In this document: positions 1 through 64,000 of the stretch, in pieces | How positions within the stretch are numbered: the stretch's first letter is position 1 | Layout of the letters: every line of letters starts with the position of its first letter | Source of the DNA: Actinopolyspora lacussalsi subsp. righensis | Lineage (GTDB): Bacteria > Actinomycetota > Actinomycetes > Mycobacteriales > Pseudonocardiaceae | Length of the DNA: 64,000 bases | Direction: 5' to 3' | Assembly: GCF_900116555.1 (NCBI RefSeq) | Contig: NZ_FPAT01000004.1 | Coordinates: 186,001-250,000, forward strand | Made by a program: the position numbers and the translations under genes | Notes under the pieces: generated by a model | Databases searched by the model: none | The model's input: the letters and a program-made list of their open reading frames with translations, nothing else | What the model was told of the DNA's origin: nothing

Positions 1-1186
1 ATCGCAGCGTCCGGACGTTCGACACGATCCGCTCAGAACGGTACCGCTTGCCGACCCGCAGCGCTTCCAAGCCGAGTTTGGCGGCTTCGTCCTGATGAGC
101 TGCCCGTGCCAGTAGTAACGCATGCTCGACCTTCGCGAGCGCCTGGGGCTTGGGAGCCGCCATCGACGGAACGACGGCAGCGTAGACACTTCTCGCCGCC
201 GAGACGTCACCGAATTTCGCCAGCGCACTGGACTGATAGCGAGCCACCTTCGCCGCCGTGAAAGCGAACACCCACGGCCATCGGGCCTCGCCGGCATGTC
301 GATCAGCGAGGCGTTCCGCGGTGGTGAGCGCTCCGGTCATCGCCGCTCGATCTCGTAGCGCGCCGAAGGCGACCGCACGCAAGGATGCGAGCCATGCTCG
401 GGCGGCGACCGGGCTACTGTTGTCGAGCTGACGAGCCGCCTTGTCGAGCAGTCGCACACCCTGGTGCGGGTCACCGATCTCGACGGCGAAGTGTCCGAGG
501 CTCCCAATCATGTAGGACACCAACAGGGGATTCCTGGCTGACTCGGCGAATCGGATGCTCTCCTGGTACCGCGCACGCGCGAGGACTGTATCGCCTCGGT
601 CAGCCGCGAGCCACGCTGAGAAACCAGCGACCTCGCTCAGAGCGGCGAATCCACGAGCATCATGCAGCTTGTCCCGAACGACCTGCTTCACCAACCGCAG
701 ATGCCCTTCAACGGCGGGTGCGAGATGCCGCGAAGAGACCGACGCTTCCATGCGCCGATAAGACTCGGTCGGTGCGGATATCGACGCGACGAGCCCGTCG
801 CTCGTGTCCGCCGCCGCACCCGTACCGCGAGTTCGTGCCAGCGCTACGCCGACACCAAGCCCGAGGGTCGTTCCGAGGTAGGTCCTTCTGTCCACGTTCT
901 CAGTGGTACACCCGTTGCCACTTCGCCTGAACCCGAGTTCGAGGTCTGAGTCGGCATTCAGGATGTGCCGTAGTGCTTGCCGATAGCGAGCGGCAGGCCA
1001 ACGGATGACGCCGCGCTCCCACTTGCCGATGTGGTTGGCGTCGACCTCGGTGATCTTCTCCGTCAGCCGGTAGGTCTGGGCGTTCACGGCTTCGGCCAGT
1101 TCCTGGCGGGTCATCGGCTGACCTGGTGATGACGGCGACCCAAGACGTTGTCGTGCAACGCGTAGGGCTTCGTTGGGCTCCGGCAC
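1..1186 (-). CDS. XRE-family regulator with TPR-like C-terminus (partial)
   Basis: The gene reads leftwards from a GTG at 1186 (AGAGGAG just upstream) and runs off the window, so only about 395 codons are visible and the C-terminus is missing. The N-terminus holds the actinomycete HTH signature (MTRQELAEAVN, then VDANHIGKWERGVIRWP), matching the Streptomyces type of XRE regulator with a helical TPR-like domain. The remainder is Ala-rich helical repeats, as expected for such sensors. It diverges from the Cys-rich protein and radical SAM-CYTH gene, so it probably controls them across the 170-bp shared promoter gap. The ligand is unknown. Confidence 0.85.
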   Translation of the reverse strand, partial: MPEPNEALRVARQRLGSPSSPGQPMTRQELAEAVNAQTYRLTEKITEVDANHIGKWERGVIRWPAARYRQALRHILNADSDLELGFRRSGNGCTTENVDRRTYLGTTLGLGVGVALARTRGTGAAADTSDGLVASISAPTESYRRMEASVSSRHLAPAVEGHLRLVKQVVRDKLHDARGFAALSEVAGFSAWLAADRGDTVLARARYQESIRFAESARNPLLVSYMIGSLGHFAVEIGDPHQGVRLLDKAARQLDNSSPVAARAWLASLRAVAFGALRDRAAMTGALTTAERLADRHAGEARWPWVFAFTAAKVARYQSSALAKFGDVSAARSVYAAVVPSMAAPKPQALAKVEHALLLARAAHQDEAAKLGLEALRVGKRYRSERIVSNVRTLR

Positions 1187-1356
1187 ACCTGCTCCTCTGA
1201 TCAGTCCGTTTCTGACAGTAACTGACCGAATACAAGCGGAGAAATTCAACTCTCCCAGAACTCTCCCCTTGCGCTCCCAACTTCGCTCCCTCCCGTCCCG
1301 GGGCGCGACGACGGAGGCTCGTCGTGTCACTGCCAAAACGGTGGAGAGGTCGGACC
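1187..1356. promoter_or_regulatory. divergent promoter region
   Basis: This 170-bp gap separates the leftward XRE gene from the rightward Cys-rich protein. It is lower in GC than its flanks (for example TTTCTGACAGTAACTGACC near 1208) and carries a direct repeat of the type AACTCTCCC around 1249-1266. A divergent promoter with an XRE operator is the likely content; I cannot define the -35/-10 boxes. Confidence 0.4.
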
Positions 1357-1806
1357 ATGCGGACACCCGTATCGATCGCGCTGCCCGCCGCGACCGCGAA
1401 CGTGCGAGCGACCCGTGCAGTAGCGAAACGTCCGTTCGTACGCGAGCAGCGGGCTCCGCGCCGAACGCGGCGCACTACGAGACTCTTCTGGGGGCGACAC
1501 ACCGAAGCGTATCCGGGGTTCACGTACGAACACCCGCACACAGCGCCATCACACGAACGCCGCTGGCGGACCACGCCTCCGAAGGCTCGGACCGAGGACG
1601 GTGCACGCGTCTACGCGGTGGGCCTGCGAGGAGAGTTCGTTCGGCACGAAGTGCCTGAGCGCCCGGTGACGCAGCTCTATGAGGGCCGCGAAGTGGTCAT
1701 CGCCGAGTGCGGCTGCCTCGCCTTCCTGTTGTTCGGTGTTCCTCCCGGCCGTTACGAGCGCTGTCCCAGCTGCCCAATTGATCAGGAGACGTTGCCGCAC
1801 CGGTAA
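1357..1806 (+). CDS. hypothetical protein with C-terminal Cys pairs
   Basis: A 149-residue protein of unknown function. The ATG at 1357 was chosen over one at 1324 because GGAGAGG lies about 10 nt before it. The first third is Arg/Ala-rich. The C-terminal half reads as structured protein and contains ECGC and CPSC about 20 residues apart, a pattern compatible with a small zinc-binding ribbon. It ends 68 bp before the radical SAM-CYTH gene on the same strand and is likely co-transcribed with it. The zinc-site reading is an inference from cysteine spacing only. Confidence 0.6.
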   Translation: MRTPVSIALPAATANVRATRAVAKRPFVREQRAPRRTRRTTRLFWGRHTEAYPGFTYEHPHTAPSHERRWRTTPPKARTEDGARVYAVGLRGEFVRHEVPERPVTQLYEGREVVIAECGCLAFLLFGVPPGRYERCPSCPIDQETLPHR

Positions 1807-1874
1807 CACCGAAGTCGGACCTACTCGACCTGCTCCGCTCCGCCCCACGGGCTGTAATCAACACAGGAGATCGA

Positions 1875-3566
1875 ATGATGTCGGATCTTGCCGCGAACGT
1901 TCCGACCTATGTGAACAAGGATGCGACCTTGCGAATCAAAGTTGTGGACGCGTGCGGGATGACATGCACGTTTTGCCACAACGAGGGCACGCCAGTGGTG
2001 GCTGACAATCGGCGCCGAGCGTCGGGGGAGTTCGTCACCGCGGGCAAGTCGGGGCGTGTGTCCATCTACGCGGCGAGTAACGGGGCGAATTTCTTGCCCA
2101 CGACAGTTGAACCGAATAAGGAATACCAACGTGCGCTTCGTGCGCTGCGTGGACTCGGACTGAGCGAGTTGCACATCACGGGAGGCGAACCCACCCTGCA
2201 CCCCCGGTTGGCAGAGGTCGTGCGCCTCGCTCGCGACGCCGGGTATCGAGTGCGCATGACCTCGAACGGCGAGAACGGCGCCGAGGTGCTCGGGGCGTGC
2301 GCTCGCGCTGGGCTCGATCACGTGAACTTCTCGGTGTTCGGCACCACGGCGACCGAACTCGCTCGAGTACAGAGCACGCGGTTTCAGGACACTGCGCGGG
2401 CCGAGAAGAAGATCGAGGCACTGCGTGCTTCCATCGCGGCTTGCGAACGACACGGCATCGGAGCACGGGCGAACATCGTCGTGCTCGACCACACGCACGT
2501 CGAACGGGTCCACCTGTTGCTCGACGAGTACTCATCGGCGATCTCGGTACGCCTGTTGAACAGCCTCGACCACGGGACGGCCTCCGTCGACGCGATCGAG
2601 CGCGTCCTCACCGAGCGAGGCGCGGTCGCCGTAGCGGACCACGTAACGGCGGGCGTCTCCGGTGCACGGACCGAGTACCGCATGGCTGACGGTCGGCACA
2701 TCTCGTTCAAGCGGCTGCGTCCCACACGCTTGCCGGACACGTGCGCCGGGTGCCGGTTCAACAACGGCACCGACTGCCAGGAGGGCTTCTACGGCCTGCG
2801 CCTGTACCGAGCTCGCGATGGCCGGTGGATGGTCGGCGTCTGCATCCAACGGATGGACCTGTGCCAACCTCTCGACGAGTTCCTGTCGGGGCAGCTCGCC
2901 AGCGAGGTCGTACGGTTCCGCGAAGCGGAGTACGCCCGGCTCGCTCGGCACGCTACTTCCCCGACTCAGCACGCGCCGCACTCCTCACAGCAACGAAGGG
3001 ATCATCACGTCATGGCGATCGAGCACGAGGCGAAAGTACTGGAGATCGATCCGGACGAGTTCGAACACCGCGTCGTCGCACTCGGCGGACGCAGGATCGA
3101 CAAGGCATGGCAACGCCGCTACGTCTACGACATCGTCACGGGAGATCAATCGCGGTGGGTTCGCCTGCGAGACACGGGTGGCGAGACCACGCTCACGATC
3201 AAGGAGATCGCCGACGACGGCATAAGCGGCACCACCGAAACCGAGGTCGCGGTCTCGGACTTCGAGACGACCAACGTCCTGCTCGACAAGCTGGGTTACC
3301 GCCCGAAGGCGTACCAGGAGAATACGCGGGTACGGTTCGAGCTCGACGGCGCCGAGGTCACCATCGACGCATGGCCGCACATACCGCCGTATGCCGAGAT
3401 CGAGGCCGACAGCACATCGGCGGTGCTCGCGGTCGCCGACCGGCTCGGGTACGCCGAGCAAGATCTCACCGGCGAGAACACGACCAAGATCTATGCCCGG
3501 TACGGCATCGACCTCGGTTCGATCAGCCACCTGGCGTTCACTGCGGACGCCAACGTGAACCGGTAA
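1875..3566 (+). CDS. MoaA-like radical SAM protein fused to a CYTH domain
   Basis: 563 residues from an ATG preceded by AGGAG. Residues 20-340 form a radical SAM domain: the cluster motif C27xxxC31xxC34 (ACGMTCTFC), the SAM motif GGEP at 103-106, and a C-terminal cysteine set (C290, C293, C301, C323, C330) resembling the auxiliary-cluster region of MoaA/SPASM enzymes. Residues about 380-560 form a CYTH triphosphate-tunnel domain opening with the diagnostic ExExK motif (E383, E385, K387), as in class IV adenylate cyclases and triphosphatases. An in-frame ATG at 3012 with GAAGGGA upstream could also give a free CYTH protein. MoaA acts on GTP and CYTH enzymes on triphosphates, so a nucleotide-type substrate is plausible but unproven. 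Confidence 0.8.
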   Translation: MMSDLAANVPTYVNKDATLRIKVVDACGMTCTFCHNEGTPVVADNRRRASGEFVTAGKSGRVSIYAASNGANFLPTTVEPNKEYQRALRALRGLGLSELHITGGEPTLHPRLAEVVRLARDAGYRVRMTSNGENGAEVLGACARAGLDHVNFSVFGTTATELARVQSTRFQDTARAEKKIEALRASIAACERHGIGARANIVVLDHTHVERVHLLLDEYSSAISVRLLNSLDHGTASVDAIERVLTERGAVAVADHVTAGVSGARTEYRMADGRHISFKRLRPTRLPDTCAGCRFNNGTDCQEGFYGLRLYRARDGRWMVGVCIQRMDLCQPLDEFLSGQLASEVVRFREAEYARLARHATSPTQHAPHSSQQRRDHHVMAIEHEAKVLEIDPDEFEHRVVALGGRRIDKAWQRRYVYDIVTGDQSRWVRLRDTGGETTLTIKEIADDGISGTTETEVAVSDFETTNVLLDKLGYRPKAYQENTRVRFELDGAEVTIDAWPHIPPYAEIEADSTSAVLAVADRLGYAEQDLTGENTTKIYARYGIDLGSISHLAFTADANVNR

Positions 3567-3653
3567 GGCAACTTCGAGTGCACGAGCGACGTGCCCTTCC
3601 CTTCGCGGAGTGTCCAGAACTCGTCGCTTTGAACAAACGAGCGGAGGAGGACT

Positions 3654-3708
3654 GAACGAAGTGGTTCTCACAGCGCGCTCACGCCGTTAGAATCCCAGCG
3701 CAGTGAGT
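3654..3708 (+). promoter_or_regulatory. CRISPR leader 1
   Basis: A 55-nt AT-richer block directly before the first repeat. Its core (GAAGTGGTTCTCACAGCG, then AATCCCAGCG and AGTGAGT) recurs at the same distance before the three other arrays. It fixes the direction of array growth and transcription as rightward. Confidence 0.85.
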
Positions 3709-3798
3709 GTAGGCCCCGCGCACGCGGGGATGGACCCAGCGTGTCGATCTCGCTGACACGCCGCAGCAGCGTAGGCCCCGCGCACGCGGGGATGGACT
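3709..3798 (+). CRISPR. CRISPR array 1 (2 repeats, 1 spacer)
   Basis: Two 28-nt repeats start at 3709 and 3771. The repeat is built on the palindrome CCCCGCGCACGCGGGG followed by ATGGACC, the type I-E repeat pattern of actinobacteria. The single spacer is 34 nt, one longer than the 33 nt of the other arrays, and the second repeat has a changed last base, as expected for a leader-distal terminal repeat. Confidence 0.9.
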
Positions 3799-4115
3799 CC
3801 TCGACGCCCGTAGAGGAGGGATTCCTGCCCCCGTCGCGCACGGCACCTTGCCCTCGGTTGCGCCGCTCAGGAGTTCACCGATGGCAGTGTCGCAGAGCGT
3901 GCGAGCAACGGCGGCCCATTCGATCGGCTGCGCGAGCGAACCGCCGGGTTCCGTACGGCCGACGAGGCCCACACCCGGTGGGGCGCCACCTGGAACAGTC
4001 CGCCTCCGCACCGCGACTACGCTTCGCGCTCGGCCATACCGCCGAGGTGCCATTCCCGATTTTTTGGATTATTCTCGGGATCGAAAGGTGTTGGTTCGGC
4101 TGTGGGAGGTGTGCC
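3799..4115. other. gap between array 1 and antitoxin-like gene
   Basis: I see no supported gene here. A leftward reading frame (about 3800-4053) has some protein-like composition but no convincing start or family and may be a remnant. Just before 4100 lies an AT-rich patch (TTTTTTGGATTATTCTC, about 4071-4087) that probably contains the promoter of the gene at 4116. Confidence 0.4.
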
Positions 4116-4568
4116 GTGACCACGACCAAACAGCGTGAGCGCGACGAGCTCTTCGACCAGTTCCAGCGGGTCGAGGAGCTCGAGGAGGTCGCCGAACAGG
4201 CCTCGGCGCAGCTGGACCCCACCCAGCTCGAACGCTTGCGCTCCGTGGCACGACGCACGCTCGCGGGCATCAAGCCGGTTCGTGTCTCCCTGGCCAGTGA
4301 GCTGCTCGACCTCGACGAGAAAACGATCAGGAGTTGGACCGAGGAAGGTGTGCTCACCGAGGCCGACACGGCCAGCACCCGGCGACTGCTGGACCCCGAA
4401 CGGCTGCACGAGGTGCTGCACATCGTGCGCGAGTTGCGCGCCAACGGCAAACGAGCGGATCTGCTCGACGCGGTGTGGTGGAAGCTCAGCGACCAGGCCG
4501 TCCTCGACCGGGAGGACCTGGCCGACAGCCTGGCGGAGATGCGTCGCGGCGACGCGCACAAAGTATGA
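4116..4568 (+). CDS. HTH protein, probable antitoxin
   Basis: 150 residues from a GTG with GGGAGGT 6 nt upstream. The N-terminal half is acidic and helical (about residues 5-30, coiled-coil-like). The middle carries a helix-turn-helix-like stretch (ASELLDLDEKTIRSWTEEGV) similar in style to MerR/excisionase DNA-binding helices, and the C-terminus is helical. It lies 45 bp upstream of a frameshifted toxin-like gene, in the antitoxin-first order typical of type II toxin-antitoxin pairs. Antitoxin function is inferred from order and the DNA-binding fold; I do not recognise a named family. Confidence 0.6.
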   Translation: MTTTKQRERDELFDQFQRVEELEEVAEQASAQLDPTQLERLRSVARRTLAGIKPVRVSLASELLDLDEKTIRSWTEEGVLTEADTASTRRLLDPERLHEVLHIVRELRANGKRADLLDAVWWKLSDQAVLDREDLADSLAEMRRGDAHKV

Positions 4569-4613
4569 CCGACAGTTATCAATTACTACCGGTGGTGTTG
4601 AGATCATCACCGC

Positions 4614-5049
4614 GTGACCGTTGACGTCGAAATCACCAGCATTGCTCAGCAGCGGCGAAAGGTGCTTCGCAACAAACACGCGAAACACTTCGAGCAGTGG
4701 TTGGAGGAGCTCAAACGGGACGGTTGCCGTGCGCTCCAGTACCGCTTGACCGGCGATCTCGTCGAACGAGTCTGCGTACGACACCTCACCGGCCCGCTGC
4801 GCGTGATCGTCGCGTTCCACAACGCCGAACACGCCACCATCGTTCTCAATCGGTCCCCACGACGACAGCGACCCCGGCATCGACGTCTACCGGCACCTGT
4901 ACTCCCTGGCCGGGATCGAAACCCCGTCCGCGCGGACGCGGACGAAACCACCCTGCTGCGACGAAGAAGGGCACCCACCCTCGGACGACGAGGAGATCAT
5001 CGACCTGGTCCAGCGGGCCCAACGTCTACGACGTCGACGCACAAGCTGA
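4614..5049 (+). pseudogene. frameshifted toxin-like gene
   Basis: The frame opening with GTG at 4614 encodes a basic HigB/RelE-like start (QQRRKVLRNKHAKHFEQWL, then LTGPLRVIVAFHNAEHATIV). It loses protein character at about 4848. Stepping one base (CTC A ATC GGT) at 4848 restores a plausible continuation, HDDSDPGIDVYRHLYSLAG and DDEEIIDLVQRAQRLRRRR, ending at TGA 5047-5049. The joined product would be about 144 residues, in the size range of this toxin type. The frame change suggests an inactivated toxin beside an intact antitoxin, although a sequencing error would look the same. Confidence 0.6.
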
Positions 5050-5086
5050 TCCCTCGAAGTGGCACATCGGAGGAGGGTCTCCGCTC

Positions 5087-5503
5087 ATGCTGTTCGTGCC
5101 CGTCGCTCGCCCACGCATGCGCGGGGTGGCCCCCGACTGGCAACGGATGTGGTCAGAGGATGTGGAACGGCGTGGCTCGGCGGATCACGGTTCGGAGAAA
5201 CCGCCCTCCCTCGCTGGCCGGGCACTGCCTGCCGACGATAAGTCCGAAGAATGCGTCGATGACGGACACAACGCAGACGAACCAACCAACGACCAGCTGC
5301 ACGGGCACGTACGGATGGCTCACTCCAGCCAAGGGAAGAGCCGAGGCCGTGCTAGACGAGCGATGTGCCGTCCCTGTCGCGGAGCGCCAGTGAGCTCTTC
5401 CTCACCACCACTGAGAGACTCCGGGAGACAGTGGTGTCCCTCGTCCAGCGCTACGATTCAATCCTGCACATCAATCCACAATGGTCATGCGATGACTTGG
5501 TGA
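5087..5503 (+). CDS. doubtful hypothetical ORF
   Basis: A 138-codon frame from ATG 5087 with GGAGGAGGG about 10 nt upstream. The product begins MLFVPVARPRMRGVAPDWQ and becomes low-complexity and Ser/Arg-rich. I recognise no family. The rest of the 5050-5583 gap holds no better gene. It may be a decayed coding region attached to the neighbouring toxin-like pseudogene. Confidence 0.25.
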   Translation: MLFVPVARPRMRGVAPDWQRMWSEDVERRGSADHGSEKPPSLAGRALPADDKSEECVDDGHNADEPTNDQLHGHVRMAHSSQGKSRGRARRAMCRPCRGAPVSSSSPPLRDSGRQWCPSSSATIQSCTSIHNGHAMTW

Positions 5504-5524
5504 GCACCCCCGCTTCGGGGTGCT
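5503..5524. terminator. GC-rich hairpin before array 2 leader
   Basis: AGCACCCC and GGGGTGCT form an 8-bp perfect stem around CGCTTC. It lies 60 bp before the leader of array 2 and could insulate the array from upstream transcription. Confidence 0.55.
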
Positions 5525-5583
5525 GGAACAAGCCCGGAAACACACGATCGTGCTTCGTCACCACGAACATGGGCAGGAGGACA

Positions 5584-5638
5584 GAACGAAGTGGTTCTCA
5601 CAGCGCATTCGCACCGCTAGAATCCCAGCGCAGTGAGT
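5584..5638 (+). promoter_or_regulatory. CRISPR leader 2
   Basis: Same 55-nt leader as at 3654, with GAAGTGGTTCTCACAGCG and AATCCCAGCG in identical spacing to the first repeat. It is almost identical to leader 1 (AGGAGGAC also precedes both). Confidence 0.85.
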
Positions 5639-6276
5639 GTAGGCCCCGCGCACGCGGGGATGGACCCCGAGCGCGCCGAACTCGGCCAACTCGGGCGGCG
5701 TAGGCCCCGCGCACGCGGGGATGGACCCTAATAACGTCCGCACCCTGGATCTCCTTACCAGTAGGCCCCGCGCACGCGGGGATGGACCGTCGTGCAGACC
5801 ATAGAGCCACTGGCACGTGTCGTAGGCCCCGCGCACGCGGGGATGGACCTGGGCTAATGAGGCTGGATATCTCACTGGAGGGGTAGGCCCCGCGCACGCG
5901 GGGATGGACCCGCCTGCCTGTAGCAGGTCCGCAGCCAGGACAGGTAGGCCCCGCGCACGCGGGGATGGACCTCGATGCGGCCACAGGTGGCGGCGTCTCC
6001 GGCAGTAGGCCCCGCGCACGCGGGGATGGACCCCGCGAACGGCCCGTCATGGTCGATGTCGTGGCGTAGGCCCCGCGCACGCGGGGATGGACCGTCCGCC
6101 CCGGTCGAATCGAACTCGTCGCAGGGGTAGGCCCCGCGCACGCGGGGATAGACCCAGCACCAGCCCCAGCGCCGGGTCGGCTCCGTAGTAGGCCCCGCGC
6201 ACGCGGGGATAGACCCAGTAGGAACACTGTTTGCGACAGAAACCCGAGGTAGGCCCCGCACGCGCGGGGATGAACC
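5639..6276 (+). CRISPR. CRISPR array 2 (11 repeats, 10 spacers)
   Basis: Repeats of 28 nt start at 5639, 5700, 5761, 5822, 5883, 5944, 6005, 6066, 6127, 6188 and 6249 with an exact 61-nt period, so all ten spacers are 33 nt. The first eight repeats are identical. The repeats at 6127 and 6188 share a change (GGGATAGACC), and the last one at 6249 is scrambled in the palindrome and ends GATGAACC. Decay at the leader-distal end agrees with the leader being on the left. Confidence 0.97.
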
Positions 6277-6366
6277 TGTCGCCCCTGCCGCAGCCGCTTG
6301 ACCACGAACCCCACCGTCGCCGTCGGCGCTCACCGCGAATCCGGGGCGAAGAAGACCGGCAGCCGG

Positions 6367-7593
6367 TCAGTCGGGCAGCACCTCGCGCATGACCCGGATT
6401 GTGTTGCCGCCCATGATCGCGGCGATGTCGGCCTCGGAATGCCCCCGTTCACGCAGTTCCCGCGTGATCACCGCGATGTCGCTGGTGTCCCAGCCGACCG
6501 TCGTCGACCCGTCGTAGTCGCTGCCCAGCGCGGCCGTCTCGATGCCGCCGACGTCGATGACGTGCTCGATGGCGTCGACGACTGCGGCGGGAGTGGTGTC
6601 GCAGACGGCGGCGTCCCAGTAGCCGATGCCGACGACTCCGCCGGTACGCGCCACGCCGCGGATCTCCTCGTCGGTCAGGTTGCGGTTGACATCGCAGGTG
6701 GCCTGCACACCGCCGTGGCTGTACACCACCGGTTTCGTGGCACGGTCGAGCATCTCGGCCACCGCGCGGTGACTGGAATGTGCGATGTCGACGATGACCC
6801 CCCGCTGCTCCAGCTCGTCGAACACCCGGCGGCCCAGGTCGGTGAGTCCGCCCTTGTCGATACCGTGCATCGAGCCGACGACCTCGTTGTCGAAGAAGTG
6901 GGCGAAGCTCGCCATCCGCATGCCGGCGTCGAACAGCACCTCGACGTTGCCCTGCTCGCCCTCGAGGTTGTGCAGCCCCTCCACGGAGAAGAGCGCGCCG
7001 GTGACCCGCTCACCGGCTTCACGGGCGGCGACCAGCTCGTCGAGGTCGGCTCGGGTGCGGATCCGCACCAGGCGACCGTCGGAACGCGCGGCCGCGTCGC
7101 TGAGCTTCTCGGCGTGGTAGAGCGACCGTTCGAGCAGCGAGGTCCACGTCGCCGGTGGCTGCAGCTGGGCGATGGACAGCAGTGTGATGTTGTCGGTGTC
7201 GGCGGAGTTGGATTCGTAGTTCTGGCCCCTCGGGGACTTCGACACCGACGAGAACACCTGGAGGCCCACGTTGCCCTCCTCGAGCCGAGGCAGGTCGACG
7301 TGCCCTCGGTCGGAGCGCTCGAGCGGGTCACGGTCCCACATCAGCGTGTCGGCGTGCATGTCCACGATCGGCAGCGAGTCGTGCAGCTCCCGCGTGGACG
7401 CGTCGACCGAGGGAAGGCGGGTGTCGACGACCTGGTTCATGCGGCGCTCGACGATCCCGGGCGCGAACACGAAGAACGCGATCACCGCGAGCACCACGAA
7501 GAACGAGCCAGCACTGACGGTCCACCGCAGCCACCCGCGCTTGATCCGAGCCACGAACGCGAACCGTAGCGCTTTCACCGATCCGTGGTCCAT
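6367..7593 (-). CDS. membrane dipeptidase (peptidase family M19)
   Basis: 408 residues if started at ATG 7593; a GTG at 7578 is an alternative. An N-terminal transmembrane anchor (WLRWTVSAGSFFVVLAVIAF) precedes a renal-dipeptidase-type catalytic domain. Visible metal-site motifs are DMHADTLMW (HxD), VEGLHNLEGE, IVDIAHSSH, VVYSHGG and LGSDYDG. The family hydrolyses dipeptides, often with a D-residue, using a binuclear zinc site; here the enzyme would sit on the outer face of the membrane. It stands alone between array 2 and the Rrf2 gene. Its ATG lies inside a CRISPR-repeat-like palindrome. Confidence 0.9.
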   Translation of the reverse strand: MDHGSVKALRFAFVARIKRGWLRWTVSAGSFFVVLAVIAFFVFAPGIVERRMNQVVDTRLPSVDASTRELHDSLPIVDMHADTLMWDRDPLERSDRGHVDLPRLEEGNVGLQVFSSVSKSPRGQNYESNSADTDNITLLSIAQLQPPATWTSLLERSLYHAEKLSDAAARSDGRLVRIRTRADLDELVAAREAGERVTGALFSVEGLHNLEGEQGNVEVLFDAGMRMASFAHFFDNEVVGSMHGIDKGGLTDLGRRVFDELEQRGVIVDIAHSSHRAVAEMLDRATKPVVYSHGGVQATCDVNRNLTDEEIRGVARTGGVVGIGYWDAAVCDTTPAAVVDAIEHVIDVGGIETAALGSDYDGSTTVGWDTSDIAVITRELRERGHSEADIAAIMGGNTIRVMREVLPD

Positions 7594-7616
7594 CCCCGCG
7601 CACGCTGGGATCGGCC
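7587..7616. repeat. solitary CRISPR-repeat-like palindrome
   Basis: The sequence CATCCCCGCGCACGCTGGGA lies here, matching the repeat core CCCCGCGCACGCGGGGAT at all but one base. About 20 of 28 positions agree with the array repeat. It overlaps the dipeptidase start and has no leader or second repeat. It may be a stray repeat or a chance GC palindrome. Confidence 0.5.
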
Positions 7617-7750
7617 CGGCTCGGCTGTGCACTGGTGACCAGGAATGACACCTCCGAAGCAGCGACGGGCCGGGCGATGCTCTCGACCGTGGCCGGGGCA
7701 CACCCGGCCCGACCAAGGGCTGCCCTCCGTGGGACTTGCCGCATGCCGTT

Positions 7751-7767
7751 GTAACGATTAGTGTTAC
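7751..7767. promoter_or_regulatory. GTAAC-N7-GTTAC operator (Rrf2 gene)
   Basis: GTAACGATTAGTGTTAC, an inverted repeat 33 bp before the Rrf2-type start. The same GTAAC-N7-GTTAC arrangement occurs before the adjacent SDR gene at 8294. This is most likely the binding site of the Rrf2 regulator itself. Confidence 0.75.
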
Positions 7768-7799
7768 GACTAGGATCGAGCGGAGAGGTGGAGACCGAC

Positions 7800-8231
7800 G
7801 TGAGCGCCAACAGCAGACTGACCGTCGCGGCGCACGCCCTGACCTGGATCGGGCTGTATCAGCGGCGCGGTCATGAGGTCGCCACCTCCGAGCAGATCGC
7901 GACGAGCGTCAACACCAACCCGGTGGTGATCCGCCGCCTGCTGGCCGAGCTGCGCAAGGCGGGCCTGGCCGACTCACAACGGGGAGCGGGGGCGGGCTGG
8001 ATGCTCGTGCGGGACCTGGAGACGATCACCCTGCTCGACGTCTACCAGGCGATCGATCCAGGACCGATCTTCGCCTTGCACCGCGCGACACCGAACCCCG
8101 AGTGCGTCGTGGGAAACGGCATCGGGCCCGCGATGACCGCCGTGTACGACGAGGTGGAGGCCGCCTTGCGCGGGGAGTTGGCCAAGACCACGTTGGAGGA
8201 CGTACTGCGGGACGTCTTGAAAGCCGCCTGA
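7800..8231 (+). CDS. Rrf2-family transcriptional regulator
   Basis: 143 residues from GTG 7800, with GGAGAGGTGGAG upstream. The N-terminal winged helix is typical of Rrf2 proteins (SRLTVAAHALTWIGLY, then TSEQIATSVNTNPVVIRRLL and AGAGWMLVRDLETITLLDVY). Only one cysteine (NPEC) is present, so it lacks the three-Cys cluster site of IscR/NsrR and resembles the YwnA group. The shared operator upstream of itself and of the SDR gene makes it a likely autoregulated repressor of the SDR/SnoaL module. Confidence 0.9.
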   Translation: MSANSRLTVAAHALTWIGLYQRRGHEVATSEQIATSVNTNPVVIRRLLAELRKAGLADSQRGAGAGWMLVRDLETITLLDVYQAIDPGPIFALHRATPNPECVVGNGIGPAMTAVYDEVEAALRGELAKTTLEDVLRDVLKAA

Positions 8232-8293
8232 CCTCGGGCTGTTGACCTTCCCCCTTCGAGGGAAATAGCGGCCCGCGAACATCGGCCATCGAT

Positions 8294-8310
8294 GTAACAA
8301 AAATTGTTAC
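8294..8310. promoter_or_regulatory. GTAAC-N7-GTTAC operator (SDR gene)
   Basis: GTAACAAAAATTGTTAC, flanked by T and A to give a 6-bp perfect inverted repeat, lies 22 bp before the SDR start. It matches the site at 7751 in half-site sequence and spacing. Confidence 0.8.
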
Positions 8311-8332
8311 AGCAAGGAATCGGAGAAATCCC

Positions 8333-9085
8333 ATGGGACAGCTGGACGACAAGAGCGCCCTCGTCACCGGCGCATCCAGCGGCATCGGGCTGGCGATCGC
8401 CCGCCGTTTCGCTGCCGAGGGCGCGACGGTCTACCTCACCGGCCGCCGCGAGGCCGAGCTGGACGCCGCCGTCGCGCGGGTCGGCGCCCGAGGCGTCGCC
8501 GTCCAGAGCGACGCCTCGGACCACGGCGACCTCGACCGGCTCTTCGCCGAGATCGCGAACCGCAGCGGCCGACTGGACATCGTGGTGGCCAACGCCGGGG
8601 TCGGGGAATACGGTCCGCTCGGCACGATCACCGAGCAGGAGTACGACCGCACGACCTCGATCAATCTCAAGGGCACGGTCTTCATCGTCCAGAAAGCACT
8701 GCCGCTGCTGACGACAGGCGCCTCGGTGATGCTGGTCTCCTCCAGCGCGGCCCTGCGGGCCGCCCCGGGCCTGGGCGTCTACGCCGCCACCAAGGCCGCG
8801 ATCCGCGGCCTCGCCCGCACCTGGGCCGCCGAGCTCGCGGACCGCGGAATCCGCGTCAACACCCTCACCCCCGGCGATGTCGAGACCCCGGGCGGGGACG
8901 AACTGCGCGCCGCTTTCCCGCACGGCGATCAGCCCACCGCGGCCGAGCCCGCCACGTTCAGCCCGCTCGGCCGGATCGGCCGTCCCGAGGAGGTCGCCGC
9001 CACCGCGCTCTACCTGGCCGGAGACCAGAGCAGCTTCACCACCGGTGCGGAACTGCTCGTCGACGGCGGCGCCACACAGCTCTAG
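8333..9085 (+). CDS. SDR-family oxidoreductase
   Basis: 250 residues, the usual length of a classical short-chain dehydrogenase. The cofactor loop TGASSGIG is at 13-20, NAG follows near residue 87, and the catalytic Ser/Tyr/Lys set is visible as SSSAALRAAPGLGVYAATK. The C-terminus (GAELLVDGGATQL) is standard. The start has GGAGA upstream. It follows the Rrf2 gene in the same direction and has its own copy of the operator, so it is probably induced when the repressor senses its signal. The substrate cannot be read from sequence. Confidence 0.92.
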   Translation: MGQLDDKSALVTGASSGIGLAIARRFAAEGATVYLTGRREAELDAAVARVGARGVAVQSDASDHGDLDRLFAEIANRSGRLDIVVANAGVGEYGPLGTITEQEYDRTTSINLKGTVFIVQKALPLLTTGASVMLVSSSAALRAAPGLGVYAATKAAIRGLARTWAAELADRGIRVNTLTPGDVETPGGDELRAAFPHGDQPTAAEPATFSPLGRIGRPEEVAATALYLAGDQSSFTTGAELLVDGGATQL

Positions 9086-9208
9086 GCACCGATCGGCGAT
9101 GCGGGACGACCGTGCTCGGCGGATCGCTGAGCGGCAAGCACTTCCTGTTCCAGGGCCGCGGCCCGACCGACACACCACACGCGAACGACAGGACGAAGGA
9201 CGAGGACG

Positions 9209-9625
9209 ATGGCAACGGATACGCAGACCTCGCGAACCGTGGCGGAGAAGTTCGTGGAGCGCCTCGGCAGGCAGGACCCGGAAGGCGTCCAGGAACTGTT
9301 CGCCGCGAAGATCGACTGGTACGTCCCCGGCAGTGACGCGCTGCCCTGGACCGGACGCCGTACCAGCCGGGAGGAGGTCGCGCCGTACTTCACCACGATG
9401 TGGCCGCACTTCGAGCCCGGCAGGAGCGAGGTCGCGCTGGATCGCGTCATCGTCGACGGTGGTGACGTGATGCTGCTGGCGGTCTTCACGCACACCGTCG
9501 TGTCCACCGGCAAGGAGTTCACCACACCGGTGGCCATGCACCTGGTGGTCGAGGACGGCCGGATCGTCCGCATGCACCTGCACGAGGACACGCTGACCGT
9601 CGACAAGGCGTTCACCGCTGACTGA
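9209..9625 (+). CDS. SnoaL-like / NTF2-fold protein
   Basis: 138 residues with the pattern of the nuclear transport factor 2 superfamily: an N-terminal helix pair (VAEKFVERLGRQDPEGVQEL), IDWYVPG, then strands ending in a typical HLVVEDGRIVRMHLHEDT. Such proteins are small isomerase or hydratase-like enzymes or ligand-binding barrels, often placed beside oxidoreductases. It is 123 bp downstream of the SDR gene and probably belongs to the same regulated unit. A hairpin at 9690 follows. Confidence 0.85.
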   Translation: MATDTQTSRTVAEKFVERLGRQDPEGVQELFAAKIDWYVPGSDALPWTGRRTSREEVAPYFTTMWPHFEPGRSEVALDRVIVDGGDVMLLAVFTHTVVSTGKEFTTPVAMHLVVEDGRIVRMHLHEDTLTVDKAFTAD

Positions 9626-9689
9626 GCGGAGAGGACTCGGGCACTCCGTGGCACGGGGCGGCCCGGCCGGGCGGCACTCCCACGAGAAA

Positions 9690-9716
9690 GCGCCTCCGGA
9701 GCGCATCCGGAGGCGC
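9690..9716. terminator. bidirectional terminator hairpin
   Basis: GCGCCTCCGGA pairs perfectly with TCCGGAGGCGC across a 5-nt loop, between the convergent SnoaL and DUF397 genes. The same hairpin is found beside the second DUF397 gene at 12689. Confidence 0.85.
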
Positions 9717-9735
9717 TGGACCTCTCGCCGCTGAA

Positions 9736-9927
9736 TCAGCCGAACTTCTCGGCCTTCACCGCGTCGATGAACGCCGACCACTGCGGACCGGTAGTGGTGA
9801 AGTAACCAGCCGCGCGATCCTTCGTGTCACGCACCGCAGCACCATCCGCGCCACGACCGACCTCGACGCAGTTGCTAACTCGGCCAGAACGGCTCGATTT
9901 CCGCCAGTTCGTAGGGTGCAGCTTCAT
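9736..9927 (-). CDS. DUF397 protein (copy 1, orphan)
   Basis: 63 residues with the full DUF397 pattern: WRKSSRSG, CVEVG, AAVRDTKD, and SAFIDAVKAEKFG at the end. DUF397 proteins usually sit directly downstream of an XRE/DUF5753 regulator and form a partner pair. Here no XRE gene precedes it. It is closely similar to the DUF397 gene at 12736, including the 3' hairpin, so it looks like a duplicate that lost its regulator. Confidence 0.9.
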   Translation of the reverse strand: MKLHPTNWRKSSRSGRVSNCVEVGRGADGAAVRDTKDRAAGYFTTTGPQWSAFIDAVKAEKFG

Positions 9928-10196
9928 CGCTTACCTCCCGGTATCCCGCCAACCCGGCCATGAACTCAACGGGCCACCCGGCCCTCACTTCACGAAAGGT
10001 AGCGCACCCATCGCTTTTCCGTGACTATCCACACCGCCATGCCCCTGAAGACAGCCAAAACCGCGACAGCGTTCCAACCGCACAACAGTCCACAAAGGTT
10101 ATAACCTGACCCGAAGCGCAGCACGTTCCGAGATATTCCGCAGCAGCCCGACTGCACACGACCGAGCTTCCTCACTACGAACCCCAAGAGAGGCCA

Positions 10197-10251
10197 GAAC
10201 GAAGTGGTTCTCACAGCGCTTTCCCGCCGTTAAAATCCCAGCGTAGTGAGT
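10197..10251 (+). promoter_or_regulatory. CRISPR leader 3
   Basis: The leader core GAAGTGGTTCTCACAGCG again stands at the same spacing before the first repeat. It has two to three substitutions relative to the other leaders (TTAAAATCCCAGCGTAGTG). Confidence 0.85.
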
Positions 10252-10828
10252 GTAGGCCCCGCGCACGCGGGGATGGACCGGCCGGTGGATCACGCTGTGA
10301 CCCACCTGATCAGTAGGCCCCGCGCACGCGGGGATGGACCCTCATCCGGGGTGGACGAGGCTGTGACCTGCCCGTAGGCCCCGCGCACGCGGGGATGGAC
10401 CACGAGTTAGCGTCAAGCCCGTTTGGCATAGTGGGTAGGCCCCGCGCACGCGGGGATGGACCGCGCCGGGAGGCGGCCAACGATCGGTGGAAGCGGTAGG
10501 CCCCGCGCACGCGGGGATGGACCAGCCTGCCGCTCGCGGTGCTGGTGTCGACCGGTGTAGGCCCCGCGCACGCGGGGATGGACCCCAGGACATCCGGTGC
10601 CGGGTGGCCGCCCCGTCGTAGGCCCCGCGCACGCGGGGATGGACCGAAGAGGTGACCCGTGGACATCGCGAAAGGCCCGTAGGCCCCGCGCACGCGGGGA
10701 TGGACCCATGCGGGCGGCGGTCTCCAGCCGCTGCGGGTCGTAGGCCCCGCGCACGCGGGGATGGACCATGTCTGGTGTTCAGACGGGAATGATGCTCACC
10801 GTAGGCCCCGCGCACGCGGGGATGAATC
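10252..10828 (+). CRISPR. CRISPR array 3 (10 repeats, 9 spacers)
   Basis: 28-nt repeats start at 10252, 10313, 10374, 10435, 10496, 10557, 10618, 10679, 10740 and 10801 with a strict 61-nt period and 33-nt spacers. All repeats are identical except the last, whose 3' end is altered to GATGAATC. Orientation is as in array 2. Confidence 0.97.
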
Positions 10829-10989
10829 GAAGGAACGGCCCACGGCAGGTATCGAAGATGCCCCCGAGCAGAGAGCTCGCTCATGAGTCGAGGCATCCGG
10901 CGAAGCCCTCGCGCTGCGGCAAGCCAGGAGGTGTTCTCGGAAAGCGACGCGAACAGCCGAAGAACCCCGCGACTAATCCATAGCTCACC

Positions 10990-11751
10990 ATGAGCGCGCT
11001 GGAGGAAGTCGGGCAGTCACTGGCGACCACCATCACGAAAGCCACCGAAGCCCAGAAAGCGATCGTCGCGGCCGGAAACACCTGGAACGAACGCGGCCAG
11101 AAACTAACCGAACACCTCTCCGGCACCAACAACGCGGACGCCCAGCACCTCCTGGACCAGCACGAGACCACCGCCGAGGACACGCGGGAAGCATGGCGCA
11201 AAATCACACTGGCCCTCCGCGCCATCCAGCGGTACCGCACCAGCATCGAAGGGGAGCCGACAAGCGAACTCGGCGCTGCCCCGGGGGCGTCCGCCCCGCG
11301 CACTGGCATCAGCAATGCCACCGCGCCGGACGGCTCCGAGTATCCACCCGAGGCAGCGTGGGTGGCGGACACGCTGCCTCGTCGGGTTCGCCCCGGAGAC
11401 AAGACTGTGGGGTACGCGAACGGCTCGTTCACCGATCGGTTCGTCTCCGGTGTCGATCACGTGTGGACACCGCACATTCAGGAGCGCGCTCGCGGTCTGG
11501 GTATGAGCCGGTGGGTGATCAAAGCTCTGAGCAGCCACGTTGAGATGAAGGTGGCGAGCATGATGATTCAGCGAGGTCAGCGGAACGCAGAGGTGGTGAT
11601 CAACAACGTGCCGTGCGGATCTCGGGCGGACCAGCCGCCCGGCTGTGCACAAGCGTTGGAAAGATTCCTGCCCGGGGAAAGCACACTGACGGTCCACGGC
11701 ACCACCGAGGCCGGAGAACCATTCACGCAACGGTACGAGGGACGAGCATGA
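10990..11751 (+). CDS. SCP1.201/DddA-like deaminase toxin
   Basis: 253 residues; a stop codon lies just upstream of the ATG. Residues 1-85 are helical (a coiled N-terminal domain, as in secreted actinobacterial toxins), about 86-125 a Pro/Ala-rich linker, and about 128-253 a deaminase of the SCP1.201 family. The key residues are visible: KTVGY near 138, the catalytic zinc motif HVE at 183-185, VVINN at 202-206, and the zinc cysteines C209 and C219, followed by FLPGESTLTV. Family members deaminate cytosine in nucleic acid, DddA in double-stranded DNA. An overlapping Imm1 gene follows. No signal peptide is seen; export could rely on a type VII-like route. Confidence 0.85.
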   Translation: MSALEEVGQSLATTITKATEAQKAIVAAGNTWNERGQKLTEHLSGTNNADAQHLLDQHETTAEDTREAWRKITLALRAIQRYRTSIEGEPTSELGAAPGASAPRTGISNATAPDGSEYPPEAAWVADTLPRRVRPGDKTVGYANGSFTDRFVSGVDHVWTPHIQERARGLGMSRWVIKALSSHVEMKVASMMIQRGQRNAEVVINNVPCGSRADQPPGCAQALERFLPGESTLTVHGTTEAGEPFTQRYEGRA

Positions 11752-12167
11752 CGAACGCGCTCACCGAGGCTCAGCAGCGGGTCAACGCCTTCGGCGTGGT
11801 GCTGTCCGCCGAGCACGACCCGGACGAGCTGATCCGTGGGATCACGGAGTGGGAAAGCACGATCGAGGGCGACGATCCGGAGTTCGGTCTGGTGTGGTTC
11901 TTCATGCACAGCGCCGAGGAAGGCGCGCGAACGCTCACTGTCGGCCTGCGCCGAACGACCGGAGCCCTGGCGTGGTTCGAGGACGACGCTTTCCTGGTGC
12001 CCACCGACGGCACCAACGACGAGCACGTGGATTACTTCTCCACGGAAGGACACCACTTCCCGATGGATTCCCGCACGGAGATACCACGTGAGAAGGCGCT
12101 GGCAGCGCTACGCGAGTTCGTCCAGCACGACGCGCTGCCCAACGGCATCGAGTGGGTCGAGCAGTGA
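11748..12167 (+). CDS. Imm1-family immunity protein
   Basis: 139 acidic residues starting in an ATGA overlap with the deaminase gene, so the two are translationally coupled. The pattern matches Imm1 proteins: a helical start (EAQQRVNAFGVVLSAEHD), then GALAWFEDDAFLVP, YFSTEGHHFPMDS, and IPREKALAALREFV. Imm1 members neutralise cognate deaminase toxins of the SCP1.201 type. The acidic charge suits binding a basic nucleic-acid-active domain. Confidence 0.85.
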   Translation: MTNALTEAQQRVNAFGVVLSAEHDPDELIRGITEWESTIEGDDPEFGLVWFFMHSAEEGARTLTVGLRRTTGALAWFEDDAFLVPTDGTNDEHVDYFSTEGHHFPMDSRTEIPREKALAALREFVQHDALPNGIEWVEQ

Positions 12168-12359
12168 CGGATTGAGCGATCCCGCGCCGGTTACGAGTGA
12201 CGTCGTGGTGATCCCCGTCGAGCGCCACGAATCCGGCACGGCGACACAATCCACGATGTCCGCAGGATGACTCGGTAAGCGACCTCGCTTCGAGCAGCGT
12301 GCCGAAGCGCCCCCACGACACGAGACCGAGCTCCGTCGCCACGAACGGCCAGAAAGGAC

Positions 12360-12414
12360 ACACGAAGTGGTTCTCACAGCGCGTTCAAGCCGCTAGAATC
12401 CCAGCGCAGTGAGT
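12360..12414 (+). promoter_or_regulatory. CRISPR leader 4
   Basis: Fourth copy of the leader core (GAAGTGGTTCTCACAGCG, TAGAATCCCAGCGCAGTGAG) at the identical distance from the first repeat. Only the upstream edge differs (CACACGAAG). Confidence 0.85.
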
Positions 12415-12625
12415 GTAGGCCCCGCGCACGCGGGGATGGACCGGCTGATGGTTCGAAGGAAACGTGGCCCGAAACGTAGGCCCCGCGCACGCGGGGATGG
12501 ACCACGCATTACCGGGGTAGCACGCAAGAGTGTTATGTAGGCCCCGCGCACGGGGGGATGGACCCACCAGCCCGGTCACCAGTAGGGCGCGGGTCATGTA
12601 GGCCCCGCGCACGCGGGGATTGGCC
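12415..12625 (+). CRISPR. CRISPR array 4 (4 repeats, 3 spacers)
   Basis: Repeats start at 12415, 12476, 12537 and 12598 with a 61-nt period and 33-nt spacers. The third repeat has a C-to-G change inside the palindrome (CACGGGGGGAT) and the fourth ends ATTGGCC. The decay lies at the leader-distal end. Confidence 0.95.
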
Positions 12626-12688
12626 GCCCGCATAAGCCCGCGAGCGCACCTCCACGCCGAGGTGAGCAGGCCGAACTCGCACGAAAAA

Positions 12689-12715
12689 GCGCCTCCGGAA
12701 CGACTCCGGAGGCGC
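12689..12715. terminator. terminator hairpin (duplicate)
   Basis: GCGCCTCCGGA and TCCGGAGGCGC form an 11-bp perfect stem around ACGAC. Stem and position relative to the DUF397 stop match the hairpin at 9690. Confidence 0.8.
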
Positions 12716-12735
12716 TGGACTTCACACTGCGGAAA

Positions 12736-12927
12736 TCAGTCGAACTTCTCGGCCTTCACCGCGTCAATGAACGCCGACCACTGGGCATCAGTCGTAGTGA
12801 AGTACCCGGCCGAGCGATCCTTGGTGTCACGCACCGCCGCGCCGTCGTTGAAGCGGCCGACCTCGACACAGCTCGTCCGCTGATGCGAACGGCTGGACTT
12901 GCGCCAGCCTTCAGGATGTACCGTCAT
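12736..12927 (-). CDS. DUF397 protein (copy 2, XRE-paired)
   Basis: 63 residues, same length and layout as the copy at 9736 (WRKSSRSH, CVEVG, AAVRDTKD, SAFIDAVKAEKFD). The ATG at 12927 was preferred because GGAGG lies 9 nt before it. The start overlaps the end of the XRE gene by 17 bp, the standard coupled XRE-DUF397 arrangement. Confidence 0.92.
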   Translation of the reverse strand: MTVHPEGWRKSSRSHQRTSCVEVGRFNDGAAVRDTKDRSAGYFTTTDAQWSAFIDAVKAEKFD

Positions 12928-13777
12928 TGCTGTCATCCTCCATTTCGTCTGCACGGCTGGCGATGAACTCCACGGAGGCATCGGGGCTCATCGTCACCTC
13001 GTGCAGATTAGTAACCGCTTCCTGGTATGCGTGAGCGGTGCCCGGAGTGTGCAACGACACCGACGAGTGGTACTGCTCCATGTGCACGATCGGCGTAGCC
13101 TTCGGGAATTCGAACAGGATGAATGAGCCCATGTGCGCCGGGTGCCACATTGTCGCGCCGCTGCGCAGGATACGAATCTCGATGTTGTCCGACTCGGCCA
13201 TGTGTACCAGGTGGCGCAGCTGCTCAGTCATCACTTCACGTCCACCGATCGGATCATCGAGTACGGATTCCGTGATGATCGGCACGAAGTGCGGAGCGTT
13301 TCGGGTGGTGAGGATTTCACGCCGTCCGATACGCATGAGGACGCGCTGCTCACGCTCGTCGACGGACAGCATTCGCATGATGGAGCGTGCGTAGTCCGAG
13401 GTCTGCAGAAGTCCGGGGATCACTCCGGTGGCGACATCGGTGATACGACTGGCGCTGCGCTCGAACTCGATAAGCGTGGTGAGTTCTTTACGCGGGCCGG
13501 ATCTGCCGGTGGACAACCAATCGGGCTTGTCCGCGTCCCGCGCCATGTCGACTACGCGCTCCCGTTCTGACGCGGATACCCCGAGAGCTCCGAGGTAGGC
13601 GGCGACCAGTTCCGGACTCGGCACCGTGGCACCGGTTTCGTACCTCTGGATTTTGACGTGGTTGGTTTCGAGTTCACGTGCCACGGCTCGCAGAGTGAAA
13701 CCCGCGTTCTCCCGAATTTCTCGCAGTTCAGCGCCAAGGGCACGGGCCTTCGGCGTCCCGCCACTGTTACCTGCCAT
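12911..13777 (-). CDS. XRE regulator with DUF5753 domain
   Basis: 288 residues. Residues 12-70 are an XRE helix-turn-helix (ALGAELREIRENAGFTLRAV, then HVKIQRYETGATVPSPELV). Residues about 95-275 match DUF5753 (VATGVIPGLLQTSDYARSIM, TESVLDDPIGG, SFILFEFP, and a HAYQEAVTNL segment near the end). These proteins regulate a neighbouring DUF397 partner and are related to BldB/AbaA-type small regulators in actinomycetes. It diverges from the small-protein operon at 13911, with palindromic operator candidates on both sides of the gap. Confidence 0.93.
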   Translation of the reverse strand: MAGNSGGTPKARALGAELREIRENAGFTLRAVARELETNHVKIQRYETGATVPSPELVAAYLGALGVSASERERVVDMARDADKPDWLSTGRSGPRKELTTLIEFERSASRITDVATGVIPGLLQTSDYARSIMRMLSVDEREQRVLMRIGRREILTTRNAPHFVPIITESVLDDPIGGREVMTEQLRHLVHMAESDNIEIRILRSGATMWHPAHMGSFILFEFPKATPIVHMEQYHSSVSLHTPGTAHAYQEAVTNLHEVTMSPDASVEFIASRADEMEDDSNDGTS

Positions 13778-13782
13778 GTAAC
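13766..13782. promoter_or_regulatory. GTTAC-N7-GTAAC palindrome over XRE start
   Basis: GTTACCTGCCATGTAAC spans the XRE start codon (13775-13777). An autoregulatory operator is plausible; half-sites resemble the palindrome at 13863. Confidence 0.5.
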
Positions 13783-13862
13783 AACAGTATCCATGACGAG
13801 TGAATATGCACCATCACCTGTTTAGGGTATTGCCCACCTTGGACAAATAACTCATCTTGGTA

Positions 13863-13885
13863 CAAGTAACAAGGTTGGTTACTTG
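13863..13885. promoter_or_regulatory. 8-bp inverted repeat, probable XRE operator
   Basis: CAAGTAAC and GTTACTTG are a perfect 8-bp inverted repeat separated by 7 nt, 26 bp before the ATG at 13911. Position and symmetry suit repression of the small-protein operon by the XRE regulator. Confidence 0.65.
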
Positions 13886-13910
13886 CTCCGTCATGAAATG
13901 AGGAACGGTC

Positions 13911-14129
13911 ATGCCACACACCTACGATGTATCGCACCCGGGCATACGGCTGCGGTGCAGGGACGAGTCCGGCTCGTCGTCGCTACGGATCTGGCGGTCA
14001 CAGTGGACGCCGAGAGTGATCCGGATCGACACGCCGACCGTTTACAACCGAACCGAGTGGACGGTCGAGCAGGCGAAGCTGCTGCGGGACGTGCTCGACG
14101 ACGCGATCCGGGCGGGCGAGCGGTCATGA
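13911..14129 (+). CDS. small hypothetical protein 1
   Basis: 72 residues; GAGG precedes the ATG. Family unknown. The C-terminal helix (EWTVEQAKLLRDVLDDAIRA) resembles the helix in the proteins at 14126 and 14928 (TATQCRDTATVLDELAAAL and TARQCAETASALRHLSHEL), so the three appear to be diverged paralogues. It is the first gene of a tight operon and overlaps the next by ATGA. Confidence 0.65.
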   Translation: MPHTYDVSHPGIRLRCRDESGSSSLRIWRSQWTPRVIRIDTPTVYNRTEWTVEQAKLLRDVLDDAIRAGERS

Positions 14130-14389
14130 GCCATCCACACACCCAGCTTTCCGTCTTCCTGCGGCGCGGCGAGTGGATGCTCAGCGACGCCGCCTTCGAG
14201 ATCGGCGGGCAGCGCTACACCGCGACGCAGTGCCGCGACACCGCCACCGTGCTCGACGAACTCGCCGCCGCACTGCGGCAACACGCCGCCGCACTGCCGA
14301 GCGGCGAGCTCCCAACCGGCGAGCTTCCCCCCGACAGCACTCCCGCTGACAGCACTCCCTCCGACGACGCGAACGAATCGGATGCCTGA
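14126..14389 (+). CDS. small hypothetical protein 2
   Basis: 87 residues beginning in an ATGA overlap with the previous gene. A folded part (LSVFLRRGEWMLSDAAFEIG, then the paralogous helix TATQCRDTATVLDELAAAL) is followed by a Pro/Ser/Asp-rich tail. Function unknown; same family as the product at 14928 by eye. Confidence 0.65.
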   Translation: MSHPHTQLSVFLRRGEWMLSDAAFEIGGQRYTATQCRDTATVLDELAAALRQHAAALPSGELPTGELPPDSTPADSTPSDDANESDA

Positions 14390-14651
14390 GGCACCGCCCC
14401 CTGCAGCGCCACCCACCACCCCGCCGGAGCAGCTCCGGGCCGACGCGGCACCCACGGAGATCATGCCCGCCCTGCGGGCGGGGCGCTGGTCCCGCTGGCG
14501 CGGCACGCTGCCACTGCCCGCGATCGCGAAGCGCCGACCGGGCAGCAGCGGCCTACCCGCTCGGCCCACCGGAACCAACGCGCCGACAGCCCTCGACCCG
14601 CCACACCCACAGCTGCTCGCCCGCGTCCTCACCGGCTTACGCGCCCTGTGA
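14382..14651 (+). CDS. small hypothetical protein 3
   Basis: 89 residues, overlapping the previous gene by 8 bp. The start is Pro-rich (PPPAAPPTTPPEQ) and the C-terminal motif HPQLLARVLTGLRAL closely parallels HPDLALLRRVLDGLHRL at the end of the product at 15182. Composition alone would not convince, but the shared C-terminus supports it as a real gene. Function unknown. Confidence 0.55.
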   Translation: MPEAPPPAAPPTTPPEQLRADAAPTEIMPALRAGRWSRWRGTLPLPAIAKRRPGSSGLPARPTGTNAPTALDPPHPQLLARVLTGLRAL

Positions 14652-14850
14652 ACCACGGCCCGGCCTCGTGAGCCCCGACCTCCGGGCCGGACCGTCCGCC
14701 GCCCGGCCGGGCCGCTCCCCTTCCCCGTCCCGGCCGGGCGGTTCCCAACAGCGCGAGAACCGCGCGCCCCGACCACCGAAACGCCAACGATCCCCGGAAC
14801 GACACGACGATCTCCCGAGCCGACACAGCTACGCGGAAAGGACAACCGGA

Positions 14851-14931
14851 ATGACGACCGCCGAACGCGGAACTCCCCGCACACGGGAGACGGAGCAGGA
14901 CACGGCGCCGCGCGCCGGTGATGCCTCGTGA
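14851..14931 (+). CDS. possible 26-residue leader peptide
   Basis: ATG 14851 with AAGGA 10 nt upstream opens a 26-codon frame (MTTAERGTPRTRETEQ...) whose TGA overlaps the next gene's GTG (GTGA at 14928). The coupling suggests a translated mini-ORF that delivers ribosomes to the weak GTG start. The product itself looks unstructured. Confidence 0.4.
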   Translation: MTTAERGTPRTRETEQDTAPRAGDAS

Positions 14932-15185
14932 CCGGTCACCCGACGCGGCCGAACATCGCCCTGAGCCACGACCCCGAACAACTGGACCGCACCATCCACG
15001 ACATAGCGGCCGGTCGGGCGACCGCCCGGCAGTGCGCCGAGACCGCCTCGGCGCTGCGGCACCTCTCCCACGAACTGAGCGACCACGCCGCCGTACTCGC
15101 CTTCGGCGGCCCGCCACCGAGCGAGCAGCCACCCACCACCGGGACAACTCCCGAGGAACCACGGAAGCGAGAGGATTCCGAATGA
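14928..15185 (+). CDS. small hypothetical protein 4
   Basis: 85 residues from GTG 14928. The core (NIALSHDPEQLDRTIHDIAA, then TARQCAETASALRHLSHEL) is paralogous to the protein at 14126, with a Pro/Thr/Glu-rich tail. It overlaps the following gene by ATGA. Function unknown. Confidence 0.65.
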   Translation: MTGHPTRPNIALSHDPEQLDRTIHDIAAGRATARQCAETASALRHLSHELSDHAAVLAFGGPPPSEQPPTTGTTPEEPRKREDSE

Positions 15186-15598
15186 ACACCCATCCGGTCA
15201 TGCTGCTGGGCACGGCGGTGCTGCTGGTGGGCACCGCGATCGTGCTCGGCGCCTGGGGAAACCGCGTCAGCTACCGTCCCCGCCACGCGGGCGGCAGTGG
15301 TCCCGCCGCCCGACGGCTGGCCGCGCTGCGGCTGGAGGCGTACTTCCGGACGGAGCGACCCGCCGCCGAAGTCATCGGCTGGCCGCTGTGCGACCCGGAC
15401 CGATACCCGCGGCTGTTCGACCTCGCGGCACCGCAACCGGTTTCGCCGCCCGACCCGACGATTCCGGAGCCCGTACAACCGATCCCCGGCGCGACCACCG
15501 GGAACGGAAACCCCTCCGGTGCTCCGGGGAACTCCGGAGCCGAGCATCCCGATCTCGCGCTCCTGCGCCGCGTGCTCGACGGACTCCACCGGCTCTAG
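15182..15598 (+). CDS. small membrane-anchored hypothetical protein
   Basis: 138 residues. The N-terminus is a transmembrane or signal-anchor helix (VMLLGTAVLLVGTAIVLGAW). A basic stretch, a short folded part (FRTERPAAEVIGWPLCDPDR), a Pro-rich linker and the C-terminal helix HPDLALLRRVLDGLHRL follow. The last helix is shared with the product at 14382. Last gene of the small-protein operon; a palindromic hairpin follows at 15644. Confidence 0.6.
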   Translation: MNTHPVMLLGTAVLLVGTAIVLGAWGNRVSYRPRHAGGSGPAARRLAALRLEAYFRTERPAAEVIGWPLCDPDRYPRLFDLAAPQPVSPPDPTIPEPVQPIPGATTGNGNPSGAPGNSGAEHPDLALLRRVLDGLHRL

Positions 15599-15643
15599 GG
15601 CCTTCCGCCGTCACCCCACCCGCACTGCCCGCTCCTGGTTCTC

Positions 15644-15668
15644 GTCAATTTCTCGCGAAATCGTCGCC
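15644..15668. terminator. TTTCTCGCGAAA hairpin, copy 1
   Basis: The palindrome around AATTTCTCGCGAAATCG lies 46 bp after the stop of the small-protein operon. Near-identical copies follow other operons at 16935, 18637 and 54519, with a variant at 18601. Terminator role is inferred from position. Confidence 0.6.
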
Positions 15669-15842
15669 CCGGCCACACGTACGAGGCAAGAAACGGGAAA
15701 AACACTGGGACGAACGGGTAACGCGAGGTCACCGCTTCGGGCAACTCCCCTTCCGACGCTCCTGCCGCGCTGACTACCTTCACAGCGGATAAACGAAGCA
15801 CGGCATCATTCCCCGATTCCTCCCACCGTGGAAGGAGAAAGA

Positions 15843-16688
15843 ATGCCCGCCCCGGAGAAAACCTCCACCGAAACGGAACTGGTACGCGACCCCTGGCTGA
15901 AGCAGTTCCACACCAAACAGGGCACTCCCAGAAGCGGGGACGTCACACGGTACGTGGATTTCAGGTACAGCTGGGTGGACTACTTCGAGCACTGGGAAGC
16001 GTACTACCTCGCCAGGGAGGACTCCGCGGACATCCCCGTCACGGTGCACCTGGAGTTCGACTACCCGGAGCTGATGCTTCCGCCGGGAGCACCCGAGGAC
16101 GCGAAGGTCGTGGACCTCAACGGGTGGGGAAATCAGGGCTACATCCAGCAGGGGATTCCCACCACCAAGGGGGCCCACTACAGGCTCTCGTACTGGGTCG
16201 GGTTCGACATGCACGAGCTCGCCAAGGGCGGGAAGAAGATGGCGGCACGAGGATACGTGCTGGACGGCTACAGCAAAAAGGAGCTGAACGAGAAAACCGT
16301 CACGGTGGTGCACGAGAACGGCACCGTGAACTCCAAGAACAAAAGCCCGAAGCCGAACTGGAAGAAGACCGAGACGACCTTCACCGCGCAGTCGGCACTG
16401 ACCATCATCCGGCTGGTCGACTGGACGGGACCGGAGAAAGATCCCGGAACGAAGCGGGACGGCATTATCGGAGCGGACGTCACGGGAATATCCGTTCGGA
16501 AAGCGGGATCCTCCGACGATGACGATAACCAGGACGACACCGGCAAGGACCGCGAGCAACTGCGCAAGGAACTAGAGGAGTGCAGGAAGAACTGCCAGCG
16601 GAAGGCCGACGACGCCTACCGGGAGGGACGCAAGGATGCCTGGAAGGACGCCTGGAAACGCTACAAGATCAACAAGGGTGACCAATGA
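15843..16688 (+). CDS. hypothetical protein with coiled C-terminus
   Basis: 281 residues; ATG 15843 was chosen because GAAGGAG lies 5 nt before it (a GTG at 15828 is possible). Residues 1-220 look like a single beta-rich domain with many aromatic residues (WLKQFHTKQG, YSWVDYFEHWEAYYLARED, RLSYWVGFDMHELAKGG). A DDDDNQDD linker leads to a charged helix (REQLRKELEECRKNC). No signal peptide. I do not recognise the family. It overlaps the next small gene by ATGA. Confidence 0.65.
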   Translation: MPAPEKTSTETELVRDPWLKQFHTKQGTPRSGDVTRYVDFRYSWVDYFEHWEAYYLAREDSADIPVTVHLEFDYPELMLPPGAPEDAKVVDLNGWGNQGYIQQGIPTTKGAHYRLSYWVGFDMHELAKGGKKMAARGYVLDGYSKKELNEKTVTVVHENGTVNSKNKSPKPNWKKTETTFTAQSALTIIRLVDWTGPEKDPGTKRDGIIGADVTGISVRKAGSSDDDDNQDDTGKDREQLRKELEECRKNCQRKADDAYREGRKDAWKDAWKRYKINKGDQ

Positions 16689-16906
16689 CCACGCCTGACG
16701 ACCTCACCGACCACCGGGAGGACAACGTGTCGAACGAGTACCGTCGCGGACTCGTCGACGGCGAGGAACACGGACAGCGGGACAAGCGCTCGGGTAAGCC
16801 GAAGGAACAGCACCAGCGGGACGGGACGCGCGGCTACCGGGACGGCTACGCCGACGGGTATTCCGACGGCTGGACCCTCGCCCCCGATCCCGAGCAGGGT
16901 GACTGA
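16685..16906 (+). CDS. small hypothetical protein with GY(R/A/S)DG repeats
   Basis: 73 residues, coupled to the previous gene by ATGA. It is highly charged and contains a short repeat, GYRDGYADGYSDGW, near the C-terminus. The upstream protein ends in a similar basic/aromatic style (REGRKDAWKDAWKRY), so the two probably act together. Family unknown. Confidence 0.6.
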   Translation: MTTPDDLTDHREDNVSNEYRRGLVDGEEHGQRDKRSGKPKEQHQRDGTRGYRDGYADGYSDGWTLAPDPEQGD

Positions 16907-16934
16907 TCGGAGCACACGACTCGGGGCGGCGCCT

Positions 16935-16967
16935 GTCCGGTGTCGATTTCTCGCGAAATCGCCGGAC
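16935..16967. terminator. TTTCTCGCGAAA hairpin, copy 2
   Basis: GTCCGG...GATTTC-TCGC-GAAATC...CCGGAC forms a two-part stem starting 29 bp after the stop at 16906. It has the same core as copy 1. Confidence 0.65.
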
Positions 16968-17000
16968 GGGTGGGGGCGCGCACCGAACCGGAAGGTGAGT

Positions 17001-17432
17001 TCAGTCACGAGGCGGGTCGGAGTCCGAGGGCTCGTCGTCCACCGGGGGGTCGGATTCGACGCTGTCGGCCTCACCGCGCAGCTGCGCCCGCAACTGTTCT
17101 TTACGTTCCGAGCGCTCGGCGGCCCGCTCGGCCATGCCCGTGGCCACCCTGCGGCGCAGCCCTGCGAAGACCACCAGGGAAAGCGGCATGGCCACCACCA
17201 CGGCCACGGCCAGCGCCACCAGCAGCGGAACATCGAAAAGCATCAGTACGGCAGCCAGCACGGCGAGCAGTCCGAACCTGGCGACGGTGTAGAGCGTGAT
17301 ATCCCGCGCGAGGTTGCCACCGCGCGGTGGCCGGTCCGCGCCGGAGGTCTCCCGGTCGCGCGGTCCCTCCGGGCCCTCGGGCGTTCCCTGCTGCTGTTGC
17401 TGCACGTCAGCCAGGGTAGAGGACGGCTCCAC
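17001..17432 (-). CDS. DUF4229 membrane protein
   Basis: 143 residues from GTG 17432. Two transmembrane helices (FGLLAVLAAVLMLFDVPLLV and ALAVAVVVAMPLSLVVF) are followed by RRRVATGMAERAAERSERK and an acidic tail. The layout (LARDITLYTVARF then the paired helices) matches DUF4229, an actinobacterial family of unknown function. The N-terminal segment is Gln/Gly-rich. It diverges from bldC. Confidence 0.8.
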   Translation of the reverse strand: MEPSSTLADVQQQQQGTPEGPEGPRDRETSGADRPPRGGNLARDITLYTVARFGLLAVLAAVLMLFDVPLLVALAVAVVVAMPLSLVVFAGLRRRVATGMAERAAERSERKEQLRAQLRGEADSVESDPPVDDEPSDSDPPRD

Positions 17433-17574
17433 GGCACCACGCTCCGCCCGAACCGCACCTTTCGTCCCTTACTTTCCCTTTACCTGGACCCAACGGTTCG
17501 AGTACCTGCCCCCATCAGTGCCAGGATGCGACCGGAATGCCCGGATACCATCCATTCGACCGTGGAGGTCACCA

Positions 17575-17817
17575 GTGACAGCGTCGACCCAACAGATCCC
17601 GCAGAACGGCCAGGACCATCTGCTCACCCCAGGAGAGGTCGCCGCTATGTTCCGGGTTGACCCGAAAACCGTGACCCGCTGGGCCACCGCGGGCCGGATC
17701 GGCTCGATCCGCACGCCGGGCGGACACCGTCGGTTCCGCGAGTCCGAGGTCCGCACGATGCTCGCCGAGCTGACCAACGACGCGGACATGGTCAACGGAA
17801 TCGGCACCGCCCGCTGA
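17575..17817 (+). CDS. bldC: BldC-family developmental regulator
   Basis: 80 residues from GTG 17575 with GGAGGT upstream. The MerR-like DNA-binding domain is nearly the Streptomyces BldC sequence: LLTPGEVAAMFRVDPKTVTR, then WATAGRIGSIRTPGGHRRFR. BldC is a head-to-tail oligomerising regulator of development and secondary metabolism. In mycobacteria the related gene (Rv0500A) lies next to proC; here it is about 32 kb away from proC. Confidence 0.93.
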   Translation: MTASTQQIPQNGQDHLLTPGEVAAMFRVDPKTVTRWATAGRIGSIRTPGGHRRFRESEVRTMLAELTNDADMVNGIGTAR

Positions 17818-17819
17818 CC

Positions 17820-17880
17820 GGAGTTCCCAGTTGATCGGAGTTCCCAGTTGATCGAAATTCCCAGTTGATCGGGGTTCTCC
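17820..17880. repeat. 17-bp tandem direct repeat
   Basis: Three head-to-tail copies of GGAGTTCCCAGTTGATC (17820, 17837, 17854; the third begins GAAA) and a partial fourth (GGGGTTCTCC) directly follow the bldC stop. Confidence 0.85.
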
Positions 17881-18366
17881 GCGCACCCTCCACCGGGTGC
17901 TCACCCGACTAAGGGTGAACGGTGAACCACGGCCCGGCCGAGCCGACGCCTTGCTGTGTGGCAGGGCACGGGGACCGCGAGGCACGAACCTTCGAGGTCA
18001 CGAACCCTGCCGTCCGGCAATGCGACCGGCTCGGCCCCGGCCGCAACCACACCCAGCGTCGCTCCCGGCCACCGAGGCCACTCCGCTCCACCGGGGCGGC
18101 GGCAGGACCGGATTCGCCAGCGGACGACCACCGCCGCGGTCCCGTGCGGCGACCGCCCCCATCCGCGCGACACTCCTCACCGCATCGCGCGATGCTCGGC
18201 ACTCCTACCGGTTTCGCCGACCGGTTATCATGGAACTTCGCACGCCACACGGATCGGACAAATCCCCGCGCCACGGCGAGCGATCCGGCATGCGGCAACG
18301 AACAGCGGGACGAGTCCCCTTAACCGGCGGATCCGCTGCCCCGACGGAACAACGGAGGTGACCACG
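17881..18366. other. non-coding gap after bldC
   Basis: No supported gene. The segment is Pro/Arg-codon rich in every frame and carries no family signature. The last 60 bp lead into the small membrane protein, with GGAGGTGACC as its ribosome site. Confidence 0.4.
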
Positions 18367-18555
18367 ATGGTCTACATCCTGGCGGCAATCGGTGCCATAA
18401 CGCTCGTCGTGCTGCTGTGGCAGGGCTTCGGTCCCATTCGGGAGACGTTGGAGAAGCACACCGAGCAGCCCCAACGCCCAACCGCGCCGGACGACGACCC
18501 CGACTTCCTCCGCCGGATCTCCGAGCAGCAGCGCAAGCCCCGCGACGAGAACTGA
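18367..18555 (+). CDS. small single-pass membrane protein
   Basis: 62 residues with a strong ribosome site (CGGAGGTG). An N-terminal transmembrane helix (MVYILAAIGAITLVVLLWQG) is followed by a charged cytoplasmic tail (PIRETLEKHTEQ, then DPDFLRRISEQQRK). Function unknown. Confidence 0.7.
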   Translation: MVYILAAIGAITLVVLLWQGFGPIRETLEKHTEQPQRPTAPDDDPDFLRRISEQQRKPRDEN

Positions 18556-18600
18556 GGTACCCCGGCCGGTGCCCGTGGCCGGGCTCCGGCCGCTGGGGCC

Positions 18601-18625
18601 GTAAATTTCCCACGAAATTGACGCC
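18601..18625. terminator. diverged TTTC...GAAA hairpin
   Basis: AAATTTCCCACGAAATTGACG, a variant of the recurrent hairpin, 46 bp after the small membrane protein. Confidence 0.5.
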
Positions 18626-18636
18626 ACCCAGTACGG

Positions 18637-18683
18637 CGGTGCGCGGCGCGGGCGGCGTCAATTTCTCGCGAAATCGCCGCGCC
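18637..18683. terminator. TTTCTCGCGAAA hairpin, copy 3
   Basis: A stem of GGCGGCG and ATTTC arms closes on TCGC, with GAAATCGCCGCGCC on the other side. It is almost identical to the copy at 54519, and both stand about 60 bp before a copy of the long-hairpin repeat. Confidence 0.6.
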
Positions 18684-18740
18684 CCTTCGACGCAAAACCG
18701 AACTCCGACCACTCCCGCAGACCGAACTCCCACCACTCAC

Positions 18741-18860
18741 GCAGCCGGCACCGCCGCGGGTTCTCGCGTGCGGCTCTCGCGAGGACACCGGAGACGTTGT
18801 GTAGTAACTACCCGATGTCTCCGGACCCGCAGCGAGAGCCGTGCGCGAGGTTCCGCCAAG
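18741..18860 (+). repeat. long-hairpin interspersed repeat, copy A
   Basis: About 120 bp shared with 54574 (same strand) and 31295/63048 (opposite strand). Diagnostic blocks are CACCGCCGCGGGTTCTCG, GGCTCTCGCGAGGA, the tip GTAGTAACTAC, GCGAGAGCC and GAGGTTCCGCCAAG. Long arms pair with each other. It lies between convergent genes. Confidence 0.85.
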
Positions 18861-18895
18861 CTAGCCCTTCGGCAGCCTGCGAAGTAAACGTCTCG

Positions 18896-20401
18896 TCAGC
18901 CTGCCTGCTGCCTACCGGCGGCGTGCGGGAAGTCGTCGGCGACGGTGGCCGCCAGTTCGAGCAGCGCCAGCCTGGTGGGAGCGGCCAGCTGGTCCAGATC
19001 GACCTCCGCGCCCTCCTCCAGGTGCGGATCGAACGGGATCTTGGACACCGAGCGGCAGCGCGAACCGAAGTGCGCGGCCAGCTTGTCGACGTCGACCTTG
19101 CCGGACCCCGGCCGCACCGAGTTGATGATCGCCACCGAGCGCGACACCAGCTCGCCGTAACCGTGGGCGTCCAGCCAGTCCAGTGTGGCCGAAGCACTGC
19201 GCGCGCCGTCGATGGAGCCCGGCGAGACGATGACGAGCGAGTCCGCGACGTCCAGCACGCCTTTCATCGCGGAGTGCATCAGCCCGGTCCCGCAGTCGGT
19301 GAGCACCACGTTGTAGAAGTGCTCCAGCAGGTCGACGGCGGTGCGGTAGTCGTTCTCGCTGAACGCCTCGGAAACCGCGGGGTCCTGCTCGCTGGCGAGG
19401 ATCTCCAGCCTGCTCGGCCCCTGCGAGGTGTAGGAGCGCACGTCGCTGTACTTGCGGATGCGCTGCGCGTCCCGCAACAGGTGGCGCACCGTCGCGGTGG
19501 TCTCCAGCGGGATCTTCTGGCTCAGCGTCCCACGGTCCGGGTTGGCGTCCACCGCGACCACCCGATCACCGCGCAGCGAGGAGAACGTGGAGCCGAGCGT
19601 GGCGGTGGTCGTGGTCTTGCCGACCCCGCCCTTGAGGCTGAGCATGGCGATCTTGTAGCAGCCGTAGAGCGGCTGGTTGATGCGCGAGATCAGCTCCCTG
19701 CGGTGCACATCCGCCGGGCTCTCGCCCGGGTTGATGGTCTTCCCGCTGGCGAGGTAGACCGCGCGCCGCCAACCCGACTGCGGCGGGCGCTTGGACTGCC
19801 GCAGCAACTGCGCCGAGGACAGGTCCTGCGCGGCGGCGGGGTCCTGCTGTCCGGGCGGCACCTGCTGCGCCCCGGGAACGGCCTGCCCCGGCTGGGGTTG
19901 CTGCCCCGGCTGGGGCTGCTGACCGGGTTGGGGCTGGACCCACTGCTGCCCCGGGGCGGGGGGCTGGTTGGGCGCCTGCTGGCCGGGCGCGTACCCCTGT
20001 GGCGGATAGGGCTGCTGCCCCTGTGCGGCGGCGTACGGCCCGGAGGTGCTCCCCGGAGCCGGATACGGGCCGGAGGGGACGCCGGGCGGCATCTGGTACG
20101 GACCGGACTGCGCCTGGTTCGGGTCACCGCCGGGAACCGGCCTGGGTCCGGAAGCCGCGGGATTGGCGTACGGGTTGACCGCCGGGTTCGGACCGGACTG
20201 GGGGTACTGCCCCGGCGCCTGGTACTGCTGTGCCTGCTCGGGATGGCCTCCCGCGGGCGGGGCGGGAGCGCCGTAGTCGGGGGCGGCGTGCCCCGACTGG
20301 GACGAGCTCTCGGCCGACTCCGCGTTCGGTTCCGCTCCTCCCCCGGCGGGAAACCGTCCCGAATCCTGCCGGGCGTCCGGCTCGTCGTTTCTTCCGGTCA
20401 C
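18896..20401 (-). CDS. MinD/EspI-like P-loop ATPase
   Basis: 501 residues from GTG 20401 (GGAGG upstream). Residues 1-205 are a Pro/Gln/Gly-rich disordered region with PGQQPQ repeats. Residues about 250-490 are a MinD/ParA-type ATPase with the deviant Walker A SLKGGVGKTTTTATLG, Walker B-like VLTDCGTGL and the switch VVAVDANPDRGTLSQ. This architecture is that of EspI and the Rv0530 product of mycobacteria, linked to ESX/type VII secretion or to polar positioning. No ESX genes are in the window. It lies beside the cytochrome c maturation genes, as Rv0530 does. Confidence 0.85.
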   Translation of the reverse strand: MTGRNDEPDARQDSGRFPAGGGAEPNAESAESSSQSGHAAPDYGAPAPPAGGHPEQAQQYQAPGQYPQSGPNPAVNPYANPAASGPRPVPGGDPNQAQSGPYQMPPGVPSGPYPAPGSTSGPYAAAQGQQPYPPQGYAPGQQAPNQPPAPGQQWVQPQPGQQPQPGQQPQPGQAVPGAQQVPPGQQDPAAAQDLSSAQLLRQSKRPPQSGWRRAVYLASGKTINPGESPADVHRRELISRINQPLYGCYKIAMLSLKGGVGKTTTTATLGSTFSSLRGDRVVAVDANPDRGTLSQKIPLETTATVRHLLRDAQRIRKYSDVRSYTSQGPSRLEILASEQDPAVSEAFSENDYRTAVDLLEHFYNVVLTDCGTGLMHSAMKGVLDVADSLVIVSPGSIDGARSASATLDWLDAHGYGELVSRSVAIINSVRPGSGKVDVDKLAAHFGSRCRSVSKIPFDPHLEEGAEVDLDQLAAPTRLALLELAATVADDFPHAAGRQQAG

Positions 20402-20662
20402 CGTTCGAATCCTCCAAGAACGAATCGAGACCTACCCGGCCCGTGTGCACGGTAGTGGCGGAAACTCATCCGGTTCACGGCGGGCGGCCGACGCGGGACC
20501 CCGGCCCGCGCCGTTTCCCGCGGGCCCGCCCGGATCACCGGGCCATACCACAACCGCGATCTTACGGACAATATCCACGATCACGCGAGTACCGGGCCGC
20601 GCGACCGTGAACGCGCCGCCACGGTTCGCCGAAGGGTCACCGACGAGGGAGGAAGCAGCCGG

Positions 20663-21679
20663 TCACAGTCCCGCGTAGGAGTGCAGCCCGGATATCACGA
20701 TGTTGATGAAGAACAGGTTGAAGATCATCACCGCCAGGCCGAAGATGTTGATCCAGGCGGCACGGGTCCCCCGCCATCCCGAGGTCGCCCGTGCGTGCAG
20801 GTAGGCGGCGTAGACGATCCAGGCGATCAACGAGCAGGTCTCCTTGGGGTCCCAGCCCCAGAAGCGCCCCCAAGCCGCCTCCGCCCACATCGCACCCGCG
20901 ATGATCGCGAAGGTCCACACCGGCATGATCAGCACGGTGGCGCGATAGGCGAACCGGTCGAGCACCTGGCTGCTGGGCAGCCGCCCACCGATGCGGCCCT
21001 GTTCGCCCGGATCGTTCTCGCTCCGGAGCCGAACCAGGAAGAGCACGCTGGCGACACCGGCGAACATCAGCACACCGGTGGACACGATCGCGGCGGAGAC
21101 GTGGATCCAGAGCCAGTAGGACTGCAGCGCGGGCTGCAGCTGCGAGGCGGTGGCGTACAGCGCGGTGCCGGAAAGGAACAGCAGCAACGTGGTGGGAAGC
21201 AGCACGAAACCGCCCAGCCCCCGCAGTTTGGGCGCGGTGGTGGGCTTGCGGACGGCGCGGGACTGCCGGTAGAGCACCACCAGCCATGCCACGACCGCGA
21301 CCAGGCAGATCGCCGAGCCGAACTCGTACATGTTGCCCCACGGCGCGCGCCCCACGGCCACACCACGGGTGATCAGCGAGAAGGCCTGCACGAGCACGCC
21401 GAGCACGGTCACGGCCACGGCCATGCCGCCGAACCGCTCCGACCACGGTTTGCGGGGCTCGGGTTCCAACCGACCGACGACCGGCCCCGATCCCGGTTCC
21501 TTGGTGGCTACCCCGCCCGCGCCGACGGTCGCCCGCGCCGGTTCGGCGTTCTCGGCGGCGTTGTCCGTGGCCTTGCCGGAGGCGAACTCGGCGAAGTAGA
21601 GCGACATGGCGAGGATGTAGACCACGACCGAGGTCGCGAACGCCATGTCGCTCAAATCGGACAGTGTCTGGTCGACCAT
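20663..21679 (-). CDS. ccsB: cytochrome c biogenesis protein CcsB/CcsA (haem handling)
   Basis: 338 residues; ATG 21679 overlaps the resB stop as TGATG, and GGAAGGAG precedes it. A multi-helix membrane protein with the haem-binding tryptophan-rich motif WGRFWGWDPKET and conserved histidines in the flanking helices (WIHVSA, AYLHAR). With ResB it forms the system II haem export and ligation complex for c-type cytochromes. The segment after the first helix is longer than usual and polar. M. tuberculosis Rv0529 occupies the same place. Confidence 0.93.
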   Translation of the reverse strand: MVDQTLSDLSDMAFATSVVVYILAMSLYFAEFASGKATDNAAENAEPARATVGAGGVATKEPGSGPVVGRLEPEPRKPWSERFGGMAVAVTVLGVLVQAFSLITRGVAVGRAPWGNMYEFGSAICLVAVVAWLVVLYRQSRAVRKPTTAPKLRGLGGFVLLPTTLLLFLSGTALYATASQLQPALQSYWLWIHVSAAIVSTGVLMFAGVASVLFLVRLRSENDPGEQGRIGGRLPSSQVLDRFAYRATVLIMPVWTFAIIAGAMWAEAAWGRFWGWDPKETCSLIAWIVYAAYLHARATSGWRGTRAAWINIFGLAVMIFNLFFINIVISGLHSYAGL

Positions 21680-23328
21680 CAACTGCTCCTTCCGGGGGAG
21701 TCGGTCCTCGACGAGCCCGCGGTGGTTTCCGCACCGCTTCCGAGCAGCTCGTCGGCCAGCTTGGTGAACTCCTCGCCGTAACCGGCCTGATCGGTTCGCG
21801 CGAGTCCGCCTATCTCGACCGAGGCACCACCGGTGGTGCCCCCGGCGGCGGAAGCGTTCTCGTCGGTGTCGTTCGAACCGGCCGCGAGGGGTTTGATCCG
21901 CAGCCAGATCCGGCGACGCTTGATGCTCAGCGAGGCACCGAGCCCGATAACGATCGCGACGGCGAAGACCAGGACGTAACGCTGGAACGGGTTGTGCGAG
22001 ATCTGCAGGTTCGCCCAGCGCTCCACCCCGTCGAACCGGATGGTGGTGCCGTCGTCCAACCGAACCGTGTCCCCGACGGCCAGGTTCTCGCGGGCGACCC
22101 GGTTCAGCTCACCGGAGTCGATGAGGGACTGGTCCACGCTGAAGATCGACTGCCCCCTGCCGCCCGCGAGCCCGAGCTTGCCCTTGAGCACGTCCACGGC
22201 CACCATCGGATCCCGCAGCGCGGGGAAGCGCGAGCTGAGCACCTTGCCGTCGAGGCTGGCGGTGGGCGCGAACAGCCCGGTGATCGCCAGCTGGTTGTTG
22301 TGCCTGCGCTGTTCGTTCGACATGCCGGGACGGTCGAACTTGGTGGCGCCCTGCGAGAGCATCGTGGTGGTGTCGACCGGCTGCCACTGCGTCTTCTTGG
22401 TCCGCTGGGTGCCGTCCGGGAAGGTGACGGTGAAGATCGGGGTGTAGCCGTTGCCCGTCAGGTAGACGCGGTCGCCCGCCGTGCGCAGCGGGTTGTTGAC
22501 CCGCAGGTCGTGGGACTTCCAGTCGCCGTTGTCGAGTGCCTCGCCGGCCTGGTACTCGATGTCGGCGTGGAACCGCTCGGGCTGGCCGGAGTGCAGGTAG
22601 CGCACGTCGAAGTCGTTGAGCCGCACGCAGAACGGGCTCAGGTTCGTGCCGTCGACCGTCAGGCCCGCGTCGAAGGAGTCGTAGTTGAAGGTTCCCGAGT
22701 TGCAGAAACCCTCGTCGCCGACCTTCACGATCTTCTGGCCCTCGTAGCGCATCAGCTGGTCACCGCCGACGGTGATCAGCAGTCCCACCAGCGCGAAGTG
22801 GAACACGAGGTTGCCCGCCTCGCGCAGGTAGCCGCGCTCGGCGCTGAACGTGCGGGTGCCGTCCTCCGCCGTGCTCTCGGCCACGCGCCAGCGCCGCAGC
22901 CTGCGGCGCGTGAAGTCGGACATCTCGTCCGGCGAGAGCGAGACGGTACCGGCGGCGTGGTGCGGCATCCGCTCGAGGTTGCGCGGGGTACGCACCGGAC
23001 GCGCACGCAGCTGTCGCAGGTACTCCGCGCTGCGCGGGACCAGACACCCGATCAACGAGACGAACAGCAGCACGTAGATCGCGGCGAACCACACCGAGCT
23101 GAACACGTTGAACGCGCCGATGGAGTCGAGAACCTTCGCCCAGGTGGGGTGGTTGTCGTAGAACGTCTCGACGTTCCGGCGGTTCAGCGACCACTGCGGC
23201 AGCAACGCGCCGGGAAGCGCCGCGAGCGCCAGCAGGAACAGCAGCACCAGTGCGGTGCGCATCGAGGTGAGCCCACGCCAGGTGTTGCGCAGGAAGGCCA
23301 GGACTCGCCGGGGAACCGAAGTGTTCAT
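21679..23328 (-). CDS. resB: cytochrome c biogenesis protein ResB
   Basis: 549 residues; ATG 23328 overlaps the ccdA stop (ATGA). ResB features are three N-terminal helices (SMRTALVLLFLLALAALPGA, VWFAAIYVLLFVSLIGC, NLVFHFALVGLLITVGG), a large outer domain and a last helix (YVLVFAVAIVIGLGASLSIK). It partners CcsB in haem delivery. The tail after residue 500 is Gly/Ser-rich and disordered. Confidence 0.93.
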   Translation of the reverse strand: MNTSVPRRVLAFLRNTWRGLTSMRTALVLLFLLALAALPGALLPQWSLNRRNVETFYDNHPTWAKVLDSIGAFNVFSSVWFAAIYVLLFVSLIGCLVPRSAEYLRQLRARPVRTPRNLERMPHHAAGTVSLSPDEMSDFTRRRLRRWRVAESTAEDGTRTFSAERGYLREAGNLVFHFALVGLLITVGGDQLMRYEGQKIVKVGDEGFCNSGTFNYDSFDAGLTVDGTNLSPFCVRLNDFDVRYLHSGQPERFHADIEYQAGEALDNGDWKSHDLRVNNPLRTAGDRVYLTGNGYTPIFTVTFPDGTQRTKKTQWQPVDTTTMLSQGATKFDRPGMSNEQRRHNNQLAITGLFAPTASLDGKVLSSRFPALRDPMVAVDVLKGKLGLAGGRGQSIFSVDQSLIDSGELNRVARENLAVGDTVRLDDGTTIRFDGVERWANLQISHNPFQRYVLVFAVAIVIGLGASLSIKRRRIWLRIKPLAAGSNDTDENASAAGGTTGGASVEIGGLARTDQAGYGEEFTKLADELLGSGAETTAGSSRTDSPGRSS

Positions 23329-24113
23329 CAGATGGGCAACTCGAATCCGTTGATGGGGGCGCGCAGCGACGCGATCATGCTTCCCCACAGGCCGGTGACC
23401 AGCAGCAGGCCGACGAGTATGAGCAGCACCCCACCGACCCACTGGATGGCGCGGGAGTGCCTGCGCAGCCAGCCGGTGCCGCGTACGGCCCAGCGCGCGC
23501 CGAGCGCGAGCACCACGAACGGGATCCCGAGGCCGAGGCAGTAGACCAGCACCAGCACGACACCCCGCAGCGCGGCGCCGCTCTGCCACTGGGTGCTGTA
23601 GGCCAGCGAGACGACTCCGGTGAGCGTGGGGCTCAGGCAGGGTGTCCAGCCGAGGCCGAAGACGGCGCCGAGGGCGGGAGCGCCCCATAAGCCGCCGCGC
23701 GGCACCCGTCGAACGCGCACGTCACGCTGCAACGCGGGGAACACGCCGAGAAAGACCAGGCCCATGAGCACGGTGACCACACCGCCGAGCCTGCGCAGTA
23801 CGGGCTCGTTGAGAGCCAGCGCGTCGGAGAGCCCGAGAACCCCGACCGTGGCGATCACGAACACGGCGGTGAACCCGAGCATGAAAAGCAGCGCCGCACC
23901 CGCGACCCGCCATCGCCCGTGGCGACGGCCCGCCGTGGTCTCCGCGGTGTCGACCGCCGGCGCGTCGGCACCGACGAGACCGGCCAGATAGGCGAGATAG
24001 CCGGGTACCAGCGGAATCACGCAGGGCGAGGCGAAGCTGACCGTGCCGGCGAGAACAGCGAATCCGACCGCCACAATCAGCGGCCCGGTCTGGACTAGCT
24101 CGGTCGGATCCAC
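23328..24113 (-). CDS. ccdA: thiol-disulfide membrane transporter CcdA
   Basis: 261 residues if the GTG at 24113 is used; an upstream ATG at 24176 is possible and neither has a strong ribosome site. Six hydrophobic helices with the two redox cysteines in SFASPCVIPLVPGY and GLGWTPCLSPTLTG. CcdA carries reducing equivalents from cytoplasmic thioredoxin to extracytoplasmic TlpA/ResA-type proteins for apocytochrome reduction. It is coupled to resB by overlap. Confidence 0.9.
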   Translation of the reverse strand: MDPTELVQTGPLIVAVGFAVLAGTVSFASPCVIPLVPGYLAYLAGLVGADAPAVDTAETTAGRRHGRWRVAGAALLFMLGFTAVFVIATVGVLGLSDALALNEPVLRRLGGVVTVLMGLVFLGVFPALQRDVRVRRVPRGGLWGAPALGAVFGLGWTPCLSPTLTGVVSLAYSTQWQSGAALRGVVLVLVYCLGLGIPFVVLALGARWAVRGTGWLRRHSRAIQWVGGVLLILVGLLLVTGLWGSMIASLRAPINGFELPI

Positions 24114-24324
24114 GAACCCGAGGGTAGGTAAGCCACTGCCGAGTCGGCACAGCGCCCCTGGTGACCGAAACCACATCGGGATTGGCGGCCCCGCGCCGGA
24201 GCGAACCGTAACGAAGCTTCCCGCGCTGACCGTCCTCGGAGAGCGGTCAGCGTCACACCGAAGCGATGGGGAACGTCCTCACCGGGGAGTCCTCCAACCG
24301 GCCGGTTCGGCGACGGCCGGATCG

Positions 24325-25083
24325 TTACCGACCGGACTCCGGCTGCTCGGACGGGCTCGTTCCACCCGTGCTGCCGGAACCACCCGTGTCACCGGAGTCG
24401 CCCGTGTCACCGGAGTCGCCCGTGTCGCCTGCCTCACCCGTGTTTCCGGTCCCACCGGAACCGGAGTCCTCGTTCGCGATGTCGCGAACCTTCGGCAACA
24501 GGCCCTTCTCGGTGACCTCGCTCAGGTAGATCGCCGCCACGCGGTGCTCGCGGTCCAGCACCACCGTGGCCGGGGTGGTGCTGCGGGGAAAGCCGTTCAG
24601 CGCCAGCATCGCGCGGCCGGACGGGTCGTAGATCGAGGGGTAGTCGACGTCCAGGTTGTGCACGAAGTCCTTGGCGGCGTCGCGGTTGTCGCGCACGTTG
24701 ATCCCGAGGACCCGCACACCCTGGTCACCGAGTTCGTCCTGCACCGCCTGCAGGTCGTCGGCCTCCGCACGACAGGGCGGGCACCAGGAGCCCCACACGT
24801 TGAGCACCACGACCTCGCCGCTGAAGTCCGACAACCGGATGGTGTCGTCGGCGTTGGCCAGCGACTCGCCCTTCAGGCCCGTGACGTGTCCGCGCTCGTC
24901 CGGCGAGTAGAACAGCCGCGTCCGCCCGCCCGGCGAGACGAACGTGAACTCACCGTTGTCGGAGACCGCGTTCTCGCTGCCCGCGCACCCGGACAGCAAC
25001 GCGAACAGCGCGACCAGCGCCAACGCGGCGACAGGCCTGCCCCCGCGACCGCTGCCGCGGCCCCGCGATCGGTCGGATCTCAT
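24325..25083 (-). CDS. TlpA/ResA-like thioredoxin lipoprotein
   Basis: 252 residues. Signal and lipobox at the N-terminus (VAALALVALFALLSGCAGS), then a TlpA-type thioredoxin domain with active site WCPPC, NVWGSWCPPC, and DYPSIYDPSG. The last ~40 residues are a low-complexity Gly/Asp/Thr/Ser tail of GDTGDS units. It probably reduces apocytochrome c haem-binding cysteines, fed by CcdA. It overlaps the phosphatase stop by ATGA. Confidence 0.92.
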   Translation of the reverse strand: MRSDRSRGRGSGRGGRPVAALALVALFALLSGCAGSENAVSDNGEFTFVSPGGRTRLFYSPDERGHVTGLKGESLANADDTIRLSDFSGEVVVLNVWGSWCPPCRAEADDLQAVQDELGDQGVRVLGINVRDNRDAAKDFVHNLDVDYPSIYDPSGRAMLALNGFPRSTTPATVVLDREHRVAAIYLSEVTEKGLLPKVRDIANEDSGSGGTGNTGEAGDTGDSGDTGDSGDTGGSGSTGGTSPSEQPESGR

Positions 25084-25715
25084 GCACCGCTCGCTCTCGC
25101 GTCGGTCTCGCCCACGGGCTCGGCGTAGGCCAGGCGTTCGAACTTCTCACCCCGGAACACCATGCTGGTCACCGAGGCCAGCGAGCACTGCCTTCTGCGC
25201 GGATCGTGCCAGAGCGCCCTGCCCTCGATGAATCTGCGCAGGATCCAGATGGGCAGCTGGTGGGAGACGCAGACCGCCTCACCGGACCCGGCCGCCTCCC
25301 GGGCGCGGTGCGCCGCCGCGAGCATCCGGTGCGCGATACCGAGATAGGCCTCACCCCAGGAAGGACGCACCGGGTTCCAGAGCTTCGGCCAGTGGCGCGG
25401 CGAGCGCAGCGCGCCGTCACCCACCGACACCCGGCAGCCCTCGAAGCGGTTGGCCGCCTCGATCAGCTGCTCGTCGGTGTCGATGTCCAGCTCGTGCCGC
25501 TCGGCAACCGGGTTCGCGGTCTCGGCCGCCCGCTGCATCGGGGAGGCGTGCACCACGCGGACGTCGCGGTCGGACAGGAAACCGGCGACGACCTTGGCCT
25601 GCCGCTGCCCCTCCTCGGACAACCGGTAGCCGGGTAAGCGCCCGTACAGGATGCCCTCCGGGTTGTGCACCTCACCGTGCCGCACGAAGTGGACCACGGT
25701 CGTTCTGCCGCTCAC
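25080..25715 (-). CDS. histidine phosphatase-family protein
   Basis: 211 residues from GTG 25715, which overlaps the hemL stop (GTGA). The phosphoglycerate-mutase-like catalytic motif is [10 protein letters not shown] and the second histidine lies in [11 protein letters not shown] conserved [12 protein letters not shown] supports the family. M. tuberculosis Rv0525 has the same place between hemL and the thioredoxin gene. The substrate is not known. Confidence 0.9.
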
Positions 25716-27061
25716 TTGGACTCCCCCGGCTCGGCCGCTGCCGCCGCGGCGGCGGCGTGTGGCAGCGCCTCGGCGATGATCTCGAAGGCGTTGTCGTCCA
25801 TGGCCGCGTTGACGAACCAGCACTCGAACGCGCTCGGCGGCGGGTAGACCCCGCGCCGCAGCAGCTCGTGGAAGAAGGCGGGAAACCGCCAGGTCTGCTG
25901 TGCCTGCGCACCCGCGAAGTCGTGCACCGGGTTCTCGGTGAAGAAGACGCTGAGCATGTTGCCCGCGAAGGAGATCCGGTGCGGCACTCCCCGCTCGCGC
26001 AGCGAATCGCCCAGCAGCTCCCCGAGGCGGCTCGCGTTGCGGTCCAGCGCGGCGTAGACGTCGGCGTCGGCGGCGCGCAGGTTCGCCAGCCCGGCGGCCA
26101 CCGCCACCGGATTACCGGCGAGGGTGCCCGCCTGGTAAACGGGACCGCGCGGCGCCAGCAGGTCCATCACATCGGCCCGGCCACCGAAGGCGGCGGCGGG
26201 CAGCCCGCCCGACATCACCTTGCCGAAGGTGTAGAGGTCACCGGCGACGCCGTCCACGCCGTACCAGCCCGCGCGCGAGACGCGGAAACCGGTCATGACC
26301 TCGTCCATCACCAGCAGCGCACCGGCTTCGCGGGTGATCTCGCGCAGCGCGGCGTTGAAACCCTCGCGCGGCGGCACCGCGCCCATGTTGCCCGCGGCGG
26401 CCTCGGTGATCACGCAGGCGATCCGGTCGCCGTGCTCGGCGAAGGCCCGCCGCACCGTCTCCAGGTCGTTGTAGGGCACCACGATGGTGTCGGCGGCCTG
26501 CGCCTCCGTGACACCGGGAGTGCCGGGCAGCCCGAGGGTCGCCACGCCGGATCCTGCTCCGGCGAGCAGCGAGTCGACGTGACCGTGGTAGCAGCCGGTG
26601 AACTTGAGGACCTTGTCGCGGCCGGTGAACGCGCGCGCCAGCCGGATGGAGGTCATGGTGGCCTCGGTGCCGGAGTTGACCAGCCGCACGTGCTCGACGG
26701 GATCGACCCGGTCGATGATCTCCTGCGCGAGGTCGATCTCACCGGTGGCGGGAGTACCGAACGAGAGCCCGTCGACGGCGGCCTCGCGCACGGCGCCGAC
26801 CACGTCGGGGTGGGCGTGCCCGTTGATCATCGGCCCCCACGAGGAGACGAGATCGACGTAGCTGTTGCCGTCGGCGTCCCGGAGGTACGCGCCCTCACCG
26901 TGGACCATGAACCGTGGTGTGCCGCCGACCGAGTGGAACGCACGCACCGGGGAGTTGACCCCGCCGGGGGTCACCGCCTCCGCTCGTTCGAAGAGCTGCC
27001 GGGAGCGGGGCGCCGGATCGGATGCTGCTGTCGTCGCGTTGGCGGGATTATCGGCAGTCAC
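25712..27061 (-). CDS. hemL: glutamate-1-semialdehyde 2,1-aminomutase
   Basis: 449 residues from GTG 27061, standard length. This PLP enzyme makes 5-aminolevulinate in the C5 haem pathway, following HemA (encoded here too). Hallmarks are [43 protein letters not shown], and the PLP lysine in [17 protein letters not shown]. It starts the hemL-phosphatase-tlpA-ccdA-resB-ccsB run, linking haem supply to cytochrome c maturation. Confidence 0.96.
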
Positions 27062-27247
27062 GCCGCCCAGTTTGCCAGGCAGCGGATGAGTGCTACCCGG
27101 GGATCCCCACCCGGGGTGGTGAATCTCGCGACCGCTTCCGGGGCGCTTTCCGGCCGAACCGCTTCCGTTCGAGCGGTGATCGGTCGACGGATGCTCTCGG
27201 CCGATCCCGGGTCGTGGGCCGAACCGATCAGTGCGCGGACGTTCGGT

Positions 27248-27679
27248 TCACGACCGGGAGTCCGAATCCGGGGTCTCCCCGGAGTCGGAGGTGGTCCCGG
27301 ACTCCGCCGTTCTCCCGGACGCGGGCGTGTCCCCGGAGCGGGGCTCCGACTCGGAACCGCCCCGGGTCGGCTTGCCCGACCGACCGGCGCGCACTCCCAG
27401 TGCCAGGTGGCGGAGGGCGTCGATCAACAACAGCCCGCCGACCGTTACCGCGAGCACCGCGAGCGCGACCCAACTGCCCAGCATCCGGGATACGACGGTG
27501 CCGCCGGAGGCGTCGGGCAGCTCGATGCGGACCACCGAGTTCTCCCATGCCGGAAAGGCCAGCGCGATCAGCACCGCCGCCAGCAGCACCTCGACCCCGA
27601 ACACGACCAGGCGCCACGGCTGGTGCAACCGACGTGGTGGCCGCTCGGACGCGGTCGGCTCGGATTGGGGATCATGCAC
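27248..27679 (-). CDS. membrane protein, function unknown
   Basis: 143 residues from GTG 27679. Two transmembrane helices (VVFGVEVLLAAVLIALAF and VALAVLAVTVGGLLLIDAL) with a short outer loop, and an Asp/Ser/Gly-rich cytoplasmic tail. I recognise no family. It follows the 27704 gene and may be co-transcribed with it. Confidence 0.7.
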   Translation of the reverse strand: MHDPQSEPTASERPPRRLHQPWRLVVFGVEVLLAAVLIALAFPAWENSVVRIELPDASGGTVVSRMLGSWVALAVLAVTVGGLLLIDALRHLALGVRAGRSGKPTRGGSESEPRSGDTPASGRTAESGTTSDSGETPDSDSRS

Positions 27680-27703
27680 CGAACCAGCATCGCATGCCGT
27701 GAG

Positions 27704-28333
27704 CTACTCCGAACGCAGCAGTGTCACGAGTTCGGCACGCAACGCTTCCGGCGAGCGGGCCCAGGCCAGCACCACGGTCTCGGTTCCGGCCGTGGTGTCG
27801 GATTCGAGTCCGCTCACCGGCTCGCTCGCGGTTTCGGCCCCGGCATCAAAGTCGACAGCGGTCACAGGCTCGACAGCGGCACCGGAGCCGCCGGCGCTGT
27901 CGGGATCACCAGCGCTGTCGGAGTCACCAGCGCTGTCGGGGTCGGCGGGCTGCCGCAGCAGCAACGGGACCTCGGTCATTCCCTTCGGCACCGTGCTCGC
28001 CGCACCGAGTACGCGAGCGGCGCGCGTCGCCGGTTCCGCCTCGGGCAGCACGAGACGGTCGAGCGGGACGGACTCCCCGCCCACGGTCAGCTCCACTGTG
28101 GTCAGCGTTACCGAGTGGAAGCGCCTGCGCGCACGGACCCACGGCACCGCCGCCGCTGCCAGCAGGACCGCCAGCACCGGCCACTGCGGCAGGTGCAACG
28201 GCCCCGGGGTGGCCAGCTCGACGACGAGGCCGAGCAGGGCGAACGCCGGTCCCCAGAGCAGCGGCCACCAACTCGACCCCGGCTCGGCGTAGCGGACCTC
28301 GACGGCTTCGGTCAACGGTCGCCGGCCAGCCAT
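27704..28333 (-). CDS. membrane protein, DUF3093-like
   Basis: 209 residues; ATG 28333 overlaps the previous gene by 22 bp. It opens VRYAEPGSSWWPLLWGPAFA, two helices follow, then a small domain (LTTVELTVGGESVPLDRLVL) and a C-terminal helix about RSPEALRAELVTLL. Order and motifs resemble DUF3093, but the insertion of a long GDPDSAGDSD-like stretch about residues 130-165 is unusual. Family call tentative. Confidence 0.6.
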   Translation of the reverse strand: MAGRRPLTEAVEVRYAEPGSSWWPLLWGPAFALLGLVVELATPGPLHLPQWPVLAVLLAAAAVPWVRARRRFHSVTLTTVELTVGGESVPLDRLVLPEAEPATRAARVLGAASTVPKGMTEVPLLLRQPADPDSAGDSDSAGDPDSAGGSGAAVEPVTAVDFDAGAETASEPVSGLESDTTAGTETVVLAWARSPEALRAELVTLLRSE

Positions 28334-28755
28334 TCCGAGGTTTCCCGGCGCCAGAAGCACGCCCACGCGAGCGCCGCCAGCACGAGCACGATCAGGTTGG
28401 AGGCGCTCCAGGATCCGGAAAGCAGCAGCAACAGCACGTGTGCCACGGCGAGCAGGCTGACCGCGATCCGCGCCCAGGAGTGCCGCCGCAGCACCAGCCA
28501 CGCCAGCCCCGCGTACCCCAGGGCCAACACGACCGCCAGGATCGTGTTGGCCACGAGGAGATCGCGGGCCAGCTGCTCGGCCCGCTCGGGGAGCAGCCCA
28601 CTGGCCGCGACGAGCCTGCCGCGCAGCGCACCGAGATCGGCCCACGAGATCACGGCACGGACGAGCAGGAAAACGCCGAGCGCCGCCCAGAGCCCCAGTC
28701 CCGCTCGCAGCGTCCGCGGCACCCCGGTGGGTACCGGTTCGGAGGTGTTCGTCAT
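28312..28755 (-). CDS. multi-pass membrane protein
   Basis: 147 residues with four predicted helices (LWAALGVFLLVRAVISWADL, LVANTILAVVLALGYAGLAW, IAVSLLAVAHVLLLL, LIVLVLAALAWACFW). The layout is similar to the products at 28793 and 29691, suggesting that three related four-helix proteins are clustered here. Function unknown. Confidence 0.75.
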   Translation of the reverse strand: MTNTSEPVPTGVPRTLRAGLGLWAALGVFLLVRAVISWADLGALRGRLVAASGLLPERAEQLARDLLVANTILAVVLALGYAGLAWLVLRRHSWARIAVSLLAVAHVLLLLLSGSWSASNLIVLVLAALAWACFWRRETSEWLAGDR

Positions 28756-28792
28756 CCGTGCCCGTCCCGCTCGCCGTGGTATCGGAGTCCGG

Positions 28793-29617
28793 TCACCGTC
28801 GCGCCGTCGCCCGGAAGAACCCGTTGGACTGCTTGAGGTAGACCAGCACGATGAAAGCGATCATCGCCAGCAGCGTGATGATGCTCTGCGTGTAGCTGGT
28901 CACCAGCTGTGCCGTGGAAAGTTCCAGGGTGTAGCTCCCCCCTTCGGGGAATTGCACCGTCTGCGGAATGGCGGCGGTGACCATGCCGCTGAGGGCGTTG
29001 AGCATCCAGACACCGGCGAGAACGGTCAGCGTGATCCTGGCCCAGTTGCGGCCCGCGCTCATCTTGAACGCGAAGAAGATCCAGAGTCCGGTGAGCACAA
29101 CGGAGATGATCAACCAGAACACGACGCCGAACATCATGCCGAACCGCAGCATGTCGTCGCTCATGACCGTGGAGCTGTCGGAGATGTCCTCCAGCATCCG
29201 GTTCATGTAGTTCCGCTGCAGCACCATCGAGACCACCGACAGCACCGTGGCCAGTACGGGAACCGCGACCGCGATCCAGAAGGCGATTTTGATCGTGTTC
29301 GGTCGTGGTGGGCCCTCGATCTCTTGCGCCGAGACCGGCGGCGCGGCGTAGGGGTTGGGATAGCCGCCCTGCGCCGGACCGGCCGGGTAACCCTGCTGCG
29401 GGTAGCCCTGCTGCGGATACCCCTGTCCCGGGTAGCCCTGTCCCGGATATCCCTGCTGGGGATATTCCTGCTGCGGGTGGGGAGCCGGACCGTAGCCGGA
29501 CTGCGGATCGGGTTGTTGGAAGCCACCCGACTGCGGGTCGGGCTGGTACCCGGGCTGCTGCGGGTACTGCCCCTGATTAGCGGGATCCTGTTCCCAAGGA
29601 TTCTGTGGGGAAGTCAC
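28793..29617 (-). CDS. Pro/Gln-rich membrane protein
   Basis: 274 residues from GTG 29617. Residues 1-100 are low-complexity with YPQQGYPGQG repeats. Four helices follow (IKIAFWIAVAVPVLATVLSV, FGVVFWLIISVVLTGLWIFF, ITLTVLAGVWMLNALSGMV, SIITLLAMIAFIVLVYL). Function unknown; the N-terminal repeats resemble those of proteins recruited to polar or septal sites in actinobacteria, which is only an analogy. Confidence 0.8.
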   Translation of the reverse strand: MTSPQNPWEQDPANQGQYPQQPGYQPDPQSGGFQQPDPQSGYGPAPHPQQEYPQQGYPGQGYPGQGYPQQGYPQQGYPAGPAQGGYPNPYAAPPVSAQEIEGPPRPNTIKIAFWIAVAVPVLATVLSVVSMVLQRNYMNRMLEDISDSSTVMSDDMLRFGMMFGVVFWLIISVVLTGLWIFFAFKMSAGRNWARITLTVLAGVWMLNALSGMVTAAIPQTVQFPEGGSYTLELSTAQLVTSYTQSIITLLAMIAFIVLVYLKQSNGFFRATARR

Positions 29618-29690
29618 GCCGAAACCGTAGAAACCCGCCGTCGAGATGTCCAATTTCCGCGGTAGCGGGAAAACCCGCCGGAAACCCCGC

Positions 29691-30248
29691 TCAGCCGGGG
29701 GGACGAACTCCCGGCCCGGCGAAGAAACGCCTGGAATCACCACGCAGCAGCAGCACGAACACCGCGATGTTCAGCGCCGCGATCACAGTGGTGAACAGCA
29801 CAGTCAGCGGCCCGACCGCCATGTCGGGCATCAGCCGCGGATCCAGCAGCGACCGGGCCATGCTGATGACGAACCACGCGAACAACCTGCCGCCGACGTA
29901 CAGCCCGCAGAGCACCATCACCAGCACGCGTGCCCAGTTGGCACCACGCGCCATCCGGTTGCCGAAGAACACGTACAACAGCGTCAGCCCGGCCATGAAC
30001 AACAGCGCGAACATGATCCCGCCGTTGGCCGCCGCGTCCACTTCTTGCTGCGACAGCTCGGGGTTGACCCGCCGCAGCTCGCCGATGAGCATCTCGCGGT
30101 CGGCCAACCGCAGCAGCGTGTTCCCCAGCCCCACGAGCGCGGCGGCTATCCACAGCCACCTGGCCAACCACACGGAGCGGGGCGGTGTGGTTGGTGCGGA
30201 CGAGGTGCGGTGGTCCACACCGCCGTGCGGGTCGGGCGGCGCGGTCAC
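29691..30248 (-). CDS. four-helix membrane protein
   Basis: 185 residues from GTG 30248, overlapping the hemB stop by GTGA. The four helices and a central [17 protein letters not shown] segment (compare NWARITLTVLAGVWML in the neighbour) show it is related to the product at 28793. Probably transcribed with hemB. Function unknown. Confidence 0.8.
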
Positions 30249-31240
30249 GCGGCATCCCCTCCGGACTCCTCGCGCAGCCAGCGGGCCGCCCGCGCGGCCC
30301 AGTAGGTCAGCACGATGTCGGCCCCGGCACGGCGTATCGAGGTCAGGGTCTCCAGCACCGTCCGCTGCCGGTCCAGCCAGCCGCGTTCGACGGCGGCCTC
30401 GACCATCGAGTACTCCCCGGAGACCTGGTAGGCCGCGACCGGGACCTCGGAGATCTCGGCGGTCTGCCTGACGAGGTCGGTGTAGGACATGGCGGGTTTG
30501 ACCATCACCATGTCCGCGCCCTCGGCGATGTCCTGCCCGACCTCGCGGGCCGCTTCCCTGCCGTTGGCCGGGTCCTGCTGGTAGGTCTTGCGGTCCCCGG
30601 ACAGCTGGGAGTCCACGGCGTCGCGGAACGGGCCGTAGAAGGCGGAGGAGTACTTGGCCGAGTAGGCCAGCAGCGAGGTGTCGTGGAAGCCGGCGGCGTC
30701 CAGCGTCTCCCGGATGGCGCCGATCTGCCCGTCCATCATGCCGCTGGGGCCGAGCACGTGCGCTCCCGCCTCGGCCTGCGCCAGCGCCATCTCGCCGTAG
30801 AGCCGCAGCGTGCGGTCGTTGTCCACATTGCCCTGGTCGTCCAGCACACCGCAGTGCCCGTGGTCGGTGAACTCGTCCAGGCAGGTGTCGGCCATGAGCA
30901 CGGTGTCGTCGCCGACCTCGGCCGCGACGTCGCGCAGCGCCACGTTGAGGATCCCGTCCGGGTCGGCGGCGGCCGAGCCGGTGGCGTCCCGTTCACTCGG
31001 GACGCCGAACAGCATCAGCCCGCCGACGCCCGCTTCCACGGCGTCCACGGCCGCCGCGCGCAGCGAGTCCCTGGTGTGGTGCGGCACTCCCGGCATGGAG
31101 GGAATCTCGACGGGCTCCGTCGCGCCCTCGCGGACGAACATCGGCAGCACCAGGTGCCGCGGCCGCACCTCGGTCTCGGAGACCAGCCGCCGCAGCGCGG
31201 CGTTGCGGCGCAGCCTGCGCGGGCGGACCGATGGATACAT
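30245..31240 (-). CDS. hemB: porphobilinogen synthase
   Basis: 331 residues, standard length. It condenses two 5-aminolevulinate molecules to porphobilinogen. Conserved segments include [13 protein letters not shown] near the N-terminus, a metal-site region [34 protein letters not shown], and [14 protein letters not shown] (Schiff-base lysine). It is preceded by a 313-bp gap after hemD containing a terminator and repeat B, so it probably has its own promoter. Confidence 0.97.
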
Positions 31241-31294
31241 CTCTCGAACACCTCGCGGGAAAAAAGGGGTGATCCGGCTGTCGAGGTTGGTTGC

Positions 31295-31417
31295 GTGGCG
31301 GAACCTCTCGTGGTGCTCTCGCTGCGGGGAGGCCCGACCTCGGGTAGCGACCTACACAACGTCGGGCCTTCCTCGCGAGAGCACCACGAGAGAACCCGCG
31401 GCGGTGCCGGCTGCGAG
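31295..31417 (-). repeat. long-hairpin interspersed repeat, copy B
   Basis: Reverse-oriented copy of the element at 18741. Diagnostic blocks: TGGCGGAACCTCTCG, GGCCCGAC with GTCGGGCC, the tip GGTAGCGACCTAC, and GAACCCGCGGCGGTGCCGG. It sits between hemD and hemB. Confidence 0.85.
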
Positions 31418-31472
31418 AGTGGTCGGAGTGCTCCCCGGCAACGCCGAGGAGCACCACTCGGTTCACGATCCG

Positions 31473-31499
31473 GCCGAAAATCTCACCGAGATTTTCGGC
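31473..31499. terminator. hemD terminator hairpin
   Basis: GCCGAAAATCTC and GAGATTTTCGGC form a 12-bp perfect stem with a 3-nt loop, 55 bp after the hemD stop. Confidence 0.75.
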
Positions 31500-31553
31500 T
31501 ACCGCCGGAGGTTCCGCCGAGCGACCAAGCAGGCAGCCCAGGGCACACGCGAA

Positions 31554-33086
31554 TTACGAACGGCGGGTGCGCTTGGCCTTCTTGGGCGGTGGAAGGGCAC
31601 CCTCGGCACGCAGCTTGGCCGCGTGCTCGGCCAACGAGTCGACCAGGGACGGCACCTGGGCCTGGTCCGGCCGCACGTCCACCCGGAGCCCGAACTCCTT
31701 GGCGGTCTCGGCCGTCTTGGGGCCGATGCAGGCCACCAGCGTCCTGGCGTGCGGCTTACCCGCGATGCCGACCAGGTTCCGCACGGTCGACGAGGAGGTG
31801 AAGCACACCGCGTCGAACCCACCCGTCTTGATCATCTCGCGGGTCTCGGCGGGCGGCGGCGCGGCGCGGACGGTGCGGTAGGCCGTGACGTCGTCCACCT
31901 CCCAACCGCGCTCGGTCAGCCCGGCCGACAGCGTCTCGGTGGCGATGTCGGCGCGCGGCAGCAGCACCCTGGCGACGGGGTCGAGCACGTCGTCGTGCGG
32001 CGGGAAGTCCTGCAGCAGCCCCTCGCTCGACTGGTCACCGGAGGGCAACAGCTCGGGGTTGATCCCGAAGGAACGCACCTTCTCGGCCGTGGCCTCCCCG
32101 ACGCAGGCGATCTTGACGCCGGAGAACGCGCGCGCGTCGAGGCCGAACTCGTGGAACTTCTCCCACACCGCGCGGACCGCGTTGGCGGAGGTGAACACGA
32201 CCCACTGGTAGCGGCCGTCCACCAGCCCCTTGACAGCCCGCTCCATCTGGGCCGGGCTGCGCGGCGGCTCCACCGAGATGGTGGGGACCTCGTGCGCGAC
32301 GGCACCGTGTGACCACAGCCGGTCACTCATCGCCCCGGCCTGATCCTTGGTACGCGGCACCAGGACCTTCCAGCCGTAGAGCGCCCTGGTCTCCCACCAG
32401 GAAAGCGCCGCGCGGTTGCCCGCGGCGGTGCCGACGGTGACCACCAGCTGTCCCTGGAGCTCACCGGCGTCGCCGGGCAGCGAGGCCAGGGTGGTGTCGA
32501 TGGTGCGCTCGGACACGGTGGTTCCGGAGGCGGTGACCGCGGCCGGAGTCTGCGGGCTCATGCCGTGCTCGGTCAGCGCCGAGGCCGCCTCCGCGAGGTG
32601 ACTGCCGGAAGCGTGCAGCACGACCGGGCCGTTGGTGGAGGCCAGCGCGGCCCAGTCCACCTCGCCGCGCACGTCGACCTCCGCGTGTGCGGAGCCGAGC
32701 GCGACGCCCGCGTAGGCGGGAACGGCCGTCCCCGCGGACACTCCCGGAACCACTTCGAAGGAGACGTCGGTCTTGGCGATCTCCTGCACCTCGCGCACCA
32801 CCGCGTCGGCGGTGAACGGGTCACCGGCGACCAGCCGCACCACGGGGCGGCCGGTCTGGGCCTCGCCCGCCAGGTTGCCCGCCACGTCGGCGGGATCACC
32901 GACGGCCGGACGCACCTCGGCGGCGTCGTCGGCGAGTCCGGACACCTCGGCGGGCACGTCCGGATCGGTGACGACGAGCGAAGCGTGTGTAAGCAACTGT
33001 CTGGCCCGGACGGTGAGCAGGCCCGAATCACCGGGACCGGAGCCCACGAAAGCCACTCGTCCGGGGGTATTGCGTGCTCGGGTCAT
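31554..33086 (-). CDS. hemD: bifunctional uroporphyrinogen-III methyltransferase/synthase
   Basis: 510 residues from ATG 33086 (GGGGAG 7 nt upstream; an ATG at 33101 overlapping hemC as TGATG is the alternative). Residues about 10-245 are a CobA-like SAM methyltransferase (VAFVGSGPGDSGLLTVRARQ, VVRLVAGDPF, VVPGVSAGTAVPAYAG). Residues about 250-500 are HemD uroporphyrinogen-III synthase (VLVPRTKDQAGAMSDRL, VVFTSANAVRAVWE, CFTSSSTVRNLVG, CIGPKTAETAKEFG). It joins haem and sirohaem/cobalamin routes, as Rv0511 does. The C-terminus is Lys/Arg-rich. Confidence 0.95.
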   Translation of the reverse strand: MTRARNTPGRVAFVGSGPGDSGLLTVRARQLLTHASLVVTDPDVPAEVSGLADDAAEVRPAVGDPADVAGNLAGEAQTGRPVVRLVAGDPFTADAVVREVQEIAKTDVSFEVVPGVSAGTAVPAYAGVALGSAHAEVDVRGEVDWAALASTNGPVVLHASGSHLAEAASALTEHGMSPQTPAAVTASGTTVSERTIDTTLASLPGDAGELQGQLVVTVGTAAGNRAALSWWETRALYGWKVLVPRTKDQAGAMSDRLWSHGAVAHEVPTISVEPPRSPAQMERAVKGLVDGRYQWVVFTSANAVRAVWEKFHEFGLDARAFSGVKIACVGEATAEKVRSFGINPELLPSGDQSSEGLLQDFPPHDDVLDPVARVLLPRADIATETLSAGLTERGWEVDDVTAYRTVRAAPPPAETREMIKTGGFDAVCFTSSSTVRNLVGIAGKPHARTLVACIGPKTAETAKEFGLRVDVRPDQAQVPSLVDSLAEHAAKLRAEGALPPPKKAKRTRRS

Positions 33087-33100
33087 CAGGGCACTCCCCA

Positions 33101-34039
33101 TCAACTACTGCCGGGGCCGCTGAGCGACGCGGCCCTGGCTTCGAGCAGCTGGGCGGCGACATCCCTGCCCAGCTGCTCAGCGGCGGTCGTCTCACCAGTG
33201 GCGGATGCGCGCACCAACCTGTTCTCGTCGGTCGCCACCACCCCGCGCATGGACAGCCGGTAAACCACACGGCCGTCGTCGTCGAGGTCCTCCACCACCC
33301 CGGCCAATGCGCCGACGGGCGCAGTACAGCCGGCTTCGAGCGCTGCCAACATGGCGCGCTCGGCGGCCACCGCGACGCGGCTGGCCTCATCGTCCAACAC
33401 GGACTGCAGCAAGTGCTCGGTGTCCACGTCGTCGACGCGACATTCCACCGCCAGCGCGCCCTGAGCGGGTGCGGGCAGCATCTGCAGTGGATCGAGCGAT
33501 TCAGTGATCACCTCAAGCCGGCCCACCCTGGCCAGGCCCGCGCGGGCCAGAACGACGGCGTCCAGCTCGCCGTCGCTCACCTTGCGCATTCGGGTGTCCA
33601 CATTGCCACGAATACCGCGCGTTTCCAGCCCCAGTCCCAGGGCTTCCAGCTGGCTTGCGCGGCGCGGCGAACCGGTCCCCACGACGGAGCCCGGCGGCAG
33701 TTCCCCCAACGTCAGATCGTCCCGTGCCACCAGCGCGTCCCGGGGGTCCTCCCTCGGTGGGACGGCCGCCAGTGCCAGTCGGGGATCGGGCGCGGTGGGC
33801 AGATCCTTGTACGAGTGCACCGCCACATCGACCTCTCCGGCGGCGAGTGCCTCGCGCAACGCGGAGGTGAAAACACCGACACCGATCTCGGTGACCGGGG
33901 CCTGTGACTGGTCACCGGACGTGGCGATCCGGACCAGTTCGGTCGTGTAACCGGCGCGTTCCAACTCCTCGGCGACCATGGAACTCTGCGCCATCGCCAG
34001 CGCACTTCCCCTGGTGCCGATCCGGAGGGTTCTGGTCAA
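33101..34039 (-). CDS. hemC: porphobilinogen deaminase
   Basis: 312 residues. The start is a TTG at 34039 overlapping the hemA stop (TTGA), supported by GGTGAGG 5 nt upstream and by the conserved N-terminus [14 protein letters not shown]. HemC builds hydroxymethylbilane on a dipyrromethane cofactor attached to the cysteine in [15 protein letters not shown]. Also visible are YKDLPTAPD and [13 protein letters not shown]. The rare start may lower its expression relative to its neighbours. Confidence 0.96.
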
Positions 34040-35460
34040 CGGTCCTCACCGTCCTGTTCGGAACGATCGCGCGAGACCGCGGCGGCCCTGGGAGGCTGGG
34101 CGTGCGAGACCGAGGTGCGCGTGCCCGACACGGCGTGCTCGCCCTCCTCGACGGCCTGCGGGGTGCCGATGGCCGCGGCGGTTTGCGGATCGAGTTCGAA
34201 TAGCTCACGAAGCGCGTCGGCGTAACCGGAGCCGCCCGGGGCCGACGCCAGTTGTTTGACCCGGACGGTCGGAGCGTGCAGCAGCTTGTCCACCACGCGG
34301 CGGACGGTACGGGCGAGCTCCCCGCGGACGTCCGTGTCGAGCTCGGGCAGCCGGGAGTCCAACCGGAGCAGTTCGGAGTCCACGACCTCCGCCGCGCGCT
34401 TGCGCAACGCGGTCACGGTGGGGGTCACCTCGGCCGAACGCTGCGCGGCCAGGTAGGAGCGGACCTCCTCCGCGATGATGTCGCCCGCCTCCTGCCTGGC
34501 TCCACCACCGTGCTGATCGGCCAGCCTGCGCTGCAGCGACTCCAGGTCCACCACGGTGACGCCCGCCAGCTCGGCCACCTCGGGCTCGATGTCGCGCGGC
34601 AGCCCGAGATCGCAGCACAGCAGCGGTGCGTCCGAGGACCTCTCCGCGAGAGCGCTCGACACGGTGGCGGTGTCGACCACGGCCCCGACGGCTCCGGTGC
34701 AGGTGACAACCAGGTCCGCGTCGCGGATGGCGCCGCTGAGCTCGGAAAGCGCGACCGTGTCGGCCGACAGCCCCTCCGAACGCAGCGACTCGGCCAGCCG
34801 GTCACCGTTGCCGGAGGTGCGGTTGGCGATCACCACCTCGGCGACCCCGAGCCGTTTGAGCTGCGAAGCGGCCAACGCGCCCATCGATCCCGCACCGACC
34901 AGCAGGGCGGAACGGCCCGAAAGGCTCGTCAACACGTTCTCGGCGTCGGACAGCGCCTCGGAGACCACCGAGGCTCCGGCGGCGTCGATGTCGGTCTCGG
35001 AGTGCACCCGTTTGCCGACCCGGAGCGCCTGCTGCGCCAACTCGTGCAGTGTCTTGCCGACCGTCTCGGCCTCGTCGGCGTCGCTGTACGCCTGCCGCAG
35101 CTGCCCGAGGATCTGGGCCTCGCCGACGACCATCGAGTCCAGCCCGGCGGCGACGGAGAACAGGTGCTCGACGACGGCTCCGGCGTAGTGCACGTAGAGG
35201 TGGTCGGCCAGTTCGCTGAACTCGACCCCGGCGTGCCTGGAAAGCACCGAGGTGACGTCGTCGAGACCACCGTGGAAGGTTTCGGTCACCGCGTAGACCT
35301 CCACGCGGTTGCACGTGGCCACCAGCATCGCCTCGCAGATGTGCTCGCTGCGAAGCAGCTCGTGCAGCAGCTTGCCGACGTCGTCGGCACCGACCGCCAT
35401 GCGTTCGAGCATTCGTACCGGGGAACTGTTGTGCGACAGACCGACGGTGAGCAGATTCAC
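34036..35460 (-). CDS. hemA: glutamyl-tRNA reductase
   Basis: 474 residues from GTG 35460, which overlaps the rex stop. The catalytic cysteine is C50 in [13 protein letters not shown], as in the family. The NADPH domain shows [20 protein letters not shown], and a dimerisation domain follows. HemA commits glutamyl-tRNA to tetrapyrrole synthesis. Its coupling to rex implies redox control of haem supply. Confidence 0.97.
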
Positions 35461-36305
35461 GGCCGAACCACCATCCCGTCCACCGGGCTGATCCCGGTGT
35501 TCACATCACGATTTTCCGACTGGGGCGCCCCGGTCGCCGCGTGCTCGGAGTCGGTGGAGTCGGGGGTTTCCTGACTCCGCCGGGCCACGTGGAAGGACAG
35601 GATCTGCATCTCCACGGCGAGATCGACCTTGCGCACCTCGACCTCCTCGGGGACCTGCAGAACCACGGGCGCGAAATTCAGGATGCACCGAACCCCCGCC
35701 TTGACCAACCGGTCACAGACGTCCTGGGCACCTTTCGCGGGAGTGGCTATGGCGCCGATGGTCACGTCCCGTTCGGCACACACCCGGGGAATGTCGTCGA
35801 CGTGGTCGACCGGGATGCCGCCGACGGGAACCCCCATCAGGTCGGGATCGAGATCGAACAGCGCCGCGACGGGAAAGCCCCGGCTGGGAAAACCACCGTA
35901 GTTCGCCAGTGCGTGTCCCAGGTTGCCGATACCGATCACCGCGACCCTGTTCTGCTGGGTCAACCCCAGGGTGCGTTCGATCTGCCCGATGAGTACGGCG
36001 ACCTCGTAGCCGACTCCCCTGGTGCCGTAGGAGCCTATGTAGGAGAGATCCTTGCGGAGCTTCGCCGAGTTCACACCGGCCGCGACGGCCAGCTCCTCGC
36101 TGGAGACGGTGTGCACCTCCCGCTCGTGGAGACCGGAAAGCACACGCAGGTACACCGCGAGCCGTGCCACGGCCGCTTCCGGGATCGACCTGGCGCGATC
36201 CTGCGGCTCGGGGATGCTCACCCCTTCCGACTCCGACGACCGCGATTCCGCCGTGCTCGCGGCTTTCGCCTCGCCGTCTCGCACGTCGTCTCCGTGCGCC
36301 GTCAC
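35457..36305 (-). CDS. rex: redox-sensing repressor Rex
   Basis: 282 residues from GTG 36305 with AGGGAG upstream. The N-terminal winged helix ([20 protein letters not shown], then [12 protein letters not shown]) and the Rossmann NAD(H)-binding domain ([19 protein letters not shown]) are complete. The first ~45 residues and the tail beyond residue 250 are acidic extensions. Rex represses respiratory and haem genes until NADH rises. A near-perfect Rex operator lies 216 bp upstream at 36521. Confidence 0.96.
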
Positions 36306-36902
36306 GCTGGATCTCCCTCGAGCTGCCTGCTGTTGCTTTCGTCGGTGGCCGGAGGAAGCGCGAACCGGTGGTCGCCCCGTTGGACAACGTGACGACCGGT
36401 TGGACGCAGCACCGACCACGAAGGGGTGACTTCCGGGGGCGCGTACCAACGCCACCAGTAATCGCGTGCGGAGATTCCGCGGAACGAGTCCGGCAACACG
36501 ACACCGCCCACCGTAGCTATTTGTGAACACATGCACAAAGTCGACCCGGCCCGTAGTAACGAGCCCCACAACCATCCGAACGCCCTACCGGACACGGGGC
36601 CGAATTCTCGGGCTGTCGCCGGGCTCGACCGTGCTGTCGTGGACCCGCCGACCCGATCGTCCGTTCCCCCGGCTTCCCGAAGGACCCGCGGGTGGGCACC
36701 AGTTCCGGATCCGGTCCGACCGGACCGAGCCGTGGAACAGGTACTGAACACATCCTCCCCGACAGCCCCCCGAGGTGCCAAAACGAGTGGTCTGCGGGCC
36801 GCGACGCCTTCGAGAGGACCTGAACGAGGAGCTCCGACGACACCGGTGGCACGTGGTTCGGAAGGGGTCGCGGCGATCCGGTTTCAGCGGGCCGTCCCGA
36901 TC
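36306..36902. other. rex upstream region
   Basis: A 597-bp gap that holds the Rex operator (36521-36538) and presumably the promoter of the rex-hemACD operon. No gene in either direction is convincing; leftward frames around 36302-36781 lack a credible start or family. Confidence 0.45.
36521..36538. promoter_or_regulatory. Rex operator
   Basis: TTGTGAACACATGCACAA matches the actinobacterial Rex site TTGTGAA-N4-TTCACAA at all but one symmetrical position. Rex autoregulation and control of hemACD are expected from it. Confidence 0.9.
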
Positions 36903-37154
36903 TCAGCGGGCCAGCGCGGCGCGCAGCCGCTGCGGCTCCACCTTCCAGAATCCGTGCTCGACGCCGTCGACGAGTATCACCGGGACCCTGTCGCCGTACT
37001 CCGCCCTGAGCTCGGCGTCGGCGTCGACGTCCGAGGTGCTCCAGGAGACCCCCATCTCGGAGCACACGCCGTCGATCTCGGCCGCGGCGGTGTCACAGGC
37101 GGGACAGTCCCGCCGAACGAGCAGCGTCACCTCGTGCGTGGCCGTCTCGGACAC
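36903..37154 (-). CDS. glutaredoxin-like protein
   Basis: 83 residues from GTG 37154 (GAGGGGG upstream; a GTG at 37187 is an alternative). A thioredoxin-fold domain with redox motif CPAC (RRDCPACDTA), cis-proline DRVPVILVDG, and FWKVEPQRLRAAL. It corresponds in place to Rv0508 of M. tuberculosis, upstream of hemA. A mycothiol-linked redox role is possible because mshA is present. Confidence 0.9.
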   Translation of the reverse strand: MSETATHEVTLLVRRDCPACDTAAAEIDGVCSEMGVSWSTSDVDADAELRAEYGDRVPVILVDGVEHGFWKVEPQRLRAALAR

Positions 37155-37459
37155 CGGTACCCCCTCGTCTCGAAGTTTCGCGGACACGATCGTCCGTCAC
37201 GGGTGATTGTCCATCCCACTGCCGATCCGAACGGCTCCGGCTCACCCGGTGAGCGGGGAGAACGGCGGATCGCGGGTGGTGGAAATCACCGGAATCCGCG
37301 CGCGGAGGACGAGGGCAGGCGGGGGCTCCGGGGAATCGGTATCAATTCGACCCCCGAATGCACTACCTACCCGGCAGTAACAAGACGTATGCTGCCGATC
37401 CTGACAACCGATTCCCGACGAGGCTCGCACGATCACACCGAAGACTCCAGGGACCAGAA

Positions 37460-38209
37460 ATGCTTCAGGCAACGGTGCAACATCAGCGAACGCCGCGACT
37501 CCCCCCTGCACGCCACGAGGCGCGCCAGCAGTCGTCAGCAGCCCCGTTACGCGAGGAGCCCTCGGTGGCACGGGAGCCGACACCGGCCGAGGAATCACGG
37601 CTACCCGCCGAACCACCGTCACCGCTCCCGGCCGTGCCGGAGCCCGGTGAGCCCGACGGCTGGAGCCACGTGCGCGCCGCGCAGGACGGTGACAACCAGG
37701 CGTTCGGCAGGCTCTACGACCAGTACGCGCACCTGGTCTACCGGTACGTGCTGCTGCGGGTCAGCGACCACTGCCTCGCGGAGGACATCACCAGCGAGAC
37801 CTTCGCCCGAGCGTTGCGGCGGATAGCCTCGGTGAGCTACCAGGGACGCGATGTCGCCGCCTGGTTCATCACCATCGCCAAGAACCTGCTGCTGGACCAC
37901 ATCAAGTCCAGCCGCAACAAGCTGGAGGTCCCGCTCGCCGATCCGAGCGAGGCCAACAGCGGCGGCACCCCGCAACAACCGACGGGACCGGAACAGCACG
38001 TGCTGGCCGAAGCGGCCCACCACGAACTGATGGACTGCGTCCGCAGGCTCAACCCGGATCAGCGGGAGTGCATCAGGCTGCGCTTCCTGCTGGGCCTGTC
38101 GGTGACCGAGACGGCCGGTGTCATGAATCGCAACGAGGGAGCGGTGAAGGCACTGCAGCACCGGGCGATACGCAGACTGGCGCAGCTGCTGCCGGACGAT
38201 CCGCGCTGA
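37460..38209 (+). CDS. bldN: BldN-family ECF sigma factor
   Basis: 249 residues; AGGGA precedes ATG 37460. The first ~75 residues are Pro/Ala-rich and not conserved. Sigma region 2 follows (FGRLYDQYAHLVYRYVLLRV, ITSETFARALRRI) and region 4 (LNPDQRECIRLRFLLGLSVT, then NRNEGAVKALQHRAIRRL). Position beside the rex-hem genes and the extended N-terminus are as in Streptomyces bldN, which controls aerial hyphae and chaplin genes, and whose long N-terminus is a pro-sequence removed by proteolysis. I saw no anti-sigma gene adjacent. Confidence 0.85.
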   Translation: MLQATVQHQRTPRLPPARHEARQQSSAAPLREEPSVAREPTPAEESRLPAEPPSPLPAVPEPGEPDGWSHVRAAQDGDNQAFGRLYDQYAHLVYRYVLLRVSDHCLAEDITSETFARALRRIASVSYQGRDVAAWFITIAKNLLLDHIKSSRNKLEVPLADPSEANSGGTPQQPTGPEQHVLAEAAHHELMDCVRRLNPDQRECIRLRFLLGLSVTETAGVMNRNEGAVKALQHRAIRRLAQLLPDDPR

Positions 38210-38546
38210 GACCGCCCCGCCGATACGGCGGCAGGCGAACCCTGAGGGCCGCGGAAATCGCGGACGACCACCTCGCTCCGCGGAGCGAGACACACCCCGC
38301 CACTGCCACCGGCACCACCGCGACCGAGCCCGGACGGCCACACTCGTACGGCCACGGGGCAGGACGACGCGAACTCGCGATCACTCCCACCGTTGGAACG
38401 ACGCCGCCCCCGACTGGGTCAACACCGAAAACGGACAATACATCTAAGCTAGGAATGCTGGTGGTGGGCAACAGCACGAGAGCGGGTCCCACCGCTCGCG
38501 GACCAGCAGCGAACGGACGACTCCGGAGGGACCGGGAGGCGCGGCG
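38210..38546. other. gap between bldN and HAD gene
   Basis: 337 bp with no supported gene. An AT-rich patch (ACATCTAAGCTAGGAATG near 38441-38458) may hold a promoter for the HAD gene. Confidence 0.35.
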
Positions 38547-39500
38547 GTGCCGACACGGCCAGGCTCAGCCGAGGAAACCAACGACGGGGACCAGCACGAC
38601 AACGTGTCCGAACCACGGGAGCCGGAGCTGGCGGACGCCCCGGACAGCGCCGAAGTCGCGGGACGCGCTTCGGCGGAGGCGGCTGTCACCACGACCTCGG
38701 ACGACGAGAACACGGCGACATCGCCGGATCTCACCGCGGCCGCGTTCTTCGACGTGGACAACACGATGATGATGGGGGCGTCACTGTTCCACTTCGCCAG
38801 GGGTCTGGCGGCTCGGAAGTTCGTCCGAGCGGGGGATCTGGCCGGGTTCGCCTGGCAACAGATCAAGTTCCGCATCGGGGGCGCGGAGAACGCGACGGAT
38901 CTGCAATCCAGCCGGGAGCAGGCGCTCTCGTTCGTCGCGGGCCGCGATGTCTCGGACCTCGAAGGACTCAGCGAGGAGATCTACGACGAACTGATGGCCG
39001 ACCGGATCTGGGCGGGCACCAGGGCACTGGCCCAGATGCATCTCGACGCGGGCCAGCGGGTGTGGCTGGTGACGGCGACTCCGGTGGAGCTGGCGCAGGT
39101 AATGGCACGCAGGCTCGGGCTGACCGGTGCTCTCGGCACCGTCGCCGAACACGAGCGGGGTGTCTACACCGGCAAACTCGTGGGGGAGATGCTGCACGGC
39201 GGCGCGAAGGCACACGCGGTACGGGCACTGGCGGCCAGCGAGGGGCTGGATCTGCGCCGCTGCACCGCGTACTCGGACTCGGCCAACGACGTTCCGATGT
39301 TGTCGGTGGTGGGAACGGCCGTGGCCGTCAATCCGGACCAGCGGCTGCGCGAGACGGCACGCGCGCGCGGCTGGGACATCCGTGACTTCCGAACCGGCCG
39401 CAAGGCCGCGCGGATCGGGGCCCGTTCCGTACTGGGGATGGGGGCGTTGGGAGCGGGACTGGCCGCGGGAGTCGCGTTCCGCCGCAGGGATCGTTCCTGA
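38547..39500 (+). CDS. HAD-IB family phosphatase
   Basis: 317 residues from GTG 38547. After an acidic N-terminus the HAD motifs are clear: [11 protein letters not shown] (motif I, with the nucleophile Asp), [20 protein letters not shown] (motif II Thr), the conserved Lys in [13 protein letters not shown], and [12 protein letters not shown] (motif IV). The C-terminus has a short Gly/Ala-rich helix. Related to SerB-like/CicA phosphatases; M. tuberculosis serB1 (Rv0505c) occupies the corresponding place. Confidence 0.9.
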
Positions 39501-39629
39501 CCGGCCGATCGAGTGGTTCACCGGCCCACCCGGTAGTCCGGTGCGCCGACCACGTGAGGAGCCGGCCAGTCGCGCGAGCGGCCCGCTACCCGAACGACCT
39601 GCCACACGAACGGACAGCGTCCCCGGGGC

Positions 39630-40112
39630 TCAATCATGGGCCCGCGCCGCCCACACCCCGAGCAGGCAGCCCACGCCCAGACCGCAGAGCGTGCCGCCGA
39701 GCACGAGACCGATCGGCACACGGTGCCGACTCGTCGACGACGACGGACTCGGCGGGTTCACCGGTTCCGGGACGAGCACCTCACCCTCGCCGGTTCCCCG
39801 GTCCGAACCGGACTCGACCACCTGCCGGTGCTGCCGCGAAACCGTCCACCGCGCACGTTCCCGGTGCGCCGCTTCCCACAGCGCCAGCACACCTTCGTGA
39901 TCGGCCTCCACCGCCCGACAGAAGGCCAGCACCGCCTGATAGGGCGGCAGACTCCTACCGCTGAGATAGCGCCCCCACGAGGACTTGCTGTAGTTCGTCC
40001 GTTCCCCCAGCGCCGCCAACGTGAGTCCGCTGCGCGCCCGAAGTCTTCGCAACTGAGCCACGAGCTCGTCGGTCCCCACCGTCTCAGCGCTCCGATCACC
40101 CTGTCGTGACAT
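39630..40112 (-). CDS. HTH protein with C-terminal membrane helix
   Basis: 160 residues; AGAGGACCGGAG precedes the ATG. An XRE-type helix-turn-helix (LVAQLRRLRARSGLTLAAL, then SKSSWGRYLSGRSLPPYQAV) is followed by a charged linker and a single transmembrane segment (VPIGLVLGGTLCGLGVGCLL). Membrane-tethered HTH regulators of this layout are common in Streptomyces. Targets unknown. Confidence 0.85.
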   Translation of the reverse strand: MSRQGDRSAETVGTDELVAQLRRLRARSGLTLAALGERTNYSKSSWGRYLSGRSLPPYQAVLAFCRAVEADHEGVLALWEAAHRERARWTVSRQHRQVVESGSDRGTGEGEVLVPEPVNPPSPSSSTSRHRVPIGLVLGGTLCGLGVGCLLGVWAARAHD

Positions 40113-40476
40113 GCTCCGGTCCTCTCGTGACGGTCGTACGCACCTGAATCGACGCGGTGTGACAAACCGTTCGGCGGTTGCCGCGATCACGGATGACTCT
40201 AGACGGTGTGTCCCGTTTCGACAGTGCTTCAGCGCGGCGAACACCCCGGCTTCGTTCGCCGTCCCGCACGGTCCGGAAATTCCCGTCAGTTCCCACAGCC
40301 CTGGTCGCGGGGACGGGACACCGCGATGATTCCGGAACGACAACTTCGCCGGGCGACGACCGTGTTCCGACACGTCTCCTTCCGACGAGCGGAGGTGGAT
40401 CGGTCCACCTCCCGCGTCCGAGGCGCGGTGCTCGCCGCGAACACGCCCGGCTTTCCGCTCGTTCGGAAAGGAATCC

Positions 40477-41775
40477 ATGCGCAAGTCAGGTTTACCCAAG
40501 GTGGGGGTGCGGCACCTGCTGGCCGGGTTGTTCGCGCTGCTCATAGCGGCCACGGGCGCGGTCGCGGCCCCCGGCCAGTCGGCGGCGGCGCCCAGCCTGT
40601 CGGTTCGCGAGGTTCAGCAGGACCTCGCGGGGCTCGGTTACCTGCCCTGGGCGGGTGTGGACGGTATCGACGGTCCGCAGACCTCCGGGGCCATCACCAA
40701 GTTCCAGTCCTCGCAGTGCCTCGCGGTGGACGGCATCGCCGGCCCCGACACGACCACCGCGTTGATGGACAAGGTCAAGGAGGTCCAACGAGCGGCCCAC
40801 ACCACCGCCGACGGTGTCTACGGACTGTGGACGCTCCAGAGCGTCGAGCGTTATCAGCTCGAGCACAACCTCACCTACGACGGCATCGCCGGGCCACAGA
40901 CCATGAGCTCGATGGGGATCGAGCGGCGGAAGGGCTGTTCCGACGACGTCCAGGGGTTGCCCTACCCCTCCTCGTACACCCATCAGGTGCAGTGGAACCT
41001 GGCGGGAATGGGTTACCTGCCGTGGAGCGGGATCGACGGCATCGTCGGGCCGCAGACGCGTTCGGCGACCATGGAGTTCCAGCGGGACGCCTGCATCTCC
41101 ACCGACGCGATCGCGGGCCCGGTGACCGGTGACCACCTGAGCCAGCAGATCACGGAGATCCAGCGAGCCGCGGGAACCGCCGTCGACGGTGCCTACGGCC
41201 CGAACACCCGCGCCGCGGTCGAGGACTACCAGAGCGCTCACGGCCTGGCCGTGGACGGCATGGCCGGGCCGAACACCATGAACGAGATGGGCATCGCCCG
41301 GGTGATGTGCGACCAGTCCTCCGGAGACCCGACTCCTCCGGCCGACGGGTCGACGCGGGAGCAGATCGTGTCGATCGCCGCGGGCGAGCACGGCTACCAG
41401 GAATACGGCACGAACTGCCAGAAGTACGACGACTGGTGCGCCGCGTGGTGCGCCCGGTTCGGCACCTGGGTGTGGCAGAACGCGGGGGTCGACGTACCGA
41501 CCTACTGGTTCACCGGGGACTGGTACCGCTGGGGACTGGGCAACGGGCACTCCGTGCCCGCCTCGCAGGGTTTCTCCAACATCAAGCCGGGTGACGCGGT
41601 CTTCTGGGGATCAGGGCCGTCGAACACCTCGACCAGCTATCACGTGGACCTCGTCGAGTCGGTCAACGCGGACGGCACGTTGAACCTCATCGGCGGCAAC
41701 GTTTCCGACGCCGTCAGCCGCAAGTACAACGTGGACCCGTACTCGAGCGACATCTACGGCTACACCAGCCCGTAA
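40477..41775 (+). CDS. secreted peptidoglycan-binding CHAP protein
   Basis: 432 residues with an N-terminal signal peptide (LLAGLFALLIAATGAVAAPG). Four peptidoglycan-binding type 1 repeats follow (near residues 45, 100, 170 and 225), each with DG(I/V)xGPxT, for example VDGIDGPQT and VDGAYGPNT. The C-terminal CHAP domain has its cysteine in DDWCAAWCARF and histidine in YHVDLVESV. CHAP enzymes cleave peptidoglycan amide or peptide bonds. Probably a wall-remodelling hydrolase. AAAGGA stands before the ATG. Confidence 0.9.
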   Translation: MRKSGLPKVGVRHLLAGLFALLIAATGAVAAPGQSAAAPSLSVREVQQDLAGLGYLPWAGVDGIDGPQTSGAITKFQSSQCLAVDGIAGPDTTTALMDKVKEVQRAAHTTADGVYGLWTLQSVERYQLEHNLTYDGIAGPQTMSSMGIERRKGCSDDVQGLPYPSSYTHQVQWNLAGMGYLPWSGIDGIVGPQTRSATMEFQRDACISTDAIAGPVTGDHLSQQITEIQRAAGTAVDGAYGPNTRAAVEDYQSAHGLAVDGMAGPNTMNEMGIARVMCDQSSGDPTPPADGSTREQIVSIAAGEHGYQEYGTNCQKYDDWCAAWCARFGTWVWQNAGVDVPTYWFTGDWYRWGLGNGHSVPASQGFSNIKPGDAVFWGSGPSNTSTSYHVDLVESVNADGTLNLIGGNVSDAVSRKYNVDPYSSDIYGYTSP

Positions 41776-41902
41776 CCGGTCGAGGTGTTCTCGCGCCGTG
41801 CGAGGAACCACCGGCTGACCGCGAACCGGACCCGATCGGCTCCGTCACCGGTGGGCCTCGCACGGCCCCCATCCACCGAGTCCCATGATTGGCAGGAAAT
41901 CG

Positions 41903-42319
41903 ATGCCACGAGCGACGAACGGCACTAACCGAGCTCTCAAGGCGCTCGGCCTCGCCGCGGCCTCGGCCACGGCCGCACTGGCGTTCCCACTCACCGCCAC
42001 TGCCGCGACCACGGCGATCCCGAGCTGCACCACCACCGACGGGGTGATCCCGGCGAGCTCCAGCGGCTCCCACCACTGCGTGATGGGGGTGGGTAACGGA
42101 GGTTCGCCCGTGACCGCGCTGCAGCGTTCACTGCGCGCCTGCGAGGGACAGTCCATCGCGGTGGACGGAATCTACGGTCCCGCTACCCGAAACGCGGTGT
42201 TGAACGTGCAGCGGCGAGCCGGGATCTCGCAGGACGGCGTTTACGGGCCCCAGACCCGCAACGCGATGAGCTGGCACGTGGGCGCCGACTGCGTCAGCTA
42301 CCAGTACGGCTGGGGCTGA
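41903..42319 (+). CDS. secreted peptidoglycan-binding protein
   Basis: 138 residues from ATG 41903 (CAGGAA upstream; 41885 also possible). Signal peptide (ALGLAAASATAALAFPLTAT), then peptidoglycan-binding repeats IYGPATRNAVLNVQRRAGIS and VYGPQTRNAM. It has no catalytic domain. It lies 127 bp after the CHAP protein and is likely a companion wall-binding protein. Confidence 0.85.
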   Translation: MPRATNGTNRALKALGLAAASATAALAFPLTATAATTAIPSCTTTDGVIPASSSGSHHCVMGVGNGGSPVTALQRSLRACEGQSIAVDGIYGPATRNAVLNVQRRAGISQDGVYGPQTRNAMSWHVGADCVSYQYGWG

Positions 42320-42338
42320 CGGATCCCTTCCGATTTTC

Positions 42339-42365
42339 GGTCTCCCGGGGGAGCCCCGGGAGACC
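42339..42365. terminator. strong bidirectional terminator
   Basis: GGTCTCCCGGGG and CCCCGGGAGACC form a perfect 12-bp stem around GAG, between the convergent wall-binding and GGDEF-EAL genes. Confidence 0.85.
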
Positions 42366-42427
42366 GAGCGGGCCGCGCGTATCGGGGATCGCTCCACAGG
42401 CCCGGCTGACCGATTCGATCGTTCCGA

Positions 42428-44215
42428 CTACCCCCGGAGGTCAGTGGTCACGTTCCGGCGGAATTCGGCTGCGGGTACCGGGTGGCCGAAGAGCCAGCCC
42501 TGGTAGGCGTCGATACCGAGGTGAGTCAACAGGTCGCGTTGGACTCGGGTTTCGACGCCTTCGGCGATGCAGTGGTGCCCGGTGGCTCGGCACAGGTCCA
42601 CGATGGCGCGGATGATGGCCACGCTGGTGTCGTCGGCATCGGTGGTGGGCAGAAAAGTGCGGTCGAGTTTGATGATCTGCGCCGGCATTTCCCGCAGGCG
42701 AGCCAGTGAGGAGTAGCCGGTTCCGAAGTCGTCGATGGCGAAGGCCACACCGCGCTCGGCCAGGCGGCCCATCGTGTGCCGCTGGAGCAGCGGCAGTTCC
42801 AGTAGTGCGGTTTCGGTGAGTTCGAGAATGACCCGGTGGGGATCGATGCCGGAGTCCGTGACGAGCGTCGACAGGGTTTCGAGCTGGCCGGGTTCGTTGG
42901 TGGGCGGTCCGGACAGGTTGACGGCGATGTCGATCTCGGGCCAGGTGGCTGCCTCGGCCAGCGCGGTGCGCAGGACCCAGCGATCGAGTTCGGCGAGCAG
43001 ATCGCCCTGTTCGGCCAGGGGGAGTATCACGTCGGGAGCCAGCACGCCCCGCTGCGGGTGCGGCCACCGCAGGAGCGCTTCGGCACCGGTGGTCCGGCCC
43101 TGGGCGTCGACGAGGGGTTGGTAGTGCAGCGCGAGCCCGTCGTTGGCCAGCGCGGCGCGGAGTTGGTCCTCGAGATCGAGCTGACCGGTGCTGGTGTTGT
43201 CGGGGGTGGTGTCGGCGATGGCGACGCGGCCGGTTCCGCGTCGCTTGGCGTCGAACATCGCGGCATCGGCGAAGCGGACGAGGTCGCCGAAGGTGGCCGC
43301 GTTGCCGTTGATGGCGGCGGCACCGACAGAGCCCGAGATTCGCACGAGGCGCCCTCCGAGAGGGAGGCTGGCCCGCAGGATTCCGGACACACGGGCGGCG
43401 AACGTCTCCAGCCCCCCGTGCACCGCCACGTCGGGACAGGTGACCAGGAACTCGTCGCCGGAGAAGCGGCCCACCCGACAGTCGTGCGGCAACGCGTCGG
43501 CCAACATCCGGGCCACGGTGATCAGCAGTTCGTCGCCGATGACGTGACCCCACGAGTCGTTGACGCGTTTGAAGTTGTCGATGTCGCAGAACAGCACGGC
43601 GAAGCCTGTCGGAGGCCCCTCGGCGAGGTGAGTGGCCAGCAGGGCGTGCAGCCCCTGGCGATTGGGCAGTCCGGTCAGCTCGTCGTGGTTGGCCCGGTGG
43701 TGCAGTTGTTCGATGCGCTGCTGCTGCGAGGTGACGTCCTGGGCCACCTTCAGCCACAGGCGAGTGCCGTCGTGCTGGGCCGAGGCAGCGGTGTGGATCT
43801 GGCAGTACACGGTGTGCCCGTCGGCGTGGGTCAACGCCCGGAGCTCCCCGTGGGGCAGGAGTTCCCCGTGGTGCAGGTTCGCCGGTGTCGCCGTCGGTCC
43901 GGAACCGATGCGGCCCAGCAACGAGGAATCGCTCGTGCCGAACAGTTCCGCACGGTCACGGCCGATCAGCCTCCCGGCCGCGTCGTTGGCATCCAGCACT
44001 CGGCCGGACTCGCCGACGATGAACAGGGCCACCGGCACGAGGTCGAACAACCCCGGTATCAGCCGCGATGACGGCGGCCGTCCCGCCACTCGGATGGCGT
44101 CGTCGAGCGCGTCCAGATGGCTTATCACACTGTCGTGGTGCCCGTCCGGGTCGCTCAGCCGCTCCCGCAAGCTGACCAACGCGTCCCGCCGCAGGAAATG
44201 AGCCGAATCAACCAT
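42428..44215 (-). CDS. PAS-GGDEF-EAL cyclic-di-GMP protein
   Basis: 595 residues. Residues about 55-165 form a PAS domain (VPVALFIVGESGRVLDANDA), about 170-335 a GGDEF domain whose signature is SGDEF (VGRFSGDEFLVTC), and about 345-590 an EAL domain with intact EALLRW plus DDFGTGYSSLARL and AEGVET. The change of the first glycine in GGDEF may weaken cyclase activity, whereas the EAL set looks competent, so a net phosphodiesterase is possible. It transcribes leftwards from a 700-bp gap. Confidence 0.92.
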   Translation of the reverse strand: MVDSAHFLRRDALVSLRERLSDPDGHHDSVISHLDALDDAIRVAGRPPSSRLIPGLFDLVPVALFIVGESGRVLDANDAAGRLIGRDRAELFGTSDSSLLGRIGSGPTATPANLHHGELLPHGELRALTHADGHTVYCQIHTAASAQHDGTRLWLKVAQDVTSQQQRIEQLHHRANHDELTGLPNRQGLHALLATHLAEGPPTGFAVLFCDIDNFKRVNDSWGHVIGDELLITVARMLADALPHDCRVGRFSGDEFLVTCPDVAVHGGLETFAARVSGILRASLPLGGRLVRISGSVGAAAINGNAATFGDLVRFADAAMFDAKRRGTGRVAIADTTPDNTSTGQLDLEDQLRAALANDGLALHYQPLVDAQGRTTGAEALLRWPHPQRGVLAPDVILPLAEQGDLLAELDRWVLRTALAEAATWPEIDIAVNLSGPPTNEPGQLETLSTLVTDSGIDPHRVILELTETALLELPLLQRHTMGRLAERGVAFAIDDFGTGYSSLARLREMPAQIIKLDRTFLPTTDADDTSVAIIRAIVDLCRATGHHCIAEGVETRVQRDLLTHLGIDAYQGWLFGHPVPAAEFRRNVTTDLRG

Positions 44216-44470
44216 CAGTCCCCCCAGCGGCAGGACCGAGCCATTTCCGTGCGGACGGTGTGAGTATCGGGATCGTCACGGCCGAGCGCGATGGAAGACA
44301 CCTTCGCTGAGCGGTCGAGCAAGACAAGTCGAGCCACAGGAATTCTCATTCGTCGAAGCGGGCTCGTGGCCAGGATCACTCGTGGCCAGGATCAGTAAAT
44401 CGTGCCAGCTTTTGCTCAACCAGCTGACTTCATTTTAGCAGAGGAACGGCCCGACCGGTTCCACCACACG

Positions 44471-44488
44471 GTGTACAGCTGTATACAC
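44471..44488. promoter_or_regulatory. GTGTACAGCTGTATACAC palindrome
   Basis: An 18-bp imperfect palindrome, with TATACAC on the right close to a GTGTA left arm. It stands 6 bp before the first ATG at 44494 and has the look of a repressor operator. Confidence 0.5.
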
Positions 44489-44493
44489 TCGTA

Positions 44494-44757
44494 ATGATGA
44501 GAGGGGGTAGCATCGTCGGATCGTCGACGGGCTCTCGGATACCTCGGGGCGTGGTCCCTGCGACCACGTATGAATTGTTCGCCCGTCACGGCCGGCTGAT
44601 TGCGGGTACCGACGAGAGCGTCAACACGTGCGGGTCGGCGGGGAAGAGACGTTGTCGCTCTCCCGGCCGGAGATCACGTTGGGGCGGCCCGCCCGATGAA
44701 GGGACCCTCATCGTCGTGCGAGGTCGACACCGCCGCGGCACGACCGAGTTCCGGTGA
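44494..44757 (+). CDS. doubtful small ORF
   Basis: 87 codons from ATG 44494, just after the palindrome. It includes the protein-like TYELFARHGRLIAGTDESVN but ends in Arg/Gly-rich sequence. No family recognised; it may be a leaderless transcript or spurious. Confidence 0.25.
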   Translation: MMRGGSIVGSSTGSRIPRGVVPATTYELFARHGRLIAGTDESVNTCGSAGKRRCRSPGRRSRWGGPPDEGTLIVVRGRHRRGTTEFR

Positions 44758-44930
44758 CTGATCTCATCGCCCGGCATCGCGGCGGCCACGACCCGGACCG
44801 CCAAGACGAGGAGGAGTGTGCCCTAACCCGCGTGACACTTGCCGCGACCAGACGGATCGGCCGACTCCGGGTGAGGACAGCACGACGAACCGGGCGGTGT
44901 GTGCCTCGGAAATCAGTCAAGGTGGTAGTG

Positions 44931-45641
44931 ATGAGCGAGACGAGCGACGGGGACAACGGCCTCGTGGTCGAGCTGTCGCGGGCCGCGCGGCGGTTGCAGC
45001 GGCCGGACTCGGAGACCGAGGCATTACAATTGATCGTGACCGGGGCCGTGGACACGGTGCCGGGCGCCGAGCAGGCGGGTGTGTCGTTGTTGCATCGCGA
45101 TGGCGGGATCACCTCGGCGGCGACCAGCGATGCCACCGTCGACGAGGTGGATCAGCTACAGGCCGACTATCAGGAAGGTCCCTGTGTGACCGCGCTGCGG
45201 GAGCAGCACACGGTCATGGTCGACGATCTGACCGCCGAGACGGACCGCTGGCCCCGCTTCGCACCCGACGCGGCCGCACTACGAGTGGCCAGCATGCTGT
45301 CGTTTCACCTGTTCACCCGCGACGACACCGTGGGCGCGTTGAATCTGTATTCCGGGATCCCGCGCGGTTTCGGGACGGAATCGCAGCTGTTGGGTGGGCT
45401 GTTCGCAGCGCACGCCGCCGCCGCCCTGGGCGGGGCCCGCCACGTGGCTCAGCTGCACCGGGCGCTGGCCACCCGCGACGTGATCGGACAGGCCAAGGGC
45501 ATCCTCATGGAGCGTTTCGAGCTGGATGCCGATACGGCGTTTCAGCTGCTGGCCCGCAGCGCCCAGGACGCCAACATGAAACTCGTGGCGGTGGCACGGT
45601 GGTTGACCCGAGCCGAGACGCCGGACGAACGGGACACGTGA
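44931..45641 (+). CDS. GAF-ANTAR regulator 1
   Basis: 236 residues; AAGGTGG precedes ATG 44931. Residues about 25-155 are a GAF sensor (GAEQAGVSLLHRDGG, YQEGPCVTALREQHTVMVDD), and the C-terminus is an ANTAR RNA-binding domain (RDVIGQAKGILMERFELDAD). ANTAR proteins act as antiterminators by binding paired hexaloop RNA hairpins. The signal is unknown. Confidence 0.92.
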   Translation: MSETSDGDNGLVVELSRAARRLQRPDSETEALQLIVTGAVDTVPGAEQAGVSLLHRDGGITSAATSDATVDEVDQLQADYQEGPCVTALREQHTVMVDDLTAETDRWPRFAPDAAALRVASMLSFHLFTRDDTVGALNLYSGIPRGFGTESQLLGGLFAAHAAAALGGARHVAQLHRALATRDVIGQAKGILMERFELDADTAFQLLARSAQDANMKLVAVARWLTRAETPDERDT

Positions 45642-45798
45642 GGGTTTTCCGCCGGCGTGGCTGGGCACACCCCTGGTGGGCGGGTCGTTCTCGTGGGCCG
45701 GGCTACGATGACCCCGCGGGCCGTGCCGGTGCACCGTCCAGCGGGCGGTACGGCCACCGCACAGTACATCGAGACCGCCCCCGCGGTGGGAGATGATG

Positions 45799-46548
45799 AT
45801 GAGTCAGGACCGGCGAACCGTGCTGTTGTCCCGGCTGGAAAGCAGTCTCGACGCCGCCGAGGAGACGGCGTCGCGGATGAGTGTGCTGTGTGCGTTGGCA
45901 GTCGAACACTTGGCCGTGTCCGGGGCCGGAGCCACGGTGTTGGCCTCGCTGGCCGACGGTGACGGACAGGATCCGAGTCGCGGGTTGGTGCACGCCACCA
46001 ACGAAATCAGCACCGGTCTGGAGGACCTGCAGCTGACCGTCGGCGAAGGACCGTGCTTGGACGCCTTCGCAACCGGCGGACCGGTACTCGTAGCCGACCT
46101 GGCGGAGAACCGTACCCGGTGGCCCGGTTTCACACCCGGCGCGCTGTCCTTGGGCGCGGCCGCGGTGTTCTCGTTCCCGCTGCACATCGGCGCCGCCCGA
46201 CTCGGCTCACTGGACTTGTACCACGACCGTCCCGGCAGGATGTCGGACATCCAGATCTCGGACGCGTTGATCCTGGCCGACCTGGCCACCCACGCCGTCG
46301 TCACCGAACTCGAAGGTCACGCCAGCGGCGACGCCGGTTGGTTGGCGGACCCACACGCCGAGATACACCAGGCCACCGGCATGATCCAGGCCCAGCTGAA
46401 CACCACCACCGAGAACGCGCTGCTGCGGCTCCGCGCCCACGCCTACACCTATTCCCTGCCCCTGCTCGACGTGGCCCGCCGGGTCACCGAAAGACAACTG
46501 CGCTTCACCGACGAGCCCGATGACGATCAGCAGGACACACCCGCCTGA
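45799..46548 (+). CDS. GAF-ANTAR regulator 2
   Basis: 249 residues from ATG 45799 (two earlier in-frame ATGs sit too close to GGGAG). GAF domain (GEGPCLDAFATGGPVLVADL, RWPGFTPGA) and an ANTAR-like end (IHQATGMIQAQLNTTTENAL) with fewer conserved residues than its neighbours. Second of three consecutive paralogues. Confidence 0.85.
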   Translation: MSQDRRTVLLSRLESSLDAAEETASRMSVLCALAVEHLAVSGAGATVLASLADGDGQDPSRGLVHATNEISTGLEDLQLTVGEGPCLDAFATGGPVLVADLAENRTRWPGFTPGALSLGAAAVFSFPLHIGAARLGSLDLYHDRPGRMSDIQISDALILADLATHAVVTELEGHASGDAGWLADPHAEIHQATGMIQAQLNTTTENALLRLRAHAYTYSLPLLDVARRVTERQLRFTDEPDDDQQDTPA

Positions 46549-46592
46549 GTCGACACGACGGATTCGACACCGAGAAGGAAACGAGATCAGCG

Positions 46593-47351
46593 ATGACTAC
46601 CCGGCGCGAACAACGGCTGGCCCAGACCTTCGTGGCGCTGTCGGACACACTGGTCGACGACTTCGACGTGCTCGACTTCCTGACCCTGCTGGCCGAACGA
46701 GCCACCGCACTGCTCGAAGTCACCGCCGCCGGAGTGATCCTGTCCGACCAACGCGGTGGCTGGCATCCCACCGCCGCGTCCAGCGAGGACGCCCACCTGT
46801 TGCAGCTGCTGGCCACCCAGACCCACGAAGGACCCTGCCAGGACAGCATCACCACCGCGGCTCCGGTCACCAGCTACGATCTCAGCGCCGAGCACGCCCG
46901 CTGGCCCACCTTCAGCGGGGCGGCCGTGGCCGCCGGATTCCGGACCGCCGCCGCCGTACCGATGCGGCTTCGCCGTCAGACCATCGGTGCCCTCACGCTG
47001 CTGGACACCACACCCACCGCTGTGGACACCGACAGCATTCAACTGGGACAGGCCCTGGCCGACCAGGCAACCGTCGGCATCCTGCACCATCGCGCCCTGC
47101 GCCGTGAGGAAACGCTGACGGAACAGTTGCAGGCCACCCTGCATCACCGCGTCGTCATCGAGCAGGCCAAGGGCGTCCTCGCCGAAGCCGGGGACCTGAC
47201 CATGCACCAGGCGTTCCAGCTGCTGCGTGAGCACTCCCGCGTCCACGGCCACCACCTCACCGATCTCGCCCACAGCCTCACCACCCGCACCACCCGGCCC
47301 AGCGAGCTGCTCGACTCCCAGCCGCATCCCAGCACCGACCCCCACGAGTGA
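46593..47351 (+). CDS. GAF-ANTAR regulator 3
   Basis: 252 residues. GAF domain (EGPCQDSITTAAPVTSYDLS, RWPTFSGAAVAAGF) and ANTAR domain (HHRVVIEQAKGVLAEAGD, MHQAFQLLREHSR). Starts 44 bp after the previous gene, so the last two, at least, form an operon. Confidence 0.92.
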   Translation: MTTRREQRLAQTFVALSDTLVDDFDVLDFLTLLAERATALLEVTAAGVILSDQRGGWHPTAASSEDAHLLQLLATQTHEGPCQDSITTAAPVTSYDLSAEHARWPTFSGAAVAAGFRTAAAVPMRLRRQTIGALTLLDTTPTAVDTDSIQLGQALADQATVGILHHRALRREETLTEQLQATLHHRVVIEQAKGVLAEAGDLTMHQAFQLLREHSRVHGHHLTDLAHSLTTRTTRPSELLDSQPHPSTDPHE

Positions 47352-47359
47352 CGGCGCGG

Positions 47360-48460
47360 CTAGCCGAAGAAGACGGTCCGCCGCTGTGCCAGCAACCGGT
47401 AGATCGTCTCCTGGATCGTCTCCCGCACCTGGTCACTCAGGTTGAAAACGACCATGGGGTCCTCGGCCGCCTCCGGACCGTGCTCGGCGGTGTCGATCGG
47501 TTCGCCGAACTCGATGTACCACTTGGACGGCAACGGCACGGTACCCAGCGGCCCCAGGTGCGGGAAGAACGGCGTGACCGGGAAGTACGGCAGCCCCAAC
47601 AGCCTGGCCAGCGGACGGATGTCGCCGATCTTGGGATATATCTCCTCCGCGCCGACGATGGAGCACGGCACGATCGGCACGCCGCTGCGCATCGCGGCCG
47701 AGACGAACCCTCCCCGGCCGAACCGCTGCAGTTTGTACCGGTCGCGGAAGGGCTTGCCGATCCCCTTGAATCCCTCCGGCCAGACGCCGACGATCTCACC
47801 ACCGCGCAGCAGCCGTTCCGCGTCCGGATTGCACGCCAGGGTCTGCCCCGTCTTCCGTGCCAGCGCACCGACCAGCGGCGTCCCGAAGACGACGTCGGCC
47901 CCGAGCATCCGCAGTTGTCTCCCGGTGGGGTGGTGGTCGTGCAGCGCCACCGTGGTCATCAGCGCGTCCCACGGCAGTGTCCCGGAGTGGTTCGCCACCA
48001 CCAGGGCACCGGAATCACGCGGCACGTTGTGCAGCCCGACCGCCTCGACCCGGAACCAGTTGTCGTAGACGGTGCGCAACAGCGGCAGGAAGAACCGCTC
48101 GGTCAGTTCGCGGTCGAAGCCGAACTCGTCCACCCGGTACTGCCCGAGCAACCGCCTGCGGGCGAAGGCCGTCAGGTCGGCGAGGGTCTCGTGCCAATCC
48201 GGACCGCCACCCGTCCCCTCTCCCGCGTCCTCGCCACCGCCATCACCGTGGTCACCGTCACCGTCGTCGCGGGCACCGTCGTCCCCGGCAGTGGATTCCC
48301 CGGCAGCGGACTCCCCCGCAGCGGGACGTTCCCGAGCCGAGCCCGGTGTTCCGGACATCGCGGACCGACCGCCCCCGGCCGATCGACCCGGGGAGTCCGA
48401 CTCGGCCCGGCCGACCCCGTCATCCTCCGGGTGCAGCGGAATGACTCGTGCGTCCGCCAT
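47360..48460 (-). CDS. glycerolipid acyltransferase family protein
   Basis: 366 residues. The first ~85 are an acidic Gly/Asp-rich tail. The acyltransferase core has the HX4D block as VVANHSGTLPWDALMTTV, PEGFKGIGKPF and IVPCSIVGAEEIYP, as in lysophospholipid/diacylglycerol acyltransferases. A membrane-associated role in lipid synthesis is expected. Rv0502 is the mycobacterial counterpart by position. Its stop is 9 bp from the GAF-ANTAR stop, so the two are convergent with no room for a separate terminator. Confidence 0.88.
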   Translation of the reverse strand: MADARVIPLHPEDDGVGRAESDSPGRSAGGGRSAMSGTPGSARERPAAGESAAGESTAGDDGARDDGDGDHGDGGGEDAGEGTGGGPDWHETLADLTAFARRRLLGQYRVDEFGFDRELTERFFLPLLRTVYDNWFRVEAVGLHNVPRDSGALVVANHSGTLPWDALMTTVALHDHHPTGRQLRMLGADVVFGTPLVGALARKTGQTLACNPDAERLLRGGEIVGVWPEGFKGIGKPFRDRYKLQRFGRGGFVSAAMRSGVPIVPCSIVGAEEIYPKIGDIRPLARLLGLPYFPVTPFFPHLGPLGTVPLPSKWYIEFGEPIDTAEHGPEAAEDPMVVFNLSDQVRETIQETIYRLLAQRRTVFFG

Positions 48461-48469
48461 CGCTTCTCC

Positions 48470-49504
48470 TCAACGTAGCCGGGTGATCGTCCTGTTGATT
48501 TCCCGCTCGGCGCTCTCGACCGTTTCGGGATCGATCACCGGACGCAGCTCACGCCCGTGCACGAAATCGTCGAACGCCTGCCGCGTGGTCCATCTCGGAG
48601 CGAAACCGAACCGGTCACGCAGTTTCGCGGTGTCCACCACACGTCCGAAGTTCAGAAACCTCATCTGCTCGGCGGACAGCGAAGCCAGATTGGCTCCCCG
48701 GAAGAATCCGGCCAACGGTGAAACCATCGTTCCCGGGATGGGAACGGGAATCCGTCCCGCGCGACGAATGGCCTGCCCCAGCATGAGCACCCCGTCGGCC
48801 CCGACGTTGAAGACGCCGGGGAGATCCTCCAGCGCCGCGCGGCGCAGCACCGCCAGCGCGTCCTCCGGGTGCAGCAGCTGCAGGCGCGCGTCGTGGCCGA
48901 ACACCGTCGGCACGAGGGGAAGCGAGAAGTACCTGGTGAGCACGGAGTCGATGCGCGGCCCGATCAGATCGGTGAAGCGAAGCAGTGTCACGTCGACGTC
49001 TGGACGACGTCTGCCGAAGCCACGCACGTACCCCTCGACCTCGACGGCGTCCTTCGCGTAGCCGGAGGAGGGCAGGTCCTTGGGCGCCATCTCCTCGTCG
49101 AAGACCGCCGGATCCCGGGAGCTGGCACCGTAGACGGCGCTGGTGGACTTGACCACCAGCTTGCGGACGTGCGGGGACTCCTGACACGCGGCCAGCAGTC
49201 GCATCGTGCCGAGAACGTTCATCTCCTTCATCGCGGCACGGGCCACGGGCATCTCGTCGGTGTTCGACGAGGCGTGCACCACGGTGTCGACCGCCGCCTC
49301 CGAGATGATCCTGGCTATCAGCGGGTTCCGGATGTCGGCCCGGACGAACTCCGCACGACCCATGCGGCGGGAGAGTTCGCGGCGCGGGTGTTCGCTGTCC
49401 ACACCGAGCACCCGCCCCACCGCGGGATTCTCGGCCAGCCTGCCCGCCAGGTGGGCACCGACGAAACGGCTGACTCCCGTGACGAGCACGACGTTCGGGA
49501 CCAT
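48470..49504 (-). CDS. NAD-dependent epimerase/dehydratase family protein
   Basis: 344 residues from ATG 49504, 9 bp upstream of the acyltransferase start. An extended SDR with NAD motif VLVTGVSRFVGAHLAG. The usual YxxxK is not clear: the region reads SGYAKDAVEVEGY, so the lysine position is atypical. Position between proC and an acyltransferase equals that of galE2 (Rv0501). Substrate unassigned. Confidence 0.85.
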   Translation of the reverse strand: MVPNVVLVTGVSRFVGAHLAGRLAENPAVGRVLGVDSEHPRRELSRRMGRAEFVRADIRNPLIARIISEAAVDTVVHASSNTDEMPVARAAMKEMNVLGTMRLLAACQESPHVRKLVVKSTSAVYGASSRDPAVFDEEMAPKDLPSSGYAKDAVEVEGYVRGFGRRRPDVDVTLLRFTDLIGPRIDSVLTRYFSLPLVPTVFGHDARLQLLHPEDALAVLRRAALEDLPGVFNVGADGVLMLGQAIRRAGRIPVPIPGTMVSPLAGFFRGANLASLSAEQMRFLNFGRVVDTAKLRDRFGFAPRWTTRQAFDDFVHGRELRPVIDPETVESAEREINRTITRLR

Positions 49505-49825
49505 GGGGCCTCCTGACCGCGGCCGCGGTGTCGAACCACCTCGGCGAGGTGATCGCGGCACACCTCGGAGCACACCGTGAGACTGCCGAGCACACGAGAA
49601 CCGGGGCGACCGGTGCCTCGGAACATCGCGGAACACCGGCTCCCGGTGACGATCGTAACCGCGATCACGTCACCACCGCGTGTCAGTGCCGTTACGACAC
49701 GCGATGGACGAGCGAAAACGGGATCACGACGGAGCCGCGCGTTCCGACGAGGGGTTCCGCTTCTCGCCCCCGTCCCGCGCCCCGCGCCCCGCGCACCGTC
49801 GCGGGACGGCGGGACGGCGGGCGGG
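49505..49825. other. gap between epimerase gene and proC
   Basis: 321 bp without a supported gene. In mycobacteria the small genes Rv0500A (BldC-like) and Rv0500B lie here; neither is visible in this gap, and the BldC homologue is at 17575 instead. Confidence 0.5.
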
Positions 49826-50656
49826 TCAGGCTCCGTCCGAGTCGGTCTCCTGCCGGTGCTTGGCACCGAGCTCCACCGAGCGGGAGTGGGCCGCCTCGAC
49901 GGCGTCGATCAACGCCGCCCGGACACCGTGCTTCTCCAGCTCGCGGACACCGGAGATGGTGGTACCCGCGGGCGAGGTCACCCCTTCCCGCATGATCACG
50001 GGATGCCCCTCCCCCTCGCGCAGCATCGTGGCCGAGCCGACGGCGGACTGCACTACCAGCTCGGCCGCCACCGAGCGGGGCAGCCCGAGCAGTATCCCGG
50101 CGTCGATCATGGCCTCGACCAGGTAGAAGAAATAGGCGGGCCCGGAACCGGACAGCGCGGTGACCGCGTCCTGCTGGTCCTCCGGAATCCGCACGACCCG
50201 GCCGACGCTGCCGAGCATCCCCTCCACGAGGTCCAGGTGCGATTCGGTGGCGTGGGTTCCCCCCGAGACGGCGCTCATGGCCTCACCGACGAGCATCGGC
50301 GTGTTCGGCATCACCCGCACCACGGGAGTGCCGGAGGTGAACCGGCGCTCGAACATCGAGGTCGGCAGCCCCGCGCAGAGGGTTACCACCAGCTTGTCCG
50401 GGGTGACGAGCTCGCCCACCTCGTCCAACAGCGGCTCGATGTCCTGCGGTTTGACCGAGACGACCAGCACGTCGGCCTGCCGCGCCGCGGTCGGCGGGTC
50501 GGTCGCCCGCACGCCGTATCGCTTGGTCAGTTCCTCGGCACGCTGCTGGTACCGCTCCGTGAACAACAGGTTCTCCGGGGAGTATCCCGCGTTGAGCAGA
50601 CCGGAGAGTAACGACTCCCCGATCTTTCCCGCCCCGAGTACGGCGATCGTCGACAT
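49826..50656 (-). CDS. proC: pyrroline-5-carboxylate reductase
   Basis: 276 residues, standard. N-terminal Rossmann motif IAVLGAGKIGESLLSGLL, the helix VSVKPQDIEPLLDEV, VRVMPNTPMLVGEAMSAV, and the C-terminal signature ALSGSGPAYFFYLVEAM with TSPAGTTISGVRELE. It catalyses the last step of proline synthesis. Confidence 0.96.
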   Translation of the reverse strand: MSTIAVLGAGKIGESLLSGLLNAGYSPENLLFTERYQQRAEELTKRYGVRATDPPTAARQADVLVVSVKPQDIEPLLDEVGELVTPDKLVVTLCAGLPTSMFERRFTSGTPVVRVMPNTPMLVGEAMSAVSGGTHATESHLDLVEGMLGSVGRVVRIPEDQQDAVTALSGSGPAYFFYLVEAMIDAGILLGLPRSVAAELVVQSAVGSATMLREGEGHPVIMREGVTSPAGTTISGVRELEKHGVRAALIDAVEAAHSRSVELGAKHRQETDSDGA

Positions 50657-50756
50657 GCGGTCAGGGTGCCAGAGCAGGCGATTCGATCAGCTCCCGCCCC
50701 GGTGACGTCGAAGTTCTCCCACATCCTGAACGTCTCGGGGCGGCGGACGGTGTGGT

Positions 50757-51611
50757 TCACAGCTGGAAGTCGGGAGTGTCCCGCAGCGGCTCCAGGTGGA
50801 GTCTGGCGAACAGCAGCGCCTCTGCGAGCTGCGCGGCGCGCTGGTCCACGGTTTTGGCCTTCCTGGTGTTGACCTCGATGATGACGGTCCCGGTGTATCC
50901 CCCCGACCCCAGCGCGGTGCAGATCTCGGCGCAGGGCTGACTGCCGTGCCCCGGCAGCAGGTGCTCGTCACTGGGAGTTCCGGTTCCGTCGGTGAGGTGG
51001 ACGTGCGCGAGCCGTTCCCCCATGCGGCGCATCAGCTCCAGGGGGTCGGTCTGGGCCGCGGCGGCGTGCGAGACGTCCAGGGTGTAGTTGCGGAACCCGA
51101 CCTCGGTCGGATCGGGCGAGGGGCGGAACGCCGACAGCCCGGAGGCCCGGGTGCCGCGCAGCCTGTCCCAGCTGTTCGGCGGGCGGATGGGAAACATGTT
51201 CTCCACGGCTATCCGGATGCCGCTGGCCTCCTCCAGGTCCGCGACGAGCTCGTCGAAGTTCTCGGCGTACCTGCGCTGCCAGCGGAACGGGGGATGCACG
51301 ACGACCGTGGTGGCACCGAGGTCACTGGCGGCGACCACCGCCCTGCGCAACCGTTCCTCCGGCTCCGGCGACCACACCCGCTGGGTGATCAGCAGGCAGG
51401 GCGCGTGCACCGCCAGCACCGGAACGCCGTGCTGCTCGGCCAGTCGCCGAAGCGCCGAGACGTCCTGGCTCGTCGCGTCGGCCCATACCATCACCTCGAC
51501 CCCGTCGTAGCCCAGATCGGCGGCCATCTCGAAAGCGGCACGGACCGGCTGTGGCCAGACGGACGCGCTGGAGAGACCGACTGGAACGGCGGGCCGGTGT
51601 GGTTCGGACAT
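50757..51611 (-). CDS. sugar phosphate isomerase/epimerase-like TIM barrel
   Basis: 284 residues (ATG 51611; GTG 51614 also possible). An AP-endonuclease-2/xylose-isomerase-like TIM barrel: DLGYDGVEVMVWADATSQD, VLAVHAPCLL, TTVVVHPPFRWQRRYAENF, IAVENMFP, LAHVHLTDGTGTPSDEHLLP and VIIEVNTRKA. The metal ligands Glu and His are present. Counterpart of Rv0498. Confidence 0.9.
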   Translation of the reverse strand: MSEPHRPAVPVGLSSASVWPQPVRAAFEMAADLGYDGVEVMVWADATSQDVSALRRLAEQHGVPVLAVHAPCLLITQRVWSPEPEERLRRAVVAASDLGATTVVVHPPFRWQRRYAENFDELVADLEEASGIRIAVENMFPIRPPNSWDRLRGTRASGLSAFRPSPDPTEVGFRNYTLDVSHAAAAQTDPLELMRRMGERLAHVHLTDGTGTPSDEHLLPGHGSQPCAEICTALGSGGYTGTVIIEVNTRKAKTVDQRAAQLAEALLFARLHLEPLRDTPDFQL

Positions 51612-51791
51612 CACTGGAACCGTTTCACTGGTCGTGTCCCCGTCAGGGCTGGGTGCTGACGCGGACTGGTGTACGCGGCGTCACCACGGTAGCCGGGAAC
51701 GCGTCGTGGCAGCGGCCAGTCCGGAGCCGGAGCCGTCGGGCTCCGTGGCTCCCCGACGACCCCGGCCCGGCGAGTCACGTTTCGGGGCCGG

Positions 51792-53351
51792 TCAGTAACC
51801 GAGCAGCAGGAACGCCACCGGCGAAACGGTACAGACCAGACCGACAAGCACGGACAGCAGAATCGTCTGCAGGTCATCGGTACGCAGCACTTTCCGCGCC
51901 ACCAGCACGAGCGTGCCGGTGAAGGCCAGCGCCGCGGCCAGGGCGGGCAGCGGCAGTTCGCTCCACAACCAGCGGAACCCGATCCACACGAGGCCGCCGC
52001 CGACCAGCCCGGCCACCGTCTGCGCGATGAGGATCGCCCATTCTTTGAGAGCGGAACGTCCGCCGTACTCGGTCTCCCGATCGGCCTCGTAGTCCTCGGC
52101 CGGAATACCGGTGGGAGGCTGCTCCGCGGCGTACTCGTCCTCCTCCTCCTCGACGTAGTCGTCCGAATCGGCATAGGGGTCGTCCACCATGCCGGTGTAG
52201 AAGACGTCGGAGTCCCCGAACTCCGAGTCCACGCCCTCGTAGGGATCGAAGTAGGCGGTGCCGTGGGGATCGTCGGTCTCGTCCCGATCGACCTCGGTCG
52301 GCTCCGCCCCGACGGACTCCGCGGGGATCGGATACTCCAGCAACGCGGTTCCGTCACCGTCGGTCACTTCCGGGTCACTGGTGGAAGCGTTCCCCCGCAC
52401 AGGTGGGAACTGCTCGGTGGCGTCCTCCCGTGCGGGCGAGGTATCCGGAGCCGAGGGCTTCGGAGCCGGGGGCTCCGGAGCCGCCGCGTCCGGCACGGCA
52501 CTGTCCTGCACGGGGTTGTCCGGCACGGAGCTGTCCGGCACGGCACCGGCCGGGGGCGGCCCGTCCTGCGCCGGGGCCGACCAGGTGTCGGGCTCGGAGG
52601 CACGGGACGTGCCGTCCTGCCACCGCGGCGTGTCGTCGGAGGGAGCGGACGGCCCTCTCTGACTCATTCCGCTCGTGCCGGGCGTCCGCACCGGCAGCGG
52701 GGGCTGCTGGGCGGTCGTCTCCGTGTCATCGGCGGGGGGCGCGGAGTTCGTAGTGGCCGCTGTGGGTGGTGTGGCCGCTGTGGGGGGTGTCGCGGCGGCG
52801 GAGGATGTCGCTTCCGATTCGGCGGCGGGAGTGGACCACTTGCCGGATTCCTCCCCCGGATCCGGTTGCGCGGCCGGTTCGGCGGATCGCGCCCCCGGTC
52901 GCGTGGGACGACGGGGTCCGGCCCCCGAGACGCGCCTGCGCGACGGGGTCGACGAATCGTCGGTCGACGGGCGCGTCGGCTGGTCGACGGTGGGGCCCGG
53001 TTGTGGGGCCGGGGGAGGTTCCGGGGAGGATTCCGGGGACGCCCCTACTGCCGGTGGAGGTGCGGTCTGGGGTGGTTGCGCCGCGGTGCCGAACGAAGCC
53101 GGGGTCTCCGCACCGGAAGCCGTCCCGTGCTCGGACGGCGAGGCGTCCTCGGCCTCGGGTCCGTCGACGGGGAGCATCCTCCCGCTGTCCGAATTCACCC
53201 GTTCGATGATCGCCTGCGGAGCCGTTTCGGACGGGTCCTCGGCACGCCTGCGCCTGCGGCGGGAGCCGCGTTGCCCACCGCCGCCGTGTTCGGCCAGCAG
53301 TTCCGCGACGGTGCGCTGGCTAGGGTCACCGGACCCACTGTCCCGACTCAT
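51792..53351 (-). CDS. large disordered membrane protein
   Basis: 519 residues from ATG 53351 (GGTGGAG upstream). The first ~370 residues are Pro/Ser/Ala/Glu-rich and disordered, starting QRTVAELLAEHGGG and with a RRRRRRA basic patch. The C-terminus holds three helices (WAILIAQTVAGLVGGGLVWI, LAAALAFTGTLVLVA, ILLSVLVGLVCTVSPVAFLL). Position equals Rv0497 of M. tuberculosis, between ppx and the isomerase. Confidence 0.85.
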   Translation of the reverse strand: MSRDSGSGDPSQRTVAELLAEHGGGGQRGSRRRRRRAEDPSETAPQAIIERVNSDSGRMLPVDGPEAEDASPSEHGTASGAETPASFGTAAQPPQTAPPPAVGASPESSPEPPPAPQPGPTVDQPTRPSTDDSSTPSRRRVSGAGPRRPTRPGARSAEPAAQPDPGEESGKWSTPAAESEATSSAAATPPTAATPPTAATTNSAPPADDTETTAQQPPLPVRTPGTSGMSQRGPSAPSDDTPRWQDGTSRASEPDTWSAPAQDGPPPAGAVPDSSVPDNPVQDSAVPDAAAPEPPAPKPSAPDTSPAREDATEQFPPVRGNASTSDPEVTDGDGTALLEYPIPAESVGAEPTEVDRDETDDPHGTAYFDPYEGVDSEFGDSDVFYTGMVDDPYADSDDYVEEEEDEYAAEQPPTGIPAEDYEADRETEYGGRSALKEWAILIAQTVAGLVGGGLVWIGFRWLWSELPLPALAAALAFTGTLVLVARKVLRTDDLQTILLSVLVGLVCTVSPVAFLLLGY

Positions 53352-53411
53352 CGACTCCACCGTGCCCCGTGCTAGATCTCGCGTCCAGTTCACTCCGCGA
53401 TCGCGCGGCCG

Positions 53412-54401
53412 TTACCCAGTATCGCCCGTACCGGTCGGCGAGAGTGTGCCCAGGCCGTCATCCGGACTCTCGGCGCCGTTGACGTGGTCGAGACGGCGCA
53501 GGATCACACCTTCGCGCAGCGCCCACGGACAGATGTCCAGTTCGCGCAGCGACATGGCGTTCATGGTCGCCTCGGCCACGAGTCCGCCGCTGACCAACTG
53601 GTGGGCTCTGGCTCCGCTCACCCCGTCGAGCGAAGCGAGGTCCCGTGCCGAGATCCTGGTGATGAACGCCAGGAGCTGCCGCAGCGCCGTGTCGGTGAGG
53701 GTGCGACGCACCCTGGGCCCCGCGGAGGGCGGCGCGGCACCGGCCAATCGGGCAAGCGATCGGAAGGTCTTGGACGTCGCGGCCACCTTGTCGGGCGCGC
53801 CGAACGCGGCGAACCGTTCAACGGTGTCCGAAAGCTGCTCGGACAGCCGATTCCGAAGATGCTTCACTTCCTCGCGCTCCGGCGGGTCCCCGAGCGGGGC
53901 GGTACGTGCCACGTGCCCCGCTCCGAGCGGAAGCGAAACCGCGATGTCGGGCTGCTCGTCGATGCCCAGCGCCATCTCCAGCGAGCCGCCTCCGATGTCG
54001 AGCAGCAGCAGGTTGCCCGCGGACCAGCCGTACCAGCGTCGTGCGGCGAGGAAGGTCAGCCGGGCCTCCTGCTCCCCGGAGAGCACTTCGAGCGAGACCC
54101 CGGTCCGCTCACGCACCGTTTCGAGCACGGTGGTGGAGTTGTCCGCCCGCCGGATGGCGGAGGTGGCGAAGGCCATGAGCTCGGCACAACCGAGTCCACG
54201 GGCCGAGTCCCTGGCGGCCTGGACGGTGTTGACCAGCTCCTCGATGTCGGAATCGGTCAGCGCTCCGCCCGCCCCGATCCGCTCGGACAGGCGCAGCACC
54301 GACTTCTCAGAGGTCATCGGGGTGGGATGCGCGCCTCGGTGCGCATCCACCACCAGTAAGTGAACCGTATTGGAACCCACGTCGAGCACCCCTAGGCGCA
54401 T
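53412..54401 (-). CDS. ppx: Ppx/GppA phosphatase
   Basis: 329 residues from ATG 54401. Actin-like ATPase fold: RLGVLDVGSNTVHLLVVDAH, then FATSAIRRADN, LLLDIGGGSLEMALG and LEVLSGEQEARLTFL. It is an exopolyphosphatase or pppGpp phosphatase. Close to senX3-regX3, as Rv0496 is, it fits phosphate homeostasis. Confidence 0.93.
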   Translation of the reverse strand: MRLGVLDVGSNTVHLLVVDAHRGAHPTPMTSEKSVLRLSERIGAGGALTDSDIEELVNTVQAARDSARGLGCAELMAFATSAIRRADNSTTVLETVRERTGVSLEVLSGEQEARLTFLAARRWYGWSAGNLLLLDIGGGSLEMALGIDEQPDIAVSLPLGAGHVARTAPLGDPPEREEVKHLRNRLSEQLSDTVERFAAFGAPDKVAATSKTFRSLARLAGAAPPSAGPRVRRTLTDTALRQLLAFITRISARDLASLDGVSGARAHQLVSGGLVAEATMNAMSLRELDICPWALREGVILRRLDHVNGAESPDDGLGTLSPTGTGDTG

Positions 54402-54518
54402 GGCGGCCAACCTACCGTGCGCGAGGGGATCACGGATGCGTGGTGTGTCGAACTCACCCGGATTTTCCGACACGAACCGGCCACTGGCGCGGCCGGCTCA
54501 CCGTTCGGGCGGCGTCGA

Positions 54519-54550
54519 TTTCTCGCGAAATCGCCGCGCCGCCAGCGCCG
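54519..54550. terminator. TTTCTCGCGAAA hairpin, copy 4
   Basis: A GGCGGCGTCGATTTC arm and a GAAATCGCCGCGCC arm close on TCGC. It is nearly identical to the copy at 18637. It is followed by long-hairpin repeat C. Confidence 0.6.
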
Positions 54551-54573
54551 ACGAATAGCCGCGCTCCGACCAC

Positions 54574-54699
54574 CCTCGCAACCCGCACCGCCGCGGGTTC
54601 TCGGGTGCGGCTCTCGCGAGGACGGCCCCGACGTTGGGTAGGTCGCTACCCGATGTCGGGGCACCCGCAGCGAGAGCCGTGCCGGAGGTTCCGCCAAGC
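54574..54699 (+). repeat. long-hairpin interspersed repeat, copy C
   Basis: Same orientation and blocks as copy A (CACCGCCGCGGGTTCTCG, GGCTCTCGCGAGGACG, GGGTAGGTCGCTACCCGATG, GTTCCGCCAAGCGACC). The tip stem reads GGGTAG-GTCG-CTACCC, the most extended of all copies. Confidence 0.85.
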
Positions 54700-54774
54700 G
54701 ACCAGCCGCGAAAACCGAGCCACGGAGTCCGCACCATCAGTCGTGCCACGTGAGCAGCGCGGGTGTCCCCGGTG

Positions 54775-54863
54775 CGTGAGTCGGATGCATTGCAAGGCCG
54801 GGCCGCTCGCCGCGTAGGTCGCTACTCAAGAGCCGGCCCAACGCCGCAAGGCGCCGACTCACG
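54775..54863. repeat. inverted-repeat element E with GTAGGTCGCTAC tip
   Basis: CGTGAGTCGG and CCGACTCACG form 10-bp outer arms. Between them, imperfect GC-rich arms (GGCCGGGCC, GGGCCGGC-like) lead to the tip GTAGGTCGCTAC at 54814-54825. It shares the tip but not the flanks of copies A-D. Confidence 0.6.
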
Positions 54864-54910
54864 TGCCGGCTAACCGACCCACTCGGCAAATCGCTCAGCC
54901 TGAACAGAAG

Positions 54911-55597
54911 TCAGGTTTCGAACTTGTAGCCGAGTCCACGTACGGTCAGTAAGTGCTTGGGATCGGTGGGATCGGGCTCGAGCTTGGCTCGCAGCCGCTT
55001 GATGTGCACGTCGAGGGTCTTGGTGTCGCCGACGTAATCGGCTCCCCACACCCGGTCGATCAACTGGGCACGGGTCAGCACCCGCCCGATGTTGCGCAGC
55101 AGGTACTCCAGCAGGTCGAACTCCTTGAGCGGCAGCCCGACTTCCTCACCGGAAACGGTGACCACGTGGCGTTCCACATCCATCCGGACCGGTCCCGCCT
55201 CCAGCACCTGTCCCGGCTGGGCCGGTTCCTCCGCCTCACCGCCGCGCCGCAGCACCGCACGTACCCGGGCGATGAGCTCACGCGCCGAGTACGGCTTGGT
55301 CACGTAGTCGTCGGCGCCCAGCTCCAGCCCGACCACCTTGTCGATCTCGGCGTCCCTGGCCGTGACCATGATGACCGGGACAGCGGAGCGCTGCCGGATC
55401 TCCTTGCACACGTCCGTACCGCTCATGCCGGGAAGCATCAGGTCGAGCAACACGATGTCGGCACCGTTGCGCTCGAAATCCTCCAGAGCCTGCTGGCCCG
55501 TGGTGGCCACGGATGCGGTGAATCCCTCCTTGCGCAGCATGAAAGCCATCGGGTCTGCGAAGGACTCCTCGTCCTCCACGATCAGCACCCTGGTCAC
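54911..55597 (-). CDS. regX3: response regulator RegX3
   Basis: 228 residues from GTG 55597, overlapping the senX3 stop. Receiver domain (VLIVEDEESFADPMAFMLRK, phosphoacceptor Asp in IVLLDLMLPGMSG, lysine in DDYVTKPYSARELIAR) and an OmpR-type winged-helix domain (LKEFDLLEYLLRNIGRVLT, VDVHIKRLRAKL-like). It regulates phosphate-starvation genes in mycobacteria and, as PhoP, in Streptomyces. Placement and sequence match Rv0491. Confidence 0.94.
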   Translation of the reverse strand: MTRVLIVEDEESFADPMAFMLRKEGFTASVATTGQQALEDFERNGADIVLLDLMLPGMSGTDVCKEIRQRSAVPVIMVTARDAEIDKVVGLELGADDYVTKPYSARELIARVRAVLRRGGEAEEPAQPGQVLEAGPVRMDVERHVVTVSGEEVGLPLKEFDLLEYLLRNIGRVLTRAQLIDRVWGADYVGDTKTLDVHIKRLRAKLEPDPTDPKHLLTVRGLGYKFET

Positions 55598-56838
55598 CGG
55601 ACTCCTCCCGTTTCGACGGTTCGCGTCCCTTGCACCCCGCGCTGCGCGCGGTCGTCGGTATCGCCCTCGGGACGGTCGTCCCCGGCTGACGCGTCTTCGG
55701 TGGTGCGGGCGGCCCCGTCCTCCGGGGATCCGGGTACCCGCAGTGTGAAGGTGGAACCGGTACCCGGCTTGCTCCACACCTTGACCTCGCCGCCGTGGTT
55801 GGCGGCGACGTGTTTGACTATGGCCAGTCCCAGGCCGGTACCCCCGGTCGCCCTGGATCGCGCCCTGTCGACCCGGTAGAACCGTTCGAACACCCGCTCC
55901 TGGTCAGCGGGGTCGATGCCGATGCCGCGATCGGTGACCGCGATCTCCACCCAGCCGTCCCGGAGCCGCCTGCTCACCGAAACGGGGCTCGCGTCGGGCG
56001 AGTAGGAGATCGCGTTGTTGATCAGGTTGCTCAGGGCGGTGACCAGCAGCGTGCGGTCCCCCTCCAACCGCAGCCCGCTGGAGTCGTCCAGCGTGATCTC
56101 GATACCGGCCGATTCCGCGGGCATGCGGCAGCGGCCGAGGGCCTCCTCGACCACGTCGTCGACGTCGACGGTGGAGAGTTCGGGCAACGGCTCGGCCCCC
56201 TGCAATCTGGACAGGGCGATCAGTTCGGACACCAGGGTCCCGAGCCTGGTCGACTCGTGCAGGATCTTGTTGGAGAACCGCCTGACCTCTTCGGCGTCGT
56301 CGGCTGCGTCCAGCACGGCCTCGGCCAGCAGTGCCAGCGCGCCGACGGGTGTCTTGAGTTCGTGACTGACATTGGCGACGAAGTCACGGCGGGTCTCCTC
56401 CAGGCGGACCGCCTCGGACTCGTCGGCGGCGTCCACGACGGTGAAGCCGTCCCCCAGCGGACGAACGTCCCCGAGCACCGCGGCGGGAGAGCGCCCGTGC
56501 GGCTCGTCCCGGTTGAGCGGGGACAGGTCCACCGGCACCGGCCTGCCGGTCTTCAGTGCCTGTTCGGAAGCCTTGCGGGCACGCGCGTCGGGGCGGTTGT
56601 CCCGGACGAAACCGAGCTCGTCCGCACGTGGGTTGTGCACCACGACGTCGCCGAAGCTGTTGAGCACGACGATGCCGTTGTCACTGGTGTGCACCAAGCG
56701 CTGGAGTAGTTCCGCGACTGTTGGCCCCGTCGGCCGGTTGCGCCGGGGACGCCCGTTGGCCGCGGCGAGTCGGTACCCCGCCACCAAGCCCAGCGCCAGC
56801 ACGCCGATCAACAGGGCGCTATAGCCCAATGCGGTCAC
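55594..56838 (-). CDS. senX3: sensor histidine kinase SenX3
   Basis: 414 residues from a proposed GTG 56838; an ATG at 56889 extends it by 17 residues and no ribosome site favours either. One or two N-terminal helices (SALLIGVLALGLVAGYRLAA), a PAS-like segment (VVLNSFGDVVVHNPRADELG), H-box FVANVSHELKTPVGALALLA, N-box SNLINNAISYSPDA, and G-boxes DRGIGIDPADQERVFERFY and GTGLGLAIVKH. Partner of RegX3. Confidence 0.94.
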   Translation of the reverse strand: MTALGYSALLIGVLALGLVAGYRLAAANGRPRRNRPTGPTVAELLQRLVHTSDNGIVVLNSFGDVVVHNPRADELGFVRDNRPDARARKASEQALKTGRPVPVDLSPLNRDEPHGRSPAAVLGDVRPLGDGFTVVDAADESEAVRLEETRRDFVANVSHELKTPVGALALLAEAVLDAADDAEEVRRFSNKILHESTRLGTLVSELIALSRLQGAEPLPELSTVDVDDVVEEALGRCRMPAESAGIEITLDDSSGLRLEGDRTLLVTALSNLINNAISYSPDASPVSVSRRLRDGWVEIAVTDRGIGIDPADQERVFERFYRVDRARSRATGGTGLGLAIVKHVAANHGGEVKVWSKPGTGSTFTLRVPGSPEDGAARTTEDASAGDDRPEGDTDDRAQRGVQGTRTVETGGVR

Positions 56839-56905
56839 AACCGCATCGTAAGCAAGCGGGGGCAGGGGTGGGCCATAGTATGCGGCCATTCAGTGACGCC
56901 CGTGA

Positions 56906-56948
56906 CACTCGAAAGTGAAGTTTTTCATCCTCATGTCACTTTCGAGTG
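56906..56948. promoter_or_regulatory. 13-bp inverted repeat upstream of senX3
   Basis: CACTCGAAAGTGA and TCACTTTCGAGTG are a perfect 13-bp inverted repeat separated by 17 nt, about 70 bp upstream of the senX3 start. It may be an operator or a terminator for the upstream gpm gene, whose stop is at 57235. Confidence 0.55.
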
Positions 56949-57234
56949 GCCCGCTGTTCAACGCGAGGACAGCGCACGTCTCGGTCAGTCACACGCGGCT
57001 ATGCCCGTTTCGCCTCCCCTTCGAAAGCATGACACCGAAAGTGCGAAGAACCGGCTCGCCGCCACGGTCGGCGAACCGGGCAGCGATCCCGCTCACTCGG
57101 CGTATCACCGCCCGGACCGACCGTGGCGGGCCACCCCGGATGACGGACGTCGGAACGACCGCCCCGTGCGAGCCACGACACAGCGGGCTCGGGACCCCTG
57201 GAGTTCAGCGGCCCCGGATTCAGCCCCGGAGGGC

Positions 57235-57984
57235 TCAGCGCCCCTGGCTCGCCACCGAGGCCGCCGCCTGCTCGGCCGCCGTCGGATCCAGATAGGTTCC
57301 GCCCGGGTTCTCCGGGTTCAGGTTCTCGTCCAGGTCGTAACGCAGCGGGATGCCGGTGGGGATGTTGAGCGCGGCGATGTCCTGGTCGGAGACCCCGTCC
57401 AGGTGCTTGACCATGGCGCGCAGCGAATTGCCGTGCGCGGCGACCAGCACGGTCCGCCCGGCACGCAGGTCGGGGACGATCGAGGACTCCCAGTAGGGCA
57501 GCAGCCGCGCCACCACGTCCTTGAGGCACTCGGTGCGCGGCATCTCGTCCCCGAGGTCGGCGTAGCGCGGGTCCCCCTCCTGGCTGTAGGGGTCCGCCGG
57601 GTCGATCTCGGGAGGAGGCGTGTCGTACGAACGGCGCCAGAGCATGAACTGCTCCTCGCCGTAGGTCTCCATGGTCTGTTTCTTGTTCTTGCCCTGCAGA
57701 GCTCCGTAGTGACGCTCGTTGAGCCGCCAGTGCCTGCGCACCGGGATCCAGTGGCGTTCGGCGACGTCGAGCGCGATGTTGGCGGTGCTGATGGCTCGGC
57801 GCAGCAGCGAGGTGTGCAGCACGTCCGGCAGCAGGCCGGATTCGCCGAGCAGCTCACCCCCACGTCGTGCCTCGGTCTCACCGTCCTCCGACAGCGGAAC
57901 GTCCACCCAACCGGTGAACAGGTTCCGCGCGTTCCAAGTGCTCTCACCGTGGCGCAGCAGTACAAGAGTCCCGACAGCAGTCAT
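57235..57984 (-). CDS. gpmA: phosphoglycerate mutase (2,3-bisphosphoglycerate dependent)
   Basis: 249 residues. [20 protein letters not shown] carries the phosphohistidine, [20 protein letters not shown] is diagnostic, and [19 protein letters not shown] carries the second His. It interconverts 3- and 2-phosphoglycerate. Position matches gpm1 (Rv0489), upstream of senX3. Confidence 0.97.
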
Positions 57985-58657
57985 GTCGCCAGGCTATCCG
58001 TTGCGCGCGGCCGCGATGACTCGTGCTCGTCGGATCCACTCCTCGGAAACGACCCCGCGAGGGACCGAGACGGGCACATCGAACGGCACCACCGGTCGAC
58101 AACACGGTCGGAAAAGCCCCACGGGGCAGTTCGCGAGACGAACGGAAAATTTCGATCCACTTTCGGAGACTTCCCCGAAAACGCACTGTCCGACCTCCTG
58201 ACGAGGAACGAAAGGACCACCGAAACCGGACAGTTATTTCTCTGCCACCTTTTTGTTCCCTCGAAAGTGTCACTCATCACATCTTAGTGTGAACTAGCGA
58301 CAAAGGGGCTTCACAGCGTTACTTTTCAATTCAAACTTCACTCGAATAGAGCAGGTTAATGGCCTTGTGGTCATCAGCCCGACTCTGCGAAGTTTGGCAA
58401 CGCTCTGGCGTGATCGGCTCCCACGCACTCCCCGATCCCGCCGGAGTAGGAGTACGGCCCGCTTTCCCCCGTCGGGTCGTGCCTGCCGGGCCAGGGTCTC
58501 CCCGCCTACTGCGCCCGGCACAGCGAAACCCCCGCGTGGGGACGGCTCGAGCTCGTGACTCCCCCTCTCTCCCGAGCCGTCCCCGCGCCGGGTTCGGATC
58601 CGGTTCGGGGAGCAACCGCCGGAACGGCTCGATCACCTCGTTCGGGGAACGAACTTC
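57985..58657. other. AT-rich intergenic region
   Basis: A 673-bp gap without a convincing gene. The segment about 58230-58380 is clearly AT-rich for this genome (for example GTTACTTTTCAATTCAAACT), contains TCGAAAGTGTCACT resembling the senX3 inverted repeat, and may hold promoters for gpm. Confidence 0.4.
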
Positions 58658-59185
58658 CTATCCCTCGGACATCGGGGGAAGCGCTCCCTCCCGCTCCACC
58701 AGCGAGCTGAAGGCACGCAGGTTCGCCAAGGACTCACCACGGGATTCGCGCCAGCCCCACTCCCGCCTGATCGCGGTCGCGAAACCGATCTCCAGCAGGG
58801 CGTTGAAGTCGCCGTCGGCCGCGTCGAGAACCTGACCGAGTATCCGATCCAGTTCCTCGCTCGTGACCGCGTGCGGCGCGGTCCTGCCGACCAGGTAGAG
58901 ATCACCGGCGCTGTCCACCGTGTAGTGCACCCCGTAGAGCCGCGCGTTGCGCCGCAGCACGTAGCGGTAGAACTCCTCGTGGGCCTCGTCCGGCTGTCTG
59001 CAGACGAATGCCTCGACGAGCAGGGCGTGCTCGGTGACGATCAGCCAGCAGTTCGTGCGCAGCTTCTTGTTGCCCGGCAGGGCGACGAAGAAACGACCGG
59101 TCTCGGGGTGTTCGTACTCGAGTTCGCCACTGTCGAGCGTGGCTTTGATAACCCGATCCAGCGAGTCCCGTGTCGTAGCGCTCAT
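58658..59185 (-). CDS. YbjN-domain protein
   Basis: 175 residues; AGGAGGACG precedes ATG 59185. A YbjN-like fold related to type III secretion chaperones: SLDRVIKATLDSGELEYEHP, LRTNCWLIVTEHALLVEAFV, VDSAGDLYLVGRTAPHAVTS, LDRILGQVLDAADGDFNALL. It corresponds to Rv0487 beside mshA. Function unknown. Confidence 0.85.
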   Translation of the reverse strand: MSATTRDSLDRVIKATLDSGELEYEHPETGRFFVALPGNKKLRTNCWLIVTEHALLVEAFVCRQPDEAHEEFYRYVLRRNARLYGVHYTVDSAGDLYLVGRTAPHAVTSEELDRILGQVLDAADGDFNALLEIGFATAIRREWGWRESRGESLANLRAFSSLVEREGALPPMSEG

Positions 59186-59265
59186 CGTCCTCCTCGTCGA
59201 GTCCTGACCAACCGGTCGCCCGGCACCGTGCGCTGTCGTTCCGAACGGTACTCCGGCGGTTCCCC

Positions 59266-60564
59266 TCACGCCGACAACCCGGTCAACGGCACGGGTGCTT
59301 CGCGGAAGTCCCGCCGGGCACGCGCGTAGGTGTCCAGCAACGACTCAGTGGTCCGCTGCCAGGAGAAACCCGCCGCGTTGGTGGGGGCCGCCTCGCCCAA
59401 CCGGGCCAGCAGCTCGGGGGCACGGAGCAACGAAGCCAACACGTCGGCCCAGTCCACCGGATCGTGACCTGCCACCAACCTCCCCGAGACACCGTCCGCC
59501 ACCGCGTAGGGCAACCCTCCCACCGCCGCGGCGATCACCGGTGTGCCGCAGGCCTGCGCTTCGAGAGCCACCAGCCCGAACGACTCGTTGTAGCTGGGCA
59601 CCGCCACCAGGTCCGCCGCACGGTAGACGGCGGTCAGCTCCCCGCCCCGCTGCGGGGGCAGGAAACGCACCACGTCGGTGATCTCCAGCGACTCGGCCAG
59701 CCGGTGCATGGCCTCGGGCCGTTCCATCCCGTTTCCCGACGGGCCCCCCACCAGCAGCACGCGCAACCGGGGGCGGAGCTCCGGGTGACGGGCCAGTAGT
59801 TCGGCGACCGAGCGCAACAGCACGTCCGGACCCTTCAACGGCTGGACCCTGCCGACGAAGGCGAGCACGCGGGCGTCGGGCTCGATCCCCAACGATTCCC
59901 GTGCCGCACCGACGTCCCCCGGAGTGAAGCGTTCCAGGTCCACTCCCGGCGGCACCACCGTCACTTCCTCGGGAGCGGCGTCGTAGCGGGAAACCAGTTC
60001 CCGCGCCTCCGCACCGGTGTTGGCCACCAGCCGGTCGGCGTCCGCGACGACCTGTTCCTCGCCCACCACCCGCACCCTGGGCTCGGGCTTGTCGTCCTCG
60101 GCCAGCGAGGCGTTCTTCACCTTGGCCAGGGTGTGCGCGGTGTGAACCAGCGGGACGCCCCAGCGTTCCCGCGCCAACCAGCCGACCTGTCCGGACAACC
60201 AGTAGTGCGAGTGCACGATGTCGTAGTGGCCCGGTTCGTGTCGCGCCTCCACGCGCAGCGCACCCGCTCCGAACGCGCAGAGCTGCGCGGGCAGATCGTT
60301 CTTGTCCAGTCCCTCGAACGGCCCCGCCACGATGTTGCGCACGGTGACGCCGGGAGCCAGTTCCGCGACCGGTGGAACATCCGAGGAGGTAGCACGCGTG
60401 AAGATCTCCACCTCGGTGCCCAATCGGGCCATTCTGGTCGCCGTCTGGGCGATATAGACGTTCATACCACCGGCATCACCCGTTCCGGGCTGCTCCAGTG
60501 GTGACGTATGCAACGAGAACACGGCGACACGCCGAGGGCGAGTCTGAAGTCTGCTGGAAGTCAT
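59266..60564 (-). CDS. mshA: D-inositol-3-phosphate glycosyltransferase
   Basis: 432 residues, family GT4. It begins mycothiol synthesis by adding N-acetylglucosamine to inositol 3-phosphate. Visible: [20 protein letters not shown] (acceptor loop), [26 protein letters not shown]-like region [34 protein letters not shown], and [20 protein letters not shown] (EX7E). The genome thus makes mycothiol, as actinobacteria do. Confidence 0.97.
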
Positions 60565-60724
60565 CTAACGCTCATCGCAAGCTCGTCGTGCACACCCGAG
60601 ACCTTCGGGCCCGTGCGGTCACGACGCACAATCCGCCGGAAACATTCCGGCACCCGGGCGGGAGCTCGCCGCCCCACTCCGGACCGATCGGGCACCGCGA
60701 GCCGAACATCAGGACGCTGACCGG

Positions 60725-60743
60725 CGAAAATCGCTGATTTTCG
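60725..60743. terminator. CGAAAATC hairpin
   Basis: CGAAAATC and GATTTTCG, an 8-bp stem with a 3-nt loop, about 145 bp beyond the L,D-transpeptidase stop. Its arm resembles the hemD terminator. Confidence 0.45.
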
Positions 60744-60841
60744 GCGTGGCGGCACGGCAGGGCCGAACAACGCGACTGTGCTTCAGAACACACCGGAAGT
60801 CGGGGGCACCGGTCGGACCGCCCCGGTTGAGCAGCCCCGGC

Positions 60842-60880
60842 CCGCTCGCGTGGCGGGTACGGCACCCGCCACGCGAGCGG
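60842..60880. terminator. 17-bp perfect terminator hairpin
   Basis: CCGCTCGCGTGGCGGGT pairs with ACCCGCCACGCGAGCGG across a 5-nt loop, 8 bp after the L,D-transpeptidase stop. Confidence 0.85.
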
Positions 60881-60887
60881 AGTCGGC

Positions 60888-62072
60888 TCACAGCGCGGAC
60901 ATGTCCTGCCACTGGTCCCAGCTCAGCATCCAGTCGTAGACCGCGTACTTCGCGGGCATGTCGGTTCCGGAGCCGCTGACCTCCACCGGATCCCCGATCA
61001 TCGCGCTGTCGAAGTAGTCCTTCGCGTCGGCGTTGGTGAGATTCACGCAACCGTGGGAAGTGTTGCGGCTGCCGATGTTGGCACGGTTCTGCTCGTTCTC
61101 GTGGATGAACTCACCGTGGTTGGAGATGCGCACGGCCCACTTCTTCTTCACATCGGTGTAGCCGTACTTCGGGTTGTCCATGATCTCGACCGGGTGCTTG
61201 GCCATGACCATGTAGGTGCCGTCGTGGGTGTGCCGGTCCGGGACCGAGTCGAGGCCGTAGCTGGCCGGGTAGCTGGCGATCCGCTCACCGTCGCGGATCA
61301 CCCGCAGCCGGTGCCCCCGCACGTCGGCCTTGACGACCTGCGACCTGCCGATCTCGAACTCGGTCGTCAGGTCGGCCTTGCCGTACTTGCCGCCGCCGTA
61401 GTCGAGACCGTAGAGCGGGGCGTCCACCTTGACCGTGGTGTGGGCGGGCCAGTACTCCTTGGGGCGCCAGTCGACCTGCTTGTCGTTCAACCAGGCCCAC
61501 GAGCCCTCGACGTCCTCGGACGGATCGACGCTCAGCGCACGCTGCACCTCGGCCTTGTTCTCCACCGGAGCGTCGAACTTGATGCTGATCGGCATCGCGA
61601 TACCGACGGTCTTGTCGTCGATCGGATTGATCGTGGCGCGCACCACACTTCGCGGGTCGACCGTACGGAAACCGCCGCCGACCCGAGAGCTCTGCCCACC
61701 GGAACCGACCGCTTCGCCGGACCACTCGTAGGTCTTGCCATAGCCCAACGGCTCGGTGACCTTCCAGACCGAGTCGTTGTTCACCAGCTTGCCCTCGACT
61801 TCTTCACCCGAAGAGTTGACCAGAGAAACGTCACGCAACTTCCCGTGATCAGCCGATACCTTGATCGAGTCCTTGGGGTTGACCCCGGTCGCGCCGTCGG
61901 TGGGTCGCAATGACACTTGCGGCTCCGGCGCGGAGCTCTGCGCGTCGCCTCCGGAGCCCGCGACATTCGCCGCACCGCCGCCACAGCCCGAGAGCAGCAA
62001 CAACGCCGCCGTCACGACACCGAGCGCGCCCTTCGACGAATACTCACGCGAACCGTTTCCCCTAGTGGACAC
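60888..62072 (-). CDS. L,D-transpeptidase lipoprotein
   Basis: 394 residues from GTG 62072. Lipoprotein signal (LGVVTAALLLLSGCGGG), two Ig-like domains, then a YkuD L,D-transpeptidase catalytic domain with SHGCVNLTNADAKDYFDSA (catalytic Cys) and HEN...NQNR-type loop (FIHENEQNRANIGSRNTSHG). These enzymes form 3-3 peptidoglycan crosslinks. It is the counterpart of LdtMt5/LprQ (Rv0483), whose neighbour is also an SDR. Confidence 0.93.
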   Translation of the reverse strand: MSTRGNGSREYSSKGALGVVTAALLLLSGCGGGAANVAGSGGDAQSSAPEPQVSLRPTDGATGVNPKDSIKVSADHGKLRDVSLVNSSGEEVEGKLVNNDSVWKVTEPLGYGKTYEWSGEAVGSGGQSSRVGGGFRTVDPRSVVRATINPIDDKTVGIAMPISIKFDAPVENKAEVQRALSVDPSEDVEGSWAWLNDKQVDWRPKEYWPAHTTVKVDAPLYGLDYGGGKYGKADLTTEFEIGRSQVVKADVRGHRLRVIRDGERIASYPASYGLDSVPDRHTHDGTYMVMAKHPVEIMDNPKYGYTDVKKKWAVRISNHGEFIHENEQNRANIGSRNTSHGCVNLTNADAKDYFDSAMIGDPVEVSGSGTDMPAKYAVYDWMLSWDQWQDMSAL

Positions 62073-62226
62073 TCCTACCTCGATCCATCGCGAATGGACA
62101 TGTGTTCCGCTTCTCGTTCCCTGGGACGCCTGGTTGCCTCCCCAGGATGCCCGCGCGGCACAGTGTGCTGCATCACACTGTCCCCGTATCGGGCGAAACA
62201 CATCTCGCGTACGGGAGAATCGTAAC

Positions 62227-63006
62227 GTGAGCACAGAGTCGACAGCGGGAACGAGTAACCGATCCGTCATCACCAGTGATCGAAATGTGGCAGTGATCAC
62301 CGGCGCGAGTTCCGGGATCGGAGCGGCCACCGCGCGCAGCCTGGCGAACGAGGGGTTCCACGTGATCCTGGGCGCACGGCGCGTGGAGCGGCTCCGCGAA
62401 CTGGCCGCGGAGACAGGCGGCACCGCCCTGCCGCTCGACGTCACCGACGAGGACTCGGTGAACTCCTTCGTCGAACAGGTACCCACCTGCAGGATCCTCG
62501 TCAACAACGCGGGCGGCGCGAAGGGATCGGCCCCGGTCGCGGAGGCCGACGAGAACGACTGGCGCTGGATGTGGGAAACGAACGTACTGGGAACGCTCCG
62601 ACTCACCAAGGCGCTGCTGCCCAAGCTCGTCGCCTCGGAGAACGGGCACGTGATCACGGTGACCTCGGTGGCGGCGCTGGAGGTCTACGACAACGGTTCG
62701 GGCTACACCTCGGCCAAGCACGCCGAGGCCGCGCTGCACCGCACCCTGCGCGGTGAGCACCTCGGCGAGCCGGTCCGGTTCACGGAGGTGGCCCCGGGAC
62801 TCGTGGAAACCGAGTTCTCCGAGGTGCGGTATCACGGCGACACCGAACGGGCGAAAGCCGTGTACCGCGGCCTGACACCGCTCGTCGCCGACGACGTGGC
62901 CGACGTGATCACTTTCGCGGCGACGCGACCGGCACACGTCAACCTCGACCAGATCGTGGTGAAGCCGAGAGACCAGGCATCGGCCACGCGTGCCCACCGC
63001 ACCTGA
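62227..63006 (+). CDS. SDR-family oxidoreductase
   Basis: 259 residues from GTG 62227 (GGGAGAATCGTAAC upstream). The cofactor loop is TGASSGIGAATARSLANEG, NNAG follows near residue 95, and the Tyr/Lys pair is in GSGYTSAKHAEAALH. Similar to Rv0484c, divergently placed next to the L,D-transpeptidase. Substrate unknown. Confidence 0.92.
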   Translation: MSTESTAGTSNRSVITSDRNVAVITGASSGIGAATARSLANEGFHVILGARRVERLRELAAETGGTALPLDVTDEDSVNSFVEQVPTCRILVNNAGGAKGSAPVAEADENDWRWMWETNVLGTLRLTKALLPKLVASENGHVITVTSVAALEVYDNGSGYTSAKHAEAALHRTLRGEHLGEPVRFTEVAPGLVETEFSEVRYHGDTERAKAVYRGLTPLVADDVADVITFAATRPAHVNLDQIVVKPRDQASATRAHRT

Positions 63007-63047
63007 ACCGGGAGGAAGTCGGCTGCCCGGTTTGCCGAGGTGATCAC

Positions 63048-63169
63048 TTGGCGGAACCTCTCGCACGGCTCTCGCTCCGGGAGGCCCGACATCGGGTAGC
63101 GACCTACACAACGTCGGGCCTTCCTCGCGAGAGCCGCACCCGAGAACCCGCGGCGGTGCCGACCGCGAG
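63048..63169 (-). repeat. long-hairpin interspersed repeat, copy D
   Basis: Reverse-oriented copy. GGCTCTCGC (63067-63075) pairs with GCGAGAGCC (63127-63135), GGCCCGAC (63083-63090) with GTCGGGCC (63113-63120), and the tip is GTAGCGACCTAC. It sits between convergent genes. Confidence 0.85.
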
Positions 63170-63330
63170 GGTGGTGGGAGTGCCGCACGGGAACGCCGAA
63201 GAGCTGTGGACGAGCCTGCGAGGCGTCCACTCCGGTTACGTTCGGTCGAGCAGGATTTCGGGCAAACCGAACTTCCTGAGCTCCCACGAAGGTGTGAACT
63301 GGGAGGCTCGACGTGCTGGCGCGCAAGGCT

Positions 63331-64000
63331 TCAGCGGGCGGGTCGGTCGTGGGCGCGCAGTCTGCGGAACGTGACCGCCAGCTTCACGTCCAGTTCGGCG
63401 AGCACATCGGCTATCGGGCAGGCGAATCCGGTACGGCCGTCCGCACTGCCGGCGGTGTGCAGGCCGACCACTCCGCCCTCGCCGTTCACCACCACGGCCC
63501 CCGCGTCACCGGCACCGGTGAACGGTTTCTCGCGGGCGGTGACCACTCTGAGCTGCTCACGGCTGGTCCGAACACCCAGCGCGTCACCGTGGTCGATCCG
63601 TAGCGTGGCGTCGGTGGAAGCCACCGAACCCCGCGTGAGTCCGGTGCCGAACCCGCTCTTGCGCACCGTGTCCCCGACCGCCGCGACCCCCTGACCGGTG
63701 ACCGACCCCACCCCCGGGATCATGCGACAGCAGTCGAACGCTTCGTCGATCATGACCGCCGCCGCGTCCACCCTCCCGGACAACGCCGCGCGAGAGAGCT
63801 CGGCGTAGCAACGGCCGGTCTGCGGATCCAGCATCGCGTCGCCCACCGACCAGGCATCGTCCATGCAGGCCACGTCGAAAGTGGTCAGTCCCATGGTGAG
63901 CACGGCCGAGCCTCGTCCGGCCACGAGGGTGCCCAGGGTTCCGATCCGCCGGTACTCGCCCTCGCCCCGGTACTGCTCCCGGCCCCGGTACCGGTCTTCG
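63331..64000 (-). CDS. trypsin-fold-like protein, catalytic Ser absent (partial)
   Basis: The visible 223 codons are the C-terminal part of a protein that begins beyond the window. The chymotrypsin-like barrel elements are seen: GTLGTLVAGRG, DVRK-free strand VRKSGFGTGLTRG, and the end block AGDAGAVVVNGEGGVVGLHT. The last aligns with the GDSG motif of S1 proteases with the nucleophile Ser replaced by Ala, and no classical His is found in the visible part. It may be a non-catalytic homologue. Confidence 0.6.
   Translation of the reverse strand, partial: EDRYRGREQYRGEGEYRRIGTLGTLVAGRGSAVLTMGLTTFDVACMDDAWSVGDAMLDPQTGRCYAELSRAALSGRVDAAAVMIDEAFDCCRMIPGVGSVTGQGVAAVGDTVRKSGFGTGLTRGSVASTDATLRIDHGDALGVRTSREQLRVVTAREKPFTGAGDAGAVVVNGEGGVVGLHTAGSADGRTGFACPIADVLAELDVKLAVTFRRLRAHDRPAR

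Follow-up and report, generated by a model that had tools for sequence, protein, structure and literature searches.

A mobile radical SAM-CYTH gene pair, fused in Actinopolyspora, as a candidate system for making and disarming a modified nucleotide

Introduction

MoaA, the GTP 3',8-cyclase, carries a second cluster motif (CX2CX13C) and a C-terminal Gly-Gly in addition to its radical SAM motif. AbmM of albomycin (PDB 8wm2) belongs to a larger cluster, and we know of no CYTH partner for it. A compact precedent is thmABC, the 4'-thiothymidine cassette of Photorhabdus, which as far as the available description goes combines a radical SAM enzyme with a self-resistance nucleoside triphosphatase and is known from several gammaproteobacteria (PMC12691670). 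CYTH triphosphatases also occur in jumbo phages, where the accessible part of a review suggests that they degrade unmodified nucleotides (PMC7824862).

The window analyzed here, 64,000 nucleotides of Actinopolyspora lacussalsi subsp. righensis, carries near its start a radical SAM (hereafter rSAM) domain fused to a CYTH domain. Compared by description only, the pair resembles thmABC as a compact cassette of an rSAM enzyme with a nucleotide hydrolase, whereas thmABC includes a nucleoside kinase and its triphosphatase is not termed CYTH in the available account (PMC12691670). The original prediction knew of no characterized system with this combination, and the rSAM-CYTH pair was likewise not found described in the open full-text literature. 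Nothing related came from literature searches on 8WM2, Lentzea nucleoside clusters, or viperin together with CyaB, and among the 50 matches listed from a BFVD search with the fusion model (CYTH, rSAM or unrelated proteins) none named both domains.

The fusion gene of Actinopolyspora

The predicted fusion is real: both domains lie in a single open frame, opposite a TPR regulator of the NsdA family (Table 1). The rSAM half matches Radical_SAM PF04055 (E 4.1e-14, residues 22-205) and the CYTH half PF01928 (E 4.4e-8, residues 402-513), both over the Pfam cut-offs, and an AlphaFold2 model of the whole protein has a pLDDT of 84.2 and a pTM of 0.61 (pLDDT 86.0 for the rSAM domain model). The frame is uninterrupted in three more genomes of the genus at 88-99% identity, and likewise in A. 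alba and A. xinjiangensis, although these two may be identical strains to some of the three. Against A. xinjiangensis, dN/dS is 0.12 for the rSAM and 0.07 for the CYTH domain; the linker is 54% identical (dN/dS 0.50 over 28 codons), compared with 90-94% for the flanking domains. A sequencing error in one genome is thus excluded, as the fusion is open in several genomes and fusions occur in several clades.

Table 1. Features at the start of the window.
Feature	Coordinates	Strand	Remarks
NsdA-family TPR regulator (XRE-TPR type)	1..1186	-	GTG start at 1186 after an AGGAG motif; divergent from the cassette
Cys-rich ORF, 160 aa	1324..1806	+	Open; no Pfam or NCBIfam match
rSAM-CYTH fusion protein, 563 aa	1875..3566	+	ORF without internal stop; PF04055 and PF01928; AlphaFold2 model
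MoaA-like radical SAM domain	1899..2933	+	CX3CX2C, GGEPTLHP, conserved C-terminal Cys
Read-through linker	2934..3011	+	Corresponds to intergenic DNA of most relatives
CYTH / triphosphate tunnel domain	3012..3563	+	ATG at 3012 corresponds to the start of stand-alone CYTH genes
First downstream CRISPR repeats (2)	3709..3798	+	Neighbor, outside the module

Fusion is neither essential to the system nor its key novelty, since rSAM and CYTH are separate genes in most relatives and in a paralogue in the same genome. It is a local, stop-loss variant of a cassette of two genes; in Actinopolyspora, a lost stop codon probably merged the two enzymes into one protein.

Identity of the two domains

The three cysteines of the CX3CX2C cluster motif (C27, C31 and C34, numbered from position 1875) are invariant in 51 aligned rows, as are C290, C301 and C323, with C293 nearly so. 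This motif is superfamily-wide rather than MoaA-specific. The original label "MoaA-like" survives in that MoaA is the best NCBIfam neighbor, at 70.9 bits, but this is far under the cut-off of 325.25 (TIGR02668), and TIGR02666 gives 62.9 against 284.05. The rSAM protein also departs from MoaA in its C-terminal cysteines, which stand at 290, 293, 301 and 323 in place of CX2CX13C, and in the lack of a terminal Gly-Gly in the separate rSAM proteins inspected by eye. The closest solved structure is AbmM by sequence and by Foldseek, and MoaA by Z; AbmM and the rSAM domain have the CHNEG cluster motif in common but are only 17-20% identical. Similarity to PADLOC-DB 2.0.0 is weak, the best match being pVip (E 1.8e-14), from which the rSAM protein differs by its extra C-terminal Cys residues, its CYTH partner and a score of 39.4 against the cut-off of 180 for the viperin equivalog NF038283. 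Assignment as a plain MoaA or viperin was rejected on these NCBIfam cut-offs.

The CYTH half belongs to the CYTH superfamily on its PF01928 score (33.6 against a gathering threshold of 23.2) together with charged tunnel residues invariant in 35 rows (E4, E6, R36, R51, R53, K64, E76, E78, R106, D119, E129 and E131). These features are common to CyaB and to Saci_0718, which is named a triphosphate tunnel metalloenzyme and is among the closest solved CYTH sequences. CyaB, the class IV adenylate cyclase, is the sole NCBIfam family listed for this half (TIGR00318, E 4e-8), yet the score of 33.3 misses the cut-off of 57.95 and a plain CyaB was rejected; unlike these enzymes, the CYTH protein here is near-obligately tied to one rSAM family. 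Neither CYTH nor the regulator of the window matched PADLOC-DB 2.0.0 at E 1.

A patchily distributed two-gene cassette

A search for fused and separate rSAM and CYTH genes, as originally proposed, recovered both forms, and CYTH adjoins rSAM in 76 of 80 named loci (gene calls were home-made and are approximate). At one other, in Lentzea atacamensis (L094), CYTH lies 8.5 kb away in the same co-directional run. Three have no CYTH nearby, although two of these genomes hold two CYTH genes elsewhere and the third, L110, has none at E 1e-10. L110 and L071, which has CYTH in two frames, are the exceptions among the named loci to the pattern of gene retention described below. Gene order varies: CYTH comes first in L101 and L103 and, within the family that contains Streptomyces, in 30 of 35 pairs. 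Fusions were read from the printed tree in four clades, the tree's own count being three changes with unlabelled rows omitted; L104, another row with both domains in the same ORF, was excluded, its rSAM being frameshifted. The distribution of the cassette is patchy, taking in some actinobacteria, a small number of other bacteria and certain phages of both, and the majority of the copies found sit in bacterial genomes.

Neighboring genes

A divergent XRE-TPR gene is a frequent companion of the pair: the 3 kb upstream hold one at 49 of 82 loci, and every other 3-kb bin at 0-2 loci. In the window its GTG start was picked by eye and its 3' end falls 78 bp outside, the full gene being read in L005. 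For the NCBIfam subfamily NF053720 it scores 171.9 bits (cut-off 75), but for the NsdA equivalog itself 20.3 (cut-off 830). A Pfam search of the regulator gave no match and so did not confirm its putative HTH.

The small Cys-rich protein, which the original prediction counted with the module, is not conserved and probably lies outside it. A deletion of about 455 bp removes the ORF from A. alba (L035) and from L006, which is otherwise 99% identical there; three comparisons give the ORF a dN/dS of 0.40-0.87, and no homologue outside the genus was found among the loci compared for the deletion. It was rejected as a cassette partner on the deletion and the dN/dS values.

CRISPR repeats do begin 142 bp past the fusion ORF, with two repeats followed by 11 at 5639-6276, and nine more lie upstream of the window. 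The adjacency pointed out in the original prediction is local: a simple exact-repeat scan placed CRISPR-like arrays near five of 82 loci, three of them in Actinopolyspora, and a role for the cassette as a CRISPR accessory was rejected on this count.

CYTH genes kept without rSAM

In the window's family (390 genomes, 51 loci), 24 loci have both genes in full, in two cases separated by 7-8 kb. A further 20 have a full CYTH but lack a full rSAM (no rSAM was scored in 13, a partial one in seven), five a partial CYTH alone and two an rSAM fragment alone. A second family (394 genomes, 54 loci) has 37 loci with both, 16 with CYTH but no full rSAM and one with an rSAM fragment; this count omits 39 CYTH-only rows of uncertain kinship (31-41% identical). 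A full rSAM without CYTH occurs in none of the 51 and none of the 54 loci. The associated p of 1.6e-4 belongs to a raw count of 22 versus 3, before correction to 51 loci, 24 and 20; in that raw count G626, G712 and G026:C48 stood as rSAM-only, and two CYTH genes, from G626 and G712, were taken for orphans.

Where rSAM pieces remain beside CYTH (14 loci), nine are rSAM-first and lack the 5' part and five are CYTH-first and lack the 3' part. The CYTH-proximal end of rSAM survives in 13 of the 14, in either gene order, the remaining one being an inner piece. The orphan CYTH genes contain no stops in 14 of 14 read, orphan-orphan dN/dS is 0.17-0.33 in seven comparisons, and on the CYTH tree the orphan state needs eight changes, of which at least five are forced. 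In both families the gene kept in full by itself is CYTH and never a full-length rSAM, as for an immunity gene kept without its producer in a toxin-immunity (or producer-resistance) pair. CYTH, the presumed disarming gene, is often retained after rSAM loss, the pattern expected of an immunity gene.

What might the pair do?

The reading that best accommodates these data, to which we assign a probability of about one half, is a mobile two-gene cassette in which rSAM would form a modified nucleotide, probably a toxic one, that CYTH then hydrolyzes. The MoaA-like enzyme would abstract hydrogen from a nucleotide, giving an unusual product that most likely carries a 5'-triphosphate; CYTH, as a predicted triphosphate-tunnel hydrolase, would strip phosphate from this product as a finishing step, for self-protection or both; and the divergent XRE-TPR protein may hold the pair off until a signal arrives. 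That the two enzymes act consecutively on one triphosphorylated substrate, as originally predicted, is the best reading because the genes adjoin in so many loci, in either order, and are fused in four clades. Less firmly, and with the odds somewhat against it, the pair could be a mobile conflict system, borne by phages, prophages and chromosomes, in which the rSAM nucleotide is a toxin, intracellular or released, CYTH a dedicated immunity enzyme and the orphan CYTH an immunity gene that many bacteria keep after rSAM loss. If so, it would represent a small-molecule toxin-immunity class with CYTH as the immunity partner, and the orphan pattern poses a direct genetic question: is rSAM toxic without CYTH? 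If the make-and-hydrolyze reading is true, an easily cloned compact pair would lead to a new modified nucleotide together with the hydrolase specific to it, in a field of chemistry that has provided antiviral and antibacterial agents.

Could the product instead be a diffusible nucleoside antibiotic, with CYTH serving in finishing or immunity and orphan CYTH genes shielding non-producers? This is doubtful. In L. atacamensis rSAM and CYTH flank a nucleoside-type cluster (glycosyltransferases, MFS proteins, an epimerase, PIG-L, DUF402, a cytidine deaminase and a HAD hydrolase), and a similar bracketed cluster, judged by eye, occurs in one genome of the window's family (L180); these clusters offer a metabolite to seek, and the partly available account of thmABC and the orphan CYTH genes also fit an antibiotic. 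At most loci, however, the two enzymes stand alone. Among the neighbor clusters listed, no glycosyltransferase was common to the loci, and an MFS cluster, present in at least six, lay mostly several kb from the cassette. The original prediction left biosynthetic, signaling and defensive roles open; the one-sided retention of CYTH, together with the nucleoside-type cluster, favors the making and disarming of a modified nucleotide.

An anti-phage or inter-phage defense, equally doubtful, would share the mechanism of the preferred reading and differ in purpose: the rSAM product would be chain-terminating or poisonous, as for viperin, and CYTH would protect the cell or reset the pool. In a Thermoactinomyces prophage (L117, very likely the same contig as L060 at 24,676 bases each) the cassette does follow the tail and endolysin genes; in L116 it lies near an integrase and an endolysin, and in L119, a contig of 122 kb, phage genes adjoin it; all four viral contigs with rSAM also carry CYTH. 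Less than 3 kb from the cassette are a PglX/type IIG-like gene in L073 and, in L069, a type IV restriction-like gene; pVip is the top PADLOC match and the window copy is flanked by CRISPR arrays. Set against this are the missed viperin cut-off, the rarity of CRISPR-like arrays in the simple scan and the nucleoside-type cluster, which antibiosis fits better. The cassette had no match in the phage record collection and two partial ones in the plasmid collection, one of them CYTH-only.

Signaling is improbable. On this view CYTH, resembling the class IV adenylyl cyclases, would cyclize an NTP that rSAM has modified. The resulting second messenger would be sensed by the XRE-TPR protein, with a possible SLOG protein as a further reader in Actinopolyspora. 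The cyaB match, the frequency of XRE-TPR and a SLOG-like gene following it in three loci are consistent with this, but the cyaB cut-off is missed, Saci_0718 is by name a triphosphate tunnel metalloenzyme, the SLOG matches fall under the Pfam cut-offs and the called genes of four orphan CYTH loci (L127-L130) include no intact XRE-TPR. Least probable is remodeling of nucleotide pools by phages or mobile elements, with CYTH degrading unmodified NTPs and rSAM making the replacement, which the jumbo-phage suggestion in the accessible part of that review (PMC7824862) and the pair's presence on phage contigs recall, but the copies found are mostly bacterial and an orphan CYTH would deplete normal NTPs.

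As a side observation, one phage gene table in the literature lists both the rSAM and the CYTH term, for genes about 11 kb apart.

Distribution of the Radical SAM–CYTH Cassette

The radical SAM (rSAM) and CYTH genes form a real and patchily spread cassette, apparently undescribed so far. No paper on radical SAM together with CYTH, triphosphate tunnel or class IV adenylate cyclase was found in the open-access library searched, which covers few papers from subscription journals and no bioRxiv preprints. Radical SAM and CYTH are both named in one published phage gene table, and a jumbo-phage review (PMC7824862) has CYTH triphosphatases proposed as nucleotide-pool cleaners. The rSAM family occurs in 2/396 genomes sampled across the phylum, counting the window's own. 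At E 1e-12, matches to either half of the fusion were obtained in 45/390 genomes of the window's family, Pseudonocardiaceae, and in 88/394 of the family of G370, which near-identity to named loci identifies as that of Streptomyces. No match at this threshold was obtained in G165, which is assigned to the species of the window's genome, and the module is therefore accessory.

Hosts among the named loci include Thermoactinomycetaceae and Saccharibacteria. Four IMG/VR contigs carry rSAM, all of them with CYTH. The pair comes after tail and amidase genes in a Thermoactinomyces prophage (L117), has an integrase and endolysin nearby on viral contig L116, and lies near a phage RNA-binding protein family gene and a tail-fiber-like gene on viral contig L119. 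On L119 (122 kb), a WhiB-like gene recognized by eye is directly 5′ of the pair and the RNA-binding family protein, of 554 aa, is 3′.

Fused and Separate Genes

The N-terminal part of the window ORF is a radical SAM domain and the C-terminal part CYTH, both above Pfam cut-offs; by rSAM, the closest named relative is Actinopolyspora alba (99% identical). The core of the original prediction, that rSAM and CYTH work together on one substrate, survives: among 80 named relatives (an incomplete set defined by an rSAM profile search plus two required conserved peptide patterns, with 5 further confirmed loci left out), CYTH adjoins rSAM in 76, is 8.5 kb away in Lentzea atacamensis (L094) and is not nearby in three. 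Of these three, two are Shimazuella genomes that carry two CYTH genes elsewhere, and Actinoallomurus has no CYTH in its genome at E 1e-10. The fusion itself carries no weight, as most relatives have two separate genes; a second copy on another contig of the window's genome is also split. Fusions with both halves intact are found in Actinopolyspora, one Nocardiopsis, Thermoactinomyces daqus and Nocardia higoensis. Those of Nocardiopsis and Nocardia are single tips within unfused clades. In Actinopolyspora the linker shows poor conservation, consistent with an origin of the fusion by stop-codon loss. CYTH precedes rSAM in L101, L103, phage contig L116 and 30/35 surveyed pairs of the Streptomyces family. 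In addition, 22 Streptomyces CYTH sequences split deeply from the others (branch 4.39; some branches are long and placement is unsure), suggesting that the rSAM family kept a CYTH partner via swap or strong divergence.

Asymmetric Loss of the Radical SAM Gene

Among 51 loci of the window's family, both genes are fully covered in 24 (7–8 kb apart in G626 and G712), a full CYTH lacks a full rSAM in 20 (13 with no rSAM scored, 7 partial), CYTH is partial and alone in five, and an rSAM fragment stands alone in two. The 54 loci of the Streptomyces family, a count leaving out 39 weak CYTH-only rows, comprise 37 with both (two, both in G1070, verified by inspecting the DNA), 16 with CYTH without full rSAM and one rSAM fragment. 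A full rSAM without CYTH was found at 0/51 and 0/54 loci, respectively. Given that the rSAM gene has roughly double the length of the CYTH gene, chance alone would predict a 2:1 ratio; under that ratio 0/36 has p ~5e-7, but the loci are not independent.

Twelve orphan loci were inspected at 11 kb each, with 12 further stretches of 4–6 kb. In L127–L130 the last 43–97 rSAM codons persist beside CYTH, 81–94% identical to intact genes. Where rSAM is first (L196–L200) its 5′ part is gone, L200 retaining residues 217–281 only, and where CYTH is first (L192–L195 and L201) the 3′ part is gone. Thus rSAM is trimmed from the CYTH-distal side while CYTH is retained and, since this holds in both orders, promoter-side bias alone does not explain it. 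L202 has no rSAM piece beside CYTH, and in L198 CYTH itself is split across two frames. Orphan CYTH genes have dN/dS of 0.17–0.33 (seven orphan–orphan comparisons), with no stops in the 14 read. On the CYTH tree orphans require 8 changes (at least 5 forced) against 13.3 with shuffled labels, indicating that rSAM losses were repeated, yet some orphans were inherited. The loss pattern is that of an immunity or resistance gene retained once its producer has gone; it is also consistent with CYTH being a triphosphatase of general use. We put at about one half the probability that the cassette makes a modified nucleotide, then disarms it with CYTH. Its purpose may be antibiotic or anti-phage.

Neighboring Genes

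Companions were counted in six 3-kb bins at 82 loci (the 80 named ones together with both copies in the window's genome), using profiles derived from these loci, so that counts measure position, not discovery. An XRE-TPR gene lies within 3 kb upstream in 49/82 loci, versus 0–2 loci per bin in the remaining five; this upstream bin is complete in 74/82, and no XRE-TPR was found in it in 33/82. It also holds NUDIX (18 loci), HAD (5), enolase-like (4) and SLOG-like (3) genes, each at 0–2 elsewhere, while HATPase genes occur at 9 loci upstream and 9 downstream. In the window, an NsdA-family TPR regulator is on the opposite side from the fusion ORF, its full frame extending just beyond the window; the second-copy regulator, opposite rSAM and CYTH, has an HTH_31 match and is followed by a flavoprotein-family gene. 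DprA and YspA-type SLOG matches of the small protein in L005, the window locus with flanks, are sub-threshold, and a SLOG-like gene after XRE-TPR is confined to 3 Actinopolyspora loci. The Cys-rich protein, absent from A. alba and L006 and weakly constrained, is probably not part of the module, and neither it nor the suggested CRISPR link carries weight. In A. alba and A. xinjiangensis, further copies of the window's CRISPR repeat are also found around the module.

Features of the cassette loci and their surroundings
Feature	Location	Strand	Remarks
rSAM-CYTH ORF, 563 aa	window 1875-3566	+	single open frame
Small SLOG-like protein	L005:7455-7928		just before window position 1; overlaps end of XRE-TPR gene
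CRISPR arrays, same repeat	window 5639-6276; 10252-10828; 12415-12625		11, 10 and 4 repeats
Nucleoside-type cluster	L094:10001-20815		also in L180 (window's family); rSAM, glycosyltransferases, two MFS, epimerase, DUF402, cytidine deaminase, CYTH, HAD
Viral stretch with WhiB-like gene	L119:1-17059
P-loop kinase-like gene	L105:9131-9802		Saccharibacteria; sub-threshold AAA match
P-loop kinase-like gene	L112:11623-12162		Saccharibacteria; by eye
PglX/type IIG-like gene	L073:13457-17059		a Streptomyces
Type IV restriction-like gene	L069:4452-7547		a Kribbella

The P-loop kinase-like genes beside the Saccharibacteria pair are a possible kinase partner. The PglX/type IIG-like and type IV restriction-like genes each lie within 3 kb of a cassette.
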